64,000 nt of DNA. Origin: Xenophilus sp. Marseille-Q4582. GTDB taxonomy: Bacteria > Pseudomonadota > Gammaproteobacteria > Burkholderiales > Burkholderiaceae_C. Positions 1-64,000 of the stretch are shown here, in pieces. The stretch is from contig NZ_CAKAKO010000004.1 in assembly GCF_916700565.1 (NCBI RefSeq), forward strand, positions 744,001 to 808,000. Direction: 5' to 3'. The first letter of the stretch is position 1; the number at the start of each line of letters is the position of its first letter. Under the pieces are notes generated by a model. It was not told the origin of the DNA, did not search any database, and was given only the letters and a program-made list of their open reading frames with translations. A program made the position numbers and the translations under genes.

Positions 1-29
1 GGCCGCTTATGAGGCGGCGCGGGGCGAGG

Positions 30-245
30 TCAATCGTCCTCGGGAAGATCGGGCAGGGGCTGCTGCAGCAGGTTATTGATGACCTGCTGGCGGAAGTCGG
101 TCAACTTCTGGGCGTAGCGCGGTATCTCTTCCAGCTTTGCGCCCGCCACGCCGTAGACCAGCAGTTCCGGCTTCGTAGACAGGATGATCTCGATGTATCG
201 ATCCGCAAGCTCTGCGGCGGCGTTGATCTTGGCTTCGTCTGACAT
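30..245 (-). CDS. Small hypothetical phage protein
   Basis: This 71-residue protein has mixed alpha-helical composition and an acidic end (LPDLPEDD). I do not recognise a family. The start is supported by a GGAGGGG ribosome site three bases upstream. It lies on the minus strand on the far side of the toxin-antitoxin pair and reads leftwards out of the window, so it is probably part of the accessory region beyond the repressor. The plus-strand frame across the same bases looks like a shadow, since it lacks a ribosome site. Confidence 0.6.
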   Translation of the reverse strand: MSDEAKINAAAELADRYIEIILSTKPELLVYGVAGAKLEEIPRYAQKLTDFRQQVINNLLQQPLPDLPEDD

Positions 246-338
246 ATCCCCTCCAGGGTGGTTGTGGACCAGCCATCCTAGTCAGCGCCTTGCGGATTGA
301 CCATGACCAATCGCCCCATGCCCTCCAACCTCAAGACG

Positions 339-362
339 AAAAAAAGCCCGCCGAAGCGGGCT
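339..362 (-). terminator. Intrinsic terminator for leftward transcription
   Basis: A 7-bp GC-rich stem (AGCCCGC / GCGGGCT) closes on a CGAA tetraloop. On the minus strand it is followed by seven T residues. It lies between the HicB-HicA pair and the 30-245 gene, so it would stop leftward transcripts before that gene. Confidence 0.75.
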
Positions 363-465
363 GTGTGGGGCATGGCTGGACGAACGATCAGTTGTATTTG
401 CCGCAGCGCAGCACGGTTGTTCGGGTAGGTCCTACGTTCGGGCCTACCGAATGGGGCAAAATCAG

Positions 466-488
466 GTGTTTACAGGCACTGTAAGCAC
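466..488. promoter_or_regulatory. Palindrome upstream of the HicB-like gene, candidate operator
   Basis: GTGTTTACAG, GCA, CTGTAAGCAC forms an inverted repeat with 9 of 10 matching pairs. It lies 65 bases before the antitoxin start and also contains a TTTACA that could serve as a -35 box. Toxin-antitoxin operons are usually autoregulated at such sites. That use is inferred, because this antitoxin shows no clear DNA-binding domain. The 246-553 stretch holds this site, the terminator above and a second imperfect repeat around 421-450, and no gene. Confidence 0.45.
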
Positions 489-553
489 ACGCTGTGAAGC
501 GTCCTGAGACTGTCTTTCAAACGACTCGTGAGAGTCGAGAACAGGAGTCTGAT

Positions 554-823
554 ATGTATCGAGTTGGGTTTCCGGGATGGAAGCTGGCGGCTCGCTTTGG
601 TAGGCCGCTCGTTTTCAACATTGAAGTGTTGAAGGATGAAGAGGCAGGGGTCTTTGTGGCGACTAGCCCTGATTTGCGGGGCCTTGTGGCCGAAGCAGCC
701 ACCCTTGAAGAACTGTTCCATGAGGTGCGCCTAGGCGCTGACGCGCTTATCACCGAACAAGTGCACGGGCGTGCCAAATCCGAGGCCAGGCTGGCTTGGA
801 GTGGAGAGTTCTGCCCCGCATGA
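554..823 (+). CDS. HicB-like antitoxin (DUF1902 type)
   Basis: This 89-residue protein is mostly the partial RNase H fold of HicB/DUF1902 antitoxins: a beta-strand FNIEVLKDEEAG, the ATSPDLRGLVAEA turn and an LEELFHEV helix. It should bind and block the HicA-like mRNA interferase encoded next. Its last 20 or so residues are too short for the helix-turn-helix or ribbon-helix-helix domain many HicB proteins carry. The chosen start at 554 has AGGAG eight bases upstream, better than an earlier ATG at 494. It overlaps the toxin gene by four bases (ATGA). The order is antitoxin first, the reverse of the usual hicA-hicB order. Confidence 0.75.
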   Translation: MYRVGFPGWKLAARFGRPLVFNIEVLKDEEAGVFVATSPDLRGLVAEAATLEELFHEVRLGADALITEQVHGRAKSEARLAWSGEFCPA

Positions 824-1008
824 GGAGCTACTACCCTCAAGTTATAGCCATGCTCAAGGAGCATGGCTTTTCTTTTGATGGGGCAGGCAAAGGCTCCCAC
901 GAGTTCTATCGCAAGGGCGCAATCAGGGTGATGGTTTCATACAACTGCTACTCTCGCCACACCGCCAACGGCATCATGAGAGACGCGGGCATCACGCACA
1001 AGTTCTAA
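820..1008 (+). CDS. HicA-like mRNA interferase toxin
   Basis: This 62-residue protein has the dsRBD-like HicA fold: an initial helix (YPQVIAMLKEHGF), then GKGSHEFYRKG with the expected catalytic histidine at residue 27, and a final helix. The family cleaves mRNA during stress or when antitoxin is lost. The ATGA overlap with the antitoxin at 820-823 implies coupled translation. A terminator follows at once, so the pair is a self-contained unit. In a prophage it may stabilise lysogeny or abort infection by other phages; either role is inference. Confidence 0.75.
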   Translation: MRSYYPQVIAMLKEHGFSFDGAGKGSHEFYRKGAIRVMVSYNCYSRHTANGIMRDAGITHKF

Positions 1009-1031
1009 GGCCTCCTAGGGGCCTTTTCTTT
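1007..1031 (+). terminator. Terminator of the HicB-HicA unit
   Basis: AAGGCC and GGCCTT form a short stem around the toxin stop codon, followed by TTTCTTT. The position right after the toxin gene fits an intrinsic terminator, although the stem is short. Confidence 0.55.
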
Positions 1032-1165
1032 GCCTACCTAAACGACTCCGGCACAACCAGCCTCACCCCGCCACCTTCCCGCCCTTGGGGTAGCTCACGC
1101 GCTGCCTCAATCCGTCTCGCAGTCGAAGCCGCCGCGGACTCGGCGGCAGGAGGTTGTGTGGCCGG

Positions 1166-1714
1166 TCATAGGATCGTCTTCCCGTCCAGCGTCAGCGAGG
1201 TGATGCGCTTCTGGGACTTGCTCACGGTACAGGATGCGGTGGTGGCGACGTCCAGGCCCAGGCCGTTGCGCATCCTTGCCATCTTGGTCGAGTTGCCCCA
1301 GGCGAAGTAGGCTTCATCGCCTGACCCGTGATCGACAACGTAAGGGATTTCGGCCTTGTCCGGATCGCGGGCTATCCGCTTGAGCGCCATCTGGCACATG
1401 ACCAGCGCGTCTGAAGAATCGAACGCACGCGGCGCACTGGGGCCGGAGTTCTTTCCGCTGCCGGCACTGCATGAGCCGATGATGATCGCGGCCAGGAATG
1501 CCATCCCGATCCAGAAGTTTCTCTTGGTCTTCTTCTGCTCTGCTGCGTACTTTTTCAGGGCGGCACCATGCTCAGCCATGTCCGGGAATGTGCCCGCATA
1601 GGCCTCACCATCGCCCGCGGGCGGGGGAGTCTCAACTGGCGCACCGCAACGCGGACACGCCGCCGCCTTATCGCTGACCTGCTTGCCGCACTCGGTGCAG
1701 TTGATCAGTGCCAT
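1166..1714 (-). CDS. Zinc-ribbon membrane protein
   Basis: This 182-residue protein begins with a zinc ribbon (C6-x2-C9 and C20-x2-C23 in the ECGKQVSDKAAACPRCGAP segment). A charged linker (KKYAAEQKKTKRN) and one membrane helix (FWIGMAFLAAIIIGS) follow, with a small globular domain after. It is probably an inner-membrane protein with the ribbon in the cytoplasm. Function is unknown. It lies downstream of the repressor and the small lipoprotein on the same strand, so all three are probably expressed in the lysogen. That position suits lysogenic-conversion or exclusion genes. Confidence 0.7.
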   Translation of the reverse strand: MALINCTECGKQVSDKAAACPRCGAPVETPPPAGDGEAYAGTFPDMAEHGAALKKYAAEQKKTKRNFWIGMAFLAAIIIGSCSAGSGKNSGPSAPRAFDSSDALVMCQMALKRIARDPDKAEIPYVVDHGSGDEAYFAWGNSTKMARMRNGLGLDVATTASCTVSKSQKRITSLTLDGKTIL

Positions 1715-1721
1715 GTCAAGC

Positions 1722-1955
1722 TTACTCAGGCTTGCAGTTCATGCCGGTGGTCGTGTGGTAGCTGCAGAAGTGGCGCTTACCCTTGCAGACCGCCTCGAAG
1801 GTGTGCGTTCCGGACAAGGTCGCCTCCTCATTGACGATCTGGATTTCTCTGGCCGGACACCCAATCACGCCCGACGACAGGTCCTGCGAAATACGCGTAC
1901 TGGTGCAGCCTGCCAGGACTGCCATTGCAGCGGCGGCCAAAGCCAATCGAATCAT
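1722..1955 (-). CDS. Small prophage lipoprotein
   Basis: A 77-residue lipoprotein: a short hydrophobic signal (ALAAAAMAVLAGC) ends in a lipobox with the acylated cysteine at residue 17. A small domain with four more cysteines follows. The start at 1955 has GGAG six bases upstream, better spaced than the in-frame ATG at 1961. It lies between the repressor and the zinc-ribbon gene and is likely expressed from the repressor promoter. Small lysogen-expressed lipoproteins often block superinfection; that role is inferred only from position. Confidence 0.65.
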   Translation of the reverse strand: MIRLALAAAAMAVLAGCTSTRISQDLSSGVIGCPAREIQIVNEEATLSGTHTFEAVCKGKRHFCSYHTTTGMNCKPE

Positions 1956-2033
1956 TCCCATCTCCGTTGGTTGAAACTCGATGTTACGCATTCGTCGGGG
2001 TCGCGCAACCTGGGAATGCTCACAGTTGGTGCG

Positions 2034-2705
2034 CTAGTGCTCCTTGGGTCTGCGGTACTTTCGGCGATGCTCCACCATGACGCCGATAACAGTCAGCTTG
2101 TGCTCTGCACTGCTGATCGTCGGATAGTCAGGGTTGAGCGGCACCAGGTCAAACAGATCCTGTCCCGCCAGGTCCACGCCCCTCAATCGGTACTTCTTGA
2201 AGGTTGCCTCCTGCTTGTGGTTCTTTGCCACCACGAAGTCGCCTGCGCGGGGGGCTAGATGTGGGTCTATGAAGACCCGGTCGCCCTCCAAGAAGTCGGG
2301 CTCCATGGACTTGCCTTCCAGCTCCAAGACGAACGTCCACTTTGACCAATCGTCGTCGCCGTACTCGATATCGAACCCGTCGCCGGGAGCGTAGGGGTCT
2401 GAGATCTCCTTGACCAGCCCGGCTTGCACCGCCGAAATCACGGGATACGGTCGTTTTCCACCGCTCACCGGCTTGGCGTTCATGTCGCCAGGAAATGACT
2501 CCAGCCCCCAGTGCGACGGTCCGGCCACGTCAGCGAAGTAGGCCCAGAGCTTGGGCAGCTTACCTTTGCTGATAGTGCCTCGATTGATCCAGTCTTGAAT
2601 TGAAGGCGGCTTAACGCCGAAGTGCTGGGCTACATCCACCTTCTGGACGCCCTTTTTTTCAATGGCCTCAGCGATGGCGCGGCCAAGCTCAATACCTGTA
2701 AGCAT
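2034..2705 (-). CDS. CI/LexA-type prophage repressor (S24 peptidase)
   Basis: A 223-residue repressor. Residues 10-50 form a helix-turn-helix (VDVAQHFGVKPPSIQDWI). The C-terminal half is an S24 autoprotease with catalytic serine 133 (GKSMEPDF) and lysine near 170 (ATFKKYR), 37 residues apart as in LexA. The likely self-cleavage site is Ala95-Gly96 (SAVQAGLV). It should hold the lytic promoters off and be inactivated by RecA after DNA damage, making the prophage SOS-inducible. It diverges from the Cro-like gene across a 77-bp region holding several TAGGCGA repeats. Confidence 0.93.
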   Translation of the reverse strand: MLTGIELGRAIAEAIEKKGVQKVDVAQHFGVKPPSIQDWINRGTISKGKLPKLWAYFADVAGPSHWGLESFPGDMNAKPVSGGKRPYPVISAVQAGLVKEISDPYAPGDGFDIEYGDDDWSKWTFVLELEGKSMEPDFLEGDRVFIDPHLAPRAGDFVVAKNHKQEATFKKYRLRGVDLAGQDLFDLVPLNPDYPTISSAEHKLTVIGVMVEHRRKYRRPKEH

Positions 2706-2765
2706 CGCCTAATGCTCGACTAGGCGACACCGAATAGGCAATTCCTGTTGCAAGCGAGTAGGCGA
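2705..2765. promoter_or_regulatory. Operator array between repressor and Cro-like gene
   Basis: The heptamer TAGGCGA occurs at 2721-2727 and 2759-2765, TAGGCAA at 2735-2741, and the inverted copy TCGCCTA at 2705-2711, which touches the repressor start codon. A further GCCTAA lies inside the Cro-like start. The copies occupy the divergent promoter region, as expected for sites shared by CI and Cro. Which protein prefers which copy cannot be read from sequence. Confidence 0.65.
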
Positions 2766-2782
2766 AGCCTTATCATGAGGCC

Positions 2783-3076
2783 GTGCCTAATCCAATCGAC
2801 CTCGCTGTAAAGCACGCCGGCAGTCAGGCTGCGCTGGCGCGCCTCCTGAATGTTGCCACCCCCACTGTCAATCAGTGGGTCGCTGGCGAGCGGCCTGTCC
2901 CAGAGGAGCGCGCAGTCCACATCGAGCGGCTCACTTCTGGCGCGGTGCTTGTGGAGGCGATGCGTCCTGATCGCCGCTGGGTACGCATCAAGGATCGGTC
3001 CTGGCCTCACCCATCCGGCCGTCCGGCGCTGGATGTCGGCATGCCCGCTCTCGCCACCGAGAAGGAGGGCGCATGA
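2783..3076 (+). CDS. Cro-like regulator (YdaS-type helix-turn-helix)
   Basis: A 97-residue protein whose first 60 residues match the YdaS/Cro style: AVKHAGSQAALARLLNVATP then VNQWVAGERPVPEERA. Such proteins bind operators to shut off the repressor gene and start the lytic cycle. The start is GTG with TGAGG upstream, and it lies directly across the operator region from the repressor. The C-terminal 35 residues are variable and proline-rich. It overlaps the next gene by four bases. Confidence 0.8.
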   Translation: MPNPIDLAVKHAGSQAALARLLNVATPTVNQWVAGERPVPEERAVHIERLTSGAVLVEAMRPDRRWVRIKDRSWPHPSGRPALDVGMPALATEKEGA

Positions 3077-3369
3077 GCACGGTCCGCTCCCCGGACATGC
3101 GCGACGCCTTGGCGCGCATTCGATCTGGAAACAACCGGGCAGTTCTCGATGGGGCGATTGCCCTGACCCTTCGTTGGGGACAGATCGCGGGTCGCAGTGT
3201 TCGCCATCCCATTCGGCCGACTGAGCTGCTGGAGCTTGACCCCACAGGCAGCAGCTTGCTTGCTGCTGCGTTCGAGCTCCGCGAATTGCTAGCCCAAAGC
3301 CCGCAAGGTCGGCAGGCCCTGCGTGATTTCGGTTTTCAGCCATTCCTTGAGCACATCGAAGGTGAATGA
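3073..3369 (+). CDS. Hypothetical early protein
   Basis: A 98-residue protein coupled to the Cro-like gene by an ATGA overlap. It is largely helical (RDALARIRSGNNRAV, LLAAAFELRELLAQS) and I recognise no family. Its last 80 bases run antisense through the end of the minus-strand DUF2513 gene, so the two genes converge and overlap. Coupled position suggests expression at the onset of lytic growth. Confidence 0.6.
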   Translation: MSTVRSPDMRDALARIRSGNNRAVLDGAIALTLRWGQIAGRSVRHPIRPTELLELDPTGSSLLAAAFELRELLAQSPQGRQALRDFGFQPFLEHIEGE

Positions 3370-3663
3370 CATGCCTGGCTTGAGTACGTTGGCCTTCGCC
3401 TTCTTCCAGAGCGTGTCGTCGCGGATCGCATCCGTGAACTCGCACCCCGCCCAGGTCAGCCTGAACACAAAGGCATACCTCGCTTCGGAGGTGCCCACGC
3501 CATCCTGCGCAATTGCTTTGATCAGCCCCGCTTCCTGCAGCCATATGACGTGCGTCACAAAGTCTTCCTCTGCGACCCCTTCCAAGGCCGTCAGCTGCTC
3601 GCCATACGGCAGCGCCGCAGTCTCCAGCGCGATGCGCCTGATCAAGTCCATGTCTCGCTTCAT
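3289..3663 (-). CDS. DUF2513 family protein
   Basis: A 124-residue protein with the characteristic MKRDMDLIRRI start of DUF2513 proteins, common in prophages and of unknown function. The segments FVTHVIWLQEAGLIKA and LTWAGCEFTDAIRD fit a winged-helix-like fold. I chose the start at 3663; the same frame stays open for a further 100 codons, but that part is arginine-rich shadow of the opposite gene. It is transcribed against the early operon and its end overlaps the upstream hypothetical gene. Confidence 0.8.
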   Translation of the reverse strand: MKRDMDLIRRIALETAALPYGEQLTALEGVAEEDFVTHVIWLQEAGLIKAIAQDGVGTSEARYAFVFRLTWAGCEFTDAIRDDTLWKKAKANVLKPGMSFTFDVLKEWLKTEITQGLPTLRALG

Positions 3664-3725
3664 TGGTCGGCTCTCCGGTGTTGAGTTGGGCCAGCAGATT
3701 CTCTCCCCCGAGAAGGAGGCTAGCC

Positions 3726-4370
3726 ATGGGTGAGCGCACCATCGAACTGCGCCCCGGCGAGTCGCTGACCTTTGCCGATGGCACGCGCGTGTTTGTGCGT
3801 GCTGCCGATGGCGAGCAGGAGCAATCGACGGGCTGGCCCCCGATCCCTCGCATCTGGCGCTTCGTGGGCGAGCAAGGCCCCGAGCTTGAAACGACGGCGC
3901 CGTCCAAGCGCCAAGCCGCCGAAATCCGCACATTGCCAGAACTGCGCGATGTCGTCGTTGCACTGCAGGAGCAGGCGGACGAAAAGATCGACCTCCTGGG
4001 CGAGCTGATCTCCATCCGTGAGCAAATGCTTGCGCTCACAGAGTCCGTGCTGAACGGCGGCAGCGCAGGCGCATCCATTCCGGCAGACGAAGTGCCCACG
4101 CTTGCTGACGTGCTCGAAGAACTGCGGGCGAGCCGCGCGCTGCTGGAGCGCCAGACCGCCGTGCTGGCTTGGTCCCAACTGCTCCAGCGCGACCCCTTCA
4201 GTCCTTCGCCGCTTGACCCTGAACAAGCTGCGCAAGAAGCGCATTCGACTGCTCTTGCAGCTCGATCAACCGCTTCAGGGTTAGACCTAGCTCGCGTTGA
4301 TTCGCTGTCACCGTCCGTGCGAACTCCGGGAAGTCCTTCAGTGGGTTCGGCGCAAGAGGCACGCGAGTGA
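3726..4370 (+). CDS. Early protein with a tape-measure-like VGE-GPEL motif
   Basis: A 214-residue protein with a strong AAGGAGG ribosome site six bases before ATG 3726. Residues 35-55 carry WRFVGEQGPELETTAPSK, nearly the same as WRIVGERGPELEFTAPSR in the tape measure C-terminus at about 32,800. Helical, coiled-coil-prone segments follow (LRDVVVALQEQADEKIDLL, LEELRASRALLERQ), also as in the tape measure. The last 60 residues are low-complexity and lie antisense to the next gene, so the true end might differ. Function unknown. Confidence 0.6.
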   Translation: MGERTIELRPGESLTFADGTRVFVRAADGEQEQSTGWPPIPRIWRFVGEQGPELETTAPSKRQAAEIRTLPELRDVVVALQEQADEKIDLLGELISIREQMLALTESVLNGGSAGASIPADEVPTLADVLEELRASRALLERQTAVLAWSQLLQRDPFSPSPLDPEQAAQEAHSTALAARSTASGLDLARVDSLSPSVRTPGSPSVGSAQEARE

Positions 4371-4386
4371 ATTCCATGTCGTTCAT
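4198..4386 (-). CDS. Small coiled-coil protein, antisense to the preceding gene
   Basis: A 62-residue protein with a GGAGGGG ribosome site before its ATG. The C-terminal half (LGLTLKRLIELQEQSNALLAQLV) has heptad spacing of leucines and should form a short coiled coil. It overlaps the end of the plus-strand gene for about 170 bases. Either both are real and convergent, or the plus-strand gene stops being meaningful here. Unknown function. Confidence 0.5.
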   Translation of the reverse strand: MNDMEFTRVPLAPNPLKDFPEFARTVTANQRELGLTLKRLIELQEQSNALLAQLVQGQAAKD

Positions 4387-4468
4387 GTTCGCCCCTCCAG
4401 GGGATGGTTGTTGTGGTGACGCCATTCTGCCCCTGGAGGGCGCGGGCACCCACACCGGAATCTGACCC

Positions 4469-4576
4469 ATGGCCGCCTTCATCGCCACCGCCTTGCTGAC
4501 TGCCTTGGCCGTCGCCGCCCTGATCGACCTGGCTATCCAAGTCAGGCGCGAGCCCAACGAGGGAGAGGCTGAGTAG
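4469..4576 (+). CDS. Tiny single-pass membrane protein
   Basis: A 35-residue open frame begins MAAFIATALLTALAVAALI and ends with a charged tail (QVRREPNEGEAE). It would form one inner-membrane helix with the tail in the cytoplasm. No clear ribosome site is seen (ATCTGACCC upstream). It fills the gap before the CII-like gene and may be real, but evidence is limited to composition. Confidence 0.35.
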   Translation: MAAFIATALLTALAVAALIDLAIQVRREPNEGEAE

Positions 4577-4653
4577 GGCTGAGGCATGTACGTGTTTCAT
4601 GGCCTCTATTTTTTTGCCTCCCATTGATAACTCCAGATAAGGACTGATAGCAG

Positions 4654-5043
4654 ATGGCATCAACCGTTATCACTGCCCTCCGCGCCGAGAAGAAGGACCA
4701 ACTTACGCTGGACTTCACGCCTGGGCTGACGGATCGTCACCTGTCGCTGCGCGACTGCATCGCGGCGGGCGTCTACCAGCGTGGGCTCGGGCGCGTCGCC
4801 ATCGATCTGAATCAGGCCCCCGGAAACCTTTCTGTGCAGTTGAGCGAGGACCCGTCCCGCAACTTCTCGGTGGACTCCCTTGAACGGTACATCGAGAAGA
4901 CCGGGGACACGACGCCCGTGATGTATCTGGTCGAGAAGTTCTTGGCGCCAGATGCCCGCCCGAAGAACGCCAAGCAAGTGCAGGTCATCAAGGACCAGAT
5001 GATCGAAATGATGCGGCAACTCGAATCGCTGGGGGCCGCATGA
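4654..5043 (+). CDS. CII/CP76-like early regulator
   Basis: A 129-residue protein. The central part (LSLRDCIAAGVYQRG, APGNLSVQLSEDPSRNFSVDSLERYIEKTGD) resembles phage CII/CP76 regulators, in which a helix-turn-helix is followed by a helical tail. It should bind DNA and take part in the lysis-lysogeny decision or early transcription. The start has AAGGA ten bases upstream. It opens the main rightward early operon and overlaps the next gene by four bases. Confidence 0.6.
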   Translation: MASTVITALRAEKKDQLTLDFTPGLTDRHLSLRDCIAAGVYQRGLGRVAIDLNQAPGNLSVQLSEDPSRNFSVDSLERYIEKTGDTTPVMYLVEKFLAPDARPKNAKQVQVIKDQMIEMMRQLESLGAA

Positions 5044-5261
5044 GGTTGCGCAGAGACACATGGGAGAAGTTGCTTCGTCGGTGGTCGGACATGCCCGAGT
5101 CGGCGGAAAGAAATCTTCTGTTGGCCGTCATGGCGCAGGCCATCGCTGACGAGCAATCGGATGCGGAAAATCAAAAAAGGACCCCCGACTTCCGGAGGGG
5201 ATTCTTCGTCAATGGCCTCAAGAGTACTGCGCGGCCGCCGGTGTTGGGCACAACTACTTGA
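5040..5261 (+). CDS. Hypothetical early protein, possibly frame-broken
   Basis: The frame as it stands encodes 73 residues. The first 45 (WEKLLRRWSDMPESAERNLLLAVMAQAI) look like a normal phage protein; the last 25 (FRRGFFVNGLKS...) look like out-of-frame translation. If one base were added to the run of six A at 5172-5177, the frame would instead continue through KKDPRLPEGILRQWPQEY to a stop at 5305, which overlaps the next start in ATGA fashion. I infer a one-base deletion, sequencing error or frameshift site. Function unknown. Confidence 0.55.
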   Translation: MRLRRDTWEKLLRRWSDMPESAERNLLLAVMAQAIADEQSDAENQKRTPDFRRGFFVNGLKSTARPPVLGTTT

Positions 5262-5301
5262 TTGAGCAGTTGGAGCGCGCCGTGGCATTTGAGGAGGCCG
5301 C

Positions 5302-5490
5302 ATGAACGCCTTCCAGAACACCACCGGCGCCAGCATCGCGCGCGCTGACACGCAGTTGCGCCGCTCGAATCTCTCGCTGGCATCGCGCCGTCGTCGCACC
5401 CGCAAGCTCATCACGACCACCGTGAAGGCTGGGCCGTACACGCTGGCTCCTATCGGTCGGCTTCCGTCGCAGGCAATCACTCAGGCCTGA
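5302..5490 (+). CDS. Small basic hypothetical protein
   Basis: A 62-residue, strongly basic protein (SLASRRRRTRKLITTTVKAG). Its ATG overlaps the stop at 5305 of the frame that would result from repairing the A-run upstream, supporting coupled translation. The GAGGAGG run 6 bases before the start is a good ribosome site. The arginine-rich stretch could bind nucleic acid. No family recognised. Confidence 0.5.
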   Translation: MNAFQNTTGASIARADTQLRRSNLSLASRRRRTRKLITTTVKAGPYTLAPIGRLPSQAITQA

Positions 5491-5497
5491 GCAATCC

Positions 5498-5605
5498 ATG
5501 AACAAGCTGGCCTACATCGCAGCCTTCCTGCGCTACCTGTGGATTCACAGGTCGTGGTCGAGCGCGGTGTGGTGCATCCAACACGAGGGCAAGAAGTGGC
5601 ACTGA
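5498..5605 (+). CDS. Small hypothetical protein coupled to the ParB-like gene
   Basis: A 35-residue open frame with an amphipathic, tryptophan-rich sequence (LAYIAAFLRYLWIHRSW). It begins seven bases after the previous stop and overlaps the GTG start of the ParB-like gene. The arrangement suggests translational coupling, perhaps as a leader peptide. Too short to classify. Confidence 0.4.
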   Translation: MNKLAYIAAFLRYLWIHRSWSSAVWCIQHEGKKWH

Positions 5606-6423
5606 AGCAGCATCCTTTGTCGGCCGCATTCCCGGCCATGAGCGCCGAGGAGTACCAGGGGCTTGTTGACAGCATCACCGTGAACGGCGTGCTCAACCCC
5701 ATCACCGTCTTCGAGGGCATGGTGCTGGACGGTTGGCATCGCTACACGGCAGCGAACGAAGTTGGTGTGGATTGCCCGTCGGTAGAGCTGGCAGACGTTG
5801 ACCCGCGCGACTTCGTGATGGCGCAGAACAAGGCGCGTCGCCACACCACGCAGGCTCAGTTGGCGCTGGCGACCACCGCTGTGTTTGCCTGGTTCCCGGC
5901 TGACGGGGCGGCCCAAAGAGGGGGGGTCACACTGAATGTGACCCCCCCCAAGTCCAACGCGGAACTGGCCGCCATCGCAGGCGTTCACCCGAACACGATC
6001 ACCCAGGCGAAGACCGTACAGACGAAAGCTGCGCCCGAAGTCCAAGAGGCTGTGAAGCGCGGCGATATTGGTCTGCCCAAGGCCGCTGCCATCGCCAAGC
6101 TGCCCAAGGAGGAGCAGGCCGCCGCCATCCACAAGCCCGCGCCGAAGTCTGAACCGGTGGCTGTCAACGATGCCCCCGAATACGACGGCCCCAGCGAAGA
6201 GGAGCTGCGCGCCCATGCCCTGCAGGAGCAGGCTGACCGTGAGGCCCTCGACAAGCTGATGGAGTCGGATGACAAGCTCGCCGCCGCCTATGCCGAGATC
6301 AAGCGCCTCAACGCAGTGAACGCTGCGCTTGAGAGCCGCCTGCAGGGTCTCATGAACGAGAAGAACGAGGCCATTCGCATGGTCAAGAGCCTGCAGCGCA
6401 AGCTGGACAAGGTGGCCGCATGA
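5596..6423 (+). CDS. ParB-like partition/nuclease-domain protein
   Basis: A 275-residue protein. Residues 1-75 form a ParB/Srx domain (HPLSAAFPAMSAEEYQGL, VLDGWHRYTAANE), with the GWHRY motif in place of the ParB GERR. A helix-turn-helix follows (NAELAAIAGVHPNTITQAK), and the last 70 residues form a coiled coil (YAEIKRLNAVNAALESRL). Such phage proteins bind DNA and are linked to replication or gene control. I chose GTG 5596, where the conserved region begins; the open frame extends upstream to 5539 over the small coupled gene. It overlaps the helicase gene by four bases and holds a perfect 12-bp hairpin in its coding sequence. Confidence 0.82.
   Translation: MALKQHPLSAAFPAMSAEEYQGLVDSITVNGVLNPITVFEGMVLDGWHRYTAANEVGVDCPSVELADVDPRDFVMAQNKARRHTTQAQLALATTAVFAWFPADGAAQRGGVTLNVTPPKSNAELAAIAGVHPNTITQAKTVQTKAAPEVQEAVKRGDIGLPKAAAIAKLPKEEQAAAIHKPAPKSEPVAVNDAPEYDGPSEEELRAHALQEQADREALDKLMESDDKLAAAYAEIKRLNAVNAALESRLQGLMNEKNEAIRMVKSLQRKLDKVAA
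5920..5948. repeat. Perfect 12-bp hairpin inside the ParB-like gene
   Basis: Seven G plus TCACA (5920-5931), a CTGAA loop, then TGTGA plus seven C (5937-5948) form a perfect stem. It codes for the linker between the ParB and helix-turn-helix domains (RGGVTLNVTPP). A perfect palindrome within coding DNA could be a binding site for the encoded protein or an RNA control element; both are guesses. Confidence 0.7.
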
Positions 6424-7964
6424 GCCTCGTCACTGCCCGCTTGTTTGAAGACAAGCCCAACTACGCCAGCACGACTTTTCCACCGCCGCGCCCGTTTCAA
6501 CAGGCAGCACATGAAGCTCTGCGCCAGGGCTTCCGCGACGGCCACAAGAATCAACTCATCATGGCCCCGACAGGCGCAGGCAAGACCTACCTGGGCCACC
6601 GCATCGCGCACGAAGCGCTACTCAAAGGCCGTCGCGTGGTGTTTCTTTGCGACCGCACCACGCTGATCAACCAGACCAGCAAGACGGCTGACTCCTATGG
6701 GCTGTCGGCGCACGGCATCGTGCAGGCGAATCACTGGCGCCGGGCCACCGAGATGCCCTATCAGATCGCCAGTGCTCAGACCATTGCCAAGCGTGGTTAC
6801 TGGCCTGCGGCTGATGTGGTGATCGTTGATGAGGCGCACACCCAAATGAAGGTGTGGACCGAATTCTCAGCGCAAAGCAAAGCAGCATTCATTGGCTTGT
6901 CGGCCACCCCGTTCTCGTCGGGCCTGGGCAAGATTTTCACGAATCTGATCAACGCCACCACGATGCACGAGCTGACCCAATCGGGGGTGCTGGTGCCGAT
7001 GCGCATCCTTTCGTGCAAGCGCATGGATATGACCGGCGCGGCCACATCTGGTGGCGAATGGACGGATGCAGCCGCCGAAGAGCGCGGCATGGGCATCGTC
7101 GGCGATGTGGTCAAAGAGTGGATCGCGCATGGCGAAGGCCGCAAGACCATTGTGTTTGGCGCCACGATCAAGCACTGCCAGGAATTGGCTCGCCAGTTCC
7201 TTGACGCGGGCGTGATGGCCGCCGTTTTCACGAGCGAGACCACTGCGGCAGAGCGTGAGCTGCTGGTCAAGGAGTACAGCAAGCGCGATTCATCGCTGCG
7301 CGTCCTGATCAGTGTTGAGGCACTTGCAAAGGGGTTTGATGTGCCTGACGTCGGGTGTGTCGTGGATTGCCGCCCCCTTCGCAAGTCCCTTTCCACGGCA
7401 ATCCAGATGTGGGGCCGTGGGCTGCGCGCGAGTCCTGACACAGGCAAGAAGGACTGCATCTTGCTGGACCACAGCGGAAACATCATCCGCTTCGCTGAGG
7501 ACTTCACCAGCATCTTCTATGACGGCTTGAGCGCTCTGGACATGGGCGAGAAGCTGGACAAAAAGATTCGCCGGGAAGAGGACGAGGAAAAGAACAGCAA
7601 AGGGTGCCCATCGTGCGGCTACAAGCCCTTTGCGAAGCGCTGCATGTCCTGCGGGTTTGAGAAGCAATCGCCCTCGATGCAAGAGGCTGCAGCAGGCGTG
7701 ATGCAAGAAGTGGTGATGGCAGGCAAGAAGAAGCTGGCAGACGATCACCGCCACCTGTGGGAGCAGCTTTGCAGCTATGCGCGCGGGCACAGCGCGCCTG
7801 AGCGTCAGGCAGGCCGCGCATGGAACCTGTTCAAGAAGATCACTGGTTTCGCGCCGCCGCGTGAGTGGCGCTTCGATTGCACGCCTAACGCTGAGATCAC
7901 CGCGAACGTGCGCAACAAGATCAAGAGCCTTGATTTGGCCTACCTGAAGGCGGTGCGCGCATGA
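6420..7964 (+). CDS. Phage superfamily 2 DNA helicase with C-terminal zinc finger
   Basis: A 514-residue helicase. Motif I (PTGAGKT, 50-56), motif II (DEAH, 137-140), motif III (SATP, 161-164) and motif VI (QMWGRGLR, 329-336) are all present. A four-cysteine zinc finger follows (C396, C399, C408, C411). It should unwind DNA at the phage replication fork using ATP. Start overlaps the ParB-like stop and the end overlaps the primase start, giving a tight ParB - helicase - primase unit. Confidence 0.93.
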   Translation: MSLVTARLFEDKPNYASTTFPPPRPFQQAAHEALRQGFRDGHKNQLIMAPTGAGKTYLGHRIAHEALLKGRRVVFLCDRTTLINQTSKTADSYGLSAHGIVQANHWRRATEMPYQIASAQTIAKRGYWPAADVVIVDEAHTQMKVWTEFSAQSKAAFIGLSATPFSSGLGKIFTNLINATTMHELTQSGVLVPMRILSCKRMDMTGAATSGGEWTDAAAEERGMGIVGDVVKEWIAHGEGRKTIVFGATIKHCQELARQFLDAGVMAAVFTSETTAAERELLVKEYSKRDSSLRVLISVEALAKGFDVPDVGCVVDCRPLRKSLSTAIQMWGRGLRASPDTGKKDCILLDHSGNIIRFAEDFTSIFYDGLSALDMGEKLDKKIRREEDEEKNSKGCPSCGYKPFAKRCMSCGFEKQSPSMQEAAAGVMQEVVMAGKKKLADDHRHLWEQLCSYARGHSAPERQAGRAWNLFKKITGFAPPREWRFDCTPNAEITANVRNKIKSLDLAYLKAVRA

Positions 7965-8824
7965 CTGACTTCATCACCTTCGCACGTGCCCACGGCGTGG
8001 AAATCGATCCGTCGCGCTTTCAGCCTGGCAGCCGAATTCGTCGCTGTGGCACGGTTGACAAGCCAAAGAGCACCAACGGCGCCTACTTTTTTGATGGCGA
8101 GCGCGGCTGGGTCTTCAACTGGGCCGCAGAGGCGCGCGTCCAGTGGTTCAGCGACCCCAATGCGCGCCCGTGGACGGAAGAAGAAAAGGCGGCGTGGCGC
8201 GCGAAGCGCAATGCGGCCCAGGCCAGCCAGGACGCCGACCACCAGCGTGCCGCAAGACGCGCCCAAGAAATGCTGCGCGGCGCGAAGCCCTCTGAGCATG
8301 ACTACTTGCACCGCAAGGGATTCCCGTCGCATCAGGGCCTCGTGGCAGATGACGGCGCATTGCTGATCCCGATGCGCGACGTGTTCACGAACAACCTCAA
8401 CGGGCTGCAAGTCATCCGTTGGATTGAGGACGAGCGCAAGTTCCAGAAAAAGATGCTGCCAGGCATGAAGGCCAAGGCGGCGGTGTTTCGTATCGGCGAC
8501 CGCTACGCACGCGAGACGTTCCTGTGCGAGGGGTATGCCACCGGACTATCAATTGAGGCAGCAGCGCGCGCTGTGGGCCTATCTGCGGCCATTCTGGTGT
8601 GCTTCAGTGCAAACAACATGGAGCACGTGGCTCGGATGGTTAAAGGCCGCGTGATGGCCTTCGCTGACAACGACGCATCGGGCACTGGAGAGAAAGCCGC
8701 GATCAATGCGGGTGTGCCGTATTGCATGAGTGATGTGGTGGGCGAAGACGCGAACGATCTGCACCTACGTGCTGGGCTGTTCGCGGTGGCGGGGAAGTTG
8801 ATGAGGGTGCGCGCCATGCGTTAG
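7961..8824 (+). CDS. TOPRIM-domain phage primase
   Basis: A 287-residue protein resembling phage primases of the P4/DnaG-related group. The TOPRIM domain shows glutamate 190 (FLCEGYATG) and the D236-N-D238 pair (AFADNDASG) that bind metal for primer synthesis. The N-terminal 60 residues replace the usual zinc-binding domain and lack a cysteine cluster. It follows the helicase with a four-base overlap and should prime phage DNA replication. Confidence 0.88.
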   Translation: MTDFITFARAHGVEIDPSRFQPGSRIRRCGTVDKPKSTNGAYFFDGERGWVFNWAAEARVQWFSDPNARPWTEEEKAAWRAKRNAAQASQDADHQRAARRAQEMLRGAKPSEHDYLHRKGFPSHQGLVADDGALLIPMRDVFTNNLNGLQVIRWIEDERKFQKKMLPGMKAKAAVFRIGDRYARETFLCEGYATGLSIEAAARAVGLSAAILVCFSANNMEHVARMVKGRVMAFADNDASGTGEKAAINAGVPYCMSDVVGEDANDLHLRAGLFAVAGKLMRVRAMR

Positions 8825-9073
8825 CGCTTCTTATGTCTTCACTGCGCTGGTTGGACATGGTTTAACGGCAGCGGCGCAGGGTGAGTCCCCTACTGTTGGA
8901 TCAGGTGCTGAAACAGGGGAGAGGGTGGCGAAGTTAGCGCCCTTGCATCGAACGGCTGACGGGTCATGCGGCTCCGAGACAGGACACATGTGAAGGCCTT
9001 CCCAGGATGGGCTAGGTCTGCCCACCAAGCCAGGTCTTAGGGGATTTCTAGCGACGTATCCATAGGAAGAGGA
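8825..9073. other. Gene-free stretch after the primase
   Basis: No convincing reading frame is present in 249 bases within an otherwise gapless operon. A hairpin is possible between CCCCT-ACTGTT (about 8889-8899) and AAACAGGGG (about 8913-8921). It could be a leader RNA or replication origin, but I recognise no RNA family. The minus-strand frame here is a shadow of the 9074 and 9288 genes. Confidence 0.35.
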
Positions 9074-9277
9074 ATGACGCGATGTGTGGGATGCAACAAC
9101 TGGCGGCTGAAGGACGCGAAGGACATGGGAAAGCACGGATTCGGGCTGTGTGCCCACGGGAAGCCCTGGCAGTTCAAGTCGCCGAGCGGGACGTGCGAGC
9201 GGGCGGTGAAGGCCCCTGCGGACGTGATTGCGGCTCGTGTGAAGTGGCTGGACCGGAAGCCCAGCAACAACCTCTGA
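9074..9277 (+). CDS. Small cysteine-motif protein
   Basis: A 67-residue protein with paired cysteines (CVGCNNW, LCAHGK and TCERAV), consistent with one bound zinc ion. The AGGAAGAGGA before the ATG is a strong ribosome site. Similar small zinc proteins occur in early regions of Burkholderiales phages without a known role. Confidence 0.65.
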   Translation: MTRCVGCNNWRLKDAKDMGKHGFGLCAHGKPWQFKSPSGTCERAVKAPADVIAARVKWLDRKPSNNL

Positions 9278-9287
9278 AGGAGTGCGC

Positions 9288-9578
9288 ATGACCCCCCAAG
9301 ACACCCAAGCGGGCGGCATCGACGCCGTACTGGACGAGCGCGGCAAGCGGTACGGCGTTTTCGCTGAGCACGCGGCCATCAGCCAGACGCTGACCGGAAC
9401 CATGCGCATCTGCGAAGGCTGGGACCGACTCACATACGACCAACGCGAGGCCCTGGAGATGATCGCGCACAAGATCTCGCGCATCCTCAACGGCGATCCC
9501 AACTACGCCGATTCGTGGGTGGACATCGCCGGCTACGCAAAGCTGGTGGCTGACCGGCTGGAGGGCGTGGAGCGATGA
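9288..9578 (+). CDS. DUF6378 family protein
   Basis: A 96-residue helical protein matching phage DUF6378 proteins (VLDERGKRYGVFAEHA, MIAHKISRILNGDPNYADSWVDIAGYA). The histidines, aspartates and glutamates on these helices resemble those of MazG/HD-type nucleotide hydrolases, so a nucleotide-pool role is possible but unproven. Start at 9288 has AAGGAG six bases upstream. Confidence 0.75.
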   Translation: MTPQDTQAGGIDAVLDERGKRYGVFAEHAAISQTLTGTMRICEGWDRLTYDQREALEMIAHKISRILNGDPNYADSWVDIAGYAKLVADRLEGVER

Positions 9579-10030
9579 AAACCTACCAGTACTGGGCAGT
9601 CCTTGATGAGTTGCCTGACGGATGGGTCATCGACAGAACCTGCGGCTCTCCGCTGGCTGGGCATGTGTTCGCGACGAACGGCAAGAGTCCGCTGACTGGG
9701 CAACGCCGCGTGCTTGTCCCGGTACGCCCGAAGGGGGATGCGCAGGCGGCAGTTGGAAGGCGGCCGGAGTTGGTCGTGCCAGTGCCCAGCGCACCTAAGA
9801 GTGGGGCTGGAGATTCGGTCTTTGATGCGGGCTCTGCAAAGGCCTTCAACGATCTGGCCCGCGCCCGCTTCAAGCGGCGACTGCTCTCCGACATCCTGGT
9901 TGACCTGCAGGTTTGCGATATTGAGGGCTGGAGCAAGCGCGAATACATCGAGCAACTCCAGCAGTTGATCGGAGGCATATCCCTGGCCGCCCCGGATGAT
10001 GGGGCGCGCAAGGAGTCTGGCCGTGGCTGA
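9575..10030 (+). CDS. Hypothetical early protein
   Basis: A 151-residue protein with an N-terminal beta-rich part (WAVLDELPDGWVIDRTCGSPLAGHVF) and a helical C-terminus (LSDILVDLQVCDIEGWSKREYIEQLQQLI). No known family recognised. Overlaps its neighbours by four and eight bases, so it belongs to the early operon. Confidence 0.65.
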   Translation: MKTYQYWAVLDELPDGWVIDRTCGSPLAGHVFATNGKSPLTGQRRVLVPVRPKGDAQAAVGRRPELVVPVPSAPKSGAGDSVFDAGSAKAFNDLARARFKRRLLSDILVDLQVCDIEGWSKREYIEQLQQLIGGISLAAPDDGARKESGRG

Positions 10031-10430
10031 AAAGCGCGTCATCCGCCTGATCGACCACGAGCGCCGCATGCGTGCACATGACGCCATCGACATGGCGCCG
10101 GAGGGGTACTGCGTCACTATTTCGGAGCCCACGCGCAGCCTGGAGCAGAACGCGGCGATGTGGCCCCTGCTGCAAGCCTTCGCCGACCAACTGCAATGGC
10201 CGGTCAATGGCCAGATGGTCTGGATGACTGCCGACGAGTGGAAGGACGTGTTGTCCGCAGCCTTCAAGCGCGAGTCCGTCCGGGTCGCCATGGGCATGGA
10301 CGGCGGCATGGTGATGCTCGGCAGTCGCACCAGCAAGTTCAGCGTGCGCGAGATGAGCGAGTTCATCGAGTTCTTGCATGCGACCGCTGCGGCGCGTGAT
10401 GTGGATCTGCACTACATGGAGGCTGCATGA
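10023..10430 (+). CDS. ninB: NinB-like recombination protein
   Basis: A 135-residue protein resembling lambda NinB (Orf), a recombination mediator that helps load strand-annealing or RecA-like proteins on SSB-coated DNA. The signature EPTRSLEQNAAMWPLLQAF and the TADEWKDVLSAAFK segment are present. GTG start at 10023 overlaps the preceding stop; the open frame upstream is unlikely to be coding. It sits amid several small nuclease genes, as ninB does in lambda. Confidence 0.8.
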   Translation: MAEKRVIRLIDHERRMRAHDAIDMAPEGYCVTISEPTRSLEQNAAMWPLLQAFADQLQWPVNGQMVWMTADEWKDVLSAAFKRESVRVAMGMDGGMVMLGSRTSKFSVREMSEFIEFLHATAAARDVDLHYMEAA

Positions 10431-10558
10431 AGACGTGGCATTGCTACACGCTCGTGGCGGCTGTGCTGGCGGCGCCTCATCTGTCGCGGGAATTTGCTTT
10501 GGGCGCAGTGCTCGCATGGGGACTTGCGGCGATGTGGATTGCGGCGAGGGGCGAATGA
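10427..10558 (+). CDS. Small membrane protein
   Basis: A 43-residue frame with two short hydrophobic stretches (CYTLVAAVLAAPHL, FALGAVLAWGLAAMWIAA). It overlaps ninB by four bases and the next HNH gene by four bases, which supports it being real. Role unknown. Confidence 0.5.
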   Translation: MKTWHCYTLVAAVLAAPHLSREFALGAVLAWGLAAMWIAARGE

Positions 10559-11127
10559 TGCGTCGCGCCGCGAAGATCGACGCACCAAAGTATCTGGGCG
10601 CCCTCTGCAAGCGTGGGCACGACCACGATGGCACAGGGCAAAGTCTTCGGAAGCTGTCAGACCGCAGTTGTGTGGTGTGCTGCCGAGAAAAGGCCAGAGC
10701 GGCATATCGCCTCAACCCTGCCGCATCCATGGCTGCCCGCGACCGCGATGCCGCGCGGGCCTACCAGCGCGAGTGGGCGCGGGAAAGGCGCGCACTCAAC
10801 CCCGTGTTGGCGAGAGAGCGCGGCCGAGATCGCTATCGACGAGAAGTCCTGTTGACGCGCCTTCGCAACCGGCTTCGGAAGGCGTTCGTCGCTTTCTCGG
10901 TGTCCGGTAAGCAGGCAGCGTCTTCCGAGTACGCGGACTTCATGGCAATCATCCGGCATCTAGGCCCATGTCCTGGCCCGCTGGGCGAATGGGAGATCGA
11001 CCACATCAAGCCCCTGTGCAGCTTTGACTTCTCCGATCCTGAGCAGGTCCGTGCCGCTTTTCACCCTACGAACCATCAATGGCTCACGGCTGAGCAGAAC
11101 CGGAGGAAGCATGCGAAAGAAAGCTAG
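10555..11127 (+). CDS. HNH endonuclease with N-terminal zinc finger
   Basis: A 190-residue nuclease. The N-terminus has a Cys/His finger (CKRGHDH ... SCVVC). A basic middle section is followed by an HNH motif: EWEIDHIKPLCSFDF then HPTNHQWLTAEQNRRKH. HNH enzymes nick or cut DNA; in early phage regions they act in recombination or as homing enzymes. Two adjacent in-frame ATG codons (10555, 10558) follow GCGAGGGGCGA; I use the first. Confidence 0.85.
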   Translation: MMRRAAKIDAPKYLGALCKRGHDHDGTGQSLRKLSDRSCVVCCREKARAAYRLNPAASMAARDRDAARAYQREWARERRALNPVLARERGRDRYRREVLLTRLRNRLRKAFVAFSVSGKQAASSEYADFMAIIRHLGPCPGPLGEWEIDHIKPLCSFDFSDPEQVRAAFHPTNHQWLTAEQNRRKHAKES

Positions 11128-11404
11128 GGTTGACGCCAACCAGCCCGCTGTGGTGGCTGCCCTGCGCAAGGCCGGCGCCACTGTGCAGAGCTTGGCCGCT
11201 GCGGGCGACGGAGTGCCGGATCTGCTTGTGGCCTTCCGGTCGGATCTGTTCCTGCTGGAGGTCAAGGACGGCAGCAAGCCGCCTTCGGCTCGTGCGCTCA
11301 CGCCCGATCAGGTGCGCTGGCATGCGGCGTGGGGCGCCCCGGTCCATGTGGTCAACAGCGTGGACGAGGCGTTGCAGGCGATTGGAGCGATCCATGCAGT
11401 CTAA
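11111..11404 (+). CDS. VRR-NUC-type nuclease
   Basis: A 97-residue protein with the PD-(D/E)xK layout of VRR-NUC nucleases: GDGVPDLLVAF (aspartate), then FLLEVKDG (glutamate and lysine). The family resolves branched DNA. It overlaps the HNH gene by 17 bases and the next gene by 11, and likely serves phage recombination or packaging substrate preparation. Confidence 0.75.
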   Translation: MRKKARVDANQPAVVAALRKAGATVQSLAAAGDGVPDLLVAFRSDLFLLEVKDGSKPPSARALTPDQVRWHAAWGAPVHVVNSVDEALQAIGAIHAV

Positions 11405-11660
11405 GAACAAGGCCGCCCCGACCAAGGCCGAGCGCGAGCACATCGTCCGCATCAAAGAGATGCCGTGCGGCGTCTGCGAAGCGCCAGGCCCGTCCGAGGC
11501 CCACGAACTGCGCCAGGGTGAGTGGCACACGTCCATTCCTCTGTGCGCCGACTGCCATCGAGGCAGTTTCAACGGCATCCACGGCCAGCAGCGCATATGG
11601 AAGGTCAAGCGCCTGGATGAACTGGCCGTGCTCAACAACACCATCGCCGCGCTGGTCTGA
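11394..11660 (+). CDS. Ref/HNH-like small nuclease
   Basis: An 88-residue zinc-binding protein with CGVCEAPGPSEAHEL and LCADCHRGSFNGIHG, matching the HNH-type core of the P1 Ref / DUF968-like family. Such proteins are RecA-dependent or structure-specific nucleases. It overlaps the VRR-NUC gene, so the two may work together on recombination intermediates. Confidence 0.65.
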   Translation: MQSKNKAAPTKAEREHIVRIKEMPCGVCEAPGPSEAHELRQGEWHTSIPLCADCHRGSFNGIHGQQRIWKVKRLDELAVLNNTIAALV

Positions 11661-11687
11661 GCGCGAACTGAGGAAGGAGAAGGAATC

Positions 11688-11966
11688 GTGAACTGCAAGC
11701 CTGGGGATCTAGCTGTTGTCCGATGGACTCGTGCGGCTCCCGAGCACCACGGGAAGATCGTCCGATGCGTGTGGTCACATGACGGATGGTGGGAAGTGTC
11801 GCCCGAGCTGCCCATGGCTGGGCGCCCAGGCGTCGTCTGGAGCATGGTCCATGACAGCGTGCTTCGACCCCTCCGCGACCCCGGTGACGACGCCGTGGAC
11901 GAAACCCTCGCCTGGAAGCCCGTCCCGCTGCCCGCCATCCAGCCCGAGCTTCTGGAGCGCGCATGA
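11688..11966 (+). CDS. Small SH3-like phage protein
   Basis: A 92-residue protein rich in beta-strand segments (CKPGDLAVVRWTRA, GKIVRCVWSHDGWWEVS, DSVLRPLRDPGDDAVDE). Proteins of this type recur in Burkholderiales phages and have no known role. AAGGAGAAGG before the ATG is a good ribosome site. It overlaps the next gene by four bases. Confidence 0.6.
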   Translation: MNCKPGDLAVVRWTRAAPEHHGKIVRCVWSHDGWWEVSPELPMAGRPGVVWSMVHDSVLRPLRDPGDDAVDETLAWKPVPLPAIQPELLERA

Positions 11967-12463
11967 GAGTCAAGACGCTCCAAACGATGACCAGCCTGCG
12001 CAACCGCTGCATTGAAGAGGGCGAGTGCTGGCTGTGGCAGGGCTACTTCGGCAACGGAGTGCCGGCAGTGAGCCACGGCGGCAAGATGATGCCGGTCCGC
12101 GCGGTGATGGTGGACCTGCTGGGCATCCGAGTCGAGCGAGCGCGGTACTTCGCCCCGAAGTGCGGCTGCGCGGATTGCGTGAATCCCGAACACATCGGCC
12201 AGTACACCCAGGCCCAGCACATGGCCAAGATGGGCCGGAAGGTCGACTCCAAGGGTCCGGGACGCCGCCTCAAGCTGACGCAACACGCTCGGGCGACGAA
12301 AGCCAAGATCACCATCGAGATCGCCCGCGAGATTCGCCTGTCGCCGGAGCCCGGGCCCGTCCTGGCCGAGCGCTACGGCATCACCCGCAGCGTGGTCGGG
12401 CGCATCCGGCGCGGCGAGGCATGGGCCGACACCCAGAACCCATTCTGGAGGCTGGCAGCGTGA
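11963..12463 (+). CDS. HNH-like nuclease with C-terminal helix-turn-helix
   Basis: A 166-residue protein. The N-terminal half resembles HNH_3 homing-type nucleases (ECWLWQGYFGNG at 18-29, CADCVNPEHIGQYTQAQHM near 70). The C-terminal half (ITIEIAREIRLS, VLAERYGITRSVVGRIRRGEAW) is a helix-turn-helix likely used for target recognition. The expected first histidine of HNH is not obvious, so activity is uncertain. Stop overlaps the next GTG. Confidence 0.6.
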   Translation: MRVKTLQTMTSLRNRCIEEGECWLWQGYFGNGVPAVSHGGKMMPVRAVMVDLLGIRVERARYFAPKCGCADCVNPEHIGQYTQAQHMAKMGRKVDSKGPGRRLKLTQHARATKAKITIEIAREIRLSPEPGPVLAERYGITRSVVGRIRRGEAWADTQNPFWRLAA

Positions 12464-12666
12464 TCGACCGCAACAACATCAGCCAGGTACTGCGCCAGCA
12501 CGTGCAGCAGAAGTACGGCACCCAGAAGGAGGCCGCCAAGGCGCTGGGCATCGACCCATCAACCCTTTGCCAGTCGCTCAACGGCCATCCGCACCCGTCG
12601 CCAATCCTGCTGGCGGATGCGGGGCTCGTGGCGCGGGTGGTTTATGAGCAAAGGAGTGCGGGATGA
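12460..12666 (+). CDS. Small helix-turn-helix protein
   Basis: A 68-residue protein: QKEAAKALGIDPSTLCQSLNG forms a recognisable helix-turn-helix. GTG start overlaps the preceding stop. It could be a Cro-like regulator of middle or late genes. No neighbouring operator was found. Confidence 0.55.
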   Translation: MIDRNNISQVLRQHVQQKYGTQKEAAKALGIDPSTLCQSLNGHPHPSPILLADAGLVARVVYEQRSAG

Positions 12667-12938
12667 CGATGCGAGAGGAGTTCGAGCAGTGGATGTCTGA
12701 TGAAGGCCAGTGGCCGGCAGCGGTCGAGAAGACCGGCGCTGAGTACAAGCTGTCGACGGCCGCAACGGGCTGGACCGTCTGGCAAGCCGCCTACGCCGCA
12801 GGGCAGAGGGCTGAGCGGGAGGCGTGTGCTGTTACTGCGTGGAATACAGGCATGGATCTGCATATGAAGCAGAGCGACGCACGCGAGATTGGCTCGCTGT
12901 GCGCCGCCGCCATCCGCAACCGCAAGGAGCAGGGGTGA
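12663..12938 (+). CDS. Hypothetical phage protein
   Basis: A 91-residue protein with features typical of phage early-region proteins (EEFEQWMSDEG, WTVWQAAYAAGQRAEREACA). The WQAAY-AGQRAER helix recurs widely in Burkholderiales phages. No function known. Overlaps both neighbours by four bases. Confidence 0.6.
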   Translation: MTMREEFEQWMSDEGQWPAAVEKTGAEYKLSTAATGWTVWQAAYAAGQRAEREACAVTAWNTGMDLHMKQSDAREIGSLCAAAIRNRKEQG

Positions 12939-13144
12939 CAACAGACCAAGAGATCCAGGCGCTCCGAGAAGAGATCGCAAAGCTCCGCGAGCGAGTGGCA
13001 TGCCTTGAGGGCGGCAGAACCTACATCCCGCCCTATTTCGTCGGCACGCCGAGGGTTGGCACGCCCGGGCCAGTAGAGCCGATGACAGCGCCCAATCCAT
13101 GGCAGCCGCCATACCGCATCACATGCGGAGGCGAGCGGGGCTGA
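12935..13144 (+). CDS. Small coiled-coil protein
   Basis: A 69-residue protein, GTG start, overlapping its upstream neighbour. The first 25 residues (IQALREEIAKLRERVACLEGG) form a short coiled coil; the remainder is proline- and glycine-rich. Probably an oligomeric small protein of unknown role. Confidence 0.5.
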   Translation: MTTDQEIQALREEIAKLRERVACLEGGRTYIPPYFVGTPRVGTPGPVEPMTAPNPWQPPYRITCGGERG

Positions 13145-13207
13145 TCTGACGCGATTCCCGATGCGATCCCCCGCCCCTAAGTCCCCGTCACCAAACAAAT
13201 AAAGCCC

Positions 13208-13217
13208 ATTCGCGAAT
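13208..13217. promoter_or_regulatory. Ten-base palindrome before the Q-like gene
   Basis: ATTCGCGAAT is a perfect palindrome 30 bases upstream of the Q-like start, within the only untranslated gap of this part of the operon. It could be an operator for timed expression of the antiterminator. Confidence 0.3.
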
Positions 13218-13247
13218 AGCGAACTGAGTAGATTTCAAGGAGCCCAG

Positions 13248-13634
13248 ATGCTGATGAAAGTGAAAGCCGTCGATTTCCACGCCGTGGAGCCTCACCAGCG
13301 TGAGATGGACCGGCGCCTTGCCAACTGGGCGGCATGGTGCAACGGCCGGAGCTGGGGAGGCGCGTCTGTGTCGCCGATGTTCCGCCTCGTCCCACCGCCG
13401 CCGCGTGTACGTGGGGACGTGTCACTCGTGGCCGATGTGGTGGATGGGGCCGATGCCGCCAAGATCGCCAAGGGAGTTCAAGCCCTGCCGGAGAAACATC
13501 GCAAAGCCATTCACTGGTCATACGTCCGGCCGACTGCGCCGGCCAAGGCTTGCCGTGAGCTGGGGTTGTCCATGGAAGGGCTGGCCCGGCACGTCCGAGA
13601 CGCCCGGCAGATGCTCATCAATCGGGCTGTATGA
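13248..13634 (+). CDS. Q-like late antiterminator
   Basis: A 128-residue protein at the end of the early operon, just before the tRNA and packaging genes, the position of antiterminator Q. The C-terminal half (PEKHRKAIHWSYV, ACRELGLSMEGLARHVRDARQMLINR) matches the helix-turn-helix of phage Q/RinA-type activators of late transcription. AAGGAG lies five bases before ATG 13248. Assignment rests on this domain and on position. Confidence 0.7.
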   Translation: MLMKVKAVDFHAVEPHQREMDRRLANWAAWCNGRSWGGASVSPMFRLVPPPPRVRGDVSLVADVVDGADAAKIAKGVQALPEKHRKAIHWSYVRPTAPAKACRELGLSMEGLARHVRDARQMLINRAV

Positions 13635-13641
13635 AAACCCC

Positions 13642-13670
13642 TTGAGAACCCGAAAAACTTGTGATACAAA
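13642..13670 (+). promoter_or_regulatory. Candidate sigma-70 late promoter
   Basis: TTGAGA (13642-13647) and TACAAA (13665-13670) are separated by 17 bases. The site follows the Q-like gene and precedes the tRNA and late genes. The stretch 13671-13859 shows no gene and could be the untranslated Q-response leader. Confidence 0.5.
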
Positions 13671-13859
13671 CGGGAGGACTTGTGAGCTGTCGAGCACTAA
13701 GGCAAGAGCATCCAGAAACGGAGGCGCCGGTGTCGGTAGAAATCGCAGGTTGCGAGCCCCGTACATGGGTGTGAGCAGGAGCCGCAATCCTCAACTGCGG
13801 TGACGGGCGCAGAAAATTAGCGAGGCGCCGAGTGGCTCCCGTAAGGGGCCGAGATCAAC

Positions 13860-13937
13860 AGCGGTGTAGCTCAGCCTGGTCAGAGCGTTGGGTTCATACC
13901 CCAAAGGGCGCGGGATCGAAGCCTGCCACCGCAACCA
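13860..13937 (+). tRNA. tRNA-Met (CAU), initiator-like features
   Basis: A 78-nt cloverleaf with encoded CCA. D stem GCTC/GAGC with G18-G19, anticodon stem TTGGG/CCCAA with loop TTCATAC (anticodon CAT), T stem GCGGG/CCTGC. Two features recall initiator tRNAs: three consecutive G:C pairs next to the anticodon loop, and no pair at position 1:72 (A1, A72) with an ACCA end. The T loop begins with A instead of T. A CAU tRNA could also serve Met elongation or, after modification, Ile. Confidence 0.88.
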
Positions 13938-13943
13938 CACACA

Positions 13944-13973
13944 GCCCGCCAGGTGAAAGCCTCGGCGGGTTTT
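13944..13973 (+). terminator. Hairpin terminator after the tRNA
   Basis: CCCGCC (13945-13950) and GGCGGG (13964-13969) pair, followed by TTTT. It lies seven bases after the tRNA end and would release the tRNA transcript or act as a late-gene terminator overcome by antitermination. Confidence 0.6.
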
Positions 13974-13974
13974 C

Positions 13975-14052
13975 GCATTTGGGCTGCGCGCAGGAGCGCA
14001 GGATCGCTTTGCAAGCCTTCCGTGCTGGGTTCGATTCCCAGGTGGTCCACCA
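13975..14052 (+). pseudogene. Decayed tRNA with an intact 3' half
   Basis: The 3' part is a textbook tRNA end: T arm CTGGG-TTCGATT-CCCAG, acceptor strand GTGGTCC, then ACCA at 14049-14052. A D arm CTGC/GCAG with GG in the loop and a possible TGC anticodon loop lie upstream. The anticodon stem has two mismatches and the acceptor 5' strand pairs poorly. I read it as a degenerate phage tRNA, perhaps tRNA-Ala. Confidence 0.5.
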
Positions 14053-14133
14053 TTTGCCGCGCCCTGGGCGCATCCCGCAACCGCATCCACAGGATGGCCG
14101 GCCCACGGGCGCGGCGATCCGAAGGAATGAGCC

Positions 14134-14214
14134 ATGACGACCAAGTGCGAGCAGGACGCCGTGAAGCTGGCGCAGCTGATTGCCATCGCCCCGCGTGAAG
14201 GCTGGGACTTGTGA
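14134..14214 (+). CDS. Very small hypothetical protein
   Basis: A 26-residue frame (MTTKCEQDAVKLAQLIAIAP...) with GAAGGAATGA upstream. Its stop overlaps the next gene's ATG (TGATG), which suggests coupling. Too short to judge further. Confidence 0.35.
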   Translation: MTTKCEQDAVKLAQLIAIAPREGWDL

Positions 14215-14414
14215 TGCTGTTCGCTCTCGGAGTCGTCATCCTGCTGGTGACGCACGGCATCGGCGCCGTCTACATCCTGCGCAACCGCCGCTCCATCGCC
14301 GCGCACGAGCGCCGCGTGGGGCCTGCCATGTACGCGCTGGGCGCCGGCTATCTCATCGGCGCCGGCTGTGTGCTGGCGAGCATCCTGACGTTCGCAGCCC
14401 GCTGGCTGCCCTGA
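14214..14414 (+). CDS. Small two-helix membrane protein
   Basis: A 66-residue protein with two membrane helices (FALGVVILLVTHGIGAVYIL and ALGAGYLIGAGCVLASILTF) and a basic loop between (RNRRSIAAHERRVG). Holins can look like this, but a better holin candidate lies beside the endolysin at 39,609. Position before the terminase is unusual for lysis genes. ATG at 14214 overlaps the previous stop. Confidence 0.55.
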   Translation: MLFALGVVILLVTHGIGAVYILRNRRSIAAHERRVGPAMYALGAGYLIGAGCVLASILTFAARWLP

Positions 14415-14852
14415 TCATGGCGCCCATCGTCGTCGGGCGATCCTGATGAAGGCTGAGACGGGTATCCCGCGCGCTGCATCCTTGTGCACGACCAGCTTTG
14501 CGAAGTCGGCCTCCCAGATGCCAATCACCTCGTAACCGGCATCCACCAGTACCAGCAGCACAGCCTCGGATGGGTAGACGCTCCCGAGCTTGCCGATTCG
14601 CTCGCCAGCGTAGCCCCTGCCAAGGACCCGGCGGGACTTGATTTGAAGTGATCGCCGCCCGCTTGGCGTTTCCTCGTAGGCATCGACCCCTGGGCATCGT
14701 GGCGGCGCAAGTTCAAGGCCCAGCAGCAAGGCGGCTTGCAGTTCCGCAAGTTCTCCGGTGACTCCAAGCGCACGGCCAAACCGCTCTTGGTAGCTGACGG
14801 CCGCAGTCTTGATCGAGCGCACCAGGTCTTGAATCTCGGGTGTGGAGTGCAT
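14415..14852 (-). CDS. DUF6998-like protein, antisense in the late region
   Basis: A 145-residue protein resembling DUF6998: TGELAELQAALLLGLELAPP, then SLQIKSRRVL and LVLVDAGYEVIGIWEADF. The alternating strands and QIKSR segment resemble a restriction-endonuclease-like fold (E/QxK core). It is the only minus-strand gene between the Q-like gene and the lysis region, so it is probably a moron with its own promoter, perhaps a defence or counter-defence nuclease. The start at 14852 is chosen because upstream codons in frame look non-coding. Confidence 0.6.
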   Translation of the reverse strand: MHSTPEIQDLVRSIKTAAVSYQERFGRALGVTGELAELQAALLLGLELAPPRCPGVDAYEETPSGRRSLQIKSRRVLGRGYAGERIGKLGSVYPSEAVLLVLVDAGYEVIGIWEADFAKLVVHKDAARGIPVSAFIRIARRRWAP

Positions 14853-14944
14853 GTCTGTACCAGTGTAGGGCTCGCCCAGTGGGTCGGCGGTGTCCCCAGC
14901 CCGAGAGGGTGAAGCCGATGGGGTCGAATCAATGAGGGCCTGAC

Positions 14945-15430
14945 ATGACCAAGAAGGCGGCGGCCAAGCCGGCAGCACGCCTGGGCAGGCCAAGCAAATA
15001 CAAGCCGGAGTTCGTCAAGGTGGCGAAGGGCATGGCGATGCTGGGGGCGACTGATGCCGAGATGGCGGTGGCGTTCGATGTGTCTGAGCAGACCCTGAAC
15101 ACCTGGAAGAAGGAGCATCCGGACTTTCTTGAGTCCCTAAACGCCGGGAAGCTGTTTGCTGACGGTGTCGTGGCAGAGAGGCTGTTCCAGCGGGCTACCG
15201 GGTATGAGCATCCTGAGGACGACATCCGAGCCTTGAACGGCGAGATCGTCATCACCCCGACCATCAAGCACTATCCGCCCGACACGACGGCCGCCATCTT
15301 CTGGCTGAAGAACCGAAGGCCTGCCCAGTGGCGCGATAAGCCAGAGACGAGCGAAGGGGACGAGGTGCCGCCCCCGGTCACGGTGACGGTCGAGGTGAAG
15401 GACGCTCGGAAGCCGGATGCCGAGCCTTAA
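14945..15430 (+). CDS. Terminase small subunit
   Basis: A 161-residue protein with an N-terminal basic tail, a helix-turn-helix (ATDAEMAVAFDVSEQTLNTWKKEHP) and the FQRATGYEHPEDDI segment typical of small terminases. It should recognise the packaging site and present concatemeric DNA to the large subunit. It begins the head operon and its end overlaps the large subunit start by 14 bases. Confidence 0.9.
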   Translation: MTKKAAAKPAARLGRPSKYKPEFVKVAKGMAMLGATDAEMAVAFDVSEQTLNTWKKEHPDFLESLNAGKLFADGVVAERLFQRATGYEHPEDDIRALNGEIVITPTIKHYPPDTTAAIFWLKNRRPAQWRDKPETSEGDEVPPPVTVTVEVKDARKPDAEP

Positions 15431-16688
15431 TGTTCCGCAGTCCCAGTTCCTTGCGTTGCCCCACAAGTTCCGGGCGTTCGTCGCGGGCTTCGGGAGCGGG
15501 AAGACATGGGTTGGCGGGGCCGGCCAGTGCAAGCACTTCTGGGAACACCCAAGGGCGCATCTTGGCTACTTTGCGCCCACGTATGCGCAGATTCGGGACA
15601 TCTACTACCCCACCATTGAGGAGGTTGCGAGCGACTGGGGGTTGAGGGCCGAGGTCAACCAGTCCAACCACGAGATCCACGTCTATAGCGGGCGGGTCTA
15701 CCGGGGCACGATCATCTGCCGGTCGCTGGAAAAGCCAGAGACGATCATCGGCTTCAAGATCGCGCGCGGGCTCATGGACGAGCTGGACGTGATGAAGCTG
15801 CCCAAGGCCGAGTTGGCCTGGCGCAAGGCGATCGCGCGGCTGCGGTTGAAGTTCAACGGCCTGAATGGCCTGGACGTGACGACCACGCCCGAAGGCTTCA
15901 AGTTCGTCTATCAGCAGTGGGTGAAGGCGATCCGGGAGAAACCGGAGCTGGCGGCGATGTACGGAATGGTCCAGGCCAGCACGTACGACAACGAGCTGAA
16001 TCTGCCTGACGACTACATCCAGTCGCTGTTGGCCAGCTACCCGCCGCAGCTGATTGCGGCATACCTGCGCGGACAGTTCGTCAACCTGGCCAGTGGGAGC
16101 GTCTATCCGAACTTCGATCGGATGCTGAACCACACCGATGAGACGATCCGGGAAGGAGAGGCGCTTCACATCGGCATGGACTTCAACGTCCTGAACATGA
16201 CGGCGGCCGTAAGCGTGATCCGTGACGGCTTGCCGAGGACATTGGAAGAGCTGACCAAGGTGCGTGATACGCCGACGATGGCGCGCATGCTCAAGGAGCG
16301 CTACGAGGCCAAGGGCCACCCCATCGTGATCTACCCCGACGCGAGCGGCGGGAACACGAGCAGCAAGAACGCCAGCGAGTCAGACCTGACGATCCTCAAG
16401 GAGGCGGGGTTCACGATCAGCGTGGATGCGGCCAACCCAGCGGTGAAAGACCGCATCAATGCCGTGGACGCAATGACGCTGAACGCGGCAGGCGAGCGGC
16501 GCTGGAAGATCAATACGGACGCCTGCCCGGCCCTGACAGAGGCGCAGGAGCAGCAGGCATGGGCCCCCAACGGGGAGCCTGACAAGACAACGGGCCATGA
16601 CCACCCGAACGATGCAGTGGGCTACTTCCTCGTGAAGCGATGGCCCATCGTGAAACGCGTGGCGCAGGCTCAAACCTTCCGCATGTAA
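15417..16688 (+). CDS. Terminase large subunit
   Basis: A 423-residue packaging motor. The ATPase domain shows Walker A GFGSGKT (24-30) and Walker B LMDELD (119-124). The nuclease domain shows GMDFN (D255), IYPDASGG (D308) and HDHPNDAVGY near the end as metal ligands. It cuts concatemers and pumps DNA through the portal. Family assignment is Terminase_3/6 type. Confidence 0.94.
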   Translation: MPSLNVPQSQFLALPHKFRAFVAGFGSGKTWVGGAGQCKHFWEHPRAHLGYFAPTYAQIRDIYYPTIEEVASDWGLRAEVNQSNHEIHVYSGRVYRGTIICRSLEKPETIIGFKIARGLMDELDVMKLPKAELAWRKAIARLRLKFNGLNGLDVTTTPEGFKFVYQQWVKAIREKPELAAMYGMVQASTYDNELNLPDDYIQSLLASYPPQLIAAYLRGQFVNLASGSVYPNFDRMLNHTDETIREGEALHIGMDFNVLNMTAAVSVIRDGLPRTLEELTKVRDTPTMARMLKERYEAKGHPIVIYPDASGGNTSSKNASESDLTILKEAGFTISVDAANPAVKDRINAVDAMTLNAAGERRWKINTDACPALTEAQEQQAWAPNGEPDKTTGHDHPNDAVGYFLVKRWPIVKRVAQAQTFRM

Positions 16689-18071
16689 ATGACCAACATC
16701 GCAGTCAATCAAAGATCGCCTGAAGTGGAGGCGATGGCCGTCCACTGGCCGATCATCGACGCGCTGATGGGCGGGACTGCGGCCATGCGCAGGGCGGCAG
16801 AGGCGTACCTGCCCCAGCAGCCACGCGAGGATGATGAGGACTATCGCTACCGGCTGAAGACGGCGACCCTGTTCCCGGCGTTCTCTCGCACCGTTGGGGT
16901 GATGGCGGGCAAGCCCTTCTCGAAGCAGGTGACGCTGAGCGAGGACACACCGCCGCGAATCGTCGAGCTGTCAGAGAACGTGGATGGCGAGGGTCGGAGC
17001 TTGCATGTGTTCGCTGCGGATCTGATGGCTGAGGCAGTGTCGGCCGGGTTCGGTGGCATTCTGGTGGACTTCACGAGAACCGAGGGCCAAGCCCGGACGG
17101 TGGCCGAAGAGCGCGCCATGGGTGCGCGGCCTTACTGGGTGCACATCAAGCACGGCCAGATCCTGGGGTGGCGCACGCACAAGGTGGCGGGCATCGTGCA
17201 GCTGGCCCAGCTTCGCATCGCCGAGTCTGCTGAGGTGCCTGATGGCGAATTCGGCTCCAAGATCGTCAACCGGGTGCGGGTGCTGGAGCCGGGCATCTGG
17301 AAGTTATACGAAGACGGCACGGCCGGGTACAGGCTCATAGAAGAGGGTACGACCACGCTGAAGGTCATCCCGTTCGTGCCGATCTACGGCAAGCGCCTGG
17401 GCTTCATGCGCGGACATCCGCCGCTGCTTGACCTGGCGCACCAGAACGTCAAGCACTGGCAGGACCAGAGCGACCAGGACGACTCGGCCCGGTTCGCCCG
17501 CAAGCGGCTGTTGGTTTTCATTGGGCTGGACGACAACAACAGCCTCACGGCGTCGTCGTCGCAGGCGATCCTTCTGCCGCAGAATGGCGACGCCAAGGTC
17601 ATTCAGGGCTCTGCCGAGTCCGTCACGGTCGGCCGCACCGAGTTGGAGGCGCTGGAAGCCCAGATGATCCAGACGGGCGCTGAGTTGCTGGTGAGCCAGC
17701 CGGGCCAACGCACCGCCACCGAAGCATCGAACGACGCCGAGGCGAACAAGAGCGAGTTGCAGCGGATCGTGGAGACCTTTGAGGACTCGCTGGACCAGGC
17801 GCTGCAGTTCACGGCCGACTGGCTGGGCCTGCCTGACGGCGGCTCTGCGTCGCTGTTTAAGGACTTCGCTGCAGGCAGTCTGAGTGAGGCGACCGCGCAG
17901 TTGTTGGCCACCATGCAGGGCCAGGGCATCATCACCAAGGCGACGGTCATCCGCGAGCAGCAGCGGCGCGGGATCCTGTCGCCGGACATCGAGCCTGAGC
18001 AGGAGCTGGAGGCGGTTGCCGAAGAGGGCCCGCCGCTCGGCTCTATGGGGGGTGAAGGCGGGGGCGAATGA
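16689..18071 (+). CDS. Portal protein (DUF4055 type)
   Basis: A 460-residue protein matching DUF4055 phage proteins: an N-terminal LPQQPREDDEDYRYRLKTA region, FSRTVGVMAGKPF, and a helical C-terminus (FEDSLDQALQFTADWLGL). Placed directly after the large terminase, it fits the portal ring through which DNA enters and leaves the head. Its stop overlaps the next gene by four bases. Confidence 0.88.
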   Translation: MTNIAVNQRSPEVEAMAVHWPIIDALMGGTAAMRRAAEAYLPQQPREDDEDYRYRLKTATLFPAFSRTVGVMAGKPFSKQVTLSEDTPPRIVELSENVDGEGRSLHVFAADLMAEAVSAGFGGILVDFTRTEGQARTVAEERAMGARPYWVHIKHGQILGWRTHKVAGIVQLAQLRIAESAEVPDGEFGSKIVNRVRVLEPGIWKLYEDGTAGYRLIEEGTTTLKVIPFVPIYGKRLGFMRGHPPLLDLAHQNVKHWQDQSDQDDSARFARKRLLVFIGLDDNNSLTASSSQAILLPQNGDAKVIQGSAESVTVGRTELEALEAQMIQTGAELLVSQPGQRTATEASNDAEANKSELQRIVETFEDSLDQALQFTADWLGLPDGGSASLFKDFAAGSLSEATAQLLATMQGQGIITKATVIREQQRRGILSPDIEPEQELEAVAEEGPPLGSMGGEGGGE

Positions 18072-19177
18072 CGCCCGAAGAGATCTCGGACGCGAAGGCG
18101 ATCCTGTCGGGTGTGATCCTGCACGCGGTCAACCTGCAGAAATACAGTAACGGGCAGGTCCGTCGGATCCTGTCGATCCTGAACCGAGCCGACGCCGACA
18201 TCTTCGCGGAGCTGCAGCGGGTGCTGGACAACATGCCCAGCGGAACGGCGACGAGCGAATACCTGTTCGACATGCTGGCCAGCGTGCGCAGGCTCAACGC
18301 GCAGGCCTATTCGCAGATCGAGGGCGAGCTGACATCGAATCTGCGCGGGCTGGCAGAGGCCGAGGCGACGTTTCAGTTCAATCTGTACCAGGGCCACGCA
18401 CCTGCTGGCGTGACGCTGGCTGGCGTGACGGCTGAGCAAGCCTGGGCGGCGGCGTACAGCAGGCCTTTCGCCGGCAAGCTGCTGAGGGAGTCGATTGCAG
18501 AGCTTGGCGAGACCCGAGCCCGGCGCATCCGTGACGCGGTGCGAATGGGGTACTTGGAGGGCCGGACGACCAGCCAGATCGTGCGCGACATTCGCGGCAC
18601 GCGGGCGAAGGGGTACGTTGAAGGGTTCCTCGAAATCGACCGTCGCCATCTTGAGACGATGGTGCGCACTGCGGTGCAGCACACGGCCGGGGGCGTGCGC
18701 GACCGTTTTATGGAGGAAAACGCCGACGTGCTTGAGTCCCAGCTGTTCGTGGCGACGCTGGATGGGCGCACGAGCCCGCCGTGCATCGCGCGGTCGGGCA
18801 AGCGCTACACGGTGGGTGAGCGCCCCAAGCCTATCGGGCACGCGGTTCCGTGGTGCACGCAGTTCGGCTGCGGTCCGGGGCGGCTGCACTACAACTGCCG
18901 GTCGACTGCGGTCGGGCTGCTGCCTGGCCAGACGAAGCTGTACGGCACGCGGGCATCTGCGAATGGGCCGGTGGACGCCAACATGACCTACGGGGCATGG
19001 CTCAAGGGGCAGCCGGTCGCTGTGCAGGATCAGGTGTTGGGTGAGAAGAGGGCGGCGCTGTTCCGCTCGGGCGGCTTGGCCATCGACAAGTTTTTCAACG
19101 ACAAGGGGCAGTACTTGTCCCTGGACCAGTTGCGGGAGCGGGATGCGGCGGCGTTCAAGAGGGCCGGCGTAAACTGA
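18068..19177 (+). CDS. Minor head protein (Mu F / SPP1 gp7-like)
   Basis: A 369-residue protein with a C-terminal Mu F-like domain: FVATLDGRTSPPCIARSGK and LHYNCRSTAVGLLPGQ, including conserved cysteines. The family joins the portal and helps head assembly or DNA delivery. The N-terminal 200 residues are helical. Follows the portal with a four-base overlap. Confidence 0.88.
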   Translation: MTPEEISDAKAILSGVILHAVNLQKYSNGQVRRILSILNRADADIFAELQRVLDNMPSGTATSEYLFDMLASVRRLNAQAYSQIEGELTSNLRGLAEAEATFQFNLYQGHAPAGVTLAGVTAEQAWAAAYSRPFAGKLLRESIAELGETRARRIRDAVRMGYLEGRTTSQIVRDIRGTRAKGYVEGFLEIDRRHLETMVRTAVQHTAGGVRDRFMEENADVLESQLFVATLDGRTSPPCIARSGKRYTVGERPKPIGHAVPWCTQFGCGPGRLHYNCRSTAVGLLPGQTKLYGTRASANGPVDANMTYGAWLKGQPVAVQDQVLGEKRAALFRSGGLAIDKFFNDKGQYLSLDQLRERDAAAFKRAGVN

Positions 19178-19181
19178 GGGG

Positions 19182-19493
19182 ATGGCCCTTGAGCTTGTCC
19201 CTCCAACCCCGCCAGACGCCAAGCAGGCCCTGGTCGTGCGCGTCAAAGCGCTGACCAGGCCGGACGGCATTATTCAATGCCCCCGCTGTGGGGGGCGAAC
19301 CATCATGACCGCCGTCAACGGCGCATCGCTCAAAGGCGGTAAGCGCACAGGCGGCACGACAGTGGTGAAGGACGCATGCGCCGACTGCTGGAAGAAAGGG
19401 CTGGTGACGCCGATGCTGCCTGACCCGCCTAAGCTGGTGAAAGACCCATTGCCACCGAAGCCCCGGCGCACGAAGCCGAAGATCGTGAAATAG
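19182..19493 (+). CDS. Zinc-ribbon small head-region protein
   Basis: A 103-residue protein with two CxxC pairs (IQCPRCGGR and DACADCWKKG), so it probably binds zinc, and a lysine- and proline-rich tail (PPKPRRTKPKIVK). Common next to minor head genes in related phages. Function unknown. Confidence 0.65.
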   Translation: MALELVPPTPPDAKQALVVRVKALTRPDGIIQCPRCGGRTIMTAVNGASLKGGKRTGGTTVVKDACADCWKKGLVTPMLPDPPKLVKDPLPPKPRRTKPKIVK

Positions 19494-19520
19494 ATTCCGG
19501 TCGCAAGACCAACCCAACAG

Positions 19521-19550
19521 CCGCCACGGAGCAATCCCTGGCGGTTTTTT
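19521..19550 (+). terminator. Intrinsic terminator in the head operon
   Basis: CCGCCA (19521-19526) and TGGCGG (19539-19544) form a stem followed by six T residues. It separates packaging genes from scaffold and capsid genes and would be read through under antitermination. Confidence 0.75.
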
Positions 19551-19631
19551 CATGCCCGGATCGCGGATGCGAGAGGGTGTTTTCGGGCCGGATGGCCTAA
19601 CCACTGCAGGGCGGATGCCCGACAACTACCC

Positions 19632-20384
19632 ATGAAACTGAAACTCGACGCCGATGGACATGCGGTCTTGCAGGATGGCAAGCCGGTCTACACGAGGGAA
19701 GACGGAAGCGAGGTCGCTTTCGATGTGCTGGGGACCACCCAGACCATCACGCGGCTGAACGCGGAGGCAAAAGGGCACCGGGAACGGGCCGAGAAAGCCG
19801 AAGGCGCGCTGAAGCTCTTCGAAGGCATCGAAGACCCCAAAAAGGCGCTTGAAGCGCTGGGCATCGTCGCCAACCTCGACGCAAAGAAGCTGGTGGATGC
19901 CGGCGAGATCGAGAAGGTGAAGGGCGAGATCAGCAAGGCCTTCCAGAGCCAGCTGGACACCGCTAACACGAAGGCCCAGCAGCTGGAAGCGCAGCTGTAC
20001 GCCGAGAAGGTCGGCGGCGCGTTCGCCCGCTCGAAGGTGATCGCTGAGAAGCTGGCCATCCCGCCCGACATGGTGGAAGCCCGCTTCGGTAAGGCGTTCA
20101 CCATCGAGGAAGGGCGCATCGTGGCCAAGGACGCGAACGGCAACAAGCTGTACTCCCAATCGAACCCGGGCGAGCTGGCCGGCTTCGATGAAGCGCTGGA
20201 AATGCTGGTGGGCCAGTACCCCTACAAGGACCAGATCCTCAAGGGCACGGGCGCATCTGGCGGTGGAGCGGGTGGAAATGGTGGCGGCGGTGGCAAAGGC
20301 AATCCGCAGGGCAAATGGAACGGCACGCCGGAAGAACGGACTGCCGCCGTGAAGGCCCGATTCCCCAATCTCGAAACTTCCTGA
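19632..20384 (+). CDS. Capsid scaffold protein (DUF6651-like)
   Basis: A 250-residue protein, mostly coiled coil (LNAEAKGHRERAEKAEGAL, IEKVKGEISKAFQSQLDTA) with a glycine-rich linker and a short basic C-terminus (KWNGTPEERTAAVKARF). This is the layout of scaffolds that bind capsid protein through a basic tail. It lies 11 bases before the capsid gene. Confidence 0.8.
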   Translation: MKLKLDADGHAVLQDGKPVYTREDGSEVAFDVLGTTQTITRLNAEAKGHRERAEKAEGALKLFEGIEDPKKALEALGIVANLDAKKLVDAGEIEKVKGEISKAFQSQLDTANTKAQQLEAQLYAEKVGGAFARSKVIAEKLAIPPDMVEARFGKAFTIEEGRIVAKDANGNKLYSQSNPGELAGFDEALEMLVGQYPYKDQILKGTGASGGGAGGNGGGGGKGNPQGKWNGTPEERTAAVKARFPNLETS

Positions 20385-20395
20385 GGTAACACATC

Positions 20396-21355
20396 ATGGC
20401 ACTTGCCAACATGAAGGTCTTCAACGAGGCCGTCCAAGAATCGACCATCGAAACCCTGGCGCAGATGGTCCAGGCGTTCAACGCTGCATCGCGCGGCACC
20501 CTCGTGCTCACCGCCGAGGGCTTCCAGGGCGACTATCGCCAGCGCGCCTACTGGGCATCGCTGGCTTCGGCCCGCCGCCGCGTGGACCGCTACGCCACCA
20601 ACGGCACGGCGAGCCCGACCGCGCTGGCCCAACTGCAAGAGAACGGCGTCAAGATCGCTGGCGGCTTCGGCCCCGTGCTCTGGGAGCCTGGTCAACTGAC
20701 CTGGGTGGAGAAGAACCCCGCCGAGGCTGTGGCCGTCATCTCGCAGGCCCTGGCCGAAGGCATGCTGCAGGACCAACTGAACACCGCGATTGCCGCTCTG
20801 GTGGCCGCGCTTCAGGTGAACGCCGACAGCTACTTCGACACCGGCACCGGCCCGCTGACCTACCGTGATCTGAACTCGGCCCACGCCAAGTTCGGCGACA
20901 TGTCGAACACCATCCTGGCGAACGTCATGGACGGCACGTCCTACCACAACCTGATCGACAACAACCTGGCGAACGGCAGCAACCTGTTCCAGTCCACGGG
21001 CGTGACGGTGGTGGACATCCTGGGCAAGGCCGTGATCGTGACCGACGCTCCGGCACTGCGCCAGACCGGCACCGGTGCCAACCAGTTCGCGCTGGGCCTG
21101 GCCGCGGGCGCTGCGACGGTGTTCGATGGCTCGGACCTGATCACCAACGTGGAGCAATCGAACGGCAAGAACCGGATCGAGACCACGTTCCAGGCCGACT
21201 ACACCTTCGGCCTGGCGCTGAAGGGCTACACCTGGGACACCGCCACCGGCGGCAAGTCGCCCACGGACATCGAAATCGCCACCGGGTCCAACTGGGACCG
21301 CGTTGCGACTTCGGTGAAGCACACCGCTGGCGTCCTGGCCATCGCCAACGCCTGA
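20396..21355 (+). CDS. Major capsid protein
   Basis: A 319-residue protein following the scaffold, typical in length for a HK97-fold shell protein. It begins MALANMKVFNEAVQ, and contains ESTIETLAQMVQAFNAASRG and GVTVVDILGKAVIVTDAPAL, the latter resembling the A-domain strands of phage coat proteins. AGGTAACACATC precedes the start. Its stop overlaps the methyltransferase start (TGATG). Confidence 0.85.
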   Translation: MALANMKVFNEAVQESTIETLAQMVQAFNAASRGTLVLTAEGFQGDYRQRAYWASLASARRRVDRYATNGTASPTALAQLQENGVKIAGGFGPVLWEPGQLTWVEKNPAEAVAVISQALAEGMLQDQLNTAIAALVAALQVNADSYFDTGTGPLTYRDLNSAHAKFGDMSNTILANVMDGTSYHNLIDNNLANGSNLFQSTGVTVVDILGKAVIVTDAPALRQTGTGANQFALGLAAGAATVFDGSDLITNVEQSNGKNRIETTFQADYTFGLALKGYTWDTATGGKSPTDIEIATGSNWDRVATSVKHTAGVLAIANA

Positions 21356-21879
21356 TGGGAACGACGGCCGCCGACTTCTGGCGGCACAACACCGATCTTC
21401 GGGACATCACCCCACGAGGGGAGCGGTTCCCGGAGGTTGGTCTTTTCGATGTGCTGCGCTCTGCCTGCCAGGGCGTGGTCTTCGACTTCGGGTGCGGCGA
21501 TGGGCGTCTGTCGCCGGCATTCGATCCTGATCGGTATTTCGGCTTCGACATTAACGCGACCGCCTTGAAGGTGGCGAGGGTGACGAACCCAAAGCATCGG
21601 TACGTGACGCAGTGGCTGCCCGCCGATACGTGGCTGGCGTGGACGGTCCTCTTGCACGTCCCCGACGACGAACTGCCTGCCGTGCTGGATGGCGCGAATC
21701 GCTACTCGCGCATCGTCGTCGGCGAAGTGATGGGGCGCCGATGGAGGCGCGAAGGAGAGCCGCCTGTGTTCAATCGTGAGCCGGAAGAGTACGAGGCGAT
21801 GTTCGAGCGGCCTGTGATGCGGATGCAGGTTCCATATCCGCGTTACGGCTGCGATCTGACGGTGCTGGTGTTCGATTGA
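21355..21879 (+). CDS. Class I SAM-dependent methyltransferase
   Basis: A 174-residue protein with the SAM-binding glycine loop (VVFDFGCGDGRL near residue 45) and the acidic end of strand 2 (YFGFDINATAL). VLLHVPDDELP fits motif IV. It should methylate a small molecule, sugar or protein; the DPPY-type motif of DNA methylases is absent. It starts within the capsid stop codon and is the first gene of a modification cassette. Confidence 0.75.
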   Translation: MGTTAADFWRHNTDLRDITPRGERFPEVGLFDVLRSACQGVVFDFGCGDGRLSPAFDPDRYFGFDINATALKVARVTNPKHRYVTQWLPADTWLAWTVLLHVPDDELPAVLDGANRYSRIVVGEVMGRRWRREGEPPVFNREPEEYEAMFERPVMRMQVPYPRYGCDLTVLVFD

Positions 21880-22460
21880 TCAAGGCATGCGTCCTGCGCT
21901 CGGGAGGGGAGTTCAAGCCCGAGCATGTGCAATGGCTGGCCCGGCAGGTTCCGGGGCTTGTGTGCCTATCGGATGTGCTTGTTGAGGGGGTGCCGACGAT
22001 CCCGCTGGTGTACGACTGGCCGGGCTGGTGGGCGAAGCTGGAAATGTGCGGCCCATCGCTTCAGGGCGACGTGCTCATGATGGACCTCGATACGGTCGTC
22101 CTGCGAGCGCCCGACGAACCGGATGGGACGACGGTGCTGCGGGACTTCACCCAACCCGATCTGATGGGCTCGGGCTTCATGTACGTGACTGCCGCTGACC
22201 GTGAGAGGGTATGGGAGGCGTTCACGGCGAACCCGCAGGCCCACATGGCGCGCTGCACGAAGTGGCCGAGCTGGGGCGATCAAGGCTTTTTGCAGGACCA
22301 CATTGGACGCGCGGCGAAGTGGGGCGACGAAGTGCGCTCCTACAAGGTTCATTGCGGGCGGGGACTTCCCGAAGGGACGGATGTGGTTTGCTTTCATGGG
22401 CAGCCTCGGCCATGGGCCGTCAAGCCATCGGGGAAGGACGCATGGATTCCCGCGCTCTGA
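21876..22460 (+). CDS. Putative glycosyltransferase
   Basis: A 194-residue protein with a DxD-type motif (DVLMMDLDTVVL, residues about 68-79) expected to bind a metal and a sugar nucleotide, plus MGSGFMYVTAADRERVW and WPSWGDQGFLQDH, as in GT8-like or bacteriophage glycosyltransferases. The start is TTG overlapping the previous stop. It likely adds sugar to a virion protein or host polymer. Confidence 0.7.
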   Translation: MIKACVLRSGGEFKPEHVQWLARQVPGLVCLSDVLVEGVPTIPLVYDWPGWWAKLEMCGPSLQGDVLMMDLDTVVLRAPDEPDGTTVLRDFTQPDLMGSGFMYVTAADRERVWEAFTANPQAHMARCTKWPSWGDQGFLQDHIGRAAKWGDEVRSYKVHCGRGLPEGTDVVCFHGQPRPWAVKPSGKDAWIPAL

Positions 22461-23236
22461 TCCTCAAGCATCCTGGCGCGCGAATCTGCGTGATGGGCGG
22501 CGCTCCGAGCCTCGGCATGGACATGGCGAAGGTGCAGGCCGATGTCTTCATCAGCGTCAACGGCCACGGATCGGGCCTGCGTCACGACTACATCGTGGCG
22601 ATGGATGAGGAGCACGGCACGCTGAAGGTGCCGATGCGCTCGTACCTGCGCTCGATCTCAGGGGCTCCGGTCATCGGCCCGAGGGCATGGAACGACTACG
22701 TGCTGACGACTTGGCCAGACTGCCCCAAGACCAGCGTGCTCAGCGGCATGGTGGCCTGCTGGGTGGCCTGGGTGATGGGCGCGAAGGCGGTGATCCTGGC
22801 TGGCATGAACGGCTACGACGGATCGCCATCGGGCATGGCGCACTGCGCGCCGATTGTGCGGGACGTGAAGTGCCCGATTCGGGTAATGGGCGGGCCTTTG
22901 TCCAAGGTCTGGCCGGTCTATGACCCCAACGAAGATTATGGAGAGTACGAAATGCATCCTTCCATCGACGCAATCAAGGGCGTGGACGGCATGACGCGCA
23001 TCCGTGCGCTGAAGCCATGCTCGCAAGCTGGCCTGACCCTGGCGAAGGGCGATGAGGCCGAAGTGATGCGGCATCAGGTGGCCCGGCTGCTGCGGCATCG
23101 GCTCGTGGAGGAAATCCCGATGCCGAAGGCGGCAACCGCCGAGCCCGCCAGCGAGGTGCAAGAGCCTGCCGCCGAGAGCCAGCCCCAGGACGCCCAGCCC
23201 AAGCGCCGGGGCCGCCCGCCGAAGGATCAAGCATGA
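22442..23236 (+). CDS. DUF115-like (MptE/motility-glycosyltransferase fold) protein
   Basis: A 264-residue protein. The N-terminal part (RICVMGGAPSLGMDM, ADVFISVNGHG, KAVILAGMNGYDG) matches DUF115/6-hydroxymethylpterin-like domains found in flagellin-glycosylating factors. Residues 200-264 are a charged tail ending in an AT-hook-like KRRGRPPKD. Possible substrate-handling partner of the neighbouring glycosyltransferase. Overlaps it by 19 bases. Confidence 0.65.
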   Translation: MDSRALILKHPGARICVMGGAPSLGMDMAKVQADVFISVNGHGSGLRHDYIVAMDEEHGTLKVPMRSYLRSISGAPVIGPRAWNDYVLTTWPDCPKTSVLSGMVACWVAWVMGAKAVILAGMNGYDGSPSGMAHCAPIVRDVKCPIRVMGGPLSKVWPVYDPNEDYGEYEMHPSIDAIKGVDGMTRIRALKPCSQAGLTLAKGDEAEVMRHQVARLLRHRLVEEIPMPKAATAEPASEVQEPAAESQPQDAQPKRRGRPPKDQA

Positions 23237-23403
23237 AGCCGATCAAACCGCCTCGTGTCGCAGTCGTCAAGCCGCCCGAGCCTGCCAAGCCCAAGACTGT
23301 GACCATGATCCAAGGCAGCAACCGCGACACCATCGTGGAAGTGCCCGAGGAATCGGTCGAGGCGTTCAAGGCTGTGGGCTGGTCGGTCTACCGGAAGTCG
23401 TGA
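23233..23403 (+). CDS. Small hypothetical head-tail region protein
   Basis: A 56-residue protein, basic and proline-rich at the start (KPPRVAVVKPPEPAKPK) then a small domain ending VEAFKAVGWSVY. Found in the neck-gene region of siphoviruses as a short accessory protein. Overlaps the DUF115-like gene by four bases. Confidence 0.5.
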   Translation: MKPIKPPRVAVVKPPEPAKPKTVTMIQGSNRDTIVEVPEESVEAFKAVGWSVYRKS

Positions 23404-23404
23404 C

Positions 23405-23827
23405 ATGGCACTGATCGTCGCACCTGCTGAAGGCTTCGATTCGCTGGTGTCCGTCGTCCAGGCAGACGCCTACTGCGCGGCCATGGGGCACGCCGGCTGG
23501 ACTGGCACGGACGAGGTCAAGGAAGCGGCGCTGCGCCGCGCCACTCTGTTCCTGCTGACCAACTACAACATCCGCGGCGAGTACCTGTACGTGGTTCACA
23601 AGCGCGTGCAGGACGCCTGCTGCGAGGCTGGGTTGCGCGCGCTAACGGGCAGCCTCTTCACGGACGTGGCTGCCGCGGTGGCTACCGAGAAGACGGTCGG
23701 CCCTGTCACCGTCAAGTACGCGGAGGCCCTGCGCAACGGCGGGCAGGTGCGTTTCACCATCATCGACAACCTGCTGCGCGGGCTGACCGATGGCGGGTTC
23801 GGGCAGATCAGGCTGGTGCGGGCATGA
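23405..23827 (+). CDS. Head-tail connector (DnaT-like family)
   Basis: A 140-residue protein of the phage DnaT-like family: YCAAMGHAGW, EAALRRATLFLLTNYNIRGEY, then a helical end (DNLLRGLTDGGFGQ). Despite the family name, members sit in the neck region and act as adaptor proteins. The gene order supports this. Confidence 0.75.
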   Translation: MALIVAPAEGFDSLVSVVQADAYCAAMGHAGWTGTDEVKEAALRRATLFLLTNYNIRGEYLYVVHKRVQDACCEAGLRALTGSLFTDVAAAVATEKTVGPVTVKYAEALRNGGQVRFTIIDNLLRGLTDGGFGQIRLVRA

Positions 23828-24018
23828 GCTGGGGCCTGTTCCAGAAGCCTGGCACGCGCGAGTTGCACGTCATCCCGCTGGAAGACCTGCGCGAACACGA
23901 GTGCGGCAAGGGTTGCTGGTGCCGGCCTGCCGAGGACGACGAAGAGCCCGTAGTGAACCGCCACAACGCGATGGACGGCCGCGAGGCATTCGAGCGTGGC
24001 GAAAGGCTGTTGTCATGA
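23824..24018 (+). CDS. Small hypothetical protein
   Basis: A 64-residue protein with a possible metal site (HECGKGCWCRP) and the ending HNAMDGREAFERGE. Such genes recur between connector and neck genes in Burkholderiales phages. Overlaps by four bases on each side. No function known. Confidence 0.55.
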   Translation: MSWGLFQKPGTRELHVIPLEDLREHECGKGCWCRPAEDDEEPVVNRHNAMDGREAFERGERLLS

Positions 24019-24251
24019 GCGGACGAGTTCTTTCTCTGGCCGCGCCAGTGGTCGATATGACCGAGGCGCTGGAGGTCATCGACAGTCTGCGGGCGGCCGT
24101 GGAGCGCGGCGAGGTTGTGGCATTCGCCTGCGTGGGCATCGAGCCCGACGACTGCACACGCATGTGGTCCTCGGCAACCCGCCCGACCACGCGGCTGAAG
24201 ATCATCGGTGCCATGGCGCACATGCTGCATAGCTACGAGGCCGGGGAATGA
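24015..24251 (+). CDS. Small hypothetical protein
   Basis: A 78-residue protein resembling a compact alpha/beta fold (LEVIDSLRAAVERGEVVAFACVGIEPDDCTRMWSS). Conserved in position between connector and neck genes but unnamed. Overlaps neighbours by four bases. Confidence 0.55.
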   Translation: MSGRVLSLAAPVVDMTEALEVIDSLRAAVERGEVVAFACVGIEPDDCTRMWSSATRPTTRLKIIGAMAHMLHSYEAGE

Positions 24252-24610
24252 CCTTCTACGCCGAAATGGCCGATGTGGCTGTGGAGATGCTGACGGAGTT
24301 CGGCCAGCCTGTGGCGCTGGAGTCGATGAGCGCCGAGGCCTACAACCCCGAAACCGGCGCCGTCGAGCAAACCATGACCCGCTACGAAGGCATGGGCGTT
24401 GCCCTGGACTACTCGCAGCGTGACATCGACGGCACTGTGATCAAGCAGGGCGACCGCCGCATCTACATTGCGCCGGACCTGGGGGCTGTGCCCAAGACTG
24501 GCGACATGCTGACCCTGGCGGCCGGCACGGTGCTGCAGGTCGTCAGCAGCAAGCCGCTGAGCCCGGCTGGCACCATCGTTCTGCACGAAGTGCAGTGCCG
24601 GGGCGTCTGA
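24248..24610 (+). CDS. Neck / head-closure protein
   Basis: A 120-residue, beta-rich protein (EQTMTRYEGMGVALDYSQRDIDG, GDRRIYIAPDLG, GDMLTLAAGTVLQVV). This pattern is seen in phage head-closure proteins that seal the portal after packaging. Order between connector and gp10-like gene agrees. Confidence 0.7.
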   Translation: MTFYAEMADVAVEMLTEFGQPVALESMSAEAYNPETGAVEQTMTRYEGMGVALDYSQRDIDGTVIKQGDRRIYIAPDLGAVPKTGDMLTLAAGTVLQVVSSKPLSPAGTIVLHEVQCRGV

Positions 24611-25005
24611 TGGGCTTCGCTGCTGACCTCGAAAAGCTGGTCGAGAAGGCGAAGGGCAACGTCGAGAAGGCGACCCGCATGGTCGTGATCCTGGCTGCGC
24701 AGGGCCTCGTGATGAAGTCGGCTGTGGACACCGGCCGCTTCCGCGCGAACTGGCAGTTCGGGGCCGGCAACCTGAATCCAGCGACGACCGATGCCACCGA
24801 CAAGGGCGGCATGGCGACGCTGTCCCGCCTGCAGGCCGAGATCGGGGCGGCGCCCATCGGCGGCATCCTTTGGGTGAGCAACTCGCTGCCCTACGCCCAG
24901 CGGCTGGAGGATGGTTGGTCCAAGCAAGCTCCGGCTGGCATGGTCCGTCTGACTGTTCAAGAGCTGCCCGGCGCCGTGGCCGCATACGTGCGAGGTGAAC
25001 TGTGA
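24610..25005 (+). CDS. HK97 gp10-like tail completion protein
   Basis: A 131-residue protein with VDTGRFRANWQFGAGNLN, the hallmark of gp10-like neck/tail completion proteins, followed by ILWVSNSLPYAQRLEDGWSKQAP. ATG overlaps the previous stop. It should sit at the joint between head and tail. Confidence 0.82.
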   Translation: MGFAADLEKLVEKAKGNVEKATRMVVILAAQGLVMKSAVDTGRFRANWQFGAGNLNPATTDATDKGGMATLSRLQAEIGAAPIGGILWVSNSLPYAQRLEDGWSKQAPAGMVRLTVQELPGAVAAYVRGEL

Positions 25006-25406
25006 GCATCGTCCTCGTGAGGCGCGCTCTGGAAAAGAGGCTGGCTGCCCTCACGCCAGCGCTGCCGACGGCTTGGGAGAACGCCGCATTTACGCCCGTG
25101 ACCGGGCAGGCCTGGCAGCGGGCCACGGTGCTGCGCAACACGCCGCTGGGGCTGGACCTGGCAGGCCAGATGACCGAACTGCGCGGCGACTTCCGCATCG
25201 GCTTGTTTTATCCCGTTGGTGTCGGGACTGCGACAGCGGAAGCGCGCGCCGAACTGCTGCGCGCCCACTTTGGGCCAGTACAGCGCCTGACCGAAGCCGG
25301 CGTCACGGTGCATCTGACATCGCCCGTCTACGTGGGCAGCGCAGTACCGGATGACGGCTGGCTGCACGTCCCCGTCGCCGTGTACTGGCGGGCATTCACC
25401 AACTGA
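25002..25406 (+). CDS. Tail terminator (DUF4128 type)
   Basis: A 134-residue protein: VRRALEKRLAALTPALPTAWENAAFTP and HLTSPVYVGSAVPDDGWLHVPV match DUF4128 proteins, equivalent to lambda gpU, which cap the growing tail tube. GTG start overlaps the previous stop by four bases. A terminator follows. Confidence 0.8.
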   Translation: MSIVLVRRALEKRLAALTPALPTAWENAAFTPVTGQAWQRATVLRNTPLGLDLAGQMTELRGDFRIGLFYPVGVGTATAEARAELLRAHFGPVQRLTEAGVTVHLTSPVYVGSAVPDDGWLHVPVAVYWRAFTN

Positions 25407-25428
25407 ACCGGCAAAGACCGGCCCCGCG

Positions 25429-25453
25429 AACCCGCCTTTGAGGCGGGTTTTTT
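25429..25453 (+). terminator. Intrinsic terminator before the tail tube gene
   Basis: AACCCGCC and GGCGGGTT pair around TTTGA, followed by TTTTTT. Placed between head-joining and tail genes, it can set the higher dose of tail tube mRNA or require antitermination. Confidence 0.8.
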
Positions 25454-25494
25454 GTTTCTGCCCCTTGCGGGCGCAATCATTGAAAGGCCCAAAA

Positions 25495-26142
25495 ATGGCT
25501 GCACGTCTCCCTGACGGTTCCACCGTCGCAATCGCTACCGCCTACGGTAGCCCCAAGGCGGTCACCGCCGTCACCAACGCCAACCCCGCCGTTGCCACCA
25601 GTGCCGCACACGGGCTGGCCAACGGAGCGCTGATCGAGGTCACCTCGGGCTGGCAGCGTGTCAACGACCGAATCGTCCGCGTCGCGAACCAGGCATCCGG
25701 CACGTTCGAGCTTGAAGGCATCAACAGCCTTGCCACGCAGTACTACCCCGCTGGCAGCGGCGTGGGCAGCGTCCGCGAGATCACCACGTTCACGCAGATC
25801 TCGCAAATTCTGGACTTCACGACCAGCGGCGGCGAGCAGCAGTTCGCCACGTACAGCTTCCTCGAAGAGGACTTCGAGCGTCAGCTGCCGACCGTGACCT
25901 CGGCGCAGTCGATCTCCATCGGCATTGCCGACGATCCGTCGCTGCCCGGCTATCAGGCGCTGAAAGCTGCAGGTGAGGCGCGCGCTGTCCGCGCATTGCG
26001 CCTGACCCTGCCGGATGGCTCGCTGATCCTCTACAACGGCACGATCAGCTTCAATGAGACGCCGACTCTGACCAAGGGCTCGGTCATGCAGGTGACGGCC
26101 ACCGTTTCCCTGCAGGGCCGCCCGGTGCGCTACAGCGCCTAA
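25495..26142 (+). CDS. Major tail tube protein
   Basis: A 215-residue protein. An N-terminal Ig-like segment (AVTNANPAVATSAAHGLANGALIEV) is followed by ITTFTQISQILDFTTSGGEQQ and SISFNETP-like strands, as in siphovirus tail tube proteins. Its length, isolated strong expression unit between two terminators, and position before the chaperones support this. Confidence 0.82.
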   Translation: MAARLPDGSTVAIATAYGSPKAVTAVTNANPAVATSAAHGLANGALIEVTSGWQRVNDRIVRVANQASGTFELEGINSLATQYYPAGSGVGSVREITTFTQISQILDFTTSGGEQQFATYSFLEEDFERQLPTVTSAQSISIGIADDPSLPGYQALKAAGEARAVRALRLTLPDGSLILYNGTISFNETPTLTKGSVMQVTATVSLQGRPVRYSA

Positions 26143-26156
26143 CCAGCGTTGCCACA

Positions 26157-26189
26157 AGCCCCATCCCGTGAAAGCGGGTGGGGCTTTTT
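26157..26189 (+). terminator. Intrinsic terminator after the tail tube gene
   Basis: AGCCCCATCCCG pairs with CGGGTGGGGCT around TGAAAG, followed by TTTTT. Strong stem; probably limits read-through from the highly expressed tube gene. Confidence 0.82.
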
Positions 26190-26244
26190 CATGCCCGCAG
26201 GTCGCTCCTTCGGGTCTTTTCCCTCTGAGTGAAAGCACAACATC

Positions 26245-26640
26245 ATGGCAAAAGTCGTACTCAACAAGCGTCCCGAGACGTTCAATCTGCGCGTAACCGT
26301 CCAGCAACTGGACGGCCAGGACGGCACAGTGAATCTGAAGGCGCGCAACCGCACCCGTACGGAGCTGGCGAAGCTCAAGGACGAGTATCTCGCCGAAGTG
26401 CAGGCCACCATTGATGCGGCCGGCAATGCTGACGAGCAGAAGGTCACCTGGGCCGAACTTGTGGGCCGCGGCGTCGAGAGTGACGCTGGGTTCGTGATGC
26501 GGATCGCAGAAGGTTGGGACCTGGACGACGAGTTCAGCAAGGAAAACGTCATCCGTCTGATCGACGGCTTCGGCGGGGCTGGCAAGAAGATCATCAGCGG
26601 CTACGAGGCCGCGATCCACGACGGCCGCTTGGGAAACTGA
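26245..26640 (+). CDS. Tail assembly chaperone (gpG-like)
   Basis: A 131-residue protein located between tail tube and tape measure, the place of lambda gpG. It has a beta-rich start (FNLRVTVQQLDGQDGTVNLKA) and helices later. The last codons read G-GGA-AAC-TGA, an exact -1 slippery heptamer, so a fraction of ribosomes should continue into the DUF1799 frame to make a gpGT-like 235-residue fusion. Confidence 0.8.
   Translation: MAKVVLNKRPETFNLRVTVQQLDGQDGTVNLKARNRTRTELAKLKDEYLAEVQATIDAAGNADEQKVTWAELVGRGVESDAGFVMRIAEGWDLDDEFSKENVIRLIDGFGGAGKKIISGYEAAIHDGRLGN
26631..26637 (+). promoter_or_regulatory. Programmed -1 frameshift site GGGAAAC
   Basis: The heptamer lies immediately before the stop TGA of the chaperone gene, in the correct phase (G GGA AAC). 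The frame entered by slipping back one base is open from 26637 to 26951. This matches the lambda G/GT arrangement (GGGAAAG in lambda). Confidence 0.8.
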
Positions 26641-26645
26641 GGGCG

Positions 26646-26951
26646 GTGGCGGTCGCCCGCTACGAGAAATTCGATGAGAAGAAGCTCAACGCCTTTGGCC
26701 TGCGCATAGAGGACTACGGCCATGAGACCGTAGACCTGTGGCCTGAGAACGAGCAGTCGCTTCGCGTGTTCGACGCGATGCGAACGCAGTGGCGAATGGG
26801 CTTCAGCGGGCCGACCGGGTTTGACTATTCCGCGCTGGATGAGGTCTGGAAGCGCACAAAGACTCCCGAAGAAGACCGCGACGAGATTTTCCAAGACCTC
26901 CAGGTGATGGAGGCGGCCGCGCTGGATGAGATCCACCGTAAAGACGATTAG
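26646..26951 (+). CDS. DUF1799 tail chaperone extension (T domain)
   Basis: The DUF1799 domain (YEKFDEKKLNAFGLRIEDYG, DYSALDEVWKRTKTPEEDRDEIFQDLQVMEA) corresponds to the T part of the lambda GT protein, which recruits tail tube subunits to the tape measure. It is probably made as a fusion by the frameshift at 26631, with reading frame from 26637. A GTG at 26646 with GAGGG upstream could also give a separate 101-residue product. Confidence 0.75.
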   Translation: MAVARYEKFDEKKLNAFGLRIEDYGHETVDLWPENEQSLRVFDAMRTQWRMGFSGPTGFDYSALDEVWKRTKTPEEDRDEIFQDLQVMEAAALDEIHRKDD

Positions 26952-26976
26952 CCCGCTAGCCGGGCTGCACACACCG

Positions 26977-27002
26977 AGCCCCTTGGCATCTGCCAGGGGG
27001 CT
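26977..27002 (+). terminator. Strong hairpin before the tape measure gene
   Basis: AGCCCC-TTGGC pairs with GCCAG-GGGGCT around a 4-base loop. The following TGTCATTT is a weak U tract, so it may attenuate and not fully stop transcription. A smaller hairpin (GCCCG/CGGGC) lies just upstream at 26951-26965. Confidence 0.45.
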
Positions 27003-27020
27003 TGTCATTTGGGCGAGCGC

Positions 27021-30000
27021 ATGACCGAAAACGTAGCCAACATCGGGGTCAAGGTAGACACCAGCGATGCGGACAGGGGCGTCAAGTCTCTGGAAGCGCT
27101 GGCGGCTGCTGGCCCGAAGGTCGAGCGCGCCCTTGATGGGGTTGAAGGCGCCGCGAAGAAGACCGGAAAGAGCCTTGATTCGCTCGGCGTGGGTGCGGGC
27201 AAGGGCCTTGAAGATGTTGGCAAGAAGACCAAGCCCGCATCTGACGGACTGAACAAGGTCACGGACTCTGCCAACAAGGCGACGAAGGCGACCAAAGACC
27301 TTGGCGCCATCAACATCACCGGCCTGACCCGGCTGAACACGTCCGCTGCCGAAGCGGCCACCAGCGCCAAGGCCATGGCATCGTCCATGTCCGTCGCCTC
27401 GGCCGGTATGCGCGGTATGGGCACGGCTTCTTCATCCGCAGAGCGCGGCATGCGCAGCTTTGCCTCGGCGGCAGATGCCACGGCAAACGCGCTGCGCGCT
27501 GAGGCTACGGCGCTGGGCGGTATTCGGACTTCGGTTGCCACCGTCGGGGCGGCGCACCTGGCGGCTGCGCAGCAGACGCTGGCACTCTCTGGTGCAGTGC
27601 AGGCACTGACGGTGCAGACAGCCGCGCTTGCAACCTCCAGCGCTGCGGCTGCTGCAGCCATGCAGCGATTCTCCGCGTCATCCCAGCAGTCCGCCCCCGC
27701 CATGAGGGCGACCGGAGTTGCCGCGGCTGAGACGCAGGCCAGCTTTATGGCCTTGACGCGCATCGGCATCGGCGCATTCCTGGGCAGCGCGGTGGTCCAG
27801 AGCGCCTCTGCGGCGGCGAAGTCCCTGTACGAGGCCAGCGCGGCCGGCGAGCGCCTGCGCATGACCCTGAACTTCGCGACTGGCGGGCAGGGGGCGCGGG
27901 AGCTGGCCTATGTGACCAAGCTGGCCGACGACCTTGGTCTGCAACTCGCCAGCACCGCGAAGGCCTACGCCAGCTTCTCCGCTGCCGCCAAGGGCACGGC
28001 GATTGAAGGGCAAGCGACGCGAGAAATCTTCGAGTCCATCTCGAAGGCGTCTGCCGTCATGGGGTTGTCGGCGGAACAGTCGGCTGGCGCCTTGCTGGCC
28101 CTCCAGCAGATGGTGTCCAAGGGCACCGTGCAAGCAGAAGAACTGCGCGGGCAGCTTGGTGAGCGTCTGCCTGGCGCATTCCAGGTGGCCGCCAAGGCCA
28201 TGGGCGTGACGACCGCCGAGTTGGGCAAGATGCTGGAGCAGGGCCAGGTCATCGCGGACGACTTCCTGCCGAAGTTCGCGCGCGCCCTCAACGAGCATCT
28301 TGGCGGCGCGGCAGACAAGGCCGCCGATCGCCTCGATGCCGCAGTCAACAGGTTTGACAACGCCTGGGAGCGGCTGAAGCGGAGTGCGGGCGACTCTGGC
28401 GTCACCCAAGCTCTGGCCGGCGGCGTGCAGGCTGCCACCAATGACCTGAACGCCGTCAGCGAGGCCTTCGACAACGCGAAGAAGGCGGGCGACGGCATGT
28501 TCTCGGCCTTCGCGAAGGCCAGCGGCGTCGCCATCGGGCGGACCTTCTTCGACACGATCGGAGACGCGGCCAGCGTGGTGAACGGCAGCCTCAACGTGCT
28601 CTCTGGCGGCTTCCTCAAGCTGCGCACGGACGTCAGCCAGCAGATCATGCCGCGCATGCTGATGGACAGCCAAGGTGCGGCGCAGTCCCTTGATAAGGAC
28701 TTGGCTGCGGCCGAGAAGTCGCTGGCAAACCTGAAGGCGCAGGGCGCGGCGACCAGCCCAAACATCTACCTGCGTAGCGCCTATGCAGACGCGCAGAGCT
28801 TGGTGGACAAGTTGCGTGAGGCTCGCGCAGCCATGGCCGCGACGGCTGGTGTTCAGTTCTCCTACGGCGACGGCGACAGCAAGGATTCGCGCATGGCACT
28901 GCTGGCACGAAACAGTGCGGTCGTATCGTCATACCTAGGCGACACCTCGCGCCAGAGCAAGGCACAGCAACAGAGCGCAGCTGAGACGAAGGCCAAGACG
29001 GAATACGAGAAGGCCTATGCAGCGGCAGTGGGCGACACCGCAAAGCAGCTCAAGGTCAAGGCTGCGTACGAGGTTGAGCTGGCCAACATTGCCGAGAAGT
29101 ACAAGGACAAGGGTGGCTCAGGCGGGGGCGCCGCCGAGCTGAAGAAGCAGGCCACGGCCTACCGCGACCTCATCGGCTCCATTGCCGAGCGTATCGAGGC
29201 CGAGCGCCAGGAGCTTGCCGGGGGCGAGAAGCTGAGCGCATCTGCCAAGGCTCGGATCAAGTTCGAGCAGGACCTGAAGGAAGAAAAGTTCAAGCTGACA
29301 GAAGCCCAGCGGGCGGGCGTGGTGGCGTACATCGACGAATGGGCGGCACTGGAGAAGTCCAACGCTGCCGCGAAGGAGCGCGCCCGCATCGACGCTGAAC
29401 TCGAAAAGCAGGCCGCCGCCACCGTTGATGCTGCCTGGAAGTCTGCCGACGGCATCCGCTCGGCCGCCGAGGCGCAGGAGTTTGCAAACCGCACCTTCGG
29501 CATGAGCAAGTCGTCCGTTGCCGAACTGACGCTGGAGCAGATGAAGCTGAACCTCGCGCAGTTGGACGGCAGCGATAGGGTGCTGCCGGGCTATGTGGCA
29601 GCACTTCAGGCGGCGATTGACCAGCAGCAGCGGCTGGTGCAAGGGCTCAAGATCGGCGAGCAGAACGACATCGGCGGCGCCGCCCTCAAGGAACTGCAGG
29701 ACTTTCTGGACCCGACCAAGGCGGAAGACTTCGGCGATGCGCTGCGCGATGCGTTCGCGGGCGCAAGCAAGGCGCTCGGCGGTATGTCGGGCGCTGTCAA
29801 CAAGGCCGTGGCGGCGATTGACCGCTATGGCAAGCGCTCCGCCCAGATCGCCAAGCAGGAGCAAAACGCGGCCACCGCGCTCGTGACTGGCCGGCAGAAG
29901 GCTTGGGAATTCCAGGACTCCATCGGCAAGATCAACGAAGAGCGCGAAAAGAACAACCAGGCTGCACTGCGTGACACGCTCGGCATCTTTGGCGACCTGA

Positions 30001-33000
30001 CAGGGGCCGCCAAGAGCTTCTTTGAGGAGCAGTCGAGTGGTTACAAGACGCTGCAGGTCGTTTCCGCCACCTTTCACGCAGCGGAATTGGCGATGACCGT
30101 TCAGAAGCTGGTGCCGCAAGCCATCAGCGCAGTGCTGGGGCAGGGCCAGGGCGATCCCTACTCCGCCTTCGCTCGCATGGCTGCGATGGCGGCCTTTGTC
30201 GCATCCCTCGGCGTCTCCCTGGGCGGCGGTGGAGGTGGCGGCGGTGGCGGCGGCTACACCGGCATCAAGTCAGGCGGCACCGGCACTGTCCTCGGCATGG
30301 AAGGCCAGCAGTCTGAAAGCCTGGGCAACGCCATCGACATCCTGGCGGACAACAGCAAGATCGAGCTGGCCTACACGCAGAAGATGCTGTCCGAGCTGAC
30401 GAAGGTGCGCGAGGGTATCCAGGGTCTGGCCGGCACCGCCTCGACGGACTTCTTCATCCGTGGCTTCGCGGGCGCGTCGTTCGGTGACGCCTTCCTCGAC
30501 TCCGGCATCGGCTTCTTCCCGGGCCAGACCGTCGCCGACATCATCGAGAAGGGTGTCCAGGGGATGGGTTTCAACCTCATCTTCGACAAGGGCGCGCAGG
30601 CCATGTGGCGCAACCTCGACGAGGAGTTCACGACGGGCGTGGGTCGCGTGCTGGCGAACGTCGCCGAGACGGTTTACACGGCCGCCGATGCCCTGGGCCT
30701 GAACGACGCCGCGCTGCAGGAGCGCATGCTGTCGCTGATCCCGACGCTGGGGGACACCAGCACCTACATGCAGAACGGCATGTTCGGGATGCAGGGTGGC
30801 GGCTTGGTCAGCCTCAAGGACATGACCGGCGAGGAAATCCAGAAGGAGCTGGAGGCGATTTTCTCGGCAGTGGGCGACCAGATGGCCGCCGCTGCGCTCC
30901 CGGCTCTGCGCCCGTTCCAGGCCATCGGCGAGGGCATGTTCGAGACCCTCATCAAGGTCACGACGGGCATTGAGACGGCCGAGTACGCGCTGGAGAAGTT
31001 CGGCCTGCGTGCCATCGACTACACCGACATCGTGCGCAAGCAGGGCGACGTGGCGGTCGAGATCATGCGGCAGACCATCATGGGCGCCGAGCAAGAGCTT
31101 GCCATGTACCGCTACGGCACGGCTGGCTCCATCGTCAGCAGCATGACGCCGCAGAGTGGGTTGTCCTCGATCATCGAGACGTTCGTGGGCGACGCGAGCG
31201 AGCTGGAAGATCTGTACGCGTCGCTGCTGGACGTGCGTTCGGCCATGAAGTCGGTTGGCCTGCAGGCGCTGGACTTGTCGCGCGACATGATCCGCGGGGC
31301 TGGCGGGCTGGAAAACCTGCAGTCGGGCTTCGATTCGTACTTCGAGAACTTCTTCAGCGAGCAGGAGCAGCTGGAGGCGAAGACTGCCCGGCTGACGGAA
31401 GAATTCCAGCGCATCGGCATCGCCATGCCTGTCGGTGTTCAGGGCTTCCGCTCGCTGGTCGAGTCCATCGACACTGGCACCGAGGCCGGCCAGTACCTGA
31501 CCGGCCAGCTCATGGGCGTGGCGGATGCTTTCTACGAGGTGGCTTCTGCTTCGGGCCAGGCTGCGCTGTCCCTGGCGGACATCGTTGCCGACATGGTGGG
31601 CCGTGCGAGCGACTTCCTGACGCCTGGCCAGATGCAGGCACTGTCGGTGCAGCGCATCCAGAGCACGCTGGCAGCAGGAGGCGTCAATGCCAGCTTCGAG
31701 CAGATCCTCGGCTACTCGCGCCAGCAGTTCGCCAACGACATCCAGGCGTACTACGCTGCTGGCAACGAGACGATGGTGCGCCTCATGCACTCCATCGCCG
31801 ACGACTACCTGAGCATCAGTCAGTCCACCGTGGATGCTCTGCAGGCCCAGCAGCAGGAGGCCAGCCAGACCGTCAGCGCCCTGCAGGCGGACGTGGACAA
31901 GTGGACCAGCATGCGCAAGAGCGCGCAGGACCTGTCGCGCTCCATCGGTCTGAGCATCACTGGCGGGACCGGCGAGGCCGAACTGTGGGCCACCGTGAAC
32001 GGCACGGGCGATCTGGACGCGCGCATCAAGGCGGCGACGGAACTCAAAGGCATCATCGAGCGCTCGGCCAGCGTGCAGATGCAGGCGTGGCAGACGGCGC
32101 TGTCGTCGGCGCAGTCCCTGCTGACCGTGGGCAAGCAACTCAAGAGCTACGTAGACAGCCTGAAGGTCGGCAGCCTGTCGGCCCTGACCCCTGCCGAGCA
32201 GATGGGTGAGGCGTTGCGGCAGTACGAAGAGACGCTGGCAAAGGCGCGGGGCGGCGACAAGGACGCTCAGGGTGCCCTGCAGAACATCGCCAACAGCTAC
32301 CTGACCCTGGCGCAGAACTACAGCCCGGGCATGTACACCGCCATCTTCGACACGGTGACGAAGCAACTGGATGCCCTGGGCGGCTCGCTTGTCAGCGAGG
32401 CTCAGGCAGAGGTCAACCGCCAGCAGGCGCTCATCAGCGCGGCCGAGGCAGCGAATGGTCTGAGCGCGGAGCAGATCGCCAAGCTGACCACGCTGCAGTC
32501 GGCTGTGGACAGCATGGTTGCCACGGCGGATGTGAAGATCACGACGACGAACGCCGAGCTGGCGATTGCCAACGCCAAGCTGTCGTCTGTCGAATCGTTG
32601 CTGGCGTCGGTGAACGACGTGTGGACCTACCTGCCCGAGCAGCAGGCCGGCATGTTCGACGGCGGCGTGAACCGCATCATCGAAGCACTGGTGGGCCTTC
32701 CCAAGGAGTTCGCCCGCAACATCGCTGCCGTGGTCGGCGTGGATGTGTCCACGGTGCCGGGGTTTGCGTCGGGCGGTGTCCACTCGGGCGGGTGGCGGAT
32801 CGTGGGCGAGCGCGGGCCAGAACTGGAGTTCACGGCGCCGTCGCGGATCTACAGCAACGGCCAGTCGTCGCAGATGCTGGCGCAGGCCAACGCTGAGCTG
32901 GTGGCCGAGGTGCGCGCCCTGCGGGCAGAAATGGCAGCGGTGAAGGCCGAGGTGGCTCGCAGCGGCGATAAGGCGGCGATGGCATCGCTGGAAGGCGGCC

Positions 33001-33083
33001 AGCGCACTGCTGCAGCAGTTGAGCGGGGCATCGAGAAGGGCGCACGCGGCAATGCCCTGGCAAAGAGGGCCGTAGCAGCATGA
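27021..33083 (+). CDS. Tail tape measure protein
   Basis: A 2,020-residue protein. Near residues 360-420 it has the tape-measure N-terminal domain ([36 protein letters not shown]), preceded by long alanine-rich helices. A run of glycines (near residue 1,070) splits the helical rod. The end carries [22 protein letters not shown] and a coiled coil ([19 protein letters not shown]). It sets tail length and is injected to help DNA entry. By the lambda ratio of about 0.15 nm per residue the tail would be near 300 nm, very long, though processing could shorten it. An upstream TTG at 27009 is less likely as start. Confidence 0.93.
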   Translation: [2020 protein letters not shown]

Positions 33084-34543
33084 CGGACGATGACTTCAAA
33101 GCCTGGCTGCGCTCGGGCTCGTCGCGGCGTGTCGTGCTGGTGGAGGCGCAGGCAAACACCGGCAGCGCGGAAGAGGACTTCTGGCTGTCGAATCGCCCCT
33201 ATATCCGCGAGGACACCAACATCGCCTACGAAGCGTGCATCGCGGGCGGCGTGACGTTCCGCGAGGAACTTAGCCTGACGGGCGAGGCCTCTGCAGGCTT
33301 TGGCGACATCGAGCTTGAGAACGCCGACGGCTCGCGTGATGAGTGGCTGACCCATGTGTGGGCGAACCGCCCCGTGTCCGTCTACCTGGGCGACGCCCAG
33401 TGGCCGCGCGCAGACTTCCGGCTCATCTTCCAGGGCGTGGTGGCGGACATTGGCGACGGCGCAGAAACGCTCACGCTGTCCTTGCTGAACAAACTGGACC
33501 GCCTGAACAACCCGGCCATCGAGCAGACCCTCGGCGGTTCGGGCGACAACGCCGACGAGCTGATCCCTCATGTGCTGGGTGAAGTGCATGGCATGTCGCC
33601 GCTGCTCACGAGCGTAGACCAGGACTACAAGGTCCACGGCGGCGCCATCGAGCGGATCATCGAGGCCCGCGACATGGGCGATCCGACCATCGTCATCACG
33701 GAGTCCCTGGCCTCGGGCTCGTTCAGGGTGTCGGGCGGCAAGGTCAGGGGCCAGATCACAGCGGACGTGCAGGGCGCGAAGCCAGGGGGCACGTACACCA
33801 ACAACATCAGCACGCTGGTGCAGCATCTTGTGACCGCCTACGGGCCGAGCGCACAGCGGTTCGATGCGGGCGATCTGGACGCGGCGCAACTGGCCGCATT
33901 CGAGACGGCCTACCCGCAGCCGGTCGGCCTGCTGATGAACGACAACACCAGCGTCCTCGCACACGCGCAGTCGCTCGCCGGGTCGGTGGGTGCGCAAGTC
34001 GTCTGCACGACCCTGGGCAAGCTGCGGCTGATCCCTCTGGCGCTCCCCGCCGTCGGCACGCCGGTTGTCGTTGGGCCTGGCGACATGGTGGCGAACACGC
34101 TGCGGCCGGCGCAACGAACCGAGGTCAAGGCGGCGTGCAGGCTGGGCTACTGCCGCAACTGGACTGTTCAGCAATCCGGGCTCGCCACGGGCTTGCCGGC
34201 GACCAGCAGTGACTTGCTCGGCACGGAATGGCTCACGGTGCAAGCCAACGACTCGGCCGTGGCCGCGAAGTACCGCCTGACTACCGAGCCGGATCAGGAG
34301 GACACGCTCCTTTTGCGCACAGTCGATGCGCAGGCCGAATGCGAGCGCCGCCGCGACCTGTGGAAGGAGCCGCATACGGTCTATCAGGCCGAGTACTACG
34401 CGCACATGCTGCTGACGGAGTTGGGTGACGCCATCACCATCGACCATCCGCGCTACGGGCTGGCTGGGGGCAAGACCGGCCTCGTGGTCAGCATTGAGCG
34501 CGACTGGCTGGCCGGCCGCGTGACTGTGGGGGTGCTCATCTGA
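33080..34543 (+). CDS. Tail tip / distal tail protein
   Basis: A 487-residue protein after the tape measure. The first 160 residues (REELSLTGEASAGFGDIELENADG, FRLIFQGVVADIGDGAETLTLSLL) resemble distal tail or baseplate hub domains, and the C-terminus (YYAHMLLTELGDAITIDHPRYG) resembles phage hub proteins involved in tail tip assembly. No peptidase motif seen. Overlaps the tape measure by four bases. Confidence 0.65.
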   Translation: MTDDDFKAWLRSGSSRRVVLVEAQANTGSAEEDFWLSNRPYIREDTNIAYEACIAGGVTFREELSLTGEASAGFGDIELENADGSRDEWLTHVWANRPVSVYLGDAQWPRADFRLIFQGVVADIGDGAETLTLSLLNKLDRLNNPAIEQTLGGSGDNADELIPHVLGEVHGMSPLLTSVDQDYKVHGGAIERIIEARDMGDPTIVITESLASGSFRVSGGKVRGQITADVQGAKPGGTYTNNISTLVQHLVTAYGPSAQRFDAGDLDAAQLAAFETAYPQPVGLLMNDNTSVLAHAQSLAGSVGAQVVCTTLGKLRLIPLALPAVGTPVVVGPGDMVANTLRPAQRTEVKAACRLGYCRNWTVQQSGLATGLPATSSDLLGTEWLTVQANDSAVAAKYRLTTEPDQEDTLLLRTVDAQAECERRRDLWKEPHTVYQAEYYAHMLLTELGDAITIDHPRYGLAGGKTGLVVSIERDWLAGRVTVGVLI

Positions 34544-35976
34544 TGGCAGCCATCGTCAACGAACGCACGCTGCGCTTGCAGGCCACCGTGCCGCGCATCA
34601 TCCCGGTCCTGTCCCCGGAGCTTGAGGAGACGATGGATGCGGTGCGCGGTGTCACCCTGACCGCCAGCGCGCCCATCTTCAAGTACGACGCGGCGAGCGC
34701 CGTATCGCCTGCGTCCATCACCTTCACGGCGAAGAAGGCGCTGCTGTCCAGTGCCATCACGATCTCCGTGGTGTCAGGCACTGCCACGCTGACCGGCAAC
34801 ACGGGCACCTCGGCGACGCTGCTGGCTGGCAACATGTCCACGGACAGTGTGACCATTCGTGCGCGGGTCACCGAGGACTCGGTGAACTACGACTCTACCG
34901 TGGTCATCAACAAGGTGCGCGACGGCGCCTCAGGCGCTGCGGGTCCTCGGGTGCCGGTGTTCATCAATGCGACGGTGTCGAATCTTGTGCGCTTTGAGGC
35001 CCGCACATCTGGGCGCGCACGATGGGCGGCAGGCACGGCCAACGAGACGAATGCGGGCGCCGTGGACCTTGCTGCCCGCGATGCCGTGTGGCAGGCGCTT
35101 GGCAATTCAGGCTCGGCGCCCAGCAACAGCCACCTGTACGTGGGCGACACGGTGACCATCACCAACAGCGCGCAGAGTGTGGTCGCCACGGGCTACTGGA
35201 ATGGTGCGCTGTGGATGAACCCAGGCATGCGCATCGACACCAACCTGCTGGTCGATGGCGATGTATCCGGCAGAACCATCACGGGCGGCACTTTCACGGG
35301 CAGCACGTTCCAGACCTCGATCTCCGGCGACAGCCTCATTCGGATCTCGCCGCTTGGCTCTCCGTCGTCCAGCGCACCGGCATTTACCGTCGGCACGCTG
35401 GGCGACGGCCTGCAGATCTACAAGCAGCCCAGCGAACCCATCGTGTTCCGGATCAGCGGGGCGGGAACTATGTCGATCCCGCTGGCCAACATTTCGAACA
35501 CCGGCAACGGCAACGCGTTTCGCATCCAGCAGACGGGCGGTGGGACCGCGTTTCAGATCACCTCCACGACCGTCGGCATGGGTGTGACAGCCAGCGGGTC
35601 GTCGGTGGCGGTGACCGTGAGCAACACCGGCTCAGGCGGCGGCATCAACGTCACGACTGTGAGCAATCGGGCTGTGGAGGCCGCATCGGGGAGTGCCACG
35701 GCCGTCTACGCCACTTCGACGTCGGGCACTGGCGTGGAGGCCCGGTCCACCTCGGGAGTCGCACCGGCATTGATCGCCAACAAGACGGCAGGCAATGGTC
35801 CGGCGCTACAGGTGTCGCCTTCGAGCACTGGTGCTCATGCCCGATTCGACCCGGGCTCATCTCTGCCGTCCTCTGGCCTCACTGGCGATTTCTACGTGCA
35901 TTTAACCCATGGTCCATGCCTGCGGATCGGCAGTGCCTGGTATCCATTCCAACTGAGCGGGACACCTGTGACGTGA
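34543..35976 (+). CDS. Tail tip/fibre protein with Ig-like and repeat regions
   Basis: A 477-residue protein. Residues 20-130 hold an Ig-like domain (GVTLTASAPIFKYDAASAVSPASITFTA), then a beta-rich segment (NAVSNLVRF...). The C-terminal 200 residues contain short imperfect repeats rich in Ser, Thr and Gly, typical of central fibres or beta-helical fibres. Probably part of the host-recognition tip. Its end overlaps the next GTG by four bases. Confidence 0.6.
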   Translation: MAAIVNERTLRLQATVPRIIPVLSPELEETMDAVRGVTLTASAPIFKYDAASAVSPASITFTAKKALLSSAITISVVSGTATLTGNTGTSATLLAGNMSTDSVTIRARVTEDSVNYDSTVVINKVRDGASGAAGPRVPVFINATVSNLVRFEARTSGRARWAAGTANETNAGAVDLAARDAVWQALGNSGSAPSNSHLYVGDTVTITNSAQSVVATGYWNGALWMNPGMRIDTNLLVDGDVSGRTITGGTFTGSTFQTSISGDSLIRISPLGSPSSSAPAFTVGTLGDGLQIYKQPSEPIVFRISGAGTMSIPLANISNTGNGNAFRIQQTGGGTAFQITSTTVGMGVTASGSSVAVTVSNTGSGGGINVTTVSNRAVEAASGSATAVYATSTSGTGVEARSTSGVAPALIANKTAGNGPALQVSPSSTGAHARFDPGSSLPSSGLTGDFYVHLTHGPCLRIGSAWYPFQLSGTPVT

Positions 35977-36794
35977 GCAATCTACGACTGATCCACGACA
36001 ACGCGGCTGATAGGGCAACCATTGTCGCGTCGAGCACTGCGGGAAGTCTCGGGGTCCAGTACCTCAAGACCGACCGCAAGGGCGAGGTGCACCGCAGTGT
36101 GGGAACGTCAGTGACGTACACGCTGACGTGGCCGACCGCTGTATCCATCGGCGGGGTGGGCCTGCCCGCGACGAACCTCACTTCGGCAGGCACGGTGCGT
36201 GTGCGCGGCTATGACGCTGATGACAACCTCGTCGCAGACTCGGGCGTGAAGCCGGCCGCGCCAGGGCCGAACCTCGGCGCATGGCCGTGGATTGGTCCGC
36301 TGGGCGGGAACGCCTTTGCCTACGGCGGCGCCACCAAGTCGGCCCTGTGGTTCCTGCCTCAAATCGGCGTGCGCAAGCTTGTGCTGGACCTGGCTGACCC
36401 CAGCAATCCTGCCGGATACATCGACTGTGCGCGCATCGTTGCCGGATCGTACTGGGAGGCTCAATACAACGCTGCCTACGGCTCCACGGTGGCGGTGGTT
36501 GATACCACGACCGTTACCCGCGCCGACTCCGGCGACGCGGTCCCGGACTTGGGGACGCAGCACGATGCCATGACGCTGGACTTGTCCGTGCTCCGGCCCG
36601 ATGACCGCGCACGCGTGATGCAAATCCTGCGCGGCAATGGGGTAGGGCGGCCCGTTTTTCTGTGCGTGGTCCCGTCCAACGGTGACCCGCTTCTTGTGCA
36701 GGACTGGACGATGTACGGGCGCTTGTCCAACACGTCTCTGACCTTCGCTTCCTACAACCTGCATACCGCGCAACTGCAAATCGAGGGATGGTGA
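35973..36794 (+). CDS. Tail tip protein
   Basis: A 273-residue protein starting at GTG. It is beta-rich (TLTWPTAVSIGGVGLPATNL, YGGATKSALWFLPQIGVRKLVLDLADPSN) and ends with LSNTSLTFASYNLHTAQLQIEGW. It resembles proteins of unknown function between fibre genes in related siphoviruses. Tip location inferred from order. Confidence 0.55.
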   Translation: MSNLRLIHDNAADRATIVASSTAGSLGVQYLKTDRKGEVHRSVGTSVTYTLTWPTAVSIGGVGLPATNLTSAGTVRVRGYDADDNLVADSGVKPAAPGPNLGAWPWIGPLGGNAFAYGGATKSALWFLPQIGVRKLVLDLADPSNPAGYIDCARIVAGSYWEAQYNAAYGSTVAVVDTTTVTRADSGDAVPDLGTQHDAMTLDLSVLRPDDRARVMQILRGNGVGRPVFLCVVPSNGDPLLVQDWTMYGRLSNTSLTFASYNLHTAQLQIEGW

Positions 36795-38893
36795 TGAGTG
36801 GACCTTTCTATGCCGGGATGGACTCGGCTGATGCCATCGAGAACCTGAACAAGCTGCACGACCGCGTGACCGAGCAGATCGCCGGCACGTCCACCACGTC
36901 GCTGACCATCGGCACGGGGCCGCAGTCGCTCAACGTCGGGCCTGACAAGCAATTCGCGGTCGGGCAGGTGGTCCGCATCGCCGACAACGCCGACCCCGTG
37001 AACAACTGGATGCAGGGCGCCGTCACCGGCTACGACCGGGACACGGGCGCGCTGGATGTTGAGGTGACCGACACGGGAGGCAGCGGCACGCACGCTGACT
37101 GGACCGTCTCGCTGTCTGGCGGTGTTGGCCCTGCTGGCCCTGAAGGCCCCGAGGGTCAGGCTGGGCCGGTGGGGCCGCCCAACAGCCTGTCCATCGGCAC
37201 GGTGACGAGCGGCCCCAGCGCGGGGGCCACTATCACCGGGGCAGCGCCGAGCCAGACGCTGAATCTGGTGCTGCCGAAGGGGGACAAGGGAGACAAAGGC
37301 GATCCGGGTGCGGATGGTGATGACGGCGCAGCGGCGACCATCACAGTGGGGACTGTCACGACCGGCGCGCCCGGCAGCAGCGCTAGCGTGACAAATGCCG
37401 GCACGTCTGTGGCTGCGGTGCTGGACTTCGTCATTCCCCGAGGCGACAAGGGCGATAAAGGCGACAAGGGCGACACCGGGGATACGGGCGCGGCTGGCGC
37501 CGATGGCGCCGATGGCTGGGCGCCAATCCTCGCCACCGTGGCCGATGGTGCCCGCTACGTCCATCAGGTGGCGGATTGGACTGGCGGCACCGGCACCAAG
37601 CCGGCCACGGGCGACTACATCGGCCCGACCGGGCTTGTGTCCGACATCGCCTCTGCGGTCAACATCCGTGGTGCGGCGGGCGCGGGCTCTGGCGACGTGT
37701 CCGGCCCTGCCGGCGCGACTGACGGCCATGTAGCGCTGTTCGATGGTGCGACGGGCAAGCTGCTCAAGGACGGCGGCGCACTCGGCACTGCTGCTGCTGC
37801 TGACACTGCTGATTTCGCAACTGCAAGCCAAGGCGCCCTTGCGGCTACCGCAGTGCAGCCGAGCGATCTTGCAGCCGTCGCAACGTCTGGAGCCTACGCA
37901 GACCTGACGGGCAAACCCACGATCCCGGCTGCCCAGCAGCAGACGGACTGGAACGCCACGAGCGGCATCACGTCCATCGCCAACAAGCCGGCGGTCATCG
38001 CGGCGGGCGCGGACCAGGCTTCTGCGCGCGCGGCAATTGGGGCGGGCACGTCCAACCTGACCATCGGCACGACCAGCACCACGGCAAAAGCTGGGGACTA
38101 TCAGCCGACGATTCCCAACCAAGCAACTGCCGAGGCCGGTACTGATAACACGCAATACATGACTCCGCTGCGGACGGCCCAGGCCATCGCTGCGCTGTCG
38201 CTGCCTGACGCTCCATCCGACGGCAAGCAGTACGCGCGCAAAGATGGGGCGTGGGACGAGATTGCCGCATCTGGCGGCGCTGTCCGCATGGTCACCGAGT
38301 ACCTCACAAGCGGGACGGCCGCGACGTGGGTCGCGCCCACAAATATTGTTGGAGGGCGTGTTAGGGCGCGGTTGCAGGGGCCTGGGAGCGGCTCTGGACG
38401 CCATGCCAGCGGCAACCTATGCAATCCAGGGGGGCATGGCGGCTACTGCGAATCCGTGGTCGATGTCACGCCCGGAGCTGGATATACATATACGGTCGGC
38501 GTCGGGGGAGTCAGTGCGTCTGCGGCGGATGCAACGGGTGCCGCCGGAACCAATACAACGATGTTCGGGATGGTTGCCGGGACGGGGACCACCACGTATG
38601 CCACCATGCCCGTTAACGGGGCGACATTCACAAACGGAGGGATTGCCACTGGAGGACAGATCAACATTCCAGGTGGCGACTACACATGGAGAGGCGCACC
38701 TGATTTCGTCATTTACTCGGTGCCTCCAAAGTTTGGCGGACATCCTCAAGTTGGGGTCATTGCCGTAAGCCAGCAAATCATTCCCTCCGGCTACGGAACT
38801 GGTGGAGTGAGCTATGGAGGCTCGGCAGGCAATCGATACAACGGTAGACCGGGTGTAATCATCCTCGAATACCTTGTCGCGGGGGATGCTTGA
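36794..38893 (+). CDS. Tail fibre with collagen-like repeats
   Basis: A 699-residue protein. Three collagen-like Gly-X-Y segments (around residues 113-130, 159-180 and 216-240: GPAGPEGPEGQAGP, GDKGDKGDPGADGDDG, GDKGDKGDKGDTGDTG) should form trimeric stalks. The C-terminal 200 residues (GGGVRARLQGPGSGSGRH-like glycine-rich pattern, ending IILEYLVAG) resemble receptor-binding tips of fibre proteins with a GGxY-type glycine-rich fold. Base composition falls toward the 3' end (more A/T, 38,450-38,880), a sign of exchange by recombination. Confidence 0.8.
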   Translation: MSGPFYAGMDSADAIENLNKLHDRVTEQIAGTSTTSLTIGTGPQSLNVGPDKQFAVGQVVRIADNADPVNNWMQGAVTGYDRDTGALDVEVTDTGGSGTHADWTVSLSGGVGPAGPEGPEGQAGPVGPPNSLSIGTVTSGPSAGATITGAAPSQTLNLVLPKGDKGDKGDPGADGDDGAAATITVGTVTTGAPGSSASVTNAGTSVAAVLDFVIPRGDKGDKGDKGDTGDTGAAGADGADGWAPILATVADGARYVHQVADWTGGTGTKPATGDYIGPTGLVSDIASAVNIRGAAGAGSGDVSGPAGATDGHVALFDGATGKLLKDGGALGTAAAADTADFATASQGALAATAVQPSDLAAVATSGAYADLTGKPTIPAAQQQTDWNATSGITSIANKPAVIAAGADQASARAAIGAGTSNLTIGTTSTTAKAGDYQPTIPNQATAEAGTDNTQYMTPLRTAQAIAALSLPDAPSDGKQYARKDGAWDEIAASGGAVRMVTEYLTSGTAATWVAPTNIVGGRVRARLQGPGSGSGRHASGNLCNPGGHGGYCESVVDVTPGAGYTYTVGVGGVSASAADATGAAGTNTTMFGMVAGTGTTTYATMPVNGATFTNGGIATGGQINIPGGDYTWRGAPDFVIYSVPPKFGGHPQVGVIAVSQQIIPSGYGTGGVSYGGSAGNRYNGRPGVIILEYLVAGDA

Positions 38894-39612
38894 TGCTTAC
38901 TCTGCTCCTGACCCGCCGCCTGTGGCTCCTGGCCGCTGCTGCCCTTGCTGCCTGCGGCGGGGGTGGCGGATCGCCGGGCTTCTTGCCAGTGCTGCCCGTC
39001 CCCGCACCTGAGCCTGCGCCACCCCCAGCGCCCGAGCCACGCGAGATCGTCTACGCGCACTACGGCGACAGCCTGACCAGCGGCGGCACCGTGCCGCGTC
39101 TGCAGGCCCACATGCCCGGCACGGTGCACCTGGACCGCAGCTACGGCGGCAGCCACGCGCGTTACGTCATCGACGGCATTGAGCCGTGGGCCAGCGAGCC
39201 CTTCGCGCAAGCCATCCAGCGCGACGGCGCCGACTGGATCGTGCTGCGCTTCGGCGGCGCCGAGGCTCTGGCCGGCATGGCGCCGGCCGAGACTGCGGCT
39301 GACATTGACGTGCTCGTCGGCATCGCCCTGGCGGCGGGCAAGCGTGTTGCAGTCGTCGGCGCGTTCGACGTGCCGCTCAGCGAGACCGTCACGCCCGAGA
39401 TCAGGGCCGTCTACCTCGACATCGACCAGCGCATGCGAGCGCTCGCGGCATCGCGCGGCGTGCCTTACATCGACGTGCTGGGCGTGCCCATTGCCGCCGA
39501 TGAAATGCACGACCCGATCCACCCCGGGCCGGCGGCACAGGAGCGCGTGGCAGTGGAGATCGCCGAGCGGCTGGCCGAAATCATCAAGCAACTGCCGGAG
39601 GACGGCCAATGA
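38893..39612 (+). CDS. SGNH (GDSL) hydrolase lipoprotein
   Basis: A 239-residue protein with a lipoprotein signal (LWLLAAAALAAC, acylated Cys21), a proline-rich linker, then an SGNH hydrolase: HYGDSLTSGG (Ser60) and DPIHPG (Asp207, His210). The family cleaves ester or acetyl groups on carbohydrates or lipids. A lipid anchor in a phage-encoded enzyme suggests it acts in the host envelope of the lysogen or infected cell and not in the virion. Starts in the stop codon of the fibre gene. Confidence 0.8.
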   Translation: MLTLLLTRRLWLLAAAALAACGGGGGSPGFLPVLPVPAPEPAPPPAPEPREIVYAHYGDSLTSGGTVPRLQAHMPGTVHLDRSYGGSHARYVIDGIEPWASEPFAQAIQRDGADWIVLRFGGAEALAGMAPAETAADIDVLVGIALAAGKRVAVVGAFDVPLSETVTPEIRAVYLDIDQRMRALAASRGVPYIDVLGVPIAADEMHDPIHPGPAAQERVAVEIAERLAEIIKQLPEDGQ

Positions 39613-39848
39613 CACCAGAGAAACACGACATTGCAGTGGAGTCCGTCAAGGCCGCCCCCGCAGTAGCCGGAGCCGTCGCAGCATCCCTCACGCTGAATGA
39701 GTGGGTGGCCGTTGCCACCGGCATCTACATCGTTGTCCAGATCGCCTACCTGATCCGCAAGTGGTGGCGCGAAGAAACGGACTGGGGCGCGAAGTTCAAG
39801 CGCGGCACAGACTTTGCGCCGCTCGACACGCGGGAGGCTGACGAATGA
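39609..39848 (+). CDS. Holin
   Basis: A 79-residue protein with one or two membrane stretches (VAGAVAASLTLNEWVAVATGIYIVVQIAYLI) then a basic, tryptophan-rich end (RKWWREETDW). It lies between the hydrolase and the endolysin with four-base overlaps, the usual place for a holin that times lysis. Confidence 0.7.
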   Translation: MTPEKHDIAVESVKAAPAVAGAVAASLTLNEWVAVATGIYIVVQIAYLIRKWWREETDWGAKFKRGTDFAPLDTREADE

Positions 39849-40309
39849 CCCCCAAGCAGCGCCTCATTGCGGCTGTCGGCGCTGGCGTCGTGGCACTGGC
39901 CGTGCCTGTAGTGACGCACTTCGAGGGCACCATCCTGCGCACCTACCGCGACCCCATCGGGATCATCACGGCCTGCACCGGCCACACCGGGCCGGAACTG
40001 CGCATGGGCCAGACCTACACCCGCGAGCAGTGCGAGGACATGCTGTACCGCGACTTGCTCAAGCACGCGGATGATCTGGATTGCATCAAGGCGCCGCTGA
40101 CGGACAGCCAGAAGGCCGCGATGCTGTCCTTCGCCTTCAACGTCGGTCGGAAACAAATGTGCGCCAGCACGCTGGTCCGGAAAGCAAATGCCGGTGCGCA
40201 GGTGCTGGACTGGTGCGGCGAGCTGCGGCGCTGGACCTACGCGGGAGGCCGTGAGTTGCCCGGCCTCGTGCGGCGCCGGCAAGCGGAGTATGCGCTGTGC
40301 ATCTCGTGA
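39845..40309 (+). CDS. Endolysin (GH24 lysozyme), SAR-like
   Basis: A 154-residue muramidase. The catalytic triad E27-x8-D36-x5-T42 is exact (HFEGTILRTYRDPIGIITAC). The first 24 residues (LIAAVGAGVVALAVPVV) form a weakly hydrophobic signal-anchor-release segment, so export may use the Sec system and not need the holin pore. Six cysteines could lock or activate the enzyme after release. Confidence 0.9.
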   Translation: MTPKQRLIAAVGAGVVALAVPVVTHFEGTILRTYRDPIGIITACTGHTGPELRMGQTYTREQCEDMLYRDLLKHADDLDCIKAPLTDSQKAAMLSFAFNVGRKQMCASTLVRKANAGAQVLDWCGELRRWTYAGGRELPGLVRRRQAEYALCIS

Positions 40310-40791
40310 GCTTGCTCGACCTGCGCCTCTGGCTCGCCGCAGCCCTGGCCGCCGCGCTGCTGTGGGGCGGCGTGGAGCGCATGCGGGGCAATGACGCGAG
40401 GACGGCGCTGGCCGAGTTCCGGCTGACCGCTGAGAAAGCGCGTGCGGAGGCAGAGGCCCGCCAGCGCGAGATCGAACAGCAGCGCACGCAAGCCGTGCAG
40501 GAGGTGGCAACCCATGCCCAAGAGCAAATCAACGCCCTGGAGCGCGATCTGGCTGATTCCCGTGGTGCTGCTGACCGCCTGCGTGTCGCCGCCGCCAGTG
40601 CCGCCCGTCGAGCCTGCCCGCGTCCCGCCGCTCCCGCCCCAAGCGCGGGTGAGCCTGATCCCCTGGCCGTGCTCATCGACGTGCTCGGCGCAGTGGGCGA
40701 GCGAGCAGCAATCTATGCAGAGGCGGCTGACCGAGCCCGAATAGCCGGACTGGCGTGTGAAGCAGCCTTCGATTCGTTGATGCCTAGATAG
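40297..40791 (+). CDS. Rz: Inner-membrane spanin subunit (Rz)
   Basis: A 164-residue protein with one N-terminal membrane helix (LWLAAALAAALLWGG) and a long periplasmic coiled coil (LAEFRLTAEKARAEAEARQREIEQQ). GTG start overlaps the endolysin end. With the lipoprotein encoded inside it, it should fuse the membranes in the last step of lysis. Its end overlaps the minus-strand HNH gene by eight bases. Confidence 0.82.
   Translation: MHLVSLLDLRLWLAAALAAALLWGGVERMRGNDARTALAEFRLTAEKARAEAEARQREIEQQRTQAVQEVATHAQEQINALERDLADSRGAADRLRVAAASAARRACPRPAAPAPSAGEPDPLAVLIDVLGAVGERAAIYAEAADRARIAGLACEAAFDSLMPR
40514..40744 (+). CDS. Rz1: Outer-membrane spanin lipoprotein (Rz1), nested in Rz
   Basis: A 76-residue lipoprotein in the +1 frame within Rz. 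It has a signal with lipobox (WLIPVVLLTAC) followed by a proline-rich linker (VSPPPVPPVEPARVPPLPP), both hallmarks of Rz1. The nested arrangement is the same as in lambda. Start ATG 40514. Confidence 0.8.
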   Translation: MPKSKSTPWSAIWLIPVVLLTACVSPPPVPPVEPARVPPLPPQARVSLIPWPCSSTCSAQWASEQQSMQRRLTEPE

Positions 40792-41320
40792 TGCATCCTG
40801 CGTGATGCAGCCGCTTCGCCGCGATATATGCCTGCGAGGCCATTTCTGCTGTTTCAAAGTACCCAAGGTGCTTGGTCTTCCCTTGGATTCGAATGTTTGC
40901 GCTGTATGCGCGCTCGCGCTTCCTCTTGTTGCAGAAGACGCCCATTGGCATCTTCTGCCCCCGAGAGACTGAGTAGACGTTTTGCTGATTGACAACGCGA
41001 CGCACATCTCTCAGGTTTTGCATCCTGTTGTCGGTGCGGATCCCATTGATGTGGTCAATCTCATGCTCCGGCCATTCGTCATGGACGTAGAGCCATGCAA
41101 GCCGGTGTGCCCAATGCGCTCGGTCAAAAACTCCAATTGACACGTATCCGTTGGATATGCCTCCGGCAGTCTGCCCAGCATACCTGCCGTTCCATGCCGC
41201 ACATGCGCGCAGGTCGCGGAACATGGAGAGCGGGCGTTTCATCCATGTGAATATTCCAGTGCTCGCGTCGTAGTGAAGAAGCTCGCGCAGACGCGCGGCG
41301 GTAAGATCATGGGTAGCCAT
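40784..41320 (-). CDS. HNH homing endonuclease with AP2 domain
   Basis: A 178-residue protein. HRLAWLYVHDEWPEHEIDHINGIRTDNRMQNL is the HNH core; the C-terminus (GVFCNKRKRERAYSANIRI, HLGYFETAEMASQAYIAAK) is an AP2/ERF DNA-binding domain. Such HNH-AP2 genes are mobile homing endonucleases in phages. It is transcribed against the lysis genes. I use ATG 41320; two earlier in-frame ATG codons extend it by up to 15 residues. Confidence 0.85.
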   Translation of the reverse strand: MATHDLTAARLRELLHYDASTGIFTWMKRPLSMFRDLRACAAWNGRYAGQTAGGISNGYVSIGVFDRAHWAHRLAWLYVHDEWPEHEIDHINGIRTDNRMQNLRDVRRVVNQQNVYSVSRGQKMPMGVFCNKRKRERAYSANIRIQGKTKHLGYFETAEMASQAYIAAKRLHHAGCTI

Positions 41321-41345
41321 GAGACGGTACTTTCGTCGATTGGTT

Positions 41346-41379
41346 AGAGCCCGCATGGTGTGCAACCACCTTGCGGGCT
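41346..41379. repeat. Inverted repeat upstream of the HNH-AP2 gene
   Basis: GAGCCCGCA (41346-41354) and TGCGGGCTC (41371-41379) form a perfect 9-bp stem, with TGGT/ACCA able to extend the hairpin inside. It lies in the leader of the nuclease gene and downstream of the integrase. No T run follows on the minus strand, so a structural or regulatory role is as likely as termination. Confidence 0.45.
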
Positions 41380-41502
41380 CGCCTATTTTCTACTGGTGTT
41401 CTGTACAGCGCAAGGCCTACGACTCGCTGACGCGATGAGCGGCAGGTAGCCGCCGTGCGGGTGGGCGGCGCGGCGCAGGATGTAGAGGGTGCAGAACATG
41501 GC

Positions 41503-42447
41503 TCAGATGCGGGCTGCGATCTGCTCTGCCGACTCTCTGTAATAGTTCTCCATCAGCGTCTTCAAGTTCTTGTGACGGCTGATGCGGGCCAGGGTCATGA
41601 CGTCCATCCGTCTTGAAAGCATGGTCAGGGCGAAAGCGCGCGCGTCGTGGAATGTCAGGCCGTCGATGAGAAGTTCGTCGGTCATGTCTGAGAACGTGGC
41701 GCTTGCCGTGCCTGGAGCAATGCTGAACGGGCCGTACTTGGCGAACAGGGCCGCCCCCTTTCTTGCGAGCGGTATCTTCACCGGCGCCGAGGCCTTGCCA
41801 CTCGACTTGTCGCGCTCCAGAACAGCGATTTTCCCCACGACCTCCGCCCTCAGGATTTCGCCCAGGCGCATGCCGGTGTGGAGGGCGATGTGGAACGCGT
41901 GAATCGTCTGTATCTCCCGGGCGTTTCGGTTCTTTGCCCGGAGGACTCGCTTGATGAGCTTCCACGTCCAAACCTGATGCCGTGGTGGGTTGTGCTCAGG
42001 CATCCGCACGCCATCGCAGGGGTTCTTTTCGATCACCTTCCAGTCTTCGGCCGCGAGTCGGAAGAGGCTGCGGAGCACGCTGAAATGCCGGATCACCGTA
42101 GATCCGCTGACCGTCTTCAAGCGGTCATCTCGCCATTCACCAAGGCGCACGCTGGAGATTGAGGCGATGGGAGTGTTCTCACCCAGGAATTCCATCGCCT
42201 CCAGCAGTCGGCGCTCCTCCCAGGCGGCCGCCCCCGGCGCCTTGTCCCTGGCGGCTGTGGCAAGGTACTTGGCCGAGGCCTGACCGAGAGTCAGGCCGCC
42301 AGACCCTTTCAGGGCGTCAAGCTCCAGTTCAGTGTCCCTGGCCCACTTCTGCGCATCCCGCTTGGTGTCGAACACCTTGCTTTTTCGGATGCCATGCTTC
42401 TGGACTTCGGCCCTCCAGCCGTCTCGGAACTTTCGGATGTGGGCCAT
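41503..42447 (-). CDS. int: Tyrosine-type phage integrase
   Basis: A 314-residue tyrosine recombinase. An N-terminal AP2-like arm-binding region is followed by a core-binding domain (LGQASAKYLATAARD) and the catalytic domain: R194 (HTGMRLGEIL), H267-x2-R270 (FHDARAF), H292 (ISRHKNL), Y302/Y303 (NYY). It catalyses insertion and excision at attP/attB. It lies 100 bases from the junction with comEC, on the minus strand. Two 9-base repeats GTGCGGGAT at 42448-42456 and 42460-42468 may be arm sites. Confidence 0.94.
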   Translation of the reverse strand: MAHIRKFRDGWRAEVQKHGIRKSKVFDTKRDAQKWARDTELELDALKGSGGLTLGQASAKYLATAARDKAPGAAAWEERRLLEAMEFLGENTPIASISSVRLGEWRDDRLKTVSGSTVIRHFSVLRSLFRLAAEDWKVIEKNPCDGVRMPEHNPPRHQVWTWKLIKRVLRAKNRNAREIQTIHAFHIALHTGMRLGEILRAEVVGKIAVLERDKSSGKASAPVKIPLARKGAALFAKYGPFSIAPGTASATFSDMTDELLIDGLTFHDARAFALTMLSRRMDVMTLARISRHKNLKTLMENYYRESAEQIAARI

Positions 42448-42544
42448 GTGCGGGATCGTGTGCGGGATTCTGCGCGGGGAGCTACTTTATCCCGACTTGT
42501 CGCGCACAGCGACAGAGTCCGGCTGGGTGCGCCTGTTTCCCCGT

Positions 42545-42580
42545 AAATCACTGCGCTGCGCCCGCACCATGGCAGCAAGA
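42545..42580. other. Right attachment site region (attR), inferred
   Basis: Phage sequence gives way to the comEC reading frame here. An in-frame stop (TAA, 42544-42546) lies just upstream and the conserved PHHGSKTSS segment starts at 42562. The exact core cannot be set because the left attachment site is outside the window. Confidence 0.6.
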
Positions 42581-42828
42581 CCTCGAGCAGCGAGGCCCTG
42601 CTCGACGCGGTGAGGCCGCGCCTCGCGCTCGTGCAAAGCGGCTGGCGCAACCGCTTCGGCCACCCCGCCCCCGAAGTGACGGCGCGCCTGCGCGAGCGTG
42701 GCATCGCCGTCGTGGATTCGCCGCACTGCGGCGCTGCGCGCTGGTCCAGCCTGCGCCCCGCGCGGTTGCATTGCGAGCGCCTGCAGGCGCCGCGCTACTG
42801 GCAGCACGGCCCGCCGCCCGCGGGTTGA
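42547..42828 (+). pseudogene. comEC: comEC, 3' fragment cut by the prophage
   Basis: The frame reads RPHHGSKTSSSEALLDAV, SGWRNRFGHPAPEV, then a 40-residue tail to a stop at 42828. This is the end of the metallo-beta-lactamase-like domain of ComEC/Rec2, the inner-membrane channel for DNA uptake. There is no start codon or ribosome site, and phage DNA replaces everything upstream. The 5' part should lie beyond the left end of the prophage, outside the window. Confidence 0.88.
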
Positions 42829-42953
42829 CCGGCGGTGCGCCCGGGGCCGCCGGAAGCACAGGAAGGAGGACGGCCTCGCATCAGGGCGCCAGCGCGGGGC
42901 CGGCAGGTGGTCCTGAACTTGCTAAGCTATGGCGCAAGGAGATGGTCGTTCAA

Positions 42954-44471
42954 ATGCACAAGTTCGATGAAATGTATGAGCGGCTGCCCTATGACGGGGC
43001 CGCGATTCGTCAACACTACCAACGGTACGACCAATGGCTCGCGAAGCAACCGCAGGAGGTGATGAACTCCCGGCGCGAGGAGGCGGAGATGATCTTCCGC
43101 CGGGTGGGGATCACCTTCGCCGTGTACGGCGCGAAGGACGAGGACGGCTCGGGCACCGAGCGCCTCATTCCCTTCGACCTGCTGCCGCGCATCATCCCGG
43201 CCGACGAATGGAGCGCGATGGAAAAGGGGCTGGTGCAGCGCGTCACCGCGCTCAACCGCTTCATCCATGACGTCTACCACGGCCAGGAGATCGTCAAGGC
43301 CGGCATCATCCCGGCCGAGCAGATCAACCGCAACGCGCAGTTCCGCCCCGAGATGATCGGCGTGGATGTGCCCAACGGCATCTACTCCAACATCTCGGGC
43401 ATCGACATCGTGCGCGCGCCCGACAGCGGCGGCAAGGGCGAGTACTACGTGCTCGAGGACAACCTGCGCGTGCCCAGCGGCGTGAGCTACATGCTCGAGA
43501 ACCGCAAGATGATGATGCGGCTCTTCCCGGAGCTGTTCGCGCAGAACCGCGTGGCGCCGGTGGCCCATTACCCCGACCTGCTGCTCGAGACCCTGCGCGC
43601 CAGCGCGCCGCCGGCCACGGCCGAGCCCACGGTGGTGGTGCTCACGCCCGGGATGTACAACAGCGCCTACTTCGAGCACGCCTTCCTCGCGCAGCAGATG
43701 GGCGTGGAGCTGGTCGAAGGGCAGGACCTGTTCGTCAAGGACGATTTCGTCTACATGCGCACCACGCGCGGCCCGCGCCGCGTCGACGTGATCTACCGCC
43801 GCGTGGACGACGACTTCCTCGACCCCGAGGTGTTCCGCCCCAATTCGACGCTGGGATGCGCCGGCCTGATGCGCGCCTACAAGGCCGGCAACGTGGTGAT
43901 CTGCAATGCCGTGGGCACGGGCGTGGCGGACGACAAGTCCATCTACCCCTACGTGCCCAAGATGATCGAGTTCTACCTGGGCGAGCAGCCGATCCTCAAG
44001 AACGTGCCGACCTGGATGTGCCGCAACCCGGACGACCTCGCCTACGTGCTTGCGCACATGGAAGAGCTCGTCGTCAAGGAAGTGCATGGCGCGGGCGGCT
44101 ACGGCATGCTGATCGGTCCGGCGGCGACGAAAGCCGAGATCGACGAGTTCCGCGAAGTGGTGCGGGCCAAGCCCGACGGCTACATCGCCCAGCCCACGCT
44201 GAGCCTGTCCACCTCGCCCACCTTCGTCGACTCGGGCATCGCGCCGCGCCACATCGACCTGCGGCCCTTCGTGCTCTCGGCCAAGGAAGTGACGATGGTG
44301 CCGGGCGGCCTGACCCGCGTGGCGCTCAAGGAAGGCTCGCTGGTGGTCAACTCCTCGCAGGGGGGCGGCACCAAGGACACCTGGATCCTGGAGTCGGACA
44401 GGCGCTTCGGTGCCCAGTCGCAAAGCCAGTCGCAGGGCGGCCAGACGCAGACGCAGTCGCAGTCGGCCTGA
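42954..44471 (+). CDS. Circularly permuted ATP-grasp protein (DUF404/DUF407)
   Basis: A 505-residue protein of the CP_ATPgrasp family: RNAQFRPEMIGVDVPNGIYSNISGID, YYVLEDNLRVPSGVSYMLENR, KEVHGAGGYGMLIGP. The family forms peptide-like amide bonds using ATP. It pairs with the alpha-E gene 21 bases downstream. AAGGAG ends at 42941; I chose ATG 42954, though an ATG at 42942 touches the ribosome site. A glutamine/serine-rich tail (SQSQSQGGQTQTQSQ) ends the protein. Confidence 0.85.
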   Translation: MHKFDEMYERLPYDGAAIRQHYQRYDQWLAKQPQEVMNSRREEAEMIFRRVGITFAVYGAKDEDGSGTERLIPFDLLPRIIPADEWSAMEKGLVQRVTALNRFIHDVYHGQEIVKAGIIPAEQINRNAQFRPEMIGVDVPNGIYSNISGIDIVRAPDSGGKGEYYVLEDNLRVPSGVSYMLENRKMMMRLFPELFAQNRVAPVAHYPDLLLETLRASAPPATAEPTVVVLTPGMYNSAYFEHAFLAQQMGVELVEGQDLFVKDDFVYMRTTRGPRRVDVIYRRVDDDFLDPEVFRPNSTLGCAGLMRAYKAGNVVICNAVGTGVADDKSIYPYVPKMIEFYLGEQPILKNVPTWMCRNPDDLAYVLAHMEELVVKEVHGAGGYGMLIGPAATKAEIDEFREVVRAKPDGYIAQPTLSLSTSPTFVDSGIAPRHIDLRPFVLSAKEVTMVPGGLTRVALKEGSLVVNSSQGGGTKDTWILESDRRFGAQSQSQSQGGQTQTQSQSA

Positions 44472-44492
44472 ACGAAGAGGGAGACCCAGAAC

Positions 44493-45449
44493 ATGCTTTC
44501 ACGCACCGCCGACCACCTCTACTGGATGTCGCGCTACACCGAGCGCGCCGAGAACACGGCGCGCATGCTCGACATCAACTACCAGACCTCCCTGCTGCCC
44601 CAGTCGGCCGAAGTGGCCCAGCTGGGCTGGCAGGGCGTGCTGTCGATCAGCGAACTGCGCCCGGCCTACTTCGCCAAGCACGACAGCATCACGCCCGAAG
44701 GCGTGATGGAGTTCATGGTCAAGGACGAAAGCAACCCGTCCTCCATCGTTTCCTGCCTGCGGGCCGCGCGCGAGAACGCGCGTGCCGTGCGCGGCGCGCT
44801 GACCACCGAGTCGTGGGAAACGCAGAACACGACCTGGCTCGACGTCAACCGCATGCTGCGCATCGGCCAGTTCGAGCGCGACCCGGGCGCCTTCTTCGAA
44901 TGGGTCAAGTTCCGCTCGCACCTCTCGCGCGGCGTCACGCTGGGCACCATGCTGCAGGACGAGGCCTTCTACTTCTCGCGCCTGGGCACCTTCCTGGAGC
45001 GGGCCGACAACACGGCGCGCCTGGTGGACGTGAAGTTCCATGCCATGGGCAGCGAGTTCTTCGGCGCCGGCACGGACGAGAACCAGGAGTACGACTTCTA
45101 CCATTGGAGCGCGATCCTGCGCAGCGTCTCGGCCTTCGAGGTCTACCGCAAGGTCTACCGCGACGTGATCAAGCCCGAGCGCGTGGCCGAGCTGCTGATC
45201 CTGCGCGCCGACATGCCGCGCTCGCTGCACCACAGCCTGGGCGAGGTGGTGGCCAACCTGGCCAAGGTGGCCAACGACCAGAGCGCCGAGACGCAGCGCC
45301 GTGCCGGCCGCCTGCTGGCCGAGCTGCAGTACGGCCGCGTGGACGAGATCCTGGCCACCGGCCTGCACGCCTACCTCACGCAGTTCCTGGACCGCGTGAA
45401 CGAGCTGGGGGCGCGCATCAGCCAGGATTTCCTGGTGCCCGCGCATTAA
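44493..45449 (+). CDS. Alpha-E domain protein (DUF403)
   Basis: A 318-residue, almost wholly helical protein: SRTADHLYWMSRYTERAENTARMLD and YFSRLGTFLERADNTARLVDVK are the duplicated DUF403/alpha-E motifs. It is the usual partner of the circularly permuted ATP-grasp protein in a predicted peptide-synthesis or protein-modification system. The transglutaminase-like third member often seen with them is not here. Confidence 0.85.
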   Translation: MLSRTADHLYWMSRYTERAENTARMLDINYQTSLLPQSAEVAQLGWQGVLSISELRPAYFAKHDSITPEGVMEFMVKDESNPSSIVSCLRAARENARAVRGALTTESWETQNTTWLDVNRMLRIGQFERDPGAFFEWVKFRSHLSRGVTLGTMLQDEAFYFSRLGTFLERADNTARLVDVKFHAMGSEFFGAGTDENQEYDFYHWSAILRSVSAFEVYRKVYRDVIKPERVAELLILRADMPRSLHHSLGEVVANLAKVANDQSAETQRRAGRLLAELQYGRVDEILATGLHAYLTQFLDRVNELGARISQDFLVPAH

Positions 45450-45457
45450 CGGGCCCC

Positions 45458-45531
45458 CGCGCTTCCCCGCTTCGCGAGGGCCGCTGCCCCCCGAGGGCGC
45501 GCGTTTTTCCTTGGGGCGGCCCCGGCGGAAC
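45458..45531. repeat. Comamonadaceae-style GC-rich intergenic repeat
   Basis: A CGCTTCGCGAGGGCCGCTGC - CCCCCGAGGGCGCGCG - TTTTTCCTTGGGGCGG sequence resembles a palindromic intergenic element recurring in genomes of this family. The hairpin followed by T residues can end transcription of the ATP-grasp operon. The family match is from memory, not a search. Confidence 0.5.
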
Positions 45532-45566
45532 AACATGTGCGCCCAGCGCCCAGGTTGCGCAGTAGC

Positions 45567-46310
45567 ATGCCGGCCGTGAACCGCCTCGCCCCGTCCCTGC
45601 CCGCCTGCCCCTCCTGCCGCCACCCGATGGAGGTCCATCGGCTGAGCACGCACCTGGGCGTGGCCACCGAGCTGGACATCTGCTTCGGCTGCCAGGGCAT
45701 CTGGTTCGATCCGAAGGAAAGCCAGCGCCTCGCGCCCGAGGCCGTGCTGCAGCTGTTCGAGCTGCTGCACCGCCACCGCGACGACGCCCACATGCCGCTG
45801 GCCGAGCAGCTGAACTGCCCGCACTGCCGGCGCACGCTGGCGCACGGCTTCGACGTGGTGAAGACCGGCCGCTACGTGACCTACCGCTGCCCGCAGCAGC
45901 ACGGGCGCTTCGCCACCTTCTCGTCCTTCATGATCGAAAAAGGCTTCGTGCGCCTGCTCACGAAGGTCGAGATCGAGGACCTGGCGCGCCGCGTGGACGC
46001 CATCAGTTGCAGCGGCTGCGGGGCGCCGGTGGACATCCGCCGCGACCACGCCTGCCCCTTCTGTCGCGCGCCGTTCTCGCTGCTGGACCCGCAGGCCGTG
46101 GACCAGGCGCTCAAGCGCCATGCCTCGGGCGCCGCAGCGGCCCAGCGCGGCCCGGTGGCGCGCCCGGCCGGCACCGTGGACATCGCCGATGCGCTCACGG
46201 CCATCGAACGCGACCGCCAGCGGGCGCTGCGGGAAGAGAAGGAATCCCACCCGCGTGCCGATCTGTGGGCGGCTGGGCTGGAACTGGTGTGGCAGGTGCT
46301 GGTGCGCTGA
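45567..46310 (+). CDS. Zinc-ribbon (TFIIB-type) protein
   Basis: A 247-residue protein with three Cys-rich sites: CPSCRHPM, CFGCQGIWFDPKE and a third set (NCPHCRR, SCSGCGAPVDIRRDHACPFC). The family is called TFIIB-type zinc ribbon protein and its role is unknown. I chose ATG 45567. It is separated from the ATP-grasp operon by a repeat, so it is probably its own unit. Confidence 0.75.
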   Translation: MPAVNRLAPSLPACPSCRHPMEVHRLSTHLGVATELDICFGCQGIWFDPKESQRLAPEAVLQLFELLHRHRDDAHMPLAEQLNCPHCRRTLAHGFDVVKTGRYVTYRCPQQHGRFATFSSFMIEKGFVRLLTKVEIEDLARRVDAISCSGCGAPVDIRRDHACPFCRAPFSLLDPQAVDQALKRHASGAAAAQRGPVARPAGTVDIADALTAIERDRQRALREEKESHPRADLWAAGLELVWQVLVR

Positions 46311-46425
46311 GCGAAGGTGGCCGATCTGCGGGCCGCACCAGGTGGGTGTCCGCCTCCCAAGCTTGACGGTGCTGCCGCGCTGCGCGGCAGGCGAAGCCGG
46401 CACTGCTGATGCGGCGCCTCGCGGC

Positions 46426-47924
<1,499 letters not shown>

Positions 47925-47928
<4 letters not shown>

Positions 47929-48731
47929 GGCGGTGCGGTCTCCGTGTCGTGGTGTTCGCCGGCGATCACGCAATGCACCTGCGCGGCCTCCAGCAGTTCG
48001 GGGAAGGGCGCGGGCGGCGGCGCGTCGGTGAACAGGCGGTCGATGCGCGCCAGCGGTGCCAGCGCCACCATGGCGGGCCGGTGGAACTTGCTGGCGTCGG
48101 CCGCCAGCCAGACCTCGCGGCCCTGTGCAAGGATGGCCTGCGCCACCTTCACTTCGCGCAGGTCGAAGTCGCGCACCGTGGCGCCCGTCGCATCGGCCTC
48201 GATGCCCGAGCAGCCCAGCAGCGCGATGTCGACCTTGAACTGGCGCAGGAAGTCGATGGTGGCTTCGCCGACCACGGCCCGGTCGCGCGCGCGCACGCTG
48301 CCGCCGGCCACGATCACCTCGCATTGGGGGTTGTCGACCAGGATGTGGGCCACGTGCAGGTTGTTGGTGATCACGCGCAGGCCGCGGTGCTGCAACAGGG
48401 CCCGCGCGATGGCCTCGGCCGTGGTGCCGATGTTGAGCATCAGCGAGCAGTCGGCCGGCACGCGCGCCGCCACGGCGCGCGCGATGCGGGCCTTGCCCTC
48501 GGCATGCAGGGTGGCGCGCTGCGGGTGGGCGATGTTCTCGGTGGTGGAGCCGGGCACGCGCACGCCGCCGTGAAAGCGCGCGAGCAGGCCGGCATCGGCC
48601 AGGCGCTGCACGTCACGGCGCACGGTCTGCAGCGTCACACCCAGCCGCTCGGCCAGGTGCTCCACGCTCGCGGTGCCCTGCTGGCGCACCAGCTCCAGCA
48701 GGTGCAGCTGGCGGGGGTTGGAACTGTTCAC
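47925..48731 (-). CDS. glpR: GlpR, DeoR-family repressor of glycerol genes
   Basis: A 268-residue regulator. The N-terminal helix-turn-helix ([24 protein letters not shown]) is followed by the DeoR sensor domain ([35 protein letters not shown]). It should repress glpK and glpD when glycerol-3-phosphate is absent. The start is uncertain; GTG 48731 gives a normal length. It diverges from glpD over 130 bp containing the repeat operator. Confidence 0.9.
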
Positions 48732-48756
48732 GGATGACACGGGCTGAACTTTAAAC

Positions 48757-48770
48757 CGAAACGAAACGAA
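48757..48770. promoter_or_regulatory. Candidate GlpR operator (CGAAA direct repeats)
   Basis: CGAAACGAAACGAA is three consecutive copies of a 5-base repeat between divergent glpR and glpD. DeoR-family regulators bind such pentamer repeats, and GlpR sites of beta-proteobacteria are reported to be of this kind. The ends overlap the earlier in-frame ATG of glpD, favouring the later start. Confidence 0.6.
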
Positions 48771-48865
48771 TGGACATTGCGCAAAAACGCGCCGAAAATC
48801 GCGCCATAGCGAATCGATTGGAAAGAAATCGAGCCGCGCTGTCTGGAACACAGGAACGCTTGCTC

Positions 48866-50470
48866 ATGAATGACGCTGTGCGGGGTGCTGCGGCCCCCTC
48901 CACCTCTGCCCACGGCCCTGCGGCCGCAGGTTTCGATGTCGACGTGCTCGTGGTGGGGGGCGGCATCAATGGATGCGGCATCGCGCGCGACCTGGCCGGC
49001 CGCGGCTGGCGCGTGTTGCTGGCCGAGAAGGACGACCTGGCCTCGCACACCTCTTCGGCCTCCACCAAGCTGATCCACGGCGGCCTGCGCTACCTGGAGT
49101 ACTACGAGTTCTCGCTGGTGCGCAAGGCGCTGCAGGAGCGCGAGGTGCTGCTCAAGAGCGCGCCGCACATCATGGGGCCGCTGCGCTTCGTGATGCCGCA
49201 CGACGCCGACATGCGGCCGGCCTGGATGGTGCGCATGGGCCTGTTCCTGTACGACCACCTGGCCAAACGCGAGGTGCTGCCCGGCTCGCGCGGCGTGGAC
49301 CTGCGCAAGCACCCGGCCGGTGCGCCGTTGAAGGCGCGCTACACGCGCGGCTTCGTGTACTCGGACGGCTGGGTGGACGATGCGCGGCTGGTGGTGCTCA
49401 ACGCGCTGGACGCGCGCGAGCGCGGCGCCGAGGTGCTGACGCGCACCCGCGTGGTGTCGGCGCAACGCACGGCCGAAGGCTGGCAGGCGCTGCTGGAAGG
49501 TCCCGACGGCCTGATGCGCAGCGTGCGCGCCCGCGCGCTGGTCAACGCCGCCGGGCCCTGGGCCGAATCCTTCCTGCGCGGCGTGGCCAAGCCGGCGGCC
49601 GGCGAGGCGCTGGCCACCAAGAGCCTGCGTCTGGTCAAGGGCAGCCACATCGTGGTGCCGCGCATCTTCGACCACGACCATGCCTACATCTTCCAGAACC
49701 CCGACAAGCGCATCATCTTCGCCATCCCGTACCAGCAGGACTACACGCTGATCGGTACCACCGACGTGGAGGTGCAGGGCGAGCCGGGCACGGCGCGCAT
49801 CGACGACAGCGAGATCGCCTACCTGTGCGAACAGGCCAGCCGCTACTTCGAGAAGCCCGTGACGCCCGAGCAGGTGGTGTGGACCTACGCCGGCGTGCGC
49901 CCGCTGCTGGACGATGCCTCGGGCGACCCCTCGGCCGTCACGCGCGACTACCTGCTGGAGCGCCACACCGACGGCGCGCCGCTGCTGTCGGTGTGGGGCG
50001 GCAAGATCACCACCTTCCGCAAGCTGGCCGAGGACGCGGCCGACGCGGTCGGCCAGATGCTGGGCGACGCGCGCGAGCCGTGGACCGAGGGCGCCTTCCT
50101 GGCCGGTGGCGACCTGGCCGCCTGGGTGGGCGGCGCCACGGCGGGCGAAACGCCGCAGCAGCTGCTGCAGCGCTTCGTGGCCGCCGTGCAGGTGCGCTGG
50201 CCCTGGCTGCCGCAGGCGCTGGCGCAGCGCCTGGCCCAGGCCTACGGCACGCGCGTGGCCGCGCTGATCGGCCCGGCCGGCCAGCTGGCCGACCTCGGCG
50301 CGCAGGTGGCGCCGGGCCTGTACGAGCGCGAATTGCACTACCTGCAGCACCAGGAATGGGCGACCCGGGCCGACGACGTGCTGTGGCGACGCTCCAAGCT
50401 GGGCCTGCGCCTGGACGCCGCGCAGCGCGCCGCCGTCGACGCCTGGATGCGGGCCCACGCCAAGCCCTGA
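48866..50470 (+). CDS. glpD: Aerobic glycerol-3-phosphate dehydrogenase
   Basis: A 534-residue FAD enzyme: the dinucleotide fold VDVLVVGGGINGCGIARDLAGRG, then SASTKLIHGGLRYLEYYEF and a conserved DYTLIGTTDVEVQGEP. It oxidises glycerol-3-phosphate to dihydroxyacetone phosphate at the membrane and passes electrons to quinone. Start ATG 48866 with AGGA upstream lies after the operator. It completes the glp regulon with glpK and glpR. Confidence 0.95.
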   Translation: MNDAVRGAAAPSTSAHGPAAAGFDVDVLVVGGGINGCGIARDLAGRGWRVLLAEKDDLASHTSSASTKLIHGGLRYLEYYEFSLVRKALQEREVLLKSAPHIMGPLRFVMPHDADMRPAWMVRMGLFLYDHLAKREVLPGSRGVDLRKHPAGAPLKARYTRGFVYSDGWVDDARLVVLNALDARERGAEVLTRTRVVSAQRTAEGWQALLEGPDGLMRSVRARALVNAAGPWAESFLRGVAKPAAGEALATKSLRLVKGSHIVVPRIFDHDHAYIFQNPDKRIIFAIPYQQDYTLIGTTDVEVQGEPGTARIDDSEIAYLCEQASRYFEKPVTPEQVVWTYAGVRPLLDDASGDPSAVTRDYLLERHTDGAPLLSVWGGKITTFRKLAEDAADAVGQMLGDAREPWTEGAFLAGGDLAAWVGGATAGETPQQLLQRFVAAVQVRWPWLPQALAQRLAQAYGTRVAALIGPAGQLADLGAQVAPGLYERELHYLQHQEWATRADDVLWRRSKLGLRLDAAQRAAVDAWMRAHAKP

Positions 50471-50630
50471 GAAGCTGTGAACGAATCCGACATGCCCGCT
50501 CATCCCGCCAAAACGCCCGCACTCATCGTTGCAAATGCTCGCCATAGCCCGAGCTATGGCTGCGCTTTGCGCCTCGATTGCGAACGTTTTGACGCTCTGC
50601 TCGGTCACGCCGAATTCATTCACAGCTTCT
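50470..50630. repeat. 161-bp MITE-like element with 17-bp terminal inverted repeats
   Basis: AGAAGCTGTGAACGAAT at 50470-50486 and ATTCATTCACAGCTTCT at 50614-50630 are inverted repeats with one mismatch. Inside lies GCCATAGC-CCGA-GCTATGGC, a perfect 8-bp hairpin. Both strands have short open frames (such as MNEFGVTEQSVKTFAIEAQ on the minus strand) that I recall being annotated repeatedly in related genomes, implying a dispersed repeat. It begins at the glpD stop. Confidence 0.7.
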
Positions 50631-50700
50631 GAGGGCGCCGCGCCCGCAGCAGCCCTGTCGGACTTGGCCTACAGTTGCCCCTTTCCCGAACTGCGCCGCT

Positions 50701-51696
50701 GTGAATCCGCCTTCCTCCACCCGTGCGTCCGGCCCCAAGCGCGTGCTGGTGCTGCGCTATTCGCAGACGGGCCAGCTCGACGCCGTCACCGACCGCCTGA
50801 TCGCGCCGCTGAAGGCCGACCCGGCGGTCACGCTGCATGAAGAGCGCCTGCGGCCACAAAAACCCTTTCCCTACCCCTGGCCGCTGCTGCGCTTCTTCGA
50901 CGCCTTTCCCGAATCGGCGCACCTGCAGCCCGCGCCGCTGCAGCCGCTCGCGCTCACGGGCGACGAACGCTTCGACCTCGTCATCCTGCCCTGGCAGGTG
51001 TGGTTCCTGGCCCCGTCGCAGCCGGTCACGGCCTTCCTGCAGCACCCGGTGGCCGCGCGCGTGCTGCAAGGCACGCCGGTGGTGAGCGTGATCGCGTGCC
51101 GCAACATGTGGATGCTGGCCTTCGACAAGTTCAAGGCGCTGCTGGCCGCCTGCGGCGCACGGTTGATCGACAACGTGGTGCTGACCGACCCCGGTCCCAC
51201 CTGGGCCACCTTCATCACCACGCCGCGCTGGCTGCTCACGGGCCGCAAGGGCGGCTTCTGGGGCCTGCCGGCGGCCGGGCTCAGCCCGGCGCAGATCGAC
51301 GGCTGCGCGCGCTTCGGCCAGGCGCTGCGCAGCGCACTCGCCACGGATGCCGAGCGCGGCGACGGTCCGCTGCTGGCCGGGCTGGGGGCGGTGCAGGCCG
51401 AGCCGCGCCTGTTCATCAGCGAGAAGGCGGGCACGCGCAGCTTCTACCTGTGGGGCAAGCTGATCCGTGCCGTCGGCGGCCCCGGCAGCGCGGCGCGGCA
51501 GCCGCTGGTGCTGCTGTACGTGCTCTTCCTGTTCCTGCTCATCATCACCGTCGTGCCGGTGAGCCTGACGCTGCAGGCGCTGGCCCGGCCGTGGTGCCGG
51601 GCATGGCTGCATAGAATCCGCGCCCAGTACGAGCTGCCCTCCGGATCGGCCACGTCGGGCCCGCTGCCCGGCGCCCCGCGCCGCCCTTCGCCATGA
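50701..51696 (+). CDS. darA: DarA-like dialkylresorcinol aromatase
   Basis: A 331-residue protein. A flavodoxin-like start VLVLRYSQTGQLD (FMN loop at 21-25) is followed by PFPYPWPLLRFFDAFPES, FDLVILPWQVWFLAPSQPV and CRNMWMLAFDKFKALL, all matching DarA. A membrane helix (LVLLYVLFLFLLIITVVPV) lies near the end. DarA oxidises a cyclohexanedione to a 2,5-dialkylresorcinol. GTG start; no clear ribosome site. It is the first gene of the biosynthetic operon. Confidence 0.85.
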   Translation: MNPPSSTRASGPKRVLVLRYSQTGQLDAVTDRLIAPLKADPAVTLHEERLRPQKPFPYPWPLLRFFDAFPESAHLQPAPLQPLALTGDERFDLVILPWQVWFLAPSQPVTAFLQHPVAARVLQGTPVVSVIACRNMWMLAFDKFKALLAACGARLIDNVVLTDPGPTWATFITTPRWLLTGRKGGFWGLPAAGLSPAQIDGCARFGQALRSALATDAERGDGPLLAGLGAVQAEPRLFISEKAGTRSFYLWGKLIRAVGGPGSAARQPLVLLYVLFLFLLIITVVPVSLTLQALARPWCRAWLHRIRAQYELPSGSATSGPLPGAPRRPSP

Positions 51697-52835
51697 CGAT
51701 CGACGTCTTCCTGACGCGCACCGCCGCCTTCCTGCCTTTCCCGCCCGTGGACAACGACACCATGGAGGCCCGCCTGGGCCAGGTGGGCGACCGGCCTTCG
51801 CGCGCGCGGCGGCTGGTGCTGCGCAGCAACGGCATCACGCAGCGGCACTACGCCATCGATCCGGCCACGGGCACGCAGGCCATGAGCAACGCGCAGCTGA
51901 CGGCCGAAGCCGTGCGCGCGCTGGGCGAGCCGGCGGAGATCGGGCCCGTGGACGTGCTGGCCACCGGCACCTCGCTGCCCGACCAGCTGCTGCCCGGCCA
52001 TGCCGCGATGGTGCATGGCGAGCTGGGCTGGCCGCGGCTGGAAGTCGTATCCTGCGCGGGCGTGTGCCTGGCCGGTACCGCCGCCTTCAAGCATGCCTGG
52101 CTGGCGGTGCGCGCGGGCGATGCGCAGCGCGCCGTGGCCACCGGCTCCGAGCTGGTGTCCCCCTTCATGCGCGGCGACCACTTCGCGCCGGAGATTGCGC
52201 ACCGCGTGGCGCAACTCGAAGCGAAGCCCGAGATCGCCTTCGAGAAGGATTTCCTGCGCTGGATGCTCTCTGACGGCGCCGGCGCCGTGCTGCTGGAGCG
52301 CGAGGCGCGCGGCCCGCGGCCGCTGCGCGTGGACGGGGTGGACCTGAGTTCTGCCGCGCACGAGCTGCCCGTGTGCATGTACGCGGGCGGCGAGCGTGAC
52401 GAAGCGGGCGCCTTCCAGGGCTACATGCGCACGCCGCCCGCGCAATGGGCCGCGCAGTCCACCTTCGCCATCAAGCAGGACGTGCGCCTGCTCAACGAGA
52501 ACATCGTGCGCGCCACCCTGGGCGAGCCGCTGGCGGCCGTGATGGCGCGGCGCGGCCTGCGCGCGCAGGACATCGACTGGTTCCTGCCGCATCTCTCGTC
52601 ACACTATTTCGCCGAGCCCGTGGCGCAATGCCTGGCGGACATCGGCCTGCCGATTCCGCGCGAGCGCTGGTTCACCAACCTGGCCAGCAAGGGCAACACC
52701 GGCTCGGCCTCGCCCTTCATCATGCTCGACGAGCTGCTGCGCTCGGGCCGCGTGCAGCGCGGCCAGCGCCTCCTGATGTTCGTGCCCGAAAGCGGGCGCT
52801 TCTCCAGCGGCTTCATCCACCTGCAGGCGGTCTGA
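51693..52835 (+). CDS. darB: DarB-like ketosynthase III
   Basis: A 380-residue KAS III-fold enzyme with nucleophile Cys121 (VVSCAGVCLAG), His300 (LPHLSSHYF) and Asn335 (SKGNTGSAS). DarB enzymes condense two beta-ketoacyl/acyl thioesters to a cyclohexanedione. It overlaps darA by four bases, so the two are coupled as in known dialkylresorcinol clusters. Confidence 0.88.
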   Translation: MTIDVFLTRTAAFLPFPPVDNDTMEARLGQVGDRPSRARRLVLRSNGITQRHYAIDPATGTQAMSNAQLTAEAVRALGEPAEIGPVDVLATGTSLPDQLLPGHAAMVHGELGWPRLEVVSCAGVCLAGTAAFKHAWLAVRAGDAQRAVATGSELVSPFMRGDHFAPEIAHRVAQLEAKPEIAFEKDFLRWMLSDGAGAVLLEREARGPRPLRVDGVDLSSAAHELPVCMYAGGERDEAGAFQGYMRTPPAQWAAQSTFAIKQDVRLLNENIVRATLGEPLAAVMARRGLRAQDIDWFLPHLSSHYFAEPVAQCLADIGLPIPRERWFTNLASKGNTGSASPFIMLDELLRSGRVQRGQRLLMFVPESGRFSSGFIHLQAV

Positions 52836-52848
52836 CCGGCGGCTCCCC

Positions 52849-53244
52849 ATGCGACTCGACGACGTTCCGCAGGAAGGCAACGCCACGCTGGGCGGCCACC
52901 GCAAGCTCATGTATGCGCGCGACGCGCAGGGCCGCAGCGTGACCGTGGGTTCGCAGGGCTGGGAAGCCGAGGAGATCTGCACCCTGCATGCCGTCGACGC
53001 GCTGGCGCAGCAGGCGGAGGCCGCGCGCACGCGCGTGCAGGCCGGCCGGGCGTCGCCGCTCGAATACTGGATGTACGCGCGCCGCATGGACGTGGCGCTG
53101 CTCTCGCAGACCAGCGGCTTCTGGCAGTGGCGCGTGCGCCGGCACCTCACGCCGGCCGGCTTCGCGCGCCTCACGGCCGCGCAGCGCGCGCGCTATGCGC
53201 AGGCGCTGGGCCTGTCGGCGGCCGAGCTGGAGCGCCTGCCATGA
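52849..53244 (+). CDS. Conserved small protein of the dar-like operon
   Basis: A 131-residue protein (LDDVPQEGNATLGGHRKLMYARDAQG, EAEEICTLHAVDALAQQAEAAR, EYWMYARRMDVALLSQTSGFWQWRVRRHL). No family recognised. It overlaps the BtrH-like gene by four bases and probably acts with it or with DarAB. Confidence 0.7.
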   Translation: MRLDDVPQEGNATLGGHRKLMYARDAQGRSVTVGSQGWEAEEICTLHAVDALAQQAEAARTRVQAGRASPLEYWMYARRMDVALLSQTSGFWQWRVRRHLTPAGFARLTAAQRARYAQALGLSAAELERLP

Positions 53245-54254
53245 CGGCCGCGACCCCTTCCGTGACGGGCGTGCCTGCCTTCGAGCATCTGCACGCGGCG
53301 CATTGCGAAAGCGGCGTGATGGCCAACATGCTGCGCCACCATGGCCTGCCCATGACCGAGAGCCTGGCCTTCGGCCTGTCGGCCGGGCTGGCTTTTGCCT
53401 ACCTGCCCTTCGTCAAGCTCTCGGGCCTGCCGCTCATCTCGTACCGCATGCCGCCGCGGGCCATCATCAAGGGCCTGCTGTCGCCGCTGGGCGCGCGCTT
53501 TCGCTTCCAGACCTTCGCATCGCCCGAGGCCGGCCAGCAGCAACTGGACGCACTGCTGGCGCAAGGCCGGCCCGTGGGCCTGCAGACCTCGGTCTACTGG
53601 CTGCCGTACTTCCCGCCGGACATGCGCTTTCACTTCAACGCGCACAACCTGCTGGTCTACGGCAAGGAAGGCGACGAGTACCTGATCAGCGACCCGGTGT
53701 TCGAAACGCCCATGCGCTGCGCCGCCGCCGACCTGGCGCGCGCGCGCTTCGCCAAGGGCGCGCTGGCGCCCAAGGGCCTGATGTACTGGCCCGAGGCCAT
53801 CGACGAGAAGGCGGTGCGGCCCGAGGCCGTGCTGCGCGCCATCCGCACCAACGCGCGCCGCCTGCGCGCGCCCATTCCGATCATCGGCGTGCGCGGCATG
53901 CGCGCGCTGGCCAGGCGCCTGGAACGCCTGCCCGTGGACGGGGCACACACGGTGGCCTTCATCGGTCACCTGGTGCGCATGCAGGAAGAGATCGGCACCG
54001 GCGGCGCGGGCTTTCGCTTCATCTACGCCGCTTTCCTCCAGGAAGCCGCGCAGATCACGGGCCGCGAGGTGTTCCGCAGCTTCTCCGACCGGCTCACCGC
54101 CATCGGCGACGACTGGCGCGTGTTCGCCCTGCGCGCCGCGCGCATGGTCAAGGGGCGTGAAAAGGTCGATCCGCCCGCGCTGGCCGCGCTGCTGCGCCAG
54201 CAGGCCGCGCAGGAAGACGCCTTCTTCGCCGAACTCGGCCGCGCCGCGCGTTGA
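53241..54254 (+). CDS. BtrH-like acyltransferase
   Basis: A 337-residue protein with the BtrH N-terminal domain: AAHCESGVMANMLRHHG (Cys22), FHFNAHNLLVYG (His135) and LISDPVF (Asp151) form a papain-like triad. BtrH moves an acyl chain from an acyl carrier protein to an amine in butirosin synthesis, so this protein may transfer the ACP-bound product of the operon. It overlaps the preceding gene by four bases and the possible TTG start of the ABC gene. Confidence 0.8.
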   Translation: MTAATPSVTGVPAFEHLHAAHCESGVMANMLRHHGLPMTESLAFGLSAGLAFAYLPFVKLSGLPLISYRMPPRAIIKGLLSPLGARFRFQTFASPEAGQQQLDALLAQGRPVGLQTSVYWLPYFPPDMRFHFNAHNLLVYGKEGDEYLISDPVFETPMRCAAADLARARFAKGALAPKGLMYWPEAIDEKAVRPEAVLRAIRTNARRLRAPIPIIGVRGMRALARRLERLPVDGAHTVAFIGHLVRMQEEIGTGGAGFRFIYAAFLQEAAQITGREVFRSFSDRLTAIGDDWRVFALRAARMVKGREKVDPPALAALLRQQAAQEDAFFAELGRAAR

Positions 54255-54274
54255 GCGGGCGCCTCCCTTCGCCC

Positions 54275-55183
54275 ATGCTCGCCATCGACGGCCTGTTCCA
54301 TCGTTATGCGGGCGCCGCGGCGCCGGCCCTCGACGGCGTGCGCCTGCAGGCTGCGCGGGGCCAGGTGCTGGGCCTGCTGGGGCCCAACGGCGCAGGCAAG
54401 ACCACCTTGATCTCGCATCTTTCGGGCGCGCTGGCCCCGCAGCGCGGGCGCATCACGGTCGATGGCGAGCCGCTGGCCGCGGTGCGCGCCCGCACGCCCA
54501 CGCGCATCGGCGTGGCGCCGCAGGAACTGGCCTTCTACCCCACGCTCACGGTGCAGGAGAACCTGGCCTGCTTCGCCGCCGCCAGTGGCCTGCGCGGCGT
54601 GCGGCGCGCCGAGCGCATCGCCGCCTGCCTGGACTTCGCGCAACTGCACGCCTTCGCAGGCGTGCGGGCCGAGCAGCTCTCGGGCGGCCTCAAGCGCCGG
54701 CTCAACCTGGCCATCGCGCTGCTGCCGGAGCCCGAGCTGCTGCTGCTGGACGAGCCCACCGTGGGCGTGGACCCGCAGTCGCGCGCCTTCGTGCTCGACG
54801 CCATCCGCGCGCTGGCCGACCGCGGCGCGGCCGTCATCCATGCCTCGCACTACATGGAGGAGATCGAGGCCATCGCCGACCGCGTGCTGATCCTGGACCA
54901 CGGCCGCGTGCTGCGCGACGGCGCGCTCGACGACTTGCTGGCCGAAGGCGCCACCCTGCTCGTCCTGCGCGCCGAGGGCCTGAGCGCCGAGCGCCTGCAG
55001 CGCTGGGGCCAGGTGGAGCAGGGGCCCGACCCGTGGTGCCTGCGCCTGGGCGCCGGCCAGCGCGCGAGCGCCGTGCTGGTGGCGCTGGAGGCCGAAGGCG
55101 TGGACGTGCGCCAGGCCGAGTTCGGCCGCGCGAGCCTGGAACAGCTGTTCATGGCGCTCACGCACCGCGCCTTGCGGGATTGA
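54275..55183 (+). CDS. ABC transporter ATPase
   Basis: A 302-residue ATPase. Walker A GPNGAGKT (36-43), signature LSGGLKRRL, Walker B LLLLDEPTVGVD and switch HASHYM are intact. It pairs with the permease 1 base downstream in an ABC-2 exporter. A TTG at 54251 overlapping the BtrH-like stop could add eight residues. Confidence 0.92.
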   Translation: MLAIDGLFHRYAGAAAPALDGVRLQAARGQVLGLLGPNGAGKTTLISHLSGALAPQRGRITVDGEPLAAVRARTPTRIGVAPQELAFYPTLTVQENLACFAAASGLRGVRRAERIAACLDFAQLHAFAGVRAEQLSGGLKRRLNLAIALLPEPELLLLDEPTVGVDPQSRAFVLDAIRALADRGAAVIHASHYMEEIEAIADRVLILDHGRVLRDGALDDLLAEGATLLVLRAEGLSAERLQRWGQVEQGPDPWCLRLGAGQRASAVLVALEAEGVDVRQAEFGRASLEQLFMALTHRALRD

Positions 55184-55184
55184 C

Positions 55185-56345
55185 ATGCTCGCCGCCCTGA
55201 TCCGCAAGGAACTGCTCGCCCTGGTGCGCGACGTGCACGGCCTGGCCGTGCTCTTCGCCATGCCGGCCGTGTTCATCGTGGTCATGTCGCTGTCGCTCAA
55301 GGAGTACTACAGCCCGCCGCTGACCACGCTGCGCTACGCGCTGGACCTGCAGGACCGCGGCGCGCCGGCGCAGCTGGTGCGCGCGGCCTGGCTGCGCACG
55401 CATGGCGACCCGCAGCCGCTGCCGGCCGACTGGCGCGAGGCGCTGCGCAGCGGTCGCCTCAAGTACGTGGTGCTGCTGCAGCCGGGGCTTTCAGAGGCGC
55501 TGGAGGCCGAGGCGCTGCCGCGCAGCGCCCACATGCAACTTCTGGCCGAGCCCGGCATCGACGGCCACCTGCTCAATGCCCTGCGCGCCGAACTGGTGGG
55601 CGCGGCGGGCGAAGTGAAGGGCCGGCTGGCCTTCCAGGTCGCGGGCGCACCGCCGCTGGGGGGCGATGGCGCCTCCATGGCTGCGCTGGTGCAGGCCGAG
55701 CGCTTCGCGGGCGGCGCCGTGCGGCCGACGGCCGTGCAGCAGAACGTGCCGGCCTGGCTGGTGTTCGCGATGTTCTTCGTCGTCGCGTCCATGGCCGGGC
55801 TGGTGGTGCAGGAGCGGGCCACGGGCGCGCTGGGCCGGCTGCAGAGCCTGGGCGTGCCGCGCGGCGTGATGCTGGCCTCCAAGGCTTTGCCCTACCTGGG
55901 CGTGAACGCGCTGCAGGCGGCGCTGATGCTGGCGCTGGGCCTGTGGGGGGTGCCCGCGCTGGGCGGCGACCGGTTGTCGCTGGCCGGCGTGCAGGCCGGC
56001 GCGCTGCTCGCGGTGCTGGGCGCCATCAGCCTGGCGGCCGTCGGGCTGGCGCTGGCGCTGGCCTGCGCCGTGCGCACGCATGCGCAGGCGGCTACGGCGG
56101 GGCCGGCGCTCAACGTGGTGATGGCCGCGATCGGCGGCATCATGGTGCCCACTTTCGTCATGCCCGAATTCATGCAGCGCGTGGCCCAGGCCTCGCCCAT
56201 GAACTGGGCGCTGGAGGCGCTGATGACCGTGCTGCTGCGCGGCGGCGGCGTGGCCGACGTGGCCGCGCCCGTGGGCCGGCTGGTGCTGCTGGCGGCGCTG
56301 CTGTTCGCGCTGGCGGGCTGGCTGTTTGGAAGAAGAAGGAGCTGA
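55185..56345 (+). CDS. ABC-2 type transporter permease
   Basis: A 386-residue permease. An N-terminal helix (LAVLFAMPAVFIVVMSLSL), a periplasmic loop of some 150 residues, then five C-terminal helices (WLVFAMFFVVASMAGLVVQERATG, LLAVLGAISLAAVGLALALAC, VVMAAIGGIMVPTFVMPEFM). Fits exporters of lipids or secondary metabolites. Start ATG 55185 follows the ATPase stop by one base. Confidence 0.9.
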   Translation: MLAALIRKELLALVRDVHGLAVLFAMPAVFIVVMSLSLKEYYSPPLTTLRYALDLQDRGAPAQLVRAAWLRTHGDPQPLPADWREALRSGRLKYVVLLQPGLSEALEAEALPRSAHMQLLAEPGIDGHLLNALRAELVGAAGEVKGRLAFQVAGAPPLGGDGASMAALVQAERFAGGAVRPTAVQQNVPAWLVFAMFFVVASMAGLVVQERATGALGRLQSLGVPRGVMLASKALPYLGVNALQAALMLALGLWGVPALGGDRLSLAGVQAGALLAVLGAISLAAVGLALALACAVRTHAQAATAGPALNVVMAAIGGIMVPTFVMPEFMQRVAQASPMNWALEALMTVLLRGGGVADVAAPVGRLVLLAALLFALAGWLFGRRRS

Positions 56346-56349
56346 TGGG

Positions 56350-56622
56350 ATGGACCGTGCGGCGCTGATCGCCGAACTGCCGGCCGTGCTGCTGGCCGCC
56401 GTGGAGCGGCCCGAGCCGGAGGGCGGCCTGCGCGAGGACGAACCGCTGTTCGGCCCCGAGGCGCGGCTGGACCTGGATTCGCTGGACGCGCTGCAGCTGT
56501 CGATGGCGATCCAGAAGCGCTATGGCGTGCGCATGCCCGACAGCAAGGAAACGCGCCGCGCGCTGGAATCCCTCGCGCACCTGGCCGACCACCTGCTCGC
56601 GCATCGGCGCGCGGCGGCCTGA
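56350..56622 (+). CDS. Acyl carrier protein
   Basis: A 90-residue acidic protein with LDLDSLDALQL, in which Ser44 should carry the 4'-phosphopantetheine arm. It should hold acyl intermediates for the ketosynthases and the BtrH-like transferase. ATG 56350 is chosen; an ATG at 56326 adds an MEEEGADG extension inside the permease gene. Confidence 0.88.
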   Translation: MDRAALIAELPAVLLAAVERPEPEGGLREDEPLFGPEARLDLDSLDALQLSMAIQKRYGVRMPDSKETRRALESLAHLADHLLAHRRAAA

Positions 56623-56638
56623 GCGCCGCAACTGAGGG

Positions 56639-57172
56639 ATGCGTTTCGTCGTGGTCGGCACCAGCGGCGCGGGCAAGACGCACTTCGCCCGCGCGCTGGC
56701 GCAGGCCATCGGCGGCGCGCACATCGAACTCGACGCCCTGCACTGGGGCCCGAACTGGCAGCCCGTGCCCCCCGCGCAGTTCGCGGCGGCTGTGCATGCG
56801 GCCGCCGCGGGCGAGCGCTGGGTGGCCGACGGCAACTACAGCGCCGTGCGGGAGGCGCTGTGGCCGCGCGCCACGCACATCGTGTGGCTCAACTTCAGCC
56901 GCGCCACCGTGTTCCGGCGCGTGCTGGGCCGCACGCTGGCGCGCACGCTGCTGCGCACGCCGTTGTGGCACGGCAACCGCGAATCGCTGCGCTCGGCCTT
57001 CTTCTCGCGCGATTCGATCCTGCGCTGGTCCTGGACCACCTTCGAACGCAACCGCGCCCGCTATGCGGCGCTGCGCGCGGACCCGGCCTGGTCCGGCCAC
57101 GTGTGGGTCGAGCTCAGGTCGCCGGCCGAAGCCGCAGCCATCCTCGCGCGGCATGCGCGCAGCACCCCATGA
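56639..57172 (+). CDS. P-loop kinase (topology-modulator-like)
   Basis: A 177-residue protein with a P-loop VVGTSGAGKTHFARALA, IELDALHWGPNW and ERWVADGNYSAVREALWPRA, as in the FlaR/adenylate-kinase-like family annotated as topology modulators. It probably phosphorylates a nucleotide or small molecule. Its role in this operon is unclear, though its end overlaps the ketosynthase by four bases. Confidence 0.7.
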   Translation: MRFVVVGTSGAGKTHFARALAQAIGGAHIELDALHWGPNWQPVPPAQFAAAVHAAAAGERWVADGNYSAVREALWPRATHIVWLNFSRATVFRRVLGRTLARTLLRTPLWHGNRESLRSAFFSRDSILRWSWTTFERNRARYAALRADPAWSGHVWVELRSPAEAAAILARHARSTP

Positions 57173-58275
57173 GCGCCGCGCCGGTGTTCATCGCAGGCCG
57201 CGGCCTGGTCAGCAGCCTCGGCTGGGGCTGGGCGCCGGCGAAGGCCGCCCTGCTGCAGGCGCCGCGCCCCGCCGCGCGCATGACGCTCGCCGACGGCCAG
57301 GCCTGGCCGCTGCACGCGCTGCCGCCCCTGGCCGGAACCTGGCAGCAGCGGCTGGCGCAGGCCGTGCGCGCCGTCGTGGCGCAGGCCGGTGTGCCGGCCC
57401 GGCCGGGCCTGCCGCTTTTCATCGGCTCCTCCTCGCTCGACATGGGCCATGAGGAAGAGCAGGCGCGGCACGGCGGCGCGGCGTTCGCGGGCGACCTCTG
57501 CAGCCTTGCCGACGCGGTGGCGCATGCGCTGGACTGGCCCGGCCCGGTGTTCTGCTTTTCCACCGCCTGCACGTCGGCCGCGCAGGCGCTGTGCGCCGCG
57601 CGCGACTGGCTGCGCGCGGGCGAGTCGGAGCACGCGCTGGTGCTGGGCGTGGAGATGGACAACGGCTTCACCCCCGCGGGCTTCGCCGGCCTGCAGCTGC
57701 TGTCGCCGGGCCGGGCGCGGCCTTTCGCGGCCCAGCGCGACGGCCTGGTGCCGGGGCAGGCCGTGGCGGCGCTGCATCTGCAGACCCGGCCCACGCGCTG
57801 GCGCCTGGCCGGCGCGGCGAATGTGGTCGACGGCAGCCAGCCCACGGGCGCCGTGCCGCAGGCCCTCGAGGCGGCGGCGCGCCAGGCGTTGGCCGAGGCC
57901 GGCTGCCGCGCGGAACAGGTGGATCGGATCAAGGTGCAGGCCGCGGGCAGCCCCGGCAACGATGCGGCCGAGGCGCAGGCCCTGCGGGCGCTGTTCGGCA
58001 CGCCGGCCGCCACGCCGCCGTTGATGGGCTTCAAGCCCTGGATCGGCCATTGCATGGGCGCTTCCGCGGCCGTGGAACTGGCATTGCTGCTGGGCTGCCT
58101 GGAAGACGGCATCGATCCGGCCGCGCTGCCGCCCGATGCGCAGCCCGACCCGGCCTTCGGCCTGCGCTGGGCGCGGGCCGCCGCGCCATCGCCGCGCGTG
58201 GACCGCGTGCTCTTCCACACCCTGGGCTTCGGCGGCGGCCACAGCGCCCTGGTGCTCGAGGCGCAACGCCCATGA
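57169..58275 (+). CDS. Ketosynthase (KAS I/II fold) lacking one catalytic His
   Basis: A 368-residue beta-ketoacyl synthase-like protein. The nucleophile is present at Cys134 (FSTACTSAAQ) and the last histidine at His294 (PWIGHCMGASAA). The first His, normally in HGTGT, is replaced by Ala259 in QAAGSPGND. Loss of that residue should impair decarboxylative condensation, so the enzyme may transfer acyl groups and not extend chains. Overlaps the next gene by four bases. Confidence 0.82.
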   Translation: MSAAPVFIAGRGLVSSLGWGWAPAKAALLQAPRPAARMTLADGQAWPLHALPPLAGTWQQRLAQAVRAVVAQAGVPARPGLPLFIGSSSLDMGHEEEQARHGGAAFAGDLCSLADAVAHALDWPGPVFCFSTACTSAAQALCAARDWLRAGESEHALVLGVEMDNGFTPAGFAGLQLLSPGRARPFAAQRDGLVPGQAVAALHLQTRPTRWRLAGAANVVDGSQPTGAVPQALEAAARQALAEAGCRAEQVDRIKVQAAGSPGNDAAEAQALRALFGTPAATPPLMGFKPWIGHCMGASAAVELALLLGCLEDGIDPAALPPDAQPDPAFGLRWARAAAPSPRVDRVLFHTLGFGGGHSALVLEAQRP

Positions 58276-58787
58276 CCGGCGGCGCGCGCAGCGTCCCGGG
58301 CGCAGGCGGCTGGCGCCTCCAGGCCCATGAGGGCCAGGCGCCGCTGACGCCGGACTGGCACGACGAACTGGCGCGCCGGCTGGGCCATCGCCCGCGCCGG
58401 CTCGGCGAATGGACCGAAGTGGCGCTCTACGGGGCGCTGCGCTGCCTGCACGCGGCGGGCGAGGCGGCCCTGCCGCCGACCGCGCGCCTGCGCCTGCTGA
58501 GCCGGGGCGGCCCCGCGCAGGCGCAGCGCGCCGCCCTCGCGCAGTCGCGCGAAGGCTTGCCCATGCCCTTCACCTTCATGCAGAGCCAGCCGGCCATCAC
58601 GCTGGCCGCGCTCGCACAGGCGCTGCACTGGCAGGGAGATGCGGCCTTCGTCGCGGCCCGCGACGTGGACGCAGCCATCTGGATGGGCCTGCATGGCGCA
58701 GGCGCGGCGGGTGCGCTGGTGGGCGTGGTGGAGGCTGGCGGCCCCGGCGGACTGCGCAGCGAATGGTGGCGCTGGACGCGCGCCTGA
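58272..58787 (+). CDS. Ketosynthase-like accessory protein
   Basis: A 171-residue protein with an N-terminal region resembling a truncated ketosynthase (PFTFMQSQPAITLAALAQALHW, VAARDVDAAIWMGLHGAG) but no nucleophile. Might be a partner or chain-length factor for the atypical ketosynthase. It ends the operon. Confidence 0.6.
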   Translation: MTGGARSVPGAGGWRLQAHEGQAPLTPDWHDELARRLGHRPRRLGEWTEVALYGALRCLHAAGEAALPPTARLRLLSRGGPAQAQRAALAQSREGLPMPFTFMQSQPAITLAALAQALHWQGDAAFVAARDVDAAIWMGLHGAGAAGALVGVVEAGGPGGLRSEWWRWTRA

Positions 58788-58820
58788 CACGCAGGCCGCG
58801 CCCCGCGCCGGCCGCTGGCT

Positions 58821-59819
58821 TCAGCTGTCGATGCGGATGTGGTTCGCTTTCGCGATCCGGCTCCACTTCTCGTACTCGCTGCGGGAAATGCGCGAGAACT
58901 CCTCGACCGAATTGCCCACCGGCTGCAGGCCCAGCTCGACCAGCTTGCGCTGCACGTCGGGCAGGCGCAGCACCTTGACGATTTCCTCGTTGAAGCGCGC
59001 GACGATCGGCTGGGGCGTGGCGGCCGGTACGTAGAAGCCTTGCCAGCCGTCGCCGTCGTAGCCCGGCAGCAGTTCCGCCACGGCCGGCACCTCCGGCAGG
59101 GCGGCGCTGCGCTTGGGGCTGGTCACGGCCAGCGCGCGCAGCTTGCCGCTCTTGACCAGCGGAATGGCCGTGGTCGCGGGCTCGAAGGCCAGCGGCACCT
59201 GGCCGGCCATCACGTCGGTGAGCGGGCTGCCCTTGTAGGGGACGTGGACCATCTTCACGCCGGCCATGTTGTTCATCATCTCCATCACCACATGCGGGCC
59301 CGAGCCCACGCCCAGCGAACCGTACTCCACCGCGCCGGGCTTGGCCTTGGCGCGTGCCAGCAGGTCCTTGAGCGATGTGTCGGGCTGGTTCGGCCCGGTG
59401 ACCAGCACGTAGGGCACCAGCGCCACCTGCGTGACGGGCGCGAAGTCGCGGAAGGTGTCGTAGGGCAGACGCGTGTAGACGTTGGGGTTGATGCCCATGA
59501 TCGAGTTGACGGTCATGAACAGCGTGTAGCCGTCGCCGGGGCTCTTGGCCGCCACTTCGGCGCCGATGATGCCGGCCGCGCCGGCGCGGTTGTCCACCAG
59601 CAGTGGCTGGCCCAGCGCGCGGCCCAGCGGCTCGGCCACGATGCGCGCCACCACGTCGGGCGAGACGCCGGCCGCGAAGGGCACGACCAGCTTGATCGGC
59701 TTGCTGGGCCACTTGCCCTGGGCGAAGAGCGCAGAGGAGGCCAGCGGCGCGGCGGCCGTCAGCGCGAGCCGGGCGAGGGCCTGGCGGCGGGTGGCGAAGG
59801 TGGTGACGGGGATGGGCAT
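58821..59819 (-). CDS. Bug-family periplasmic solute receptor (TctC-like)
   Basis: A 332-residue protein with a signal peptide (ALARLALTAAAPLASSALFAQG) and the Bug fold: KPIKLVVPFAAGVSPDVVARIVAEPL, VDNRAGAAGIIGAEVAAKS, and PYKGSPLTDVMAGQV. These proteins bind carboxylates such as aromatic acids or tricarboxylates for uptake or signalling. It is the last of a minus-strand operon with a cupin and an alpha/beta hydrolase. Confidence 0.9.
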   Translation of the reverse strand: MPIPVTTFATRRQALARLALTAAAPLASSALFAQGKWPSKPIKLVVPFAAGVSPDVVARIVAEPLGRALGQPLLVDNRAGAAGIIGAEVAAKSPGDGYTLFMTVNSIMGINPNVYTRLPYDTFRDFAPVTQVALVPYVLVTGPNQPDTSLKDLLARAKAKPGAVEYGSLGVGSGPHVVMEMMNNMAGVKMVHVPYKGSPLTDVMAGQVPLAFEPATTAIPLVKSGKLRALAVTSPKRSAALPEVPAVAELLPGYDGDGWQGFYVPAATPQPIVARFNEEIVKVLRLPDVQRKLVELGLQPVGNSVEEFSRISRSEYEKWSRIAKANHIRIDS

Positions 59820-59838
59820 GTTCTTGTCTCCTGGCTTG

Positions 59839-60684
59839 TCAGTCAGCGGCCAGCCAGGCCTGCATGGCCTGCACCAGCTCCGGTGCGCTGACGATGTGGG
59901 GGTAATGGCCGCCGCGCGGCAGGTGCACCTGCCGCGCTTCGGGATAGCGCTGCAGCACGCGCGCGCGCACGGCCGGGCCGATGATCAGGTCGTCGTCGCA
60001 ATGGCAGATGACCGTGCGCGACACCGTGCCCGCGGCCGGCAGCAGCGGCGCGCGAGACACCTGCCGCAGCCGCCCGTGCAGTTGCGCCACGGGGATCACG
60101 CGGTGCAGCATGTGGAGTTGCACGGCACGCAGCTCGTCGTCGGGTCGGGCCGCGAGGGCCTGGTCCCAGCGGGCCAGCACCTCGGCCGACGAGGCAGCCT
60201 GCAGCCAATCCGCATCGAACAGCGCCGCGCCCTTCAGGTCATCGCCATCGCTGAAGGTGTTGCCCAGCCACAGCGCGCGCAGTTGCTGCGGGTGGCGCTG
60301 CGCAAAGGCCTGCGCCCACCAAGCGCCGTACGAGGAACCCCAGAGCGCCACCGCGCCGGCGTTGAGCTCGCGCAGCAGGGCCGACAGTCCATCGGCCAGC
60401 GCCACCGCATCCAGGCCACCGGGGTAGGTGATGGCGATCACGCGCTGCTGCGCGTCGAAGGCTTCGGCGATGCGCCAGGCGCTGGCGGCATCGCCGAGCG
60501 CGCCGGGCAGCAGCACGAGCGCTGGGCCGGCGCGCCCGTTGTCGCTGAAACGCCAGAGCGCGGGCGAGCCGTCGGTGAAGCTGCGCCAGTGCTGTTGCGC
60601 GGTCCAGTGCGCCAGCTCCGGTGGGGCCGGGTGGGCGAGCGCGGTGCCCACGCAAACGCCTTCGGGCGACCGGGCGGCGCTCAT
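59839..60684 (-). CDS. Alpha/beta hydrolase
   Basis: A 281-residue hydrolase with the nucleophile elbow GSSYGAWWAQ, and downstream DDLIIGP (acid) and GGHYPH (His). It likely cleaves an ester or carbon-carbon bond in a compound handled by the operon. Start at 60684 overlaps the cupin stop by four bases. Confidence 0.82.
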   Translation of the reverse strand: MSAARSPEGVCVGTALAHPAPPELAHWTAQQHWRSFTDGSPALWRFSDNGRAGPALVLLPGALGDAASAWRIAEAFDAQQRVIAITYPGGLDAVALADGLSALLRELNAGAVALWGSSYGAWWAQAFAQRHPQQLRALWLGNTFSDGDDLKGAALFDADWLQAASSAEVLARWDQALAARPDDELRAVQLHMLHRVIPVAQLHGRLRQVSRAPLLPAAGTVSRTVICHCDDDLIIGPAVRARVLQRYPEARQVHLPRGGHYPHIVSAPELVQAMQAWLAAD

Positions 60685-61235
60685 GCCGCGAGGTACCCTT
60701 CCTCGCGCAGCGTCTTCTTCGCCTCTTCGGTGAAGTCCGCCTCGGGCGCGTTGCCGCTGATCACGAACATCAGGAAGTGGGTCTGCGTCGGCTCGTCGTG
60801 CGTGATGTTCTCGAAACGGCGGTTCACGCCGGGCGGGAAGGAGCACACATCCCACGGGCCGACGTCGAAATACTCGACCTGGCCATCCACTTCCCACGAA
60901 CAGCGCCAGCGGCCCGTGAGCGGCATGAAGGTCTCGTTCGTGTCGTGGTTGTGCATCATCGGGCCGTTGCCCGGCTTGGCTTCGCAAAAGCCCAGGTTGA
61001 AGCCCTCGCTGATCGGGATGGCAGAGTTCGCGGCCGCCTGCGCGCCCACGGGCGAGACCACATCGGCGCCGCCTTTGCCCTTGGGCGGCTGGAAGCCGAT
61101 CGCGTTGTAGAGCTTGCGTACCGCGCTGGGGTACTGGCTGTCGGGCAGGCCGCCGTCGAAGCCCTTGATGTCCTTGAAGAAGGCCACGCGCTTGCGCATC
61201 TCGTCGCGTGTGAGCCGGATCTGGGGAAGTGCCAT
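60681..61235 (-). CDS. Cupin domain protein
   Basis: A 184-residue protein with cupin metal ligands (MMHNHDTNETFMPLTGRWRC then DVCSFPPGVNRRFENI). This family includes dioxygenases and isomerases. First gene of the minus-strand operon, divergent from a LysR regulator. The substrate is unknown. Confidence 0.8.
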   Translation of the reverse strand: MALPQIRLTRDEMRKRVAFFKDIKGFDGGLPDSQYPSAVRKLYNAIGFQPPKGKGGADVVSPVGAQAAANSAIPISEGFNLGFCEAKPGNGPMMHNHDTNETFMPLTGRWRCSWEVDGQVEYFDVGPWDVCSFPPGVNRRFENITHDEPTQTHFLMFVISGNAPEADFTEEAKKTLREEGYLAA

Positions 61236-61335
61236 GGTGTGTGTCTCGTGAGGATGTCGGAAGGAGGAAGGGTCCGGACGGGGCGCAGTGTGAAGGGGCT
61301 CGCGGGCCCGCGCCATTGCGCCTGCCGATGCCGGC

Positions 61336-61352
61336 CATCGCATTGGCCGATG
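61336..61352. promoter_or_regulatory. Candidate LysR box between cupin operon and regulator
   Basis: CATCG-N7-CGATG, an inverted repeat that contains T-N11-A, lies between the divergent cupin and LysR genes. Typical place and form of a LysR binding site. Confidence 0.45.
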
Positions 61353-61403
61353 AAGGGCAAGGGTTTCCACGGGGAAGGGCCCGGGCAGGCAAGATCGCGG
61401 GCC

Positions 61404-62312
61404 ATGAAGATGCACGACCTGGACCTGCAACTGCTGCGCGCCTTCGACGCCCTGCTGCGCGAGCGCCACGTCACGCGCGCGGCCGAGCGGCTGGACATCA
61501 GCCAGTCCTCGATGAGCGTGTCGCTGGCCAAGCTGCGCGATCTGCTCGGCGACGAGCTGCTGATGCGCAGCGGCACGGGCTGGATGCCGACCGAACTCGC
61601 GCTGTTGCTGTGGCCGCGCGTGCAGGACGCGATCGTCGCGCTCGAACGCGTGCTGGAGCCGCCGCGCTTCGACCCGGCCCAGGCGGCCCACACCTTCCGC
61701 CTCATCGTGATCGACTACATCGACCTGCTGATGATGCCGGCCGTGATGCGCCGCATCCGCACCGAAGCGCCGAACGTGCGCATGCAGGTGCTGCAGACCA
61801 ACCCCGATCATTTCGGAGAAATGATGGCCGCGGGCGAGCTGGACCTGGCGCTGACCTACTTCCCCCACGCGCCCGAATACCTCAAGGGCCGCCGCCTGTT
61901 CTCGGACCGGTTCCTGGGCCTGGCCGCGCGCGGCCACCCGGTGCACGGCCAGGCGCTGGACGTGGCGGGCTTCTGCGCCTTGCCGCACGTGACCATCGAG
62001 CTCGGCTCGGCGCAGATCTACAACGTGCAGATCGATGCCGCGCTGGAGCCGCACGGCCTGCGGCGGCGCGTGCAGATGACCAAGCCCAGCTTCCTGGCGC
62101 TGCCCTTCGTGCTGGAGACCTCCGACATGGTGGCCAGCATTCCCGCGCGTCTGGCGCGGCGCATGACGCGCATGGCCGACGTGGCGCCATTCGACCTGCC
62201 GCTGGATCTGCCCACCTTCGACGTGCGCATGCTCTGGCATGCGCGCACCGACCATTCGCCGGCCCACATGTGGCTGCGCGAGCTGATGGTGGACTGCGCG
62301 CGGCATACCTGA
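61404..62312 (+). CDS. LysR-type regulator of the cupin operon
   Basis: A 302-residue regulator. HTH at 19-45 (RHVTRAAERLDISQSSMSVSLAKLRDLLG); the NodD/LinR-like domain includes DLALTYFPHAPEYLKGRRLF and PSFLALPFVLETSDMVASIPARLA. Divergent from the cupin-hydrolase-Bug operon, whose inducer it probably senses. ATG 61404; a second ATG follows two codons later. Confidence 0.9.
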   Translation: MKMHDLDLQLLRAFDALLRERHVTRAAERLDISQSSMSVSLAKLRDLLGDELLMRSGTGWMPTELALLLWPRVQDAIVALERVLEPPRFDPAQAAHTFRLIVIDYIDLLMMPAVMRRIRTEAPNVRMQVLQTNPDHFGEMMAAGELDLALTYFPHAPEYLKGRRLFSDRFLGLAARGHPVHGQALDVAGFCALPHVTIELGSAQIYNVQIDAALEPHGLRRRVQMTKPSFLALPFVLETSDMVASIPARLARRMTRMADVAPFDLPLDLPTFDVRMLWHARTDHSPAHMWLRELMVDCARHT

Positions 62313-62343
62313 AGCTTTTGGGCTGCGCGACCGCAGAGATACG

Positions 62344-62393
62344 CTGAACAGGCGCTCAGGGCATGCGCGCAGGGGCCGGCCGGGCCTGTTCAG
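62344..62393. repeat. Inverted repeat between converging LysR genes
   Basis: CTGAACAGGC (62344-62353) and GCCTGTTCAG (62384-62393) are perfect 10-bp inverted copies. The spacer is GC-rich and partly self-complementary. It may act as a two-way terminator, since genes converge here, though no T run is present. Confidence 0.5.
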
Positions 62394-63325
62394 GGCTGGG
62401 CCGCGCGGCGTGCGCCTTCGCCCGGGCGGTGGTGCAGCGCCGCGGCGGCCCGGCGGATGCATGCCATGAAGACCTGCCCCGCGCTGCCGGGTCGCCGCTG
62501 CGCCGGCGTGAGCAGCGACAGCTGCACCGTGGGCAGCGGCTCCTTCAGGCGCAGCGCGACGAGGCCGCGCGACAGGCGCTGGTTGTCGAACAGCGATTGC
62601 GCCACCAGGCTCAGGGCATCGGCCTTGCGCACCAGCGTCAGGCCGAGGTGGATGGAATGGCAGCGGATGATGTCCGGTGCGGCCGCAGGCTGTGCGTCGG
62701 CGGGCAGCAGCCTGTGCAAGGCCTGCACCGCATAGCCGGGCACCACCCACATCGCGGCGCCGAGCCGGCCGAAGCTGCGTGCGCGGCCCAGCGGATGGCC
62801 GGTGCGCGCCACCACGCGCAGCGGAAACTCCAGCAGCAGTTCGCGTTGGGTGTCGTCGGCGGCCGCGCCGGGCGGCGCCTGCATTTCGCTGAGCACGGCC
62901 AGGTCGAATTCGCGGTGCGCCCACAGCTGCGAGGCCTCGCCGCTGAATTCCTGCAGGTCCAGGCTCACGCCCGGCTGCTGCCGGCGAAAGTCCTGCAGCG
63001 CGGCGGGCAACAGGCTGGCCATGGCGAAGGAACTCAGCGCCACGCGCAGCGAACCGGCCACGCCGTCGCGCAGCCAGGCCAGCTCCTCTTCGGTGCGACG
63101 CACTTCGGCGAGCAAGCCCTGCGCGCGGCGCAGCAGCACTTCACCGATCGGCGTCGGCACCACGCCGGCGCTGCTGCGCACCAGCAGGGGCGCGCGCACG
63201 CTGCGTTCCAGCTCGCGGATGGCGTAGGTCAGGGCTGGCTGGGTCAGGGCCGCCTGACGCGCCGCGGCGCGCAGGCTGCCGGCTTCTGCCACGGCCTTGA
63301 AGATCTCCAGATGGCGCAGGTTCAT
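62390..63325 (-). CDS. LysR-type regulator, probable control of the amidohydrolase
   Basis: A 311-residue LysR protein: AVAEAGSLRAAARQAALTQPALTYAIRELE (HTH), then the substrate-binding domain. It diverges from the M20 amidohydrolase gene with a palindrome between, so it likely controls it. An upstream extension of the same frame is not needed. Confidence 0.9.
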   Translation of the reverse strand: MNLRHLEIFKAVAEAGSLRAAARQAALTQPALTYAIRELERSVRAPLLVRSSAGVVPTPIGEVLLRRAQGLLAEVRRTEEELAWLRDGVAGSLRVALSSFAMASLLPAALQDFRRQQPGVSLDLQEFSGEASQLWAHREFDLAVLSEMQAPPGAAADDTQRELLLEFPLRVVARTGHPLGRARSFGRLGAAMWVVPGYAVQALHRLLPADAQPAAAPDIIRCHSIHLGLTLVRKADALSLVAQSLFDNQRLSRGLVALRLKEPLPTVQLSLLTPAQRRPGSAGQVFMACIRRAAAALHHRPGEGARRAAQP

Positions 63326-63346
63326 CGCTTCAGCGCAAAGTGGGGT

Positions 63347-63363
63347 GATCAACCAATTTGATC
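63347..63363. promoter_or_regulatory. LysR box between regulator and amidohydrolase
   Basis: GATCAA-CCAAT-TTGATC is a perfect inverted repeat fitting a T-N11-A LysR-type site, 23 bases from the regulator start. Likely autoregulation and activation of the divergent gene. Confidence 0.6.
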
Positions 63364-63470
63364 GCTGACGAATTTTCCTTGTCTTCTGGCGCACGGCCAT
63401 CTGCGCTACCGTGCGCGGCGTTCGGGTCGCCGGCCCCTTTTCCCATCCACCTTTGCTTGGGTTCCCTCTC

Positions 63471-64000
63471 ATGACGCCTCCCTTCCGTCTTTCTTCCCGC
63501 CTGGCCTCGCTGCTGGGGGCGGGCCTGCTGTCCGTCAGCGCCTGGAGCCAGGGCGCTGGCGGTGCCGATGCCCTGCGCGCGCAGGCGCTGTCACTGGCCG
63601 ATGCCACCGAGGCACAGGTCATCGCATGGCGCCGCCACATCCACCAGCACCCGGAGCTTTCCTACCAGGAAGTGCAGACGGCCGCCTATGTGGCCGAGGC
63701 GCTGAAGAAGATGCCCGGCATCGAGGTCCAGACCGGCATCGCGAAGACCGGCATCAAGGCCGTGCTGCGCGGCGGCCAGCCCGGTCCGGTGGTGGCGCTG
63801 CGCGCCGACATGGACGCGCTGCCGGTGGAAGAGCGCAACGACCTGCCCTTCAAATCCACGGCCAAGGGCACCTGGCTGGGCAAGGAGGTGCCGGTGTTCC
63901 ATGCCTGCGGCCATGACACGCACGTGGCCATGCTGCTGGGGGCGGCGCAGGCCCTGTCGCAGATGCGCGCCGATCTGCCGGGCACCGTGGTCTTCCTGTT
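63471..64000 (+). CDS. M20-family amidohydrolase, partial at window end
   Basis: The visible 176 codons encode a signal peptide (LASLLGAGLLSVSAWSQG) and the start of an M20D peptidase/amidohydrolase: WRRHIHQHPELSYQE, ALRADMDALPVEE and HACGHDTHVAMLLG, the metal-binding histidines and aspartates of hippurate hydrolase-like enzymes. It probably hydrolyses N-acyl amino acids in the periplasm. The gene continues past the window. Confidence 0.9.
   Translation, partial: MTPPFRLSSRLASLLGAGLLSVSAWSQGAGGADALRAQALSLADATEAQVIAWRRHIHQHPELSYQEVQTAAYVAEALKKMPGIEVQTGIAKTGIKAVLRGGQPGPVVALRADMDALPVEERNDLPFKSTAKGTWLGKEVPVFHACGHDTHVAMLLGAAQALSQMRADLPGTVVFL

Follow-up and report, generated by a model that had tools for sequence, protein, structure and literature searches.

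A run of ten genes in Xenophilus sp. Marseille-Q4582, found within a window of 64,000 nucleotides (contig NZ_CAKAKO010000004.1, positions 744,001 to 808,000), raises the question of whether a dialkylresorcinol (DAR) operon that also encodes a BtrH-like acyltransferase, extra ketosynthases and an ABC exporter constitutes a pathway of its own or belongs to one that is already known. The operon very probably encodes the DAR half of a pathway to a yellow membrane pigment of the arcuflavin kind, and its predicted product in this strain is most likely an arcuflavin-type polyene-DAR ester. The operon belongs to an already published type of cluster; what is new here is only a P-loop gene and some enzyme details, namely the glutamine of DarJ and the putative half-size factor DarK. 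The genes, as read from the open frames of the window, are given in Table 1.

Table 1. Genes of the dar operon (positions are those of the window, 50701..58787 in all)
Gene	Product	Position	Strand	Basis or remark
darA	Flavodoxin-like; assigned as DAR aromatase/condensing protein; long C-terminal helix	50701..51696	+	GTG start; place beside darB, AF2 model
darB	StlD/DarB-family ketosynthase, predicted to join two beta-ketoacyl units	51693..52835	+	NF005293, StlD structure match, conserved residues
darD (Azoarcus paper), DarG family (NCBIfam)	Small protein	52849..53244	+	NF053536; occurrence in 80/80 loci
darE (Azoarcus paper), DarH (NCBIfam)	BtrH-related acyltransferase	53241..54254	+	NF053550, BtrH_N + DUF4872, conserved residues
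darF	ABC transporter ATPase	54251..55183	+	TTG start; ABC_tran E 4.6e-32
darI	ABC-2 type permease	55185..56345	+	ABC2_membrane_3 E 1.6e-20
darC	Acyl carrier protein	56326..56622	+	TTG start assumed; PP-binding
	P-loop ATPase/kinase-like protein, probable passenger	56639..57172	+	Overlaps darJ start; sub-cut-off family matches
darJ	Ketosynthase with Gln for the HGT histidine	57169..58275	+	ketoacyl-synt E 2e-17, conserved residues
darK	Putative ApeC-like truncated chain-length-factor partner of darJ	58272..58787	+	AF2 model, PDB match

The genes are as tightly spaced as a preliminary description had stated, with open frames throughout and overlaps at six of the nine junctions. ATGA or TTGA overlaps join darA to darB, darD to the BtrH gene, the BtrH gene to the ABC ATPase gene, the P-loop gene to the ketosynthase gene and the latter to darK, and the permease gene is overlapped by the ACP frame with its TTG start. 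A scan for promoters and terminators gave nothing above shuffles. The proteins of the operon were scored against NCBIfam and Pfam with curated cut-offs; the Pfam families BtrH_N, DUF4872, ABC_tran, ABC2_membrane_3, PP-binding and ketoacyl-synt passed, and the ABC exporter of the preliminary description was rightly named.

DarB scores 562.6 bits against NF005293 (NCBIfam, cut-off 450) and 449.7 against the stricter, narrower DarB model NF053539, below its cut-off of 550. It matches the StlD structure 5gk0 (E 3.6e-123), and its C125, H300 and N335, kept in 83, 82 and 83 of 83 alignment rows respectively, are taken here to be the Cys-His-Asn active-site triad. DarA has no match in Pfam or NCBIfam and is assigned by its position next to darB and its flavodoxin-like model. 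Among the dar loci compared, the closest 80 of 320 found, darA adjoins darB in 79, and a contig end truncates the remaining one. The AF2 model (pLDDT 87) has many WrbA/flavodoxin entries among its PDB matches; its top Foldseek rows are human receptor entries, presumably because the crystallised receptors carried flavodoxin as a fusion partner. A profile of DarA against PDB sequences reached an E of only 0.21 at best, and a literature search on DarA as a flavin-using aromatase in resorcinol formation returned no paper. With these assignments, the earlier naming of DarA and DarB can be retained. The 131-residue darD product belongs to NCBIfam DarG_fam (NF053536, 163.4 bits, cut-off 70) and falls below the flexirubin DarG model (119.8 against 170). 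The operon also has its own acyl carrier protein, as first thought; DarC passes PP-binding (E 2.8e-5, 24.7 bits, cut-off 20.8), and its D51-S52 is kept in 74 of 74 rows.

The BtrH-like transferase was likewise correctly recognised beforehand, with 476.4 bits against DarH_acyl (NF053550, cut-off 300) and the Pfam domains BtrH_N and DUF4872. Residues H21-C22-E23 and H135 are kept in all 82 rows of its alignment, which, searched against PDB sequences, gave five weak matches (E of 0.047 or above), all from one designed-protein series.

The ketosynthase DarJ, described beforehand as atypical and as having a ketosynthase-like partner, is so on both counts. It matches ketoacyl-synt in Pfam (E 2e-17) and lies below every NCBIfam cut-off (best 144.4 against 407). 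Its Cys, Lys and second His are kept in 75 of 75 rows, and the position of the HGT histidine of polyene ketosynthases is occupied by Gln in 70 rows (Gln258 in the window) and by His in five. DarJ therefore lacks the Cys-His-His set with the HGT histidine, which we take to be the ketosynthase triad, and so differs from an elongating ketosynthase of the ApeO type. The window DarK has no family match of its own, Pfam included, and among 12 members of its group ketoacyl-synt was found in one and Ketoacyl-synt_2 (E 0.1) in one. Its AF2 model (pLDDT 87) matches ketosynthase-fold proteins, led among PDB entries by ApeC (6qsp_B) at E 2.6e-6 and TMq 0.65, with a loose rmsd of 6.9 and 14% identity. R42-R43 is kept in 69 of 69 rows, and C58 is invariant in the alignment. 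On this model DarK may be a truncated chain-length factor akin to ApeC, a type marked by a half-size ketosynthase fold without catalytic Cys.

All nine dar genes occur in 57 of the 80 loci, 52 of these having them in the window's order on one strand, and the block is therefore not a chance assembly, since it recurs in many genomes. DarB relatives are present in 59 plasmid records, all below 60% identity (the best 41% among the 20 of 59 listed), and the block was absent from the two plasmid regions opened. A betaproteobacterial dar cluster of the arcuflavin type is marked by the order A-B-D-E-F-I-C-J-K on one strand, which the window has with a single gene inserted between darC and darJ, by arc/xan-like polyene genes elsewhere or nearby in the genome that carries it, and by an aryl-polyene-DAR ester as product. 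Such arc-like genes are found at two other places of this genome. Relatives of the polyene MMPL exporter (41% identity), AMP ligase (45%) and ketosynthase (55%) each align over nearly the whole query. Near them lie proteins that pass family cut-offs, comprising a FabG-type reductase, an ACP, a ketosynthase, its half-size partner, and LolA-like and halogenase-like proteins, together with acyltransferase-, deacetylase- and dehydratase-like proteins that pass none. A chorismatase-domain gene, over its cut-off and about 3 kb from one of the loci (C3), suggests that the polyene starts from hydroxybenzoate. Contrary to the preliminary description, the set is accordingly neither minimal nor separate from a polyene pathway. 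In a family sample, a polyene exporter was detected in five of six dar genomes and in 42 of 200 overall (Fisher p 0.0017, relatedness ignored). Every one of the 15 genomes of the genus carries the AMP ligase and only three the BtrH gene; the polyene therefore does not need dar.

In the pathway that we propose, DarB would join two beta-ketoacyl thioesters, one probably held on the ACP DarC, and DarA would aromatise the ring to give a 2,5-dialkylresorcinol. DarJ and DarK, as an ApeO-ApeC-like pair of ketosynthase and half-size chain-length factor, may load or supply an acyl chain on DarC. The aryl-polyene acyl group would be made by the arc-like genes at the other two places, and the likelihood that the conserved Cys and His of the BtrH-like protein move it onto a resorcinol hydroxyl to form the ester is put a little short of even. 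The ABC exporter, assisted by the LolA/MMPL apparatus encoded at the polyene locus, may carry the pigment towards the outer membrane. A more specific and rather doubtful proposal is that in arcuflavin- and flexirubin-type pigments the missing enzyme that esterifies resorcinol with polyene is the BtrH-like protein, and that DarJ-DarK has become, through loss of the HGT histidine, an acyl-loading pair for DarC and not a chain-elongating one. For the ester bond of flexirubins, the authors of the flexirubin work put forward the ligase-like FlxW, not BtrH (PMC3992019).

The operon could alternatively make a free dialkylresorcinol or cyclohexanedione, acting as a signal or antifungal, that is exported by the ABC system and has no connection with the polyene. 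The product of the Pseudomonas chlororaphis HPR cluster (darABC, darSR) is a free resorcinol according to the part of the account drawn on here (PMC6403133), and one genome (G080, locus L112) has the complete nine-gene set with neither polyene exporter nor AMP ligase detected, so that the operon can occur in a genome where no polyene partner is detected. Against this, darB is accompanied by a DarG-family gene in all 80 loci and by the BtrH gene in 79, exporter or AMP-ligase relatives lie in the fetched darB flanks at 17 of the 80, and in Azoarcus sp. BH72 free DAR was not detected and DAR is predicted to be esterified (PMC3949708). A free product is consequently regarded as improbable.

Less probable still is a new lipid pathway, as suggested beforehand, in which BtrH would use a resorcinol lipid to acylate some other acceptor, with activation or phosphorylation by the P-loop kinase. 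The P-loop gene does overlap the ketosynthase start by ATGA and is absent from all 82 related loci, which include one duplicate, but the other nine genes match a published cluster. The protein resembles DNA topology modulation and AAA_33 proteins, with all NCBIfam and Pfam matches below cut-off (best 63.9 against 215). Its relatives, at 56-65% identity, occur in four genomes, none among the six dar-positive ones, and no dar gene lies within 1.5 kb of them. A role in the pathway is unlikely because the gene is absent from all 80 loci (the junction between ACP and ketosynthase is visible in 72) and from both dar-bearing genus mates (L103 and L104), and because operon junctions elsewhere carry extras of their own. 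As read from translations, these are a hydrolase-like frame (L044) and unrelated frames (L048, L049) between ACP and ketosynthase, and thioesterase-like (L072) and DUF1016-like (L103) frames between ATPase and permease. The gene is probably a passenger. The polyene loci, along with the cluster already published, lead to rejection of a free-standing lipid pathway.

Viewed by itself the operon seems new, yet it is very probably part of a pathway whose genes lie at three places of the genome, a trap for cluster-by-cluster annotation. Two steps common to many Betaproteobacteria keep their interest: the enzyme joining resorcinol to polyene, and the function of a ketosynthase without the HGT histidine.

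Among known systems, the P. chlororaphis cluster shares the DarA/DarB/DarC core, whereas the portion of its description used mentions neither a BtrH nor an ABC gene nor a further ketosynthase gene (PMC6403133). The flexirubin clusters (flx with darA/darB; PMC3992019) similarly combine DarA/DarB with a polyene pathway, the two being ester-joined, and the NCBIfam DarG family includes a flexirubin model; they differ in belonging to Bacteroidota and in deriving the polyene from tyrosine, where the present genome has a chorismatase gene. The ApeO-ApeC proteins of aryl polyene clusters likewise pair a full-size ketosynthase with a half-size partner, the best match of the DarK model being ApeC, but in DarJ the HGT histidine is replaced by Gln in most rows and DarK is shorter (171 residues). 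Closest is the Azoarcus sp. BH72 dar cluster (azo0293-azo0283), which lies behind the pigment arcuflavin (PMC3949708, Table 1). For relatives of the present strain it is reported that arcuflavin carries a DAR fragment, that heterologously expressed Azoarcus DAR proteins yielded DAR, and that two polyene genes are required for pigment. Phd/PilT genes separate ATPase and permease in BH72 and are absent here, and the P-loop gene between C and J is found only here. The earlier view that no described pathway has these parts does not hold, since a published cluster with a known product covers nine of the ten genes, the P-loop gene being the exception. The likeness, which rests on the published gene table, the sequence comparison having been made to other loci, extends to the same order of darA, darB, darD, darE (BtrH), darF (ABC ATPase), darI (permease), darC (ACP), darJ (ketosynthase) and darK, and to polyene genes placed elsewhere in the genome.

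The operon holds the ten genes of the preliminary description (darA, darB, darD, the BtrH gene darE, darF, darI, darC, a P-loop gene, darJ and darK), all on the forward strand, with overlaps at 6 of the 9 junctions. Scans of NCBIfam and Pfam recognize a StlD/DarB ketosynthase, a DarG-family protein, a BtrH-related acyltransferase (DarH in NCBIfam), an ABC ATPase, an ABC permease, an ACP and a ketosynthase. Every family score of the P-loop ATPase gene falls below cut-off, and these scans match neither the first gene nor the last. The predicted structure of the first product (pLDDT 87) combines a flavodoxin-like domain with a long helix at the C-terminus, and its gene adjoins darB in 79 of the 80 loci that represent the best 80 of 320 DarB relatives. 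The first gene is DarA, as judged from this position and the modeled fold.

Coordinates of the features discussed
Feature	Sequence	Position	Strand
dar operon	window	50701-58787	+
Codon from which DarJ is numbered, one ahead of the ATG	window	57166	+
Intergenic stretch with palindrome, following a glpD-like frame	window	50537-50565	
DUF1016-like frame (from reading the translation), ABC ATPase-permease interval	L103, dar locus of a genus mate	~6430-6940	operon's strand
FAD-dependent halogenase-like gene	L096 (G000:C2)	3648-5300	

The further claim that no described pathway has these parts is refuted by Azoarcus sp. BH72. Table 1 of PMC3949708 lists darK, J, C, I, H, G, F, E, D, B and A as azo0283-azo0293, labeled respectively hypothetical, ketosynthase, ACP, ABC permease, PilT, Phd, ABC ATPase, BtrH-like peptidase, conserved hypothetical, DAR-cyclase and DAR-aromatase, where DAR is dialkylresorcinol. 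Less the Phd/PilT pair (darG and darH), this order is that of the window, the match being to the published table rather than to BH72 sequence. The operon belongs to this known kind of dar cluster, small variations apart. The consulted parts of PMC3949708 cite earlier work in which DAR was obtained from heterologously expressed Azoarcus proteins, and report that free DAR was not detected in BH72, that two polyene-gene mutants lost the pigment (arcuflavin), and that pigment fragments include a polyene and the same DAR as the heterologous product. Both cluster types are also recorded there for Variovorax paradoxus, Dechloromonas aromatica and Sideroxydans lithotrophicus.

Since only the best 80 of 320 relatives were retained from the DarB search of genome contigs, the tallies describe close relatives. 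Among these 80 loci, tblastn (E 1e-3) finds DarB and DarD in 80, DarA and BtrH in 79, the ACP in 73, the ketosynthase in 72, the permease in 68 and DarK in 67; the ABC ATPase is matched in 73, including three loci (L023, L055 and L064) with 30-34% identity at a distance from the block. All nine dar genes occur in 57 loci, of which 52 are colinear on one strand, four place the ACP-ketosynthase-DarK block first, and one (L066) has five genes, ATPase through DarK, on the opposite strand. The other 23 have fewer genes, in part through contig ends, though some, such as L055, L059 and L064, have no ABC pair in place. Of the relatives with a species name, Xenophilus azovorans (L001) comes closest, at 79% identity in DarB. 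Among the matches listed, Streptomyces plasmids NZ_CP109562, NZ_CP108465 and NZ_CP108315 carry a DarA relative (32-33%) adjoining a DarB relative (37%), outside Proteobacteria and Bacteroidota. The 29 bases of the palindromic stretch occur once in the window, and their 13-base core recurs in L001 and L104, which are the same contig.

The P-loop gene lies between the ACP and ketosynthase genes and overlaps the start of the latter. A role as pathway enzyme is disfavored by its absence from relatives' loci and by other, unrelated extras at the same junction. It is found in 0/80 loci (tblastn E 1e-3, best 80 of 320) and is absent from both other dar-bearing genus members, L103 and L104, the latter identical in sequence to L001. 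Within the genus, relatives occur only at 33-36% identity, elsewhere in G005 and G012. Those of 56-65% belong to G029, G041, G159 and G200; the six dar-positive genomes of the family sample include none of these four, and no dar gene lies in the 1.5 kb flanks of the relatives. Unrelated extra genes sit at the ACP-ketosynthase junction in three other loci and between ATPase and permease in two, as they also do in BH72; the genus-mate locus L103 has its DUF1016-like frame there. The P-loop gene is read as a passenger.

An alignment of the window's DarJ with 74 relatives, of which one is a duplicate, gives 75 rows, and every row retains Cys135, Lys290 and His295. The HGT histidine of ketosynthases has a role in decarboxylation; the matching position, set by alignment with two polyene ketosynthases (L055 and L096), is Gln in 70/75 rows and His in five (L031, L032, L068, L071 and L072). 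The DarK model (pLDDT 87) best matches PDB chain 6qsp_B, the smaller ApeO-ApeC chain (E 2.6e-6, TMq 0.65, rmsd 6.9, 14% identity), followed by other ketosynthase-fold proteins. Its Arg pair, R42-R43, is invariant in 69/69 rows, and the conserved Arg30-Arg31 of ApeC is thought to meet the ACP (PMC8358021, in part). DarJ scores 107.8 bits against NCBIfam AmcF, below the cut-off of 325; AmcF of cispentacin is a ketosynthase working with a small partner (PMC10698177, in part). Because of the model's match to ApeC, the Arg pair and the AmcF link, DarJ-DarK looks like a ketosynthase/half-CLF pair, which may either elongate acyl groups or just load them.

The BtrH protein retains H21-C22-E23 and H135 in 82/82 rows. 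NCBIfam names its family acyltransferase, whereas the BH72 table (PMC3949708) has peptidase. The consulted part of the flexirubin paper PMC3992019 proposes a different protein, FlxW, for the ester bond, and none of the open-access papers listed by the literature searches seems to test the BtrH protein in ester formation. Its predicted role in forming the polyene-DAR ester is tentative, at slightly under even chances.

In the genus (15 genomes, the window's included), BtrH is found in 3/15 and the AMP ligase in 15/15, with the polyene exporter in all 14 other genomes. In the family sample of 200 genomes, BtrH occurs in 6 and the exporter in 42, the latter in 5/6 dar genomes (Fisher one-sided p 0.0017, in a test that ignores relatedness, counts the window's genome and assumes that both searches sampled the same 200). 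In 17 of the best 80 of 320 loci, the fetched flanks contain relatives of the exporter or the AMP ligase (E 1e-20), the L066 match being weak (32%) and that of L060 partial. The sixth dar genome of the family sample, G080, carries the whole dar block (L112), but searches for the exporter and the AMP ligase found neither there, which counts against a strict dar-polyene link; G080 is possibly a DAR-only producer.

The window's own genome (G000) carries polyene genes at two other places. Three proteins of polyene-like genes in L053 and L055, chosen by reading of frames, have counterparts on contigs C3 and C2: an exporter of the MMPL type (41%), an AMP ligase (45%) and a ketosynthase (55%). Above family cut-offs, one fetched stretch (L095) encodes an ACP, a LolA-like protein and a reductase of the FabG type, and the other, on C2 (L096), a ketosynthase with its half-size partner and, following these two, the halogenase-like protein (PF04820). 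A polysaccharide deacetylase, an acyltransferase, a possible dehydratase and a weak methyltransferase are below cut-offs or rely on L053/L055 similarity. A chorismatase-domain gene (PF21168, above cut-off) lies ~3 kb from the C3 genes and occurs in 0/14 control genomes. Halogenation of this strain's polyene is possible; the Azoarcus arc (polyene) genes include a halogenase, arcA. Like the window's genome, BH72 distributes its genes over three places: its dar cluster lies ~20 locus tags away from one of two arc loci.
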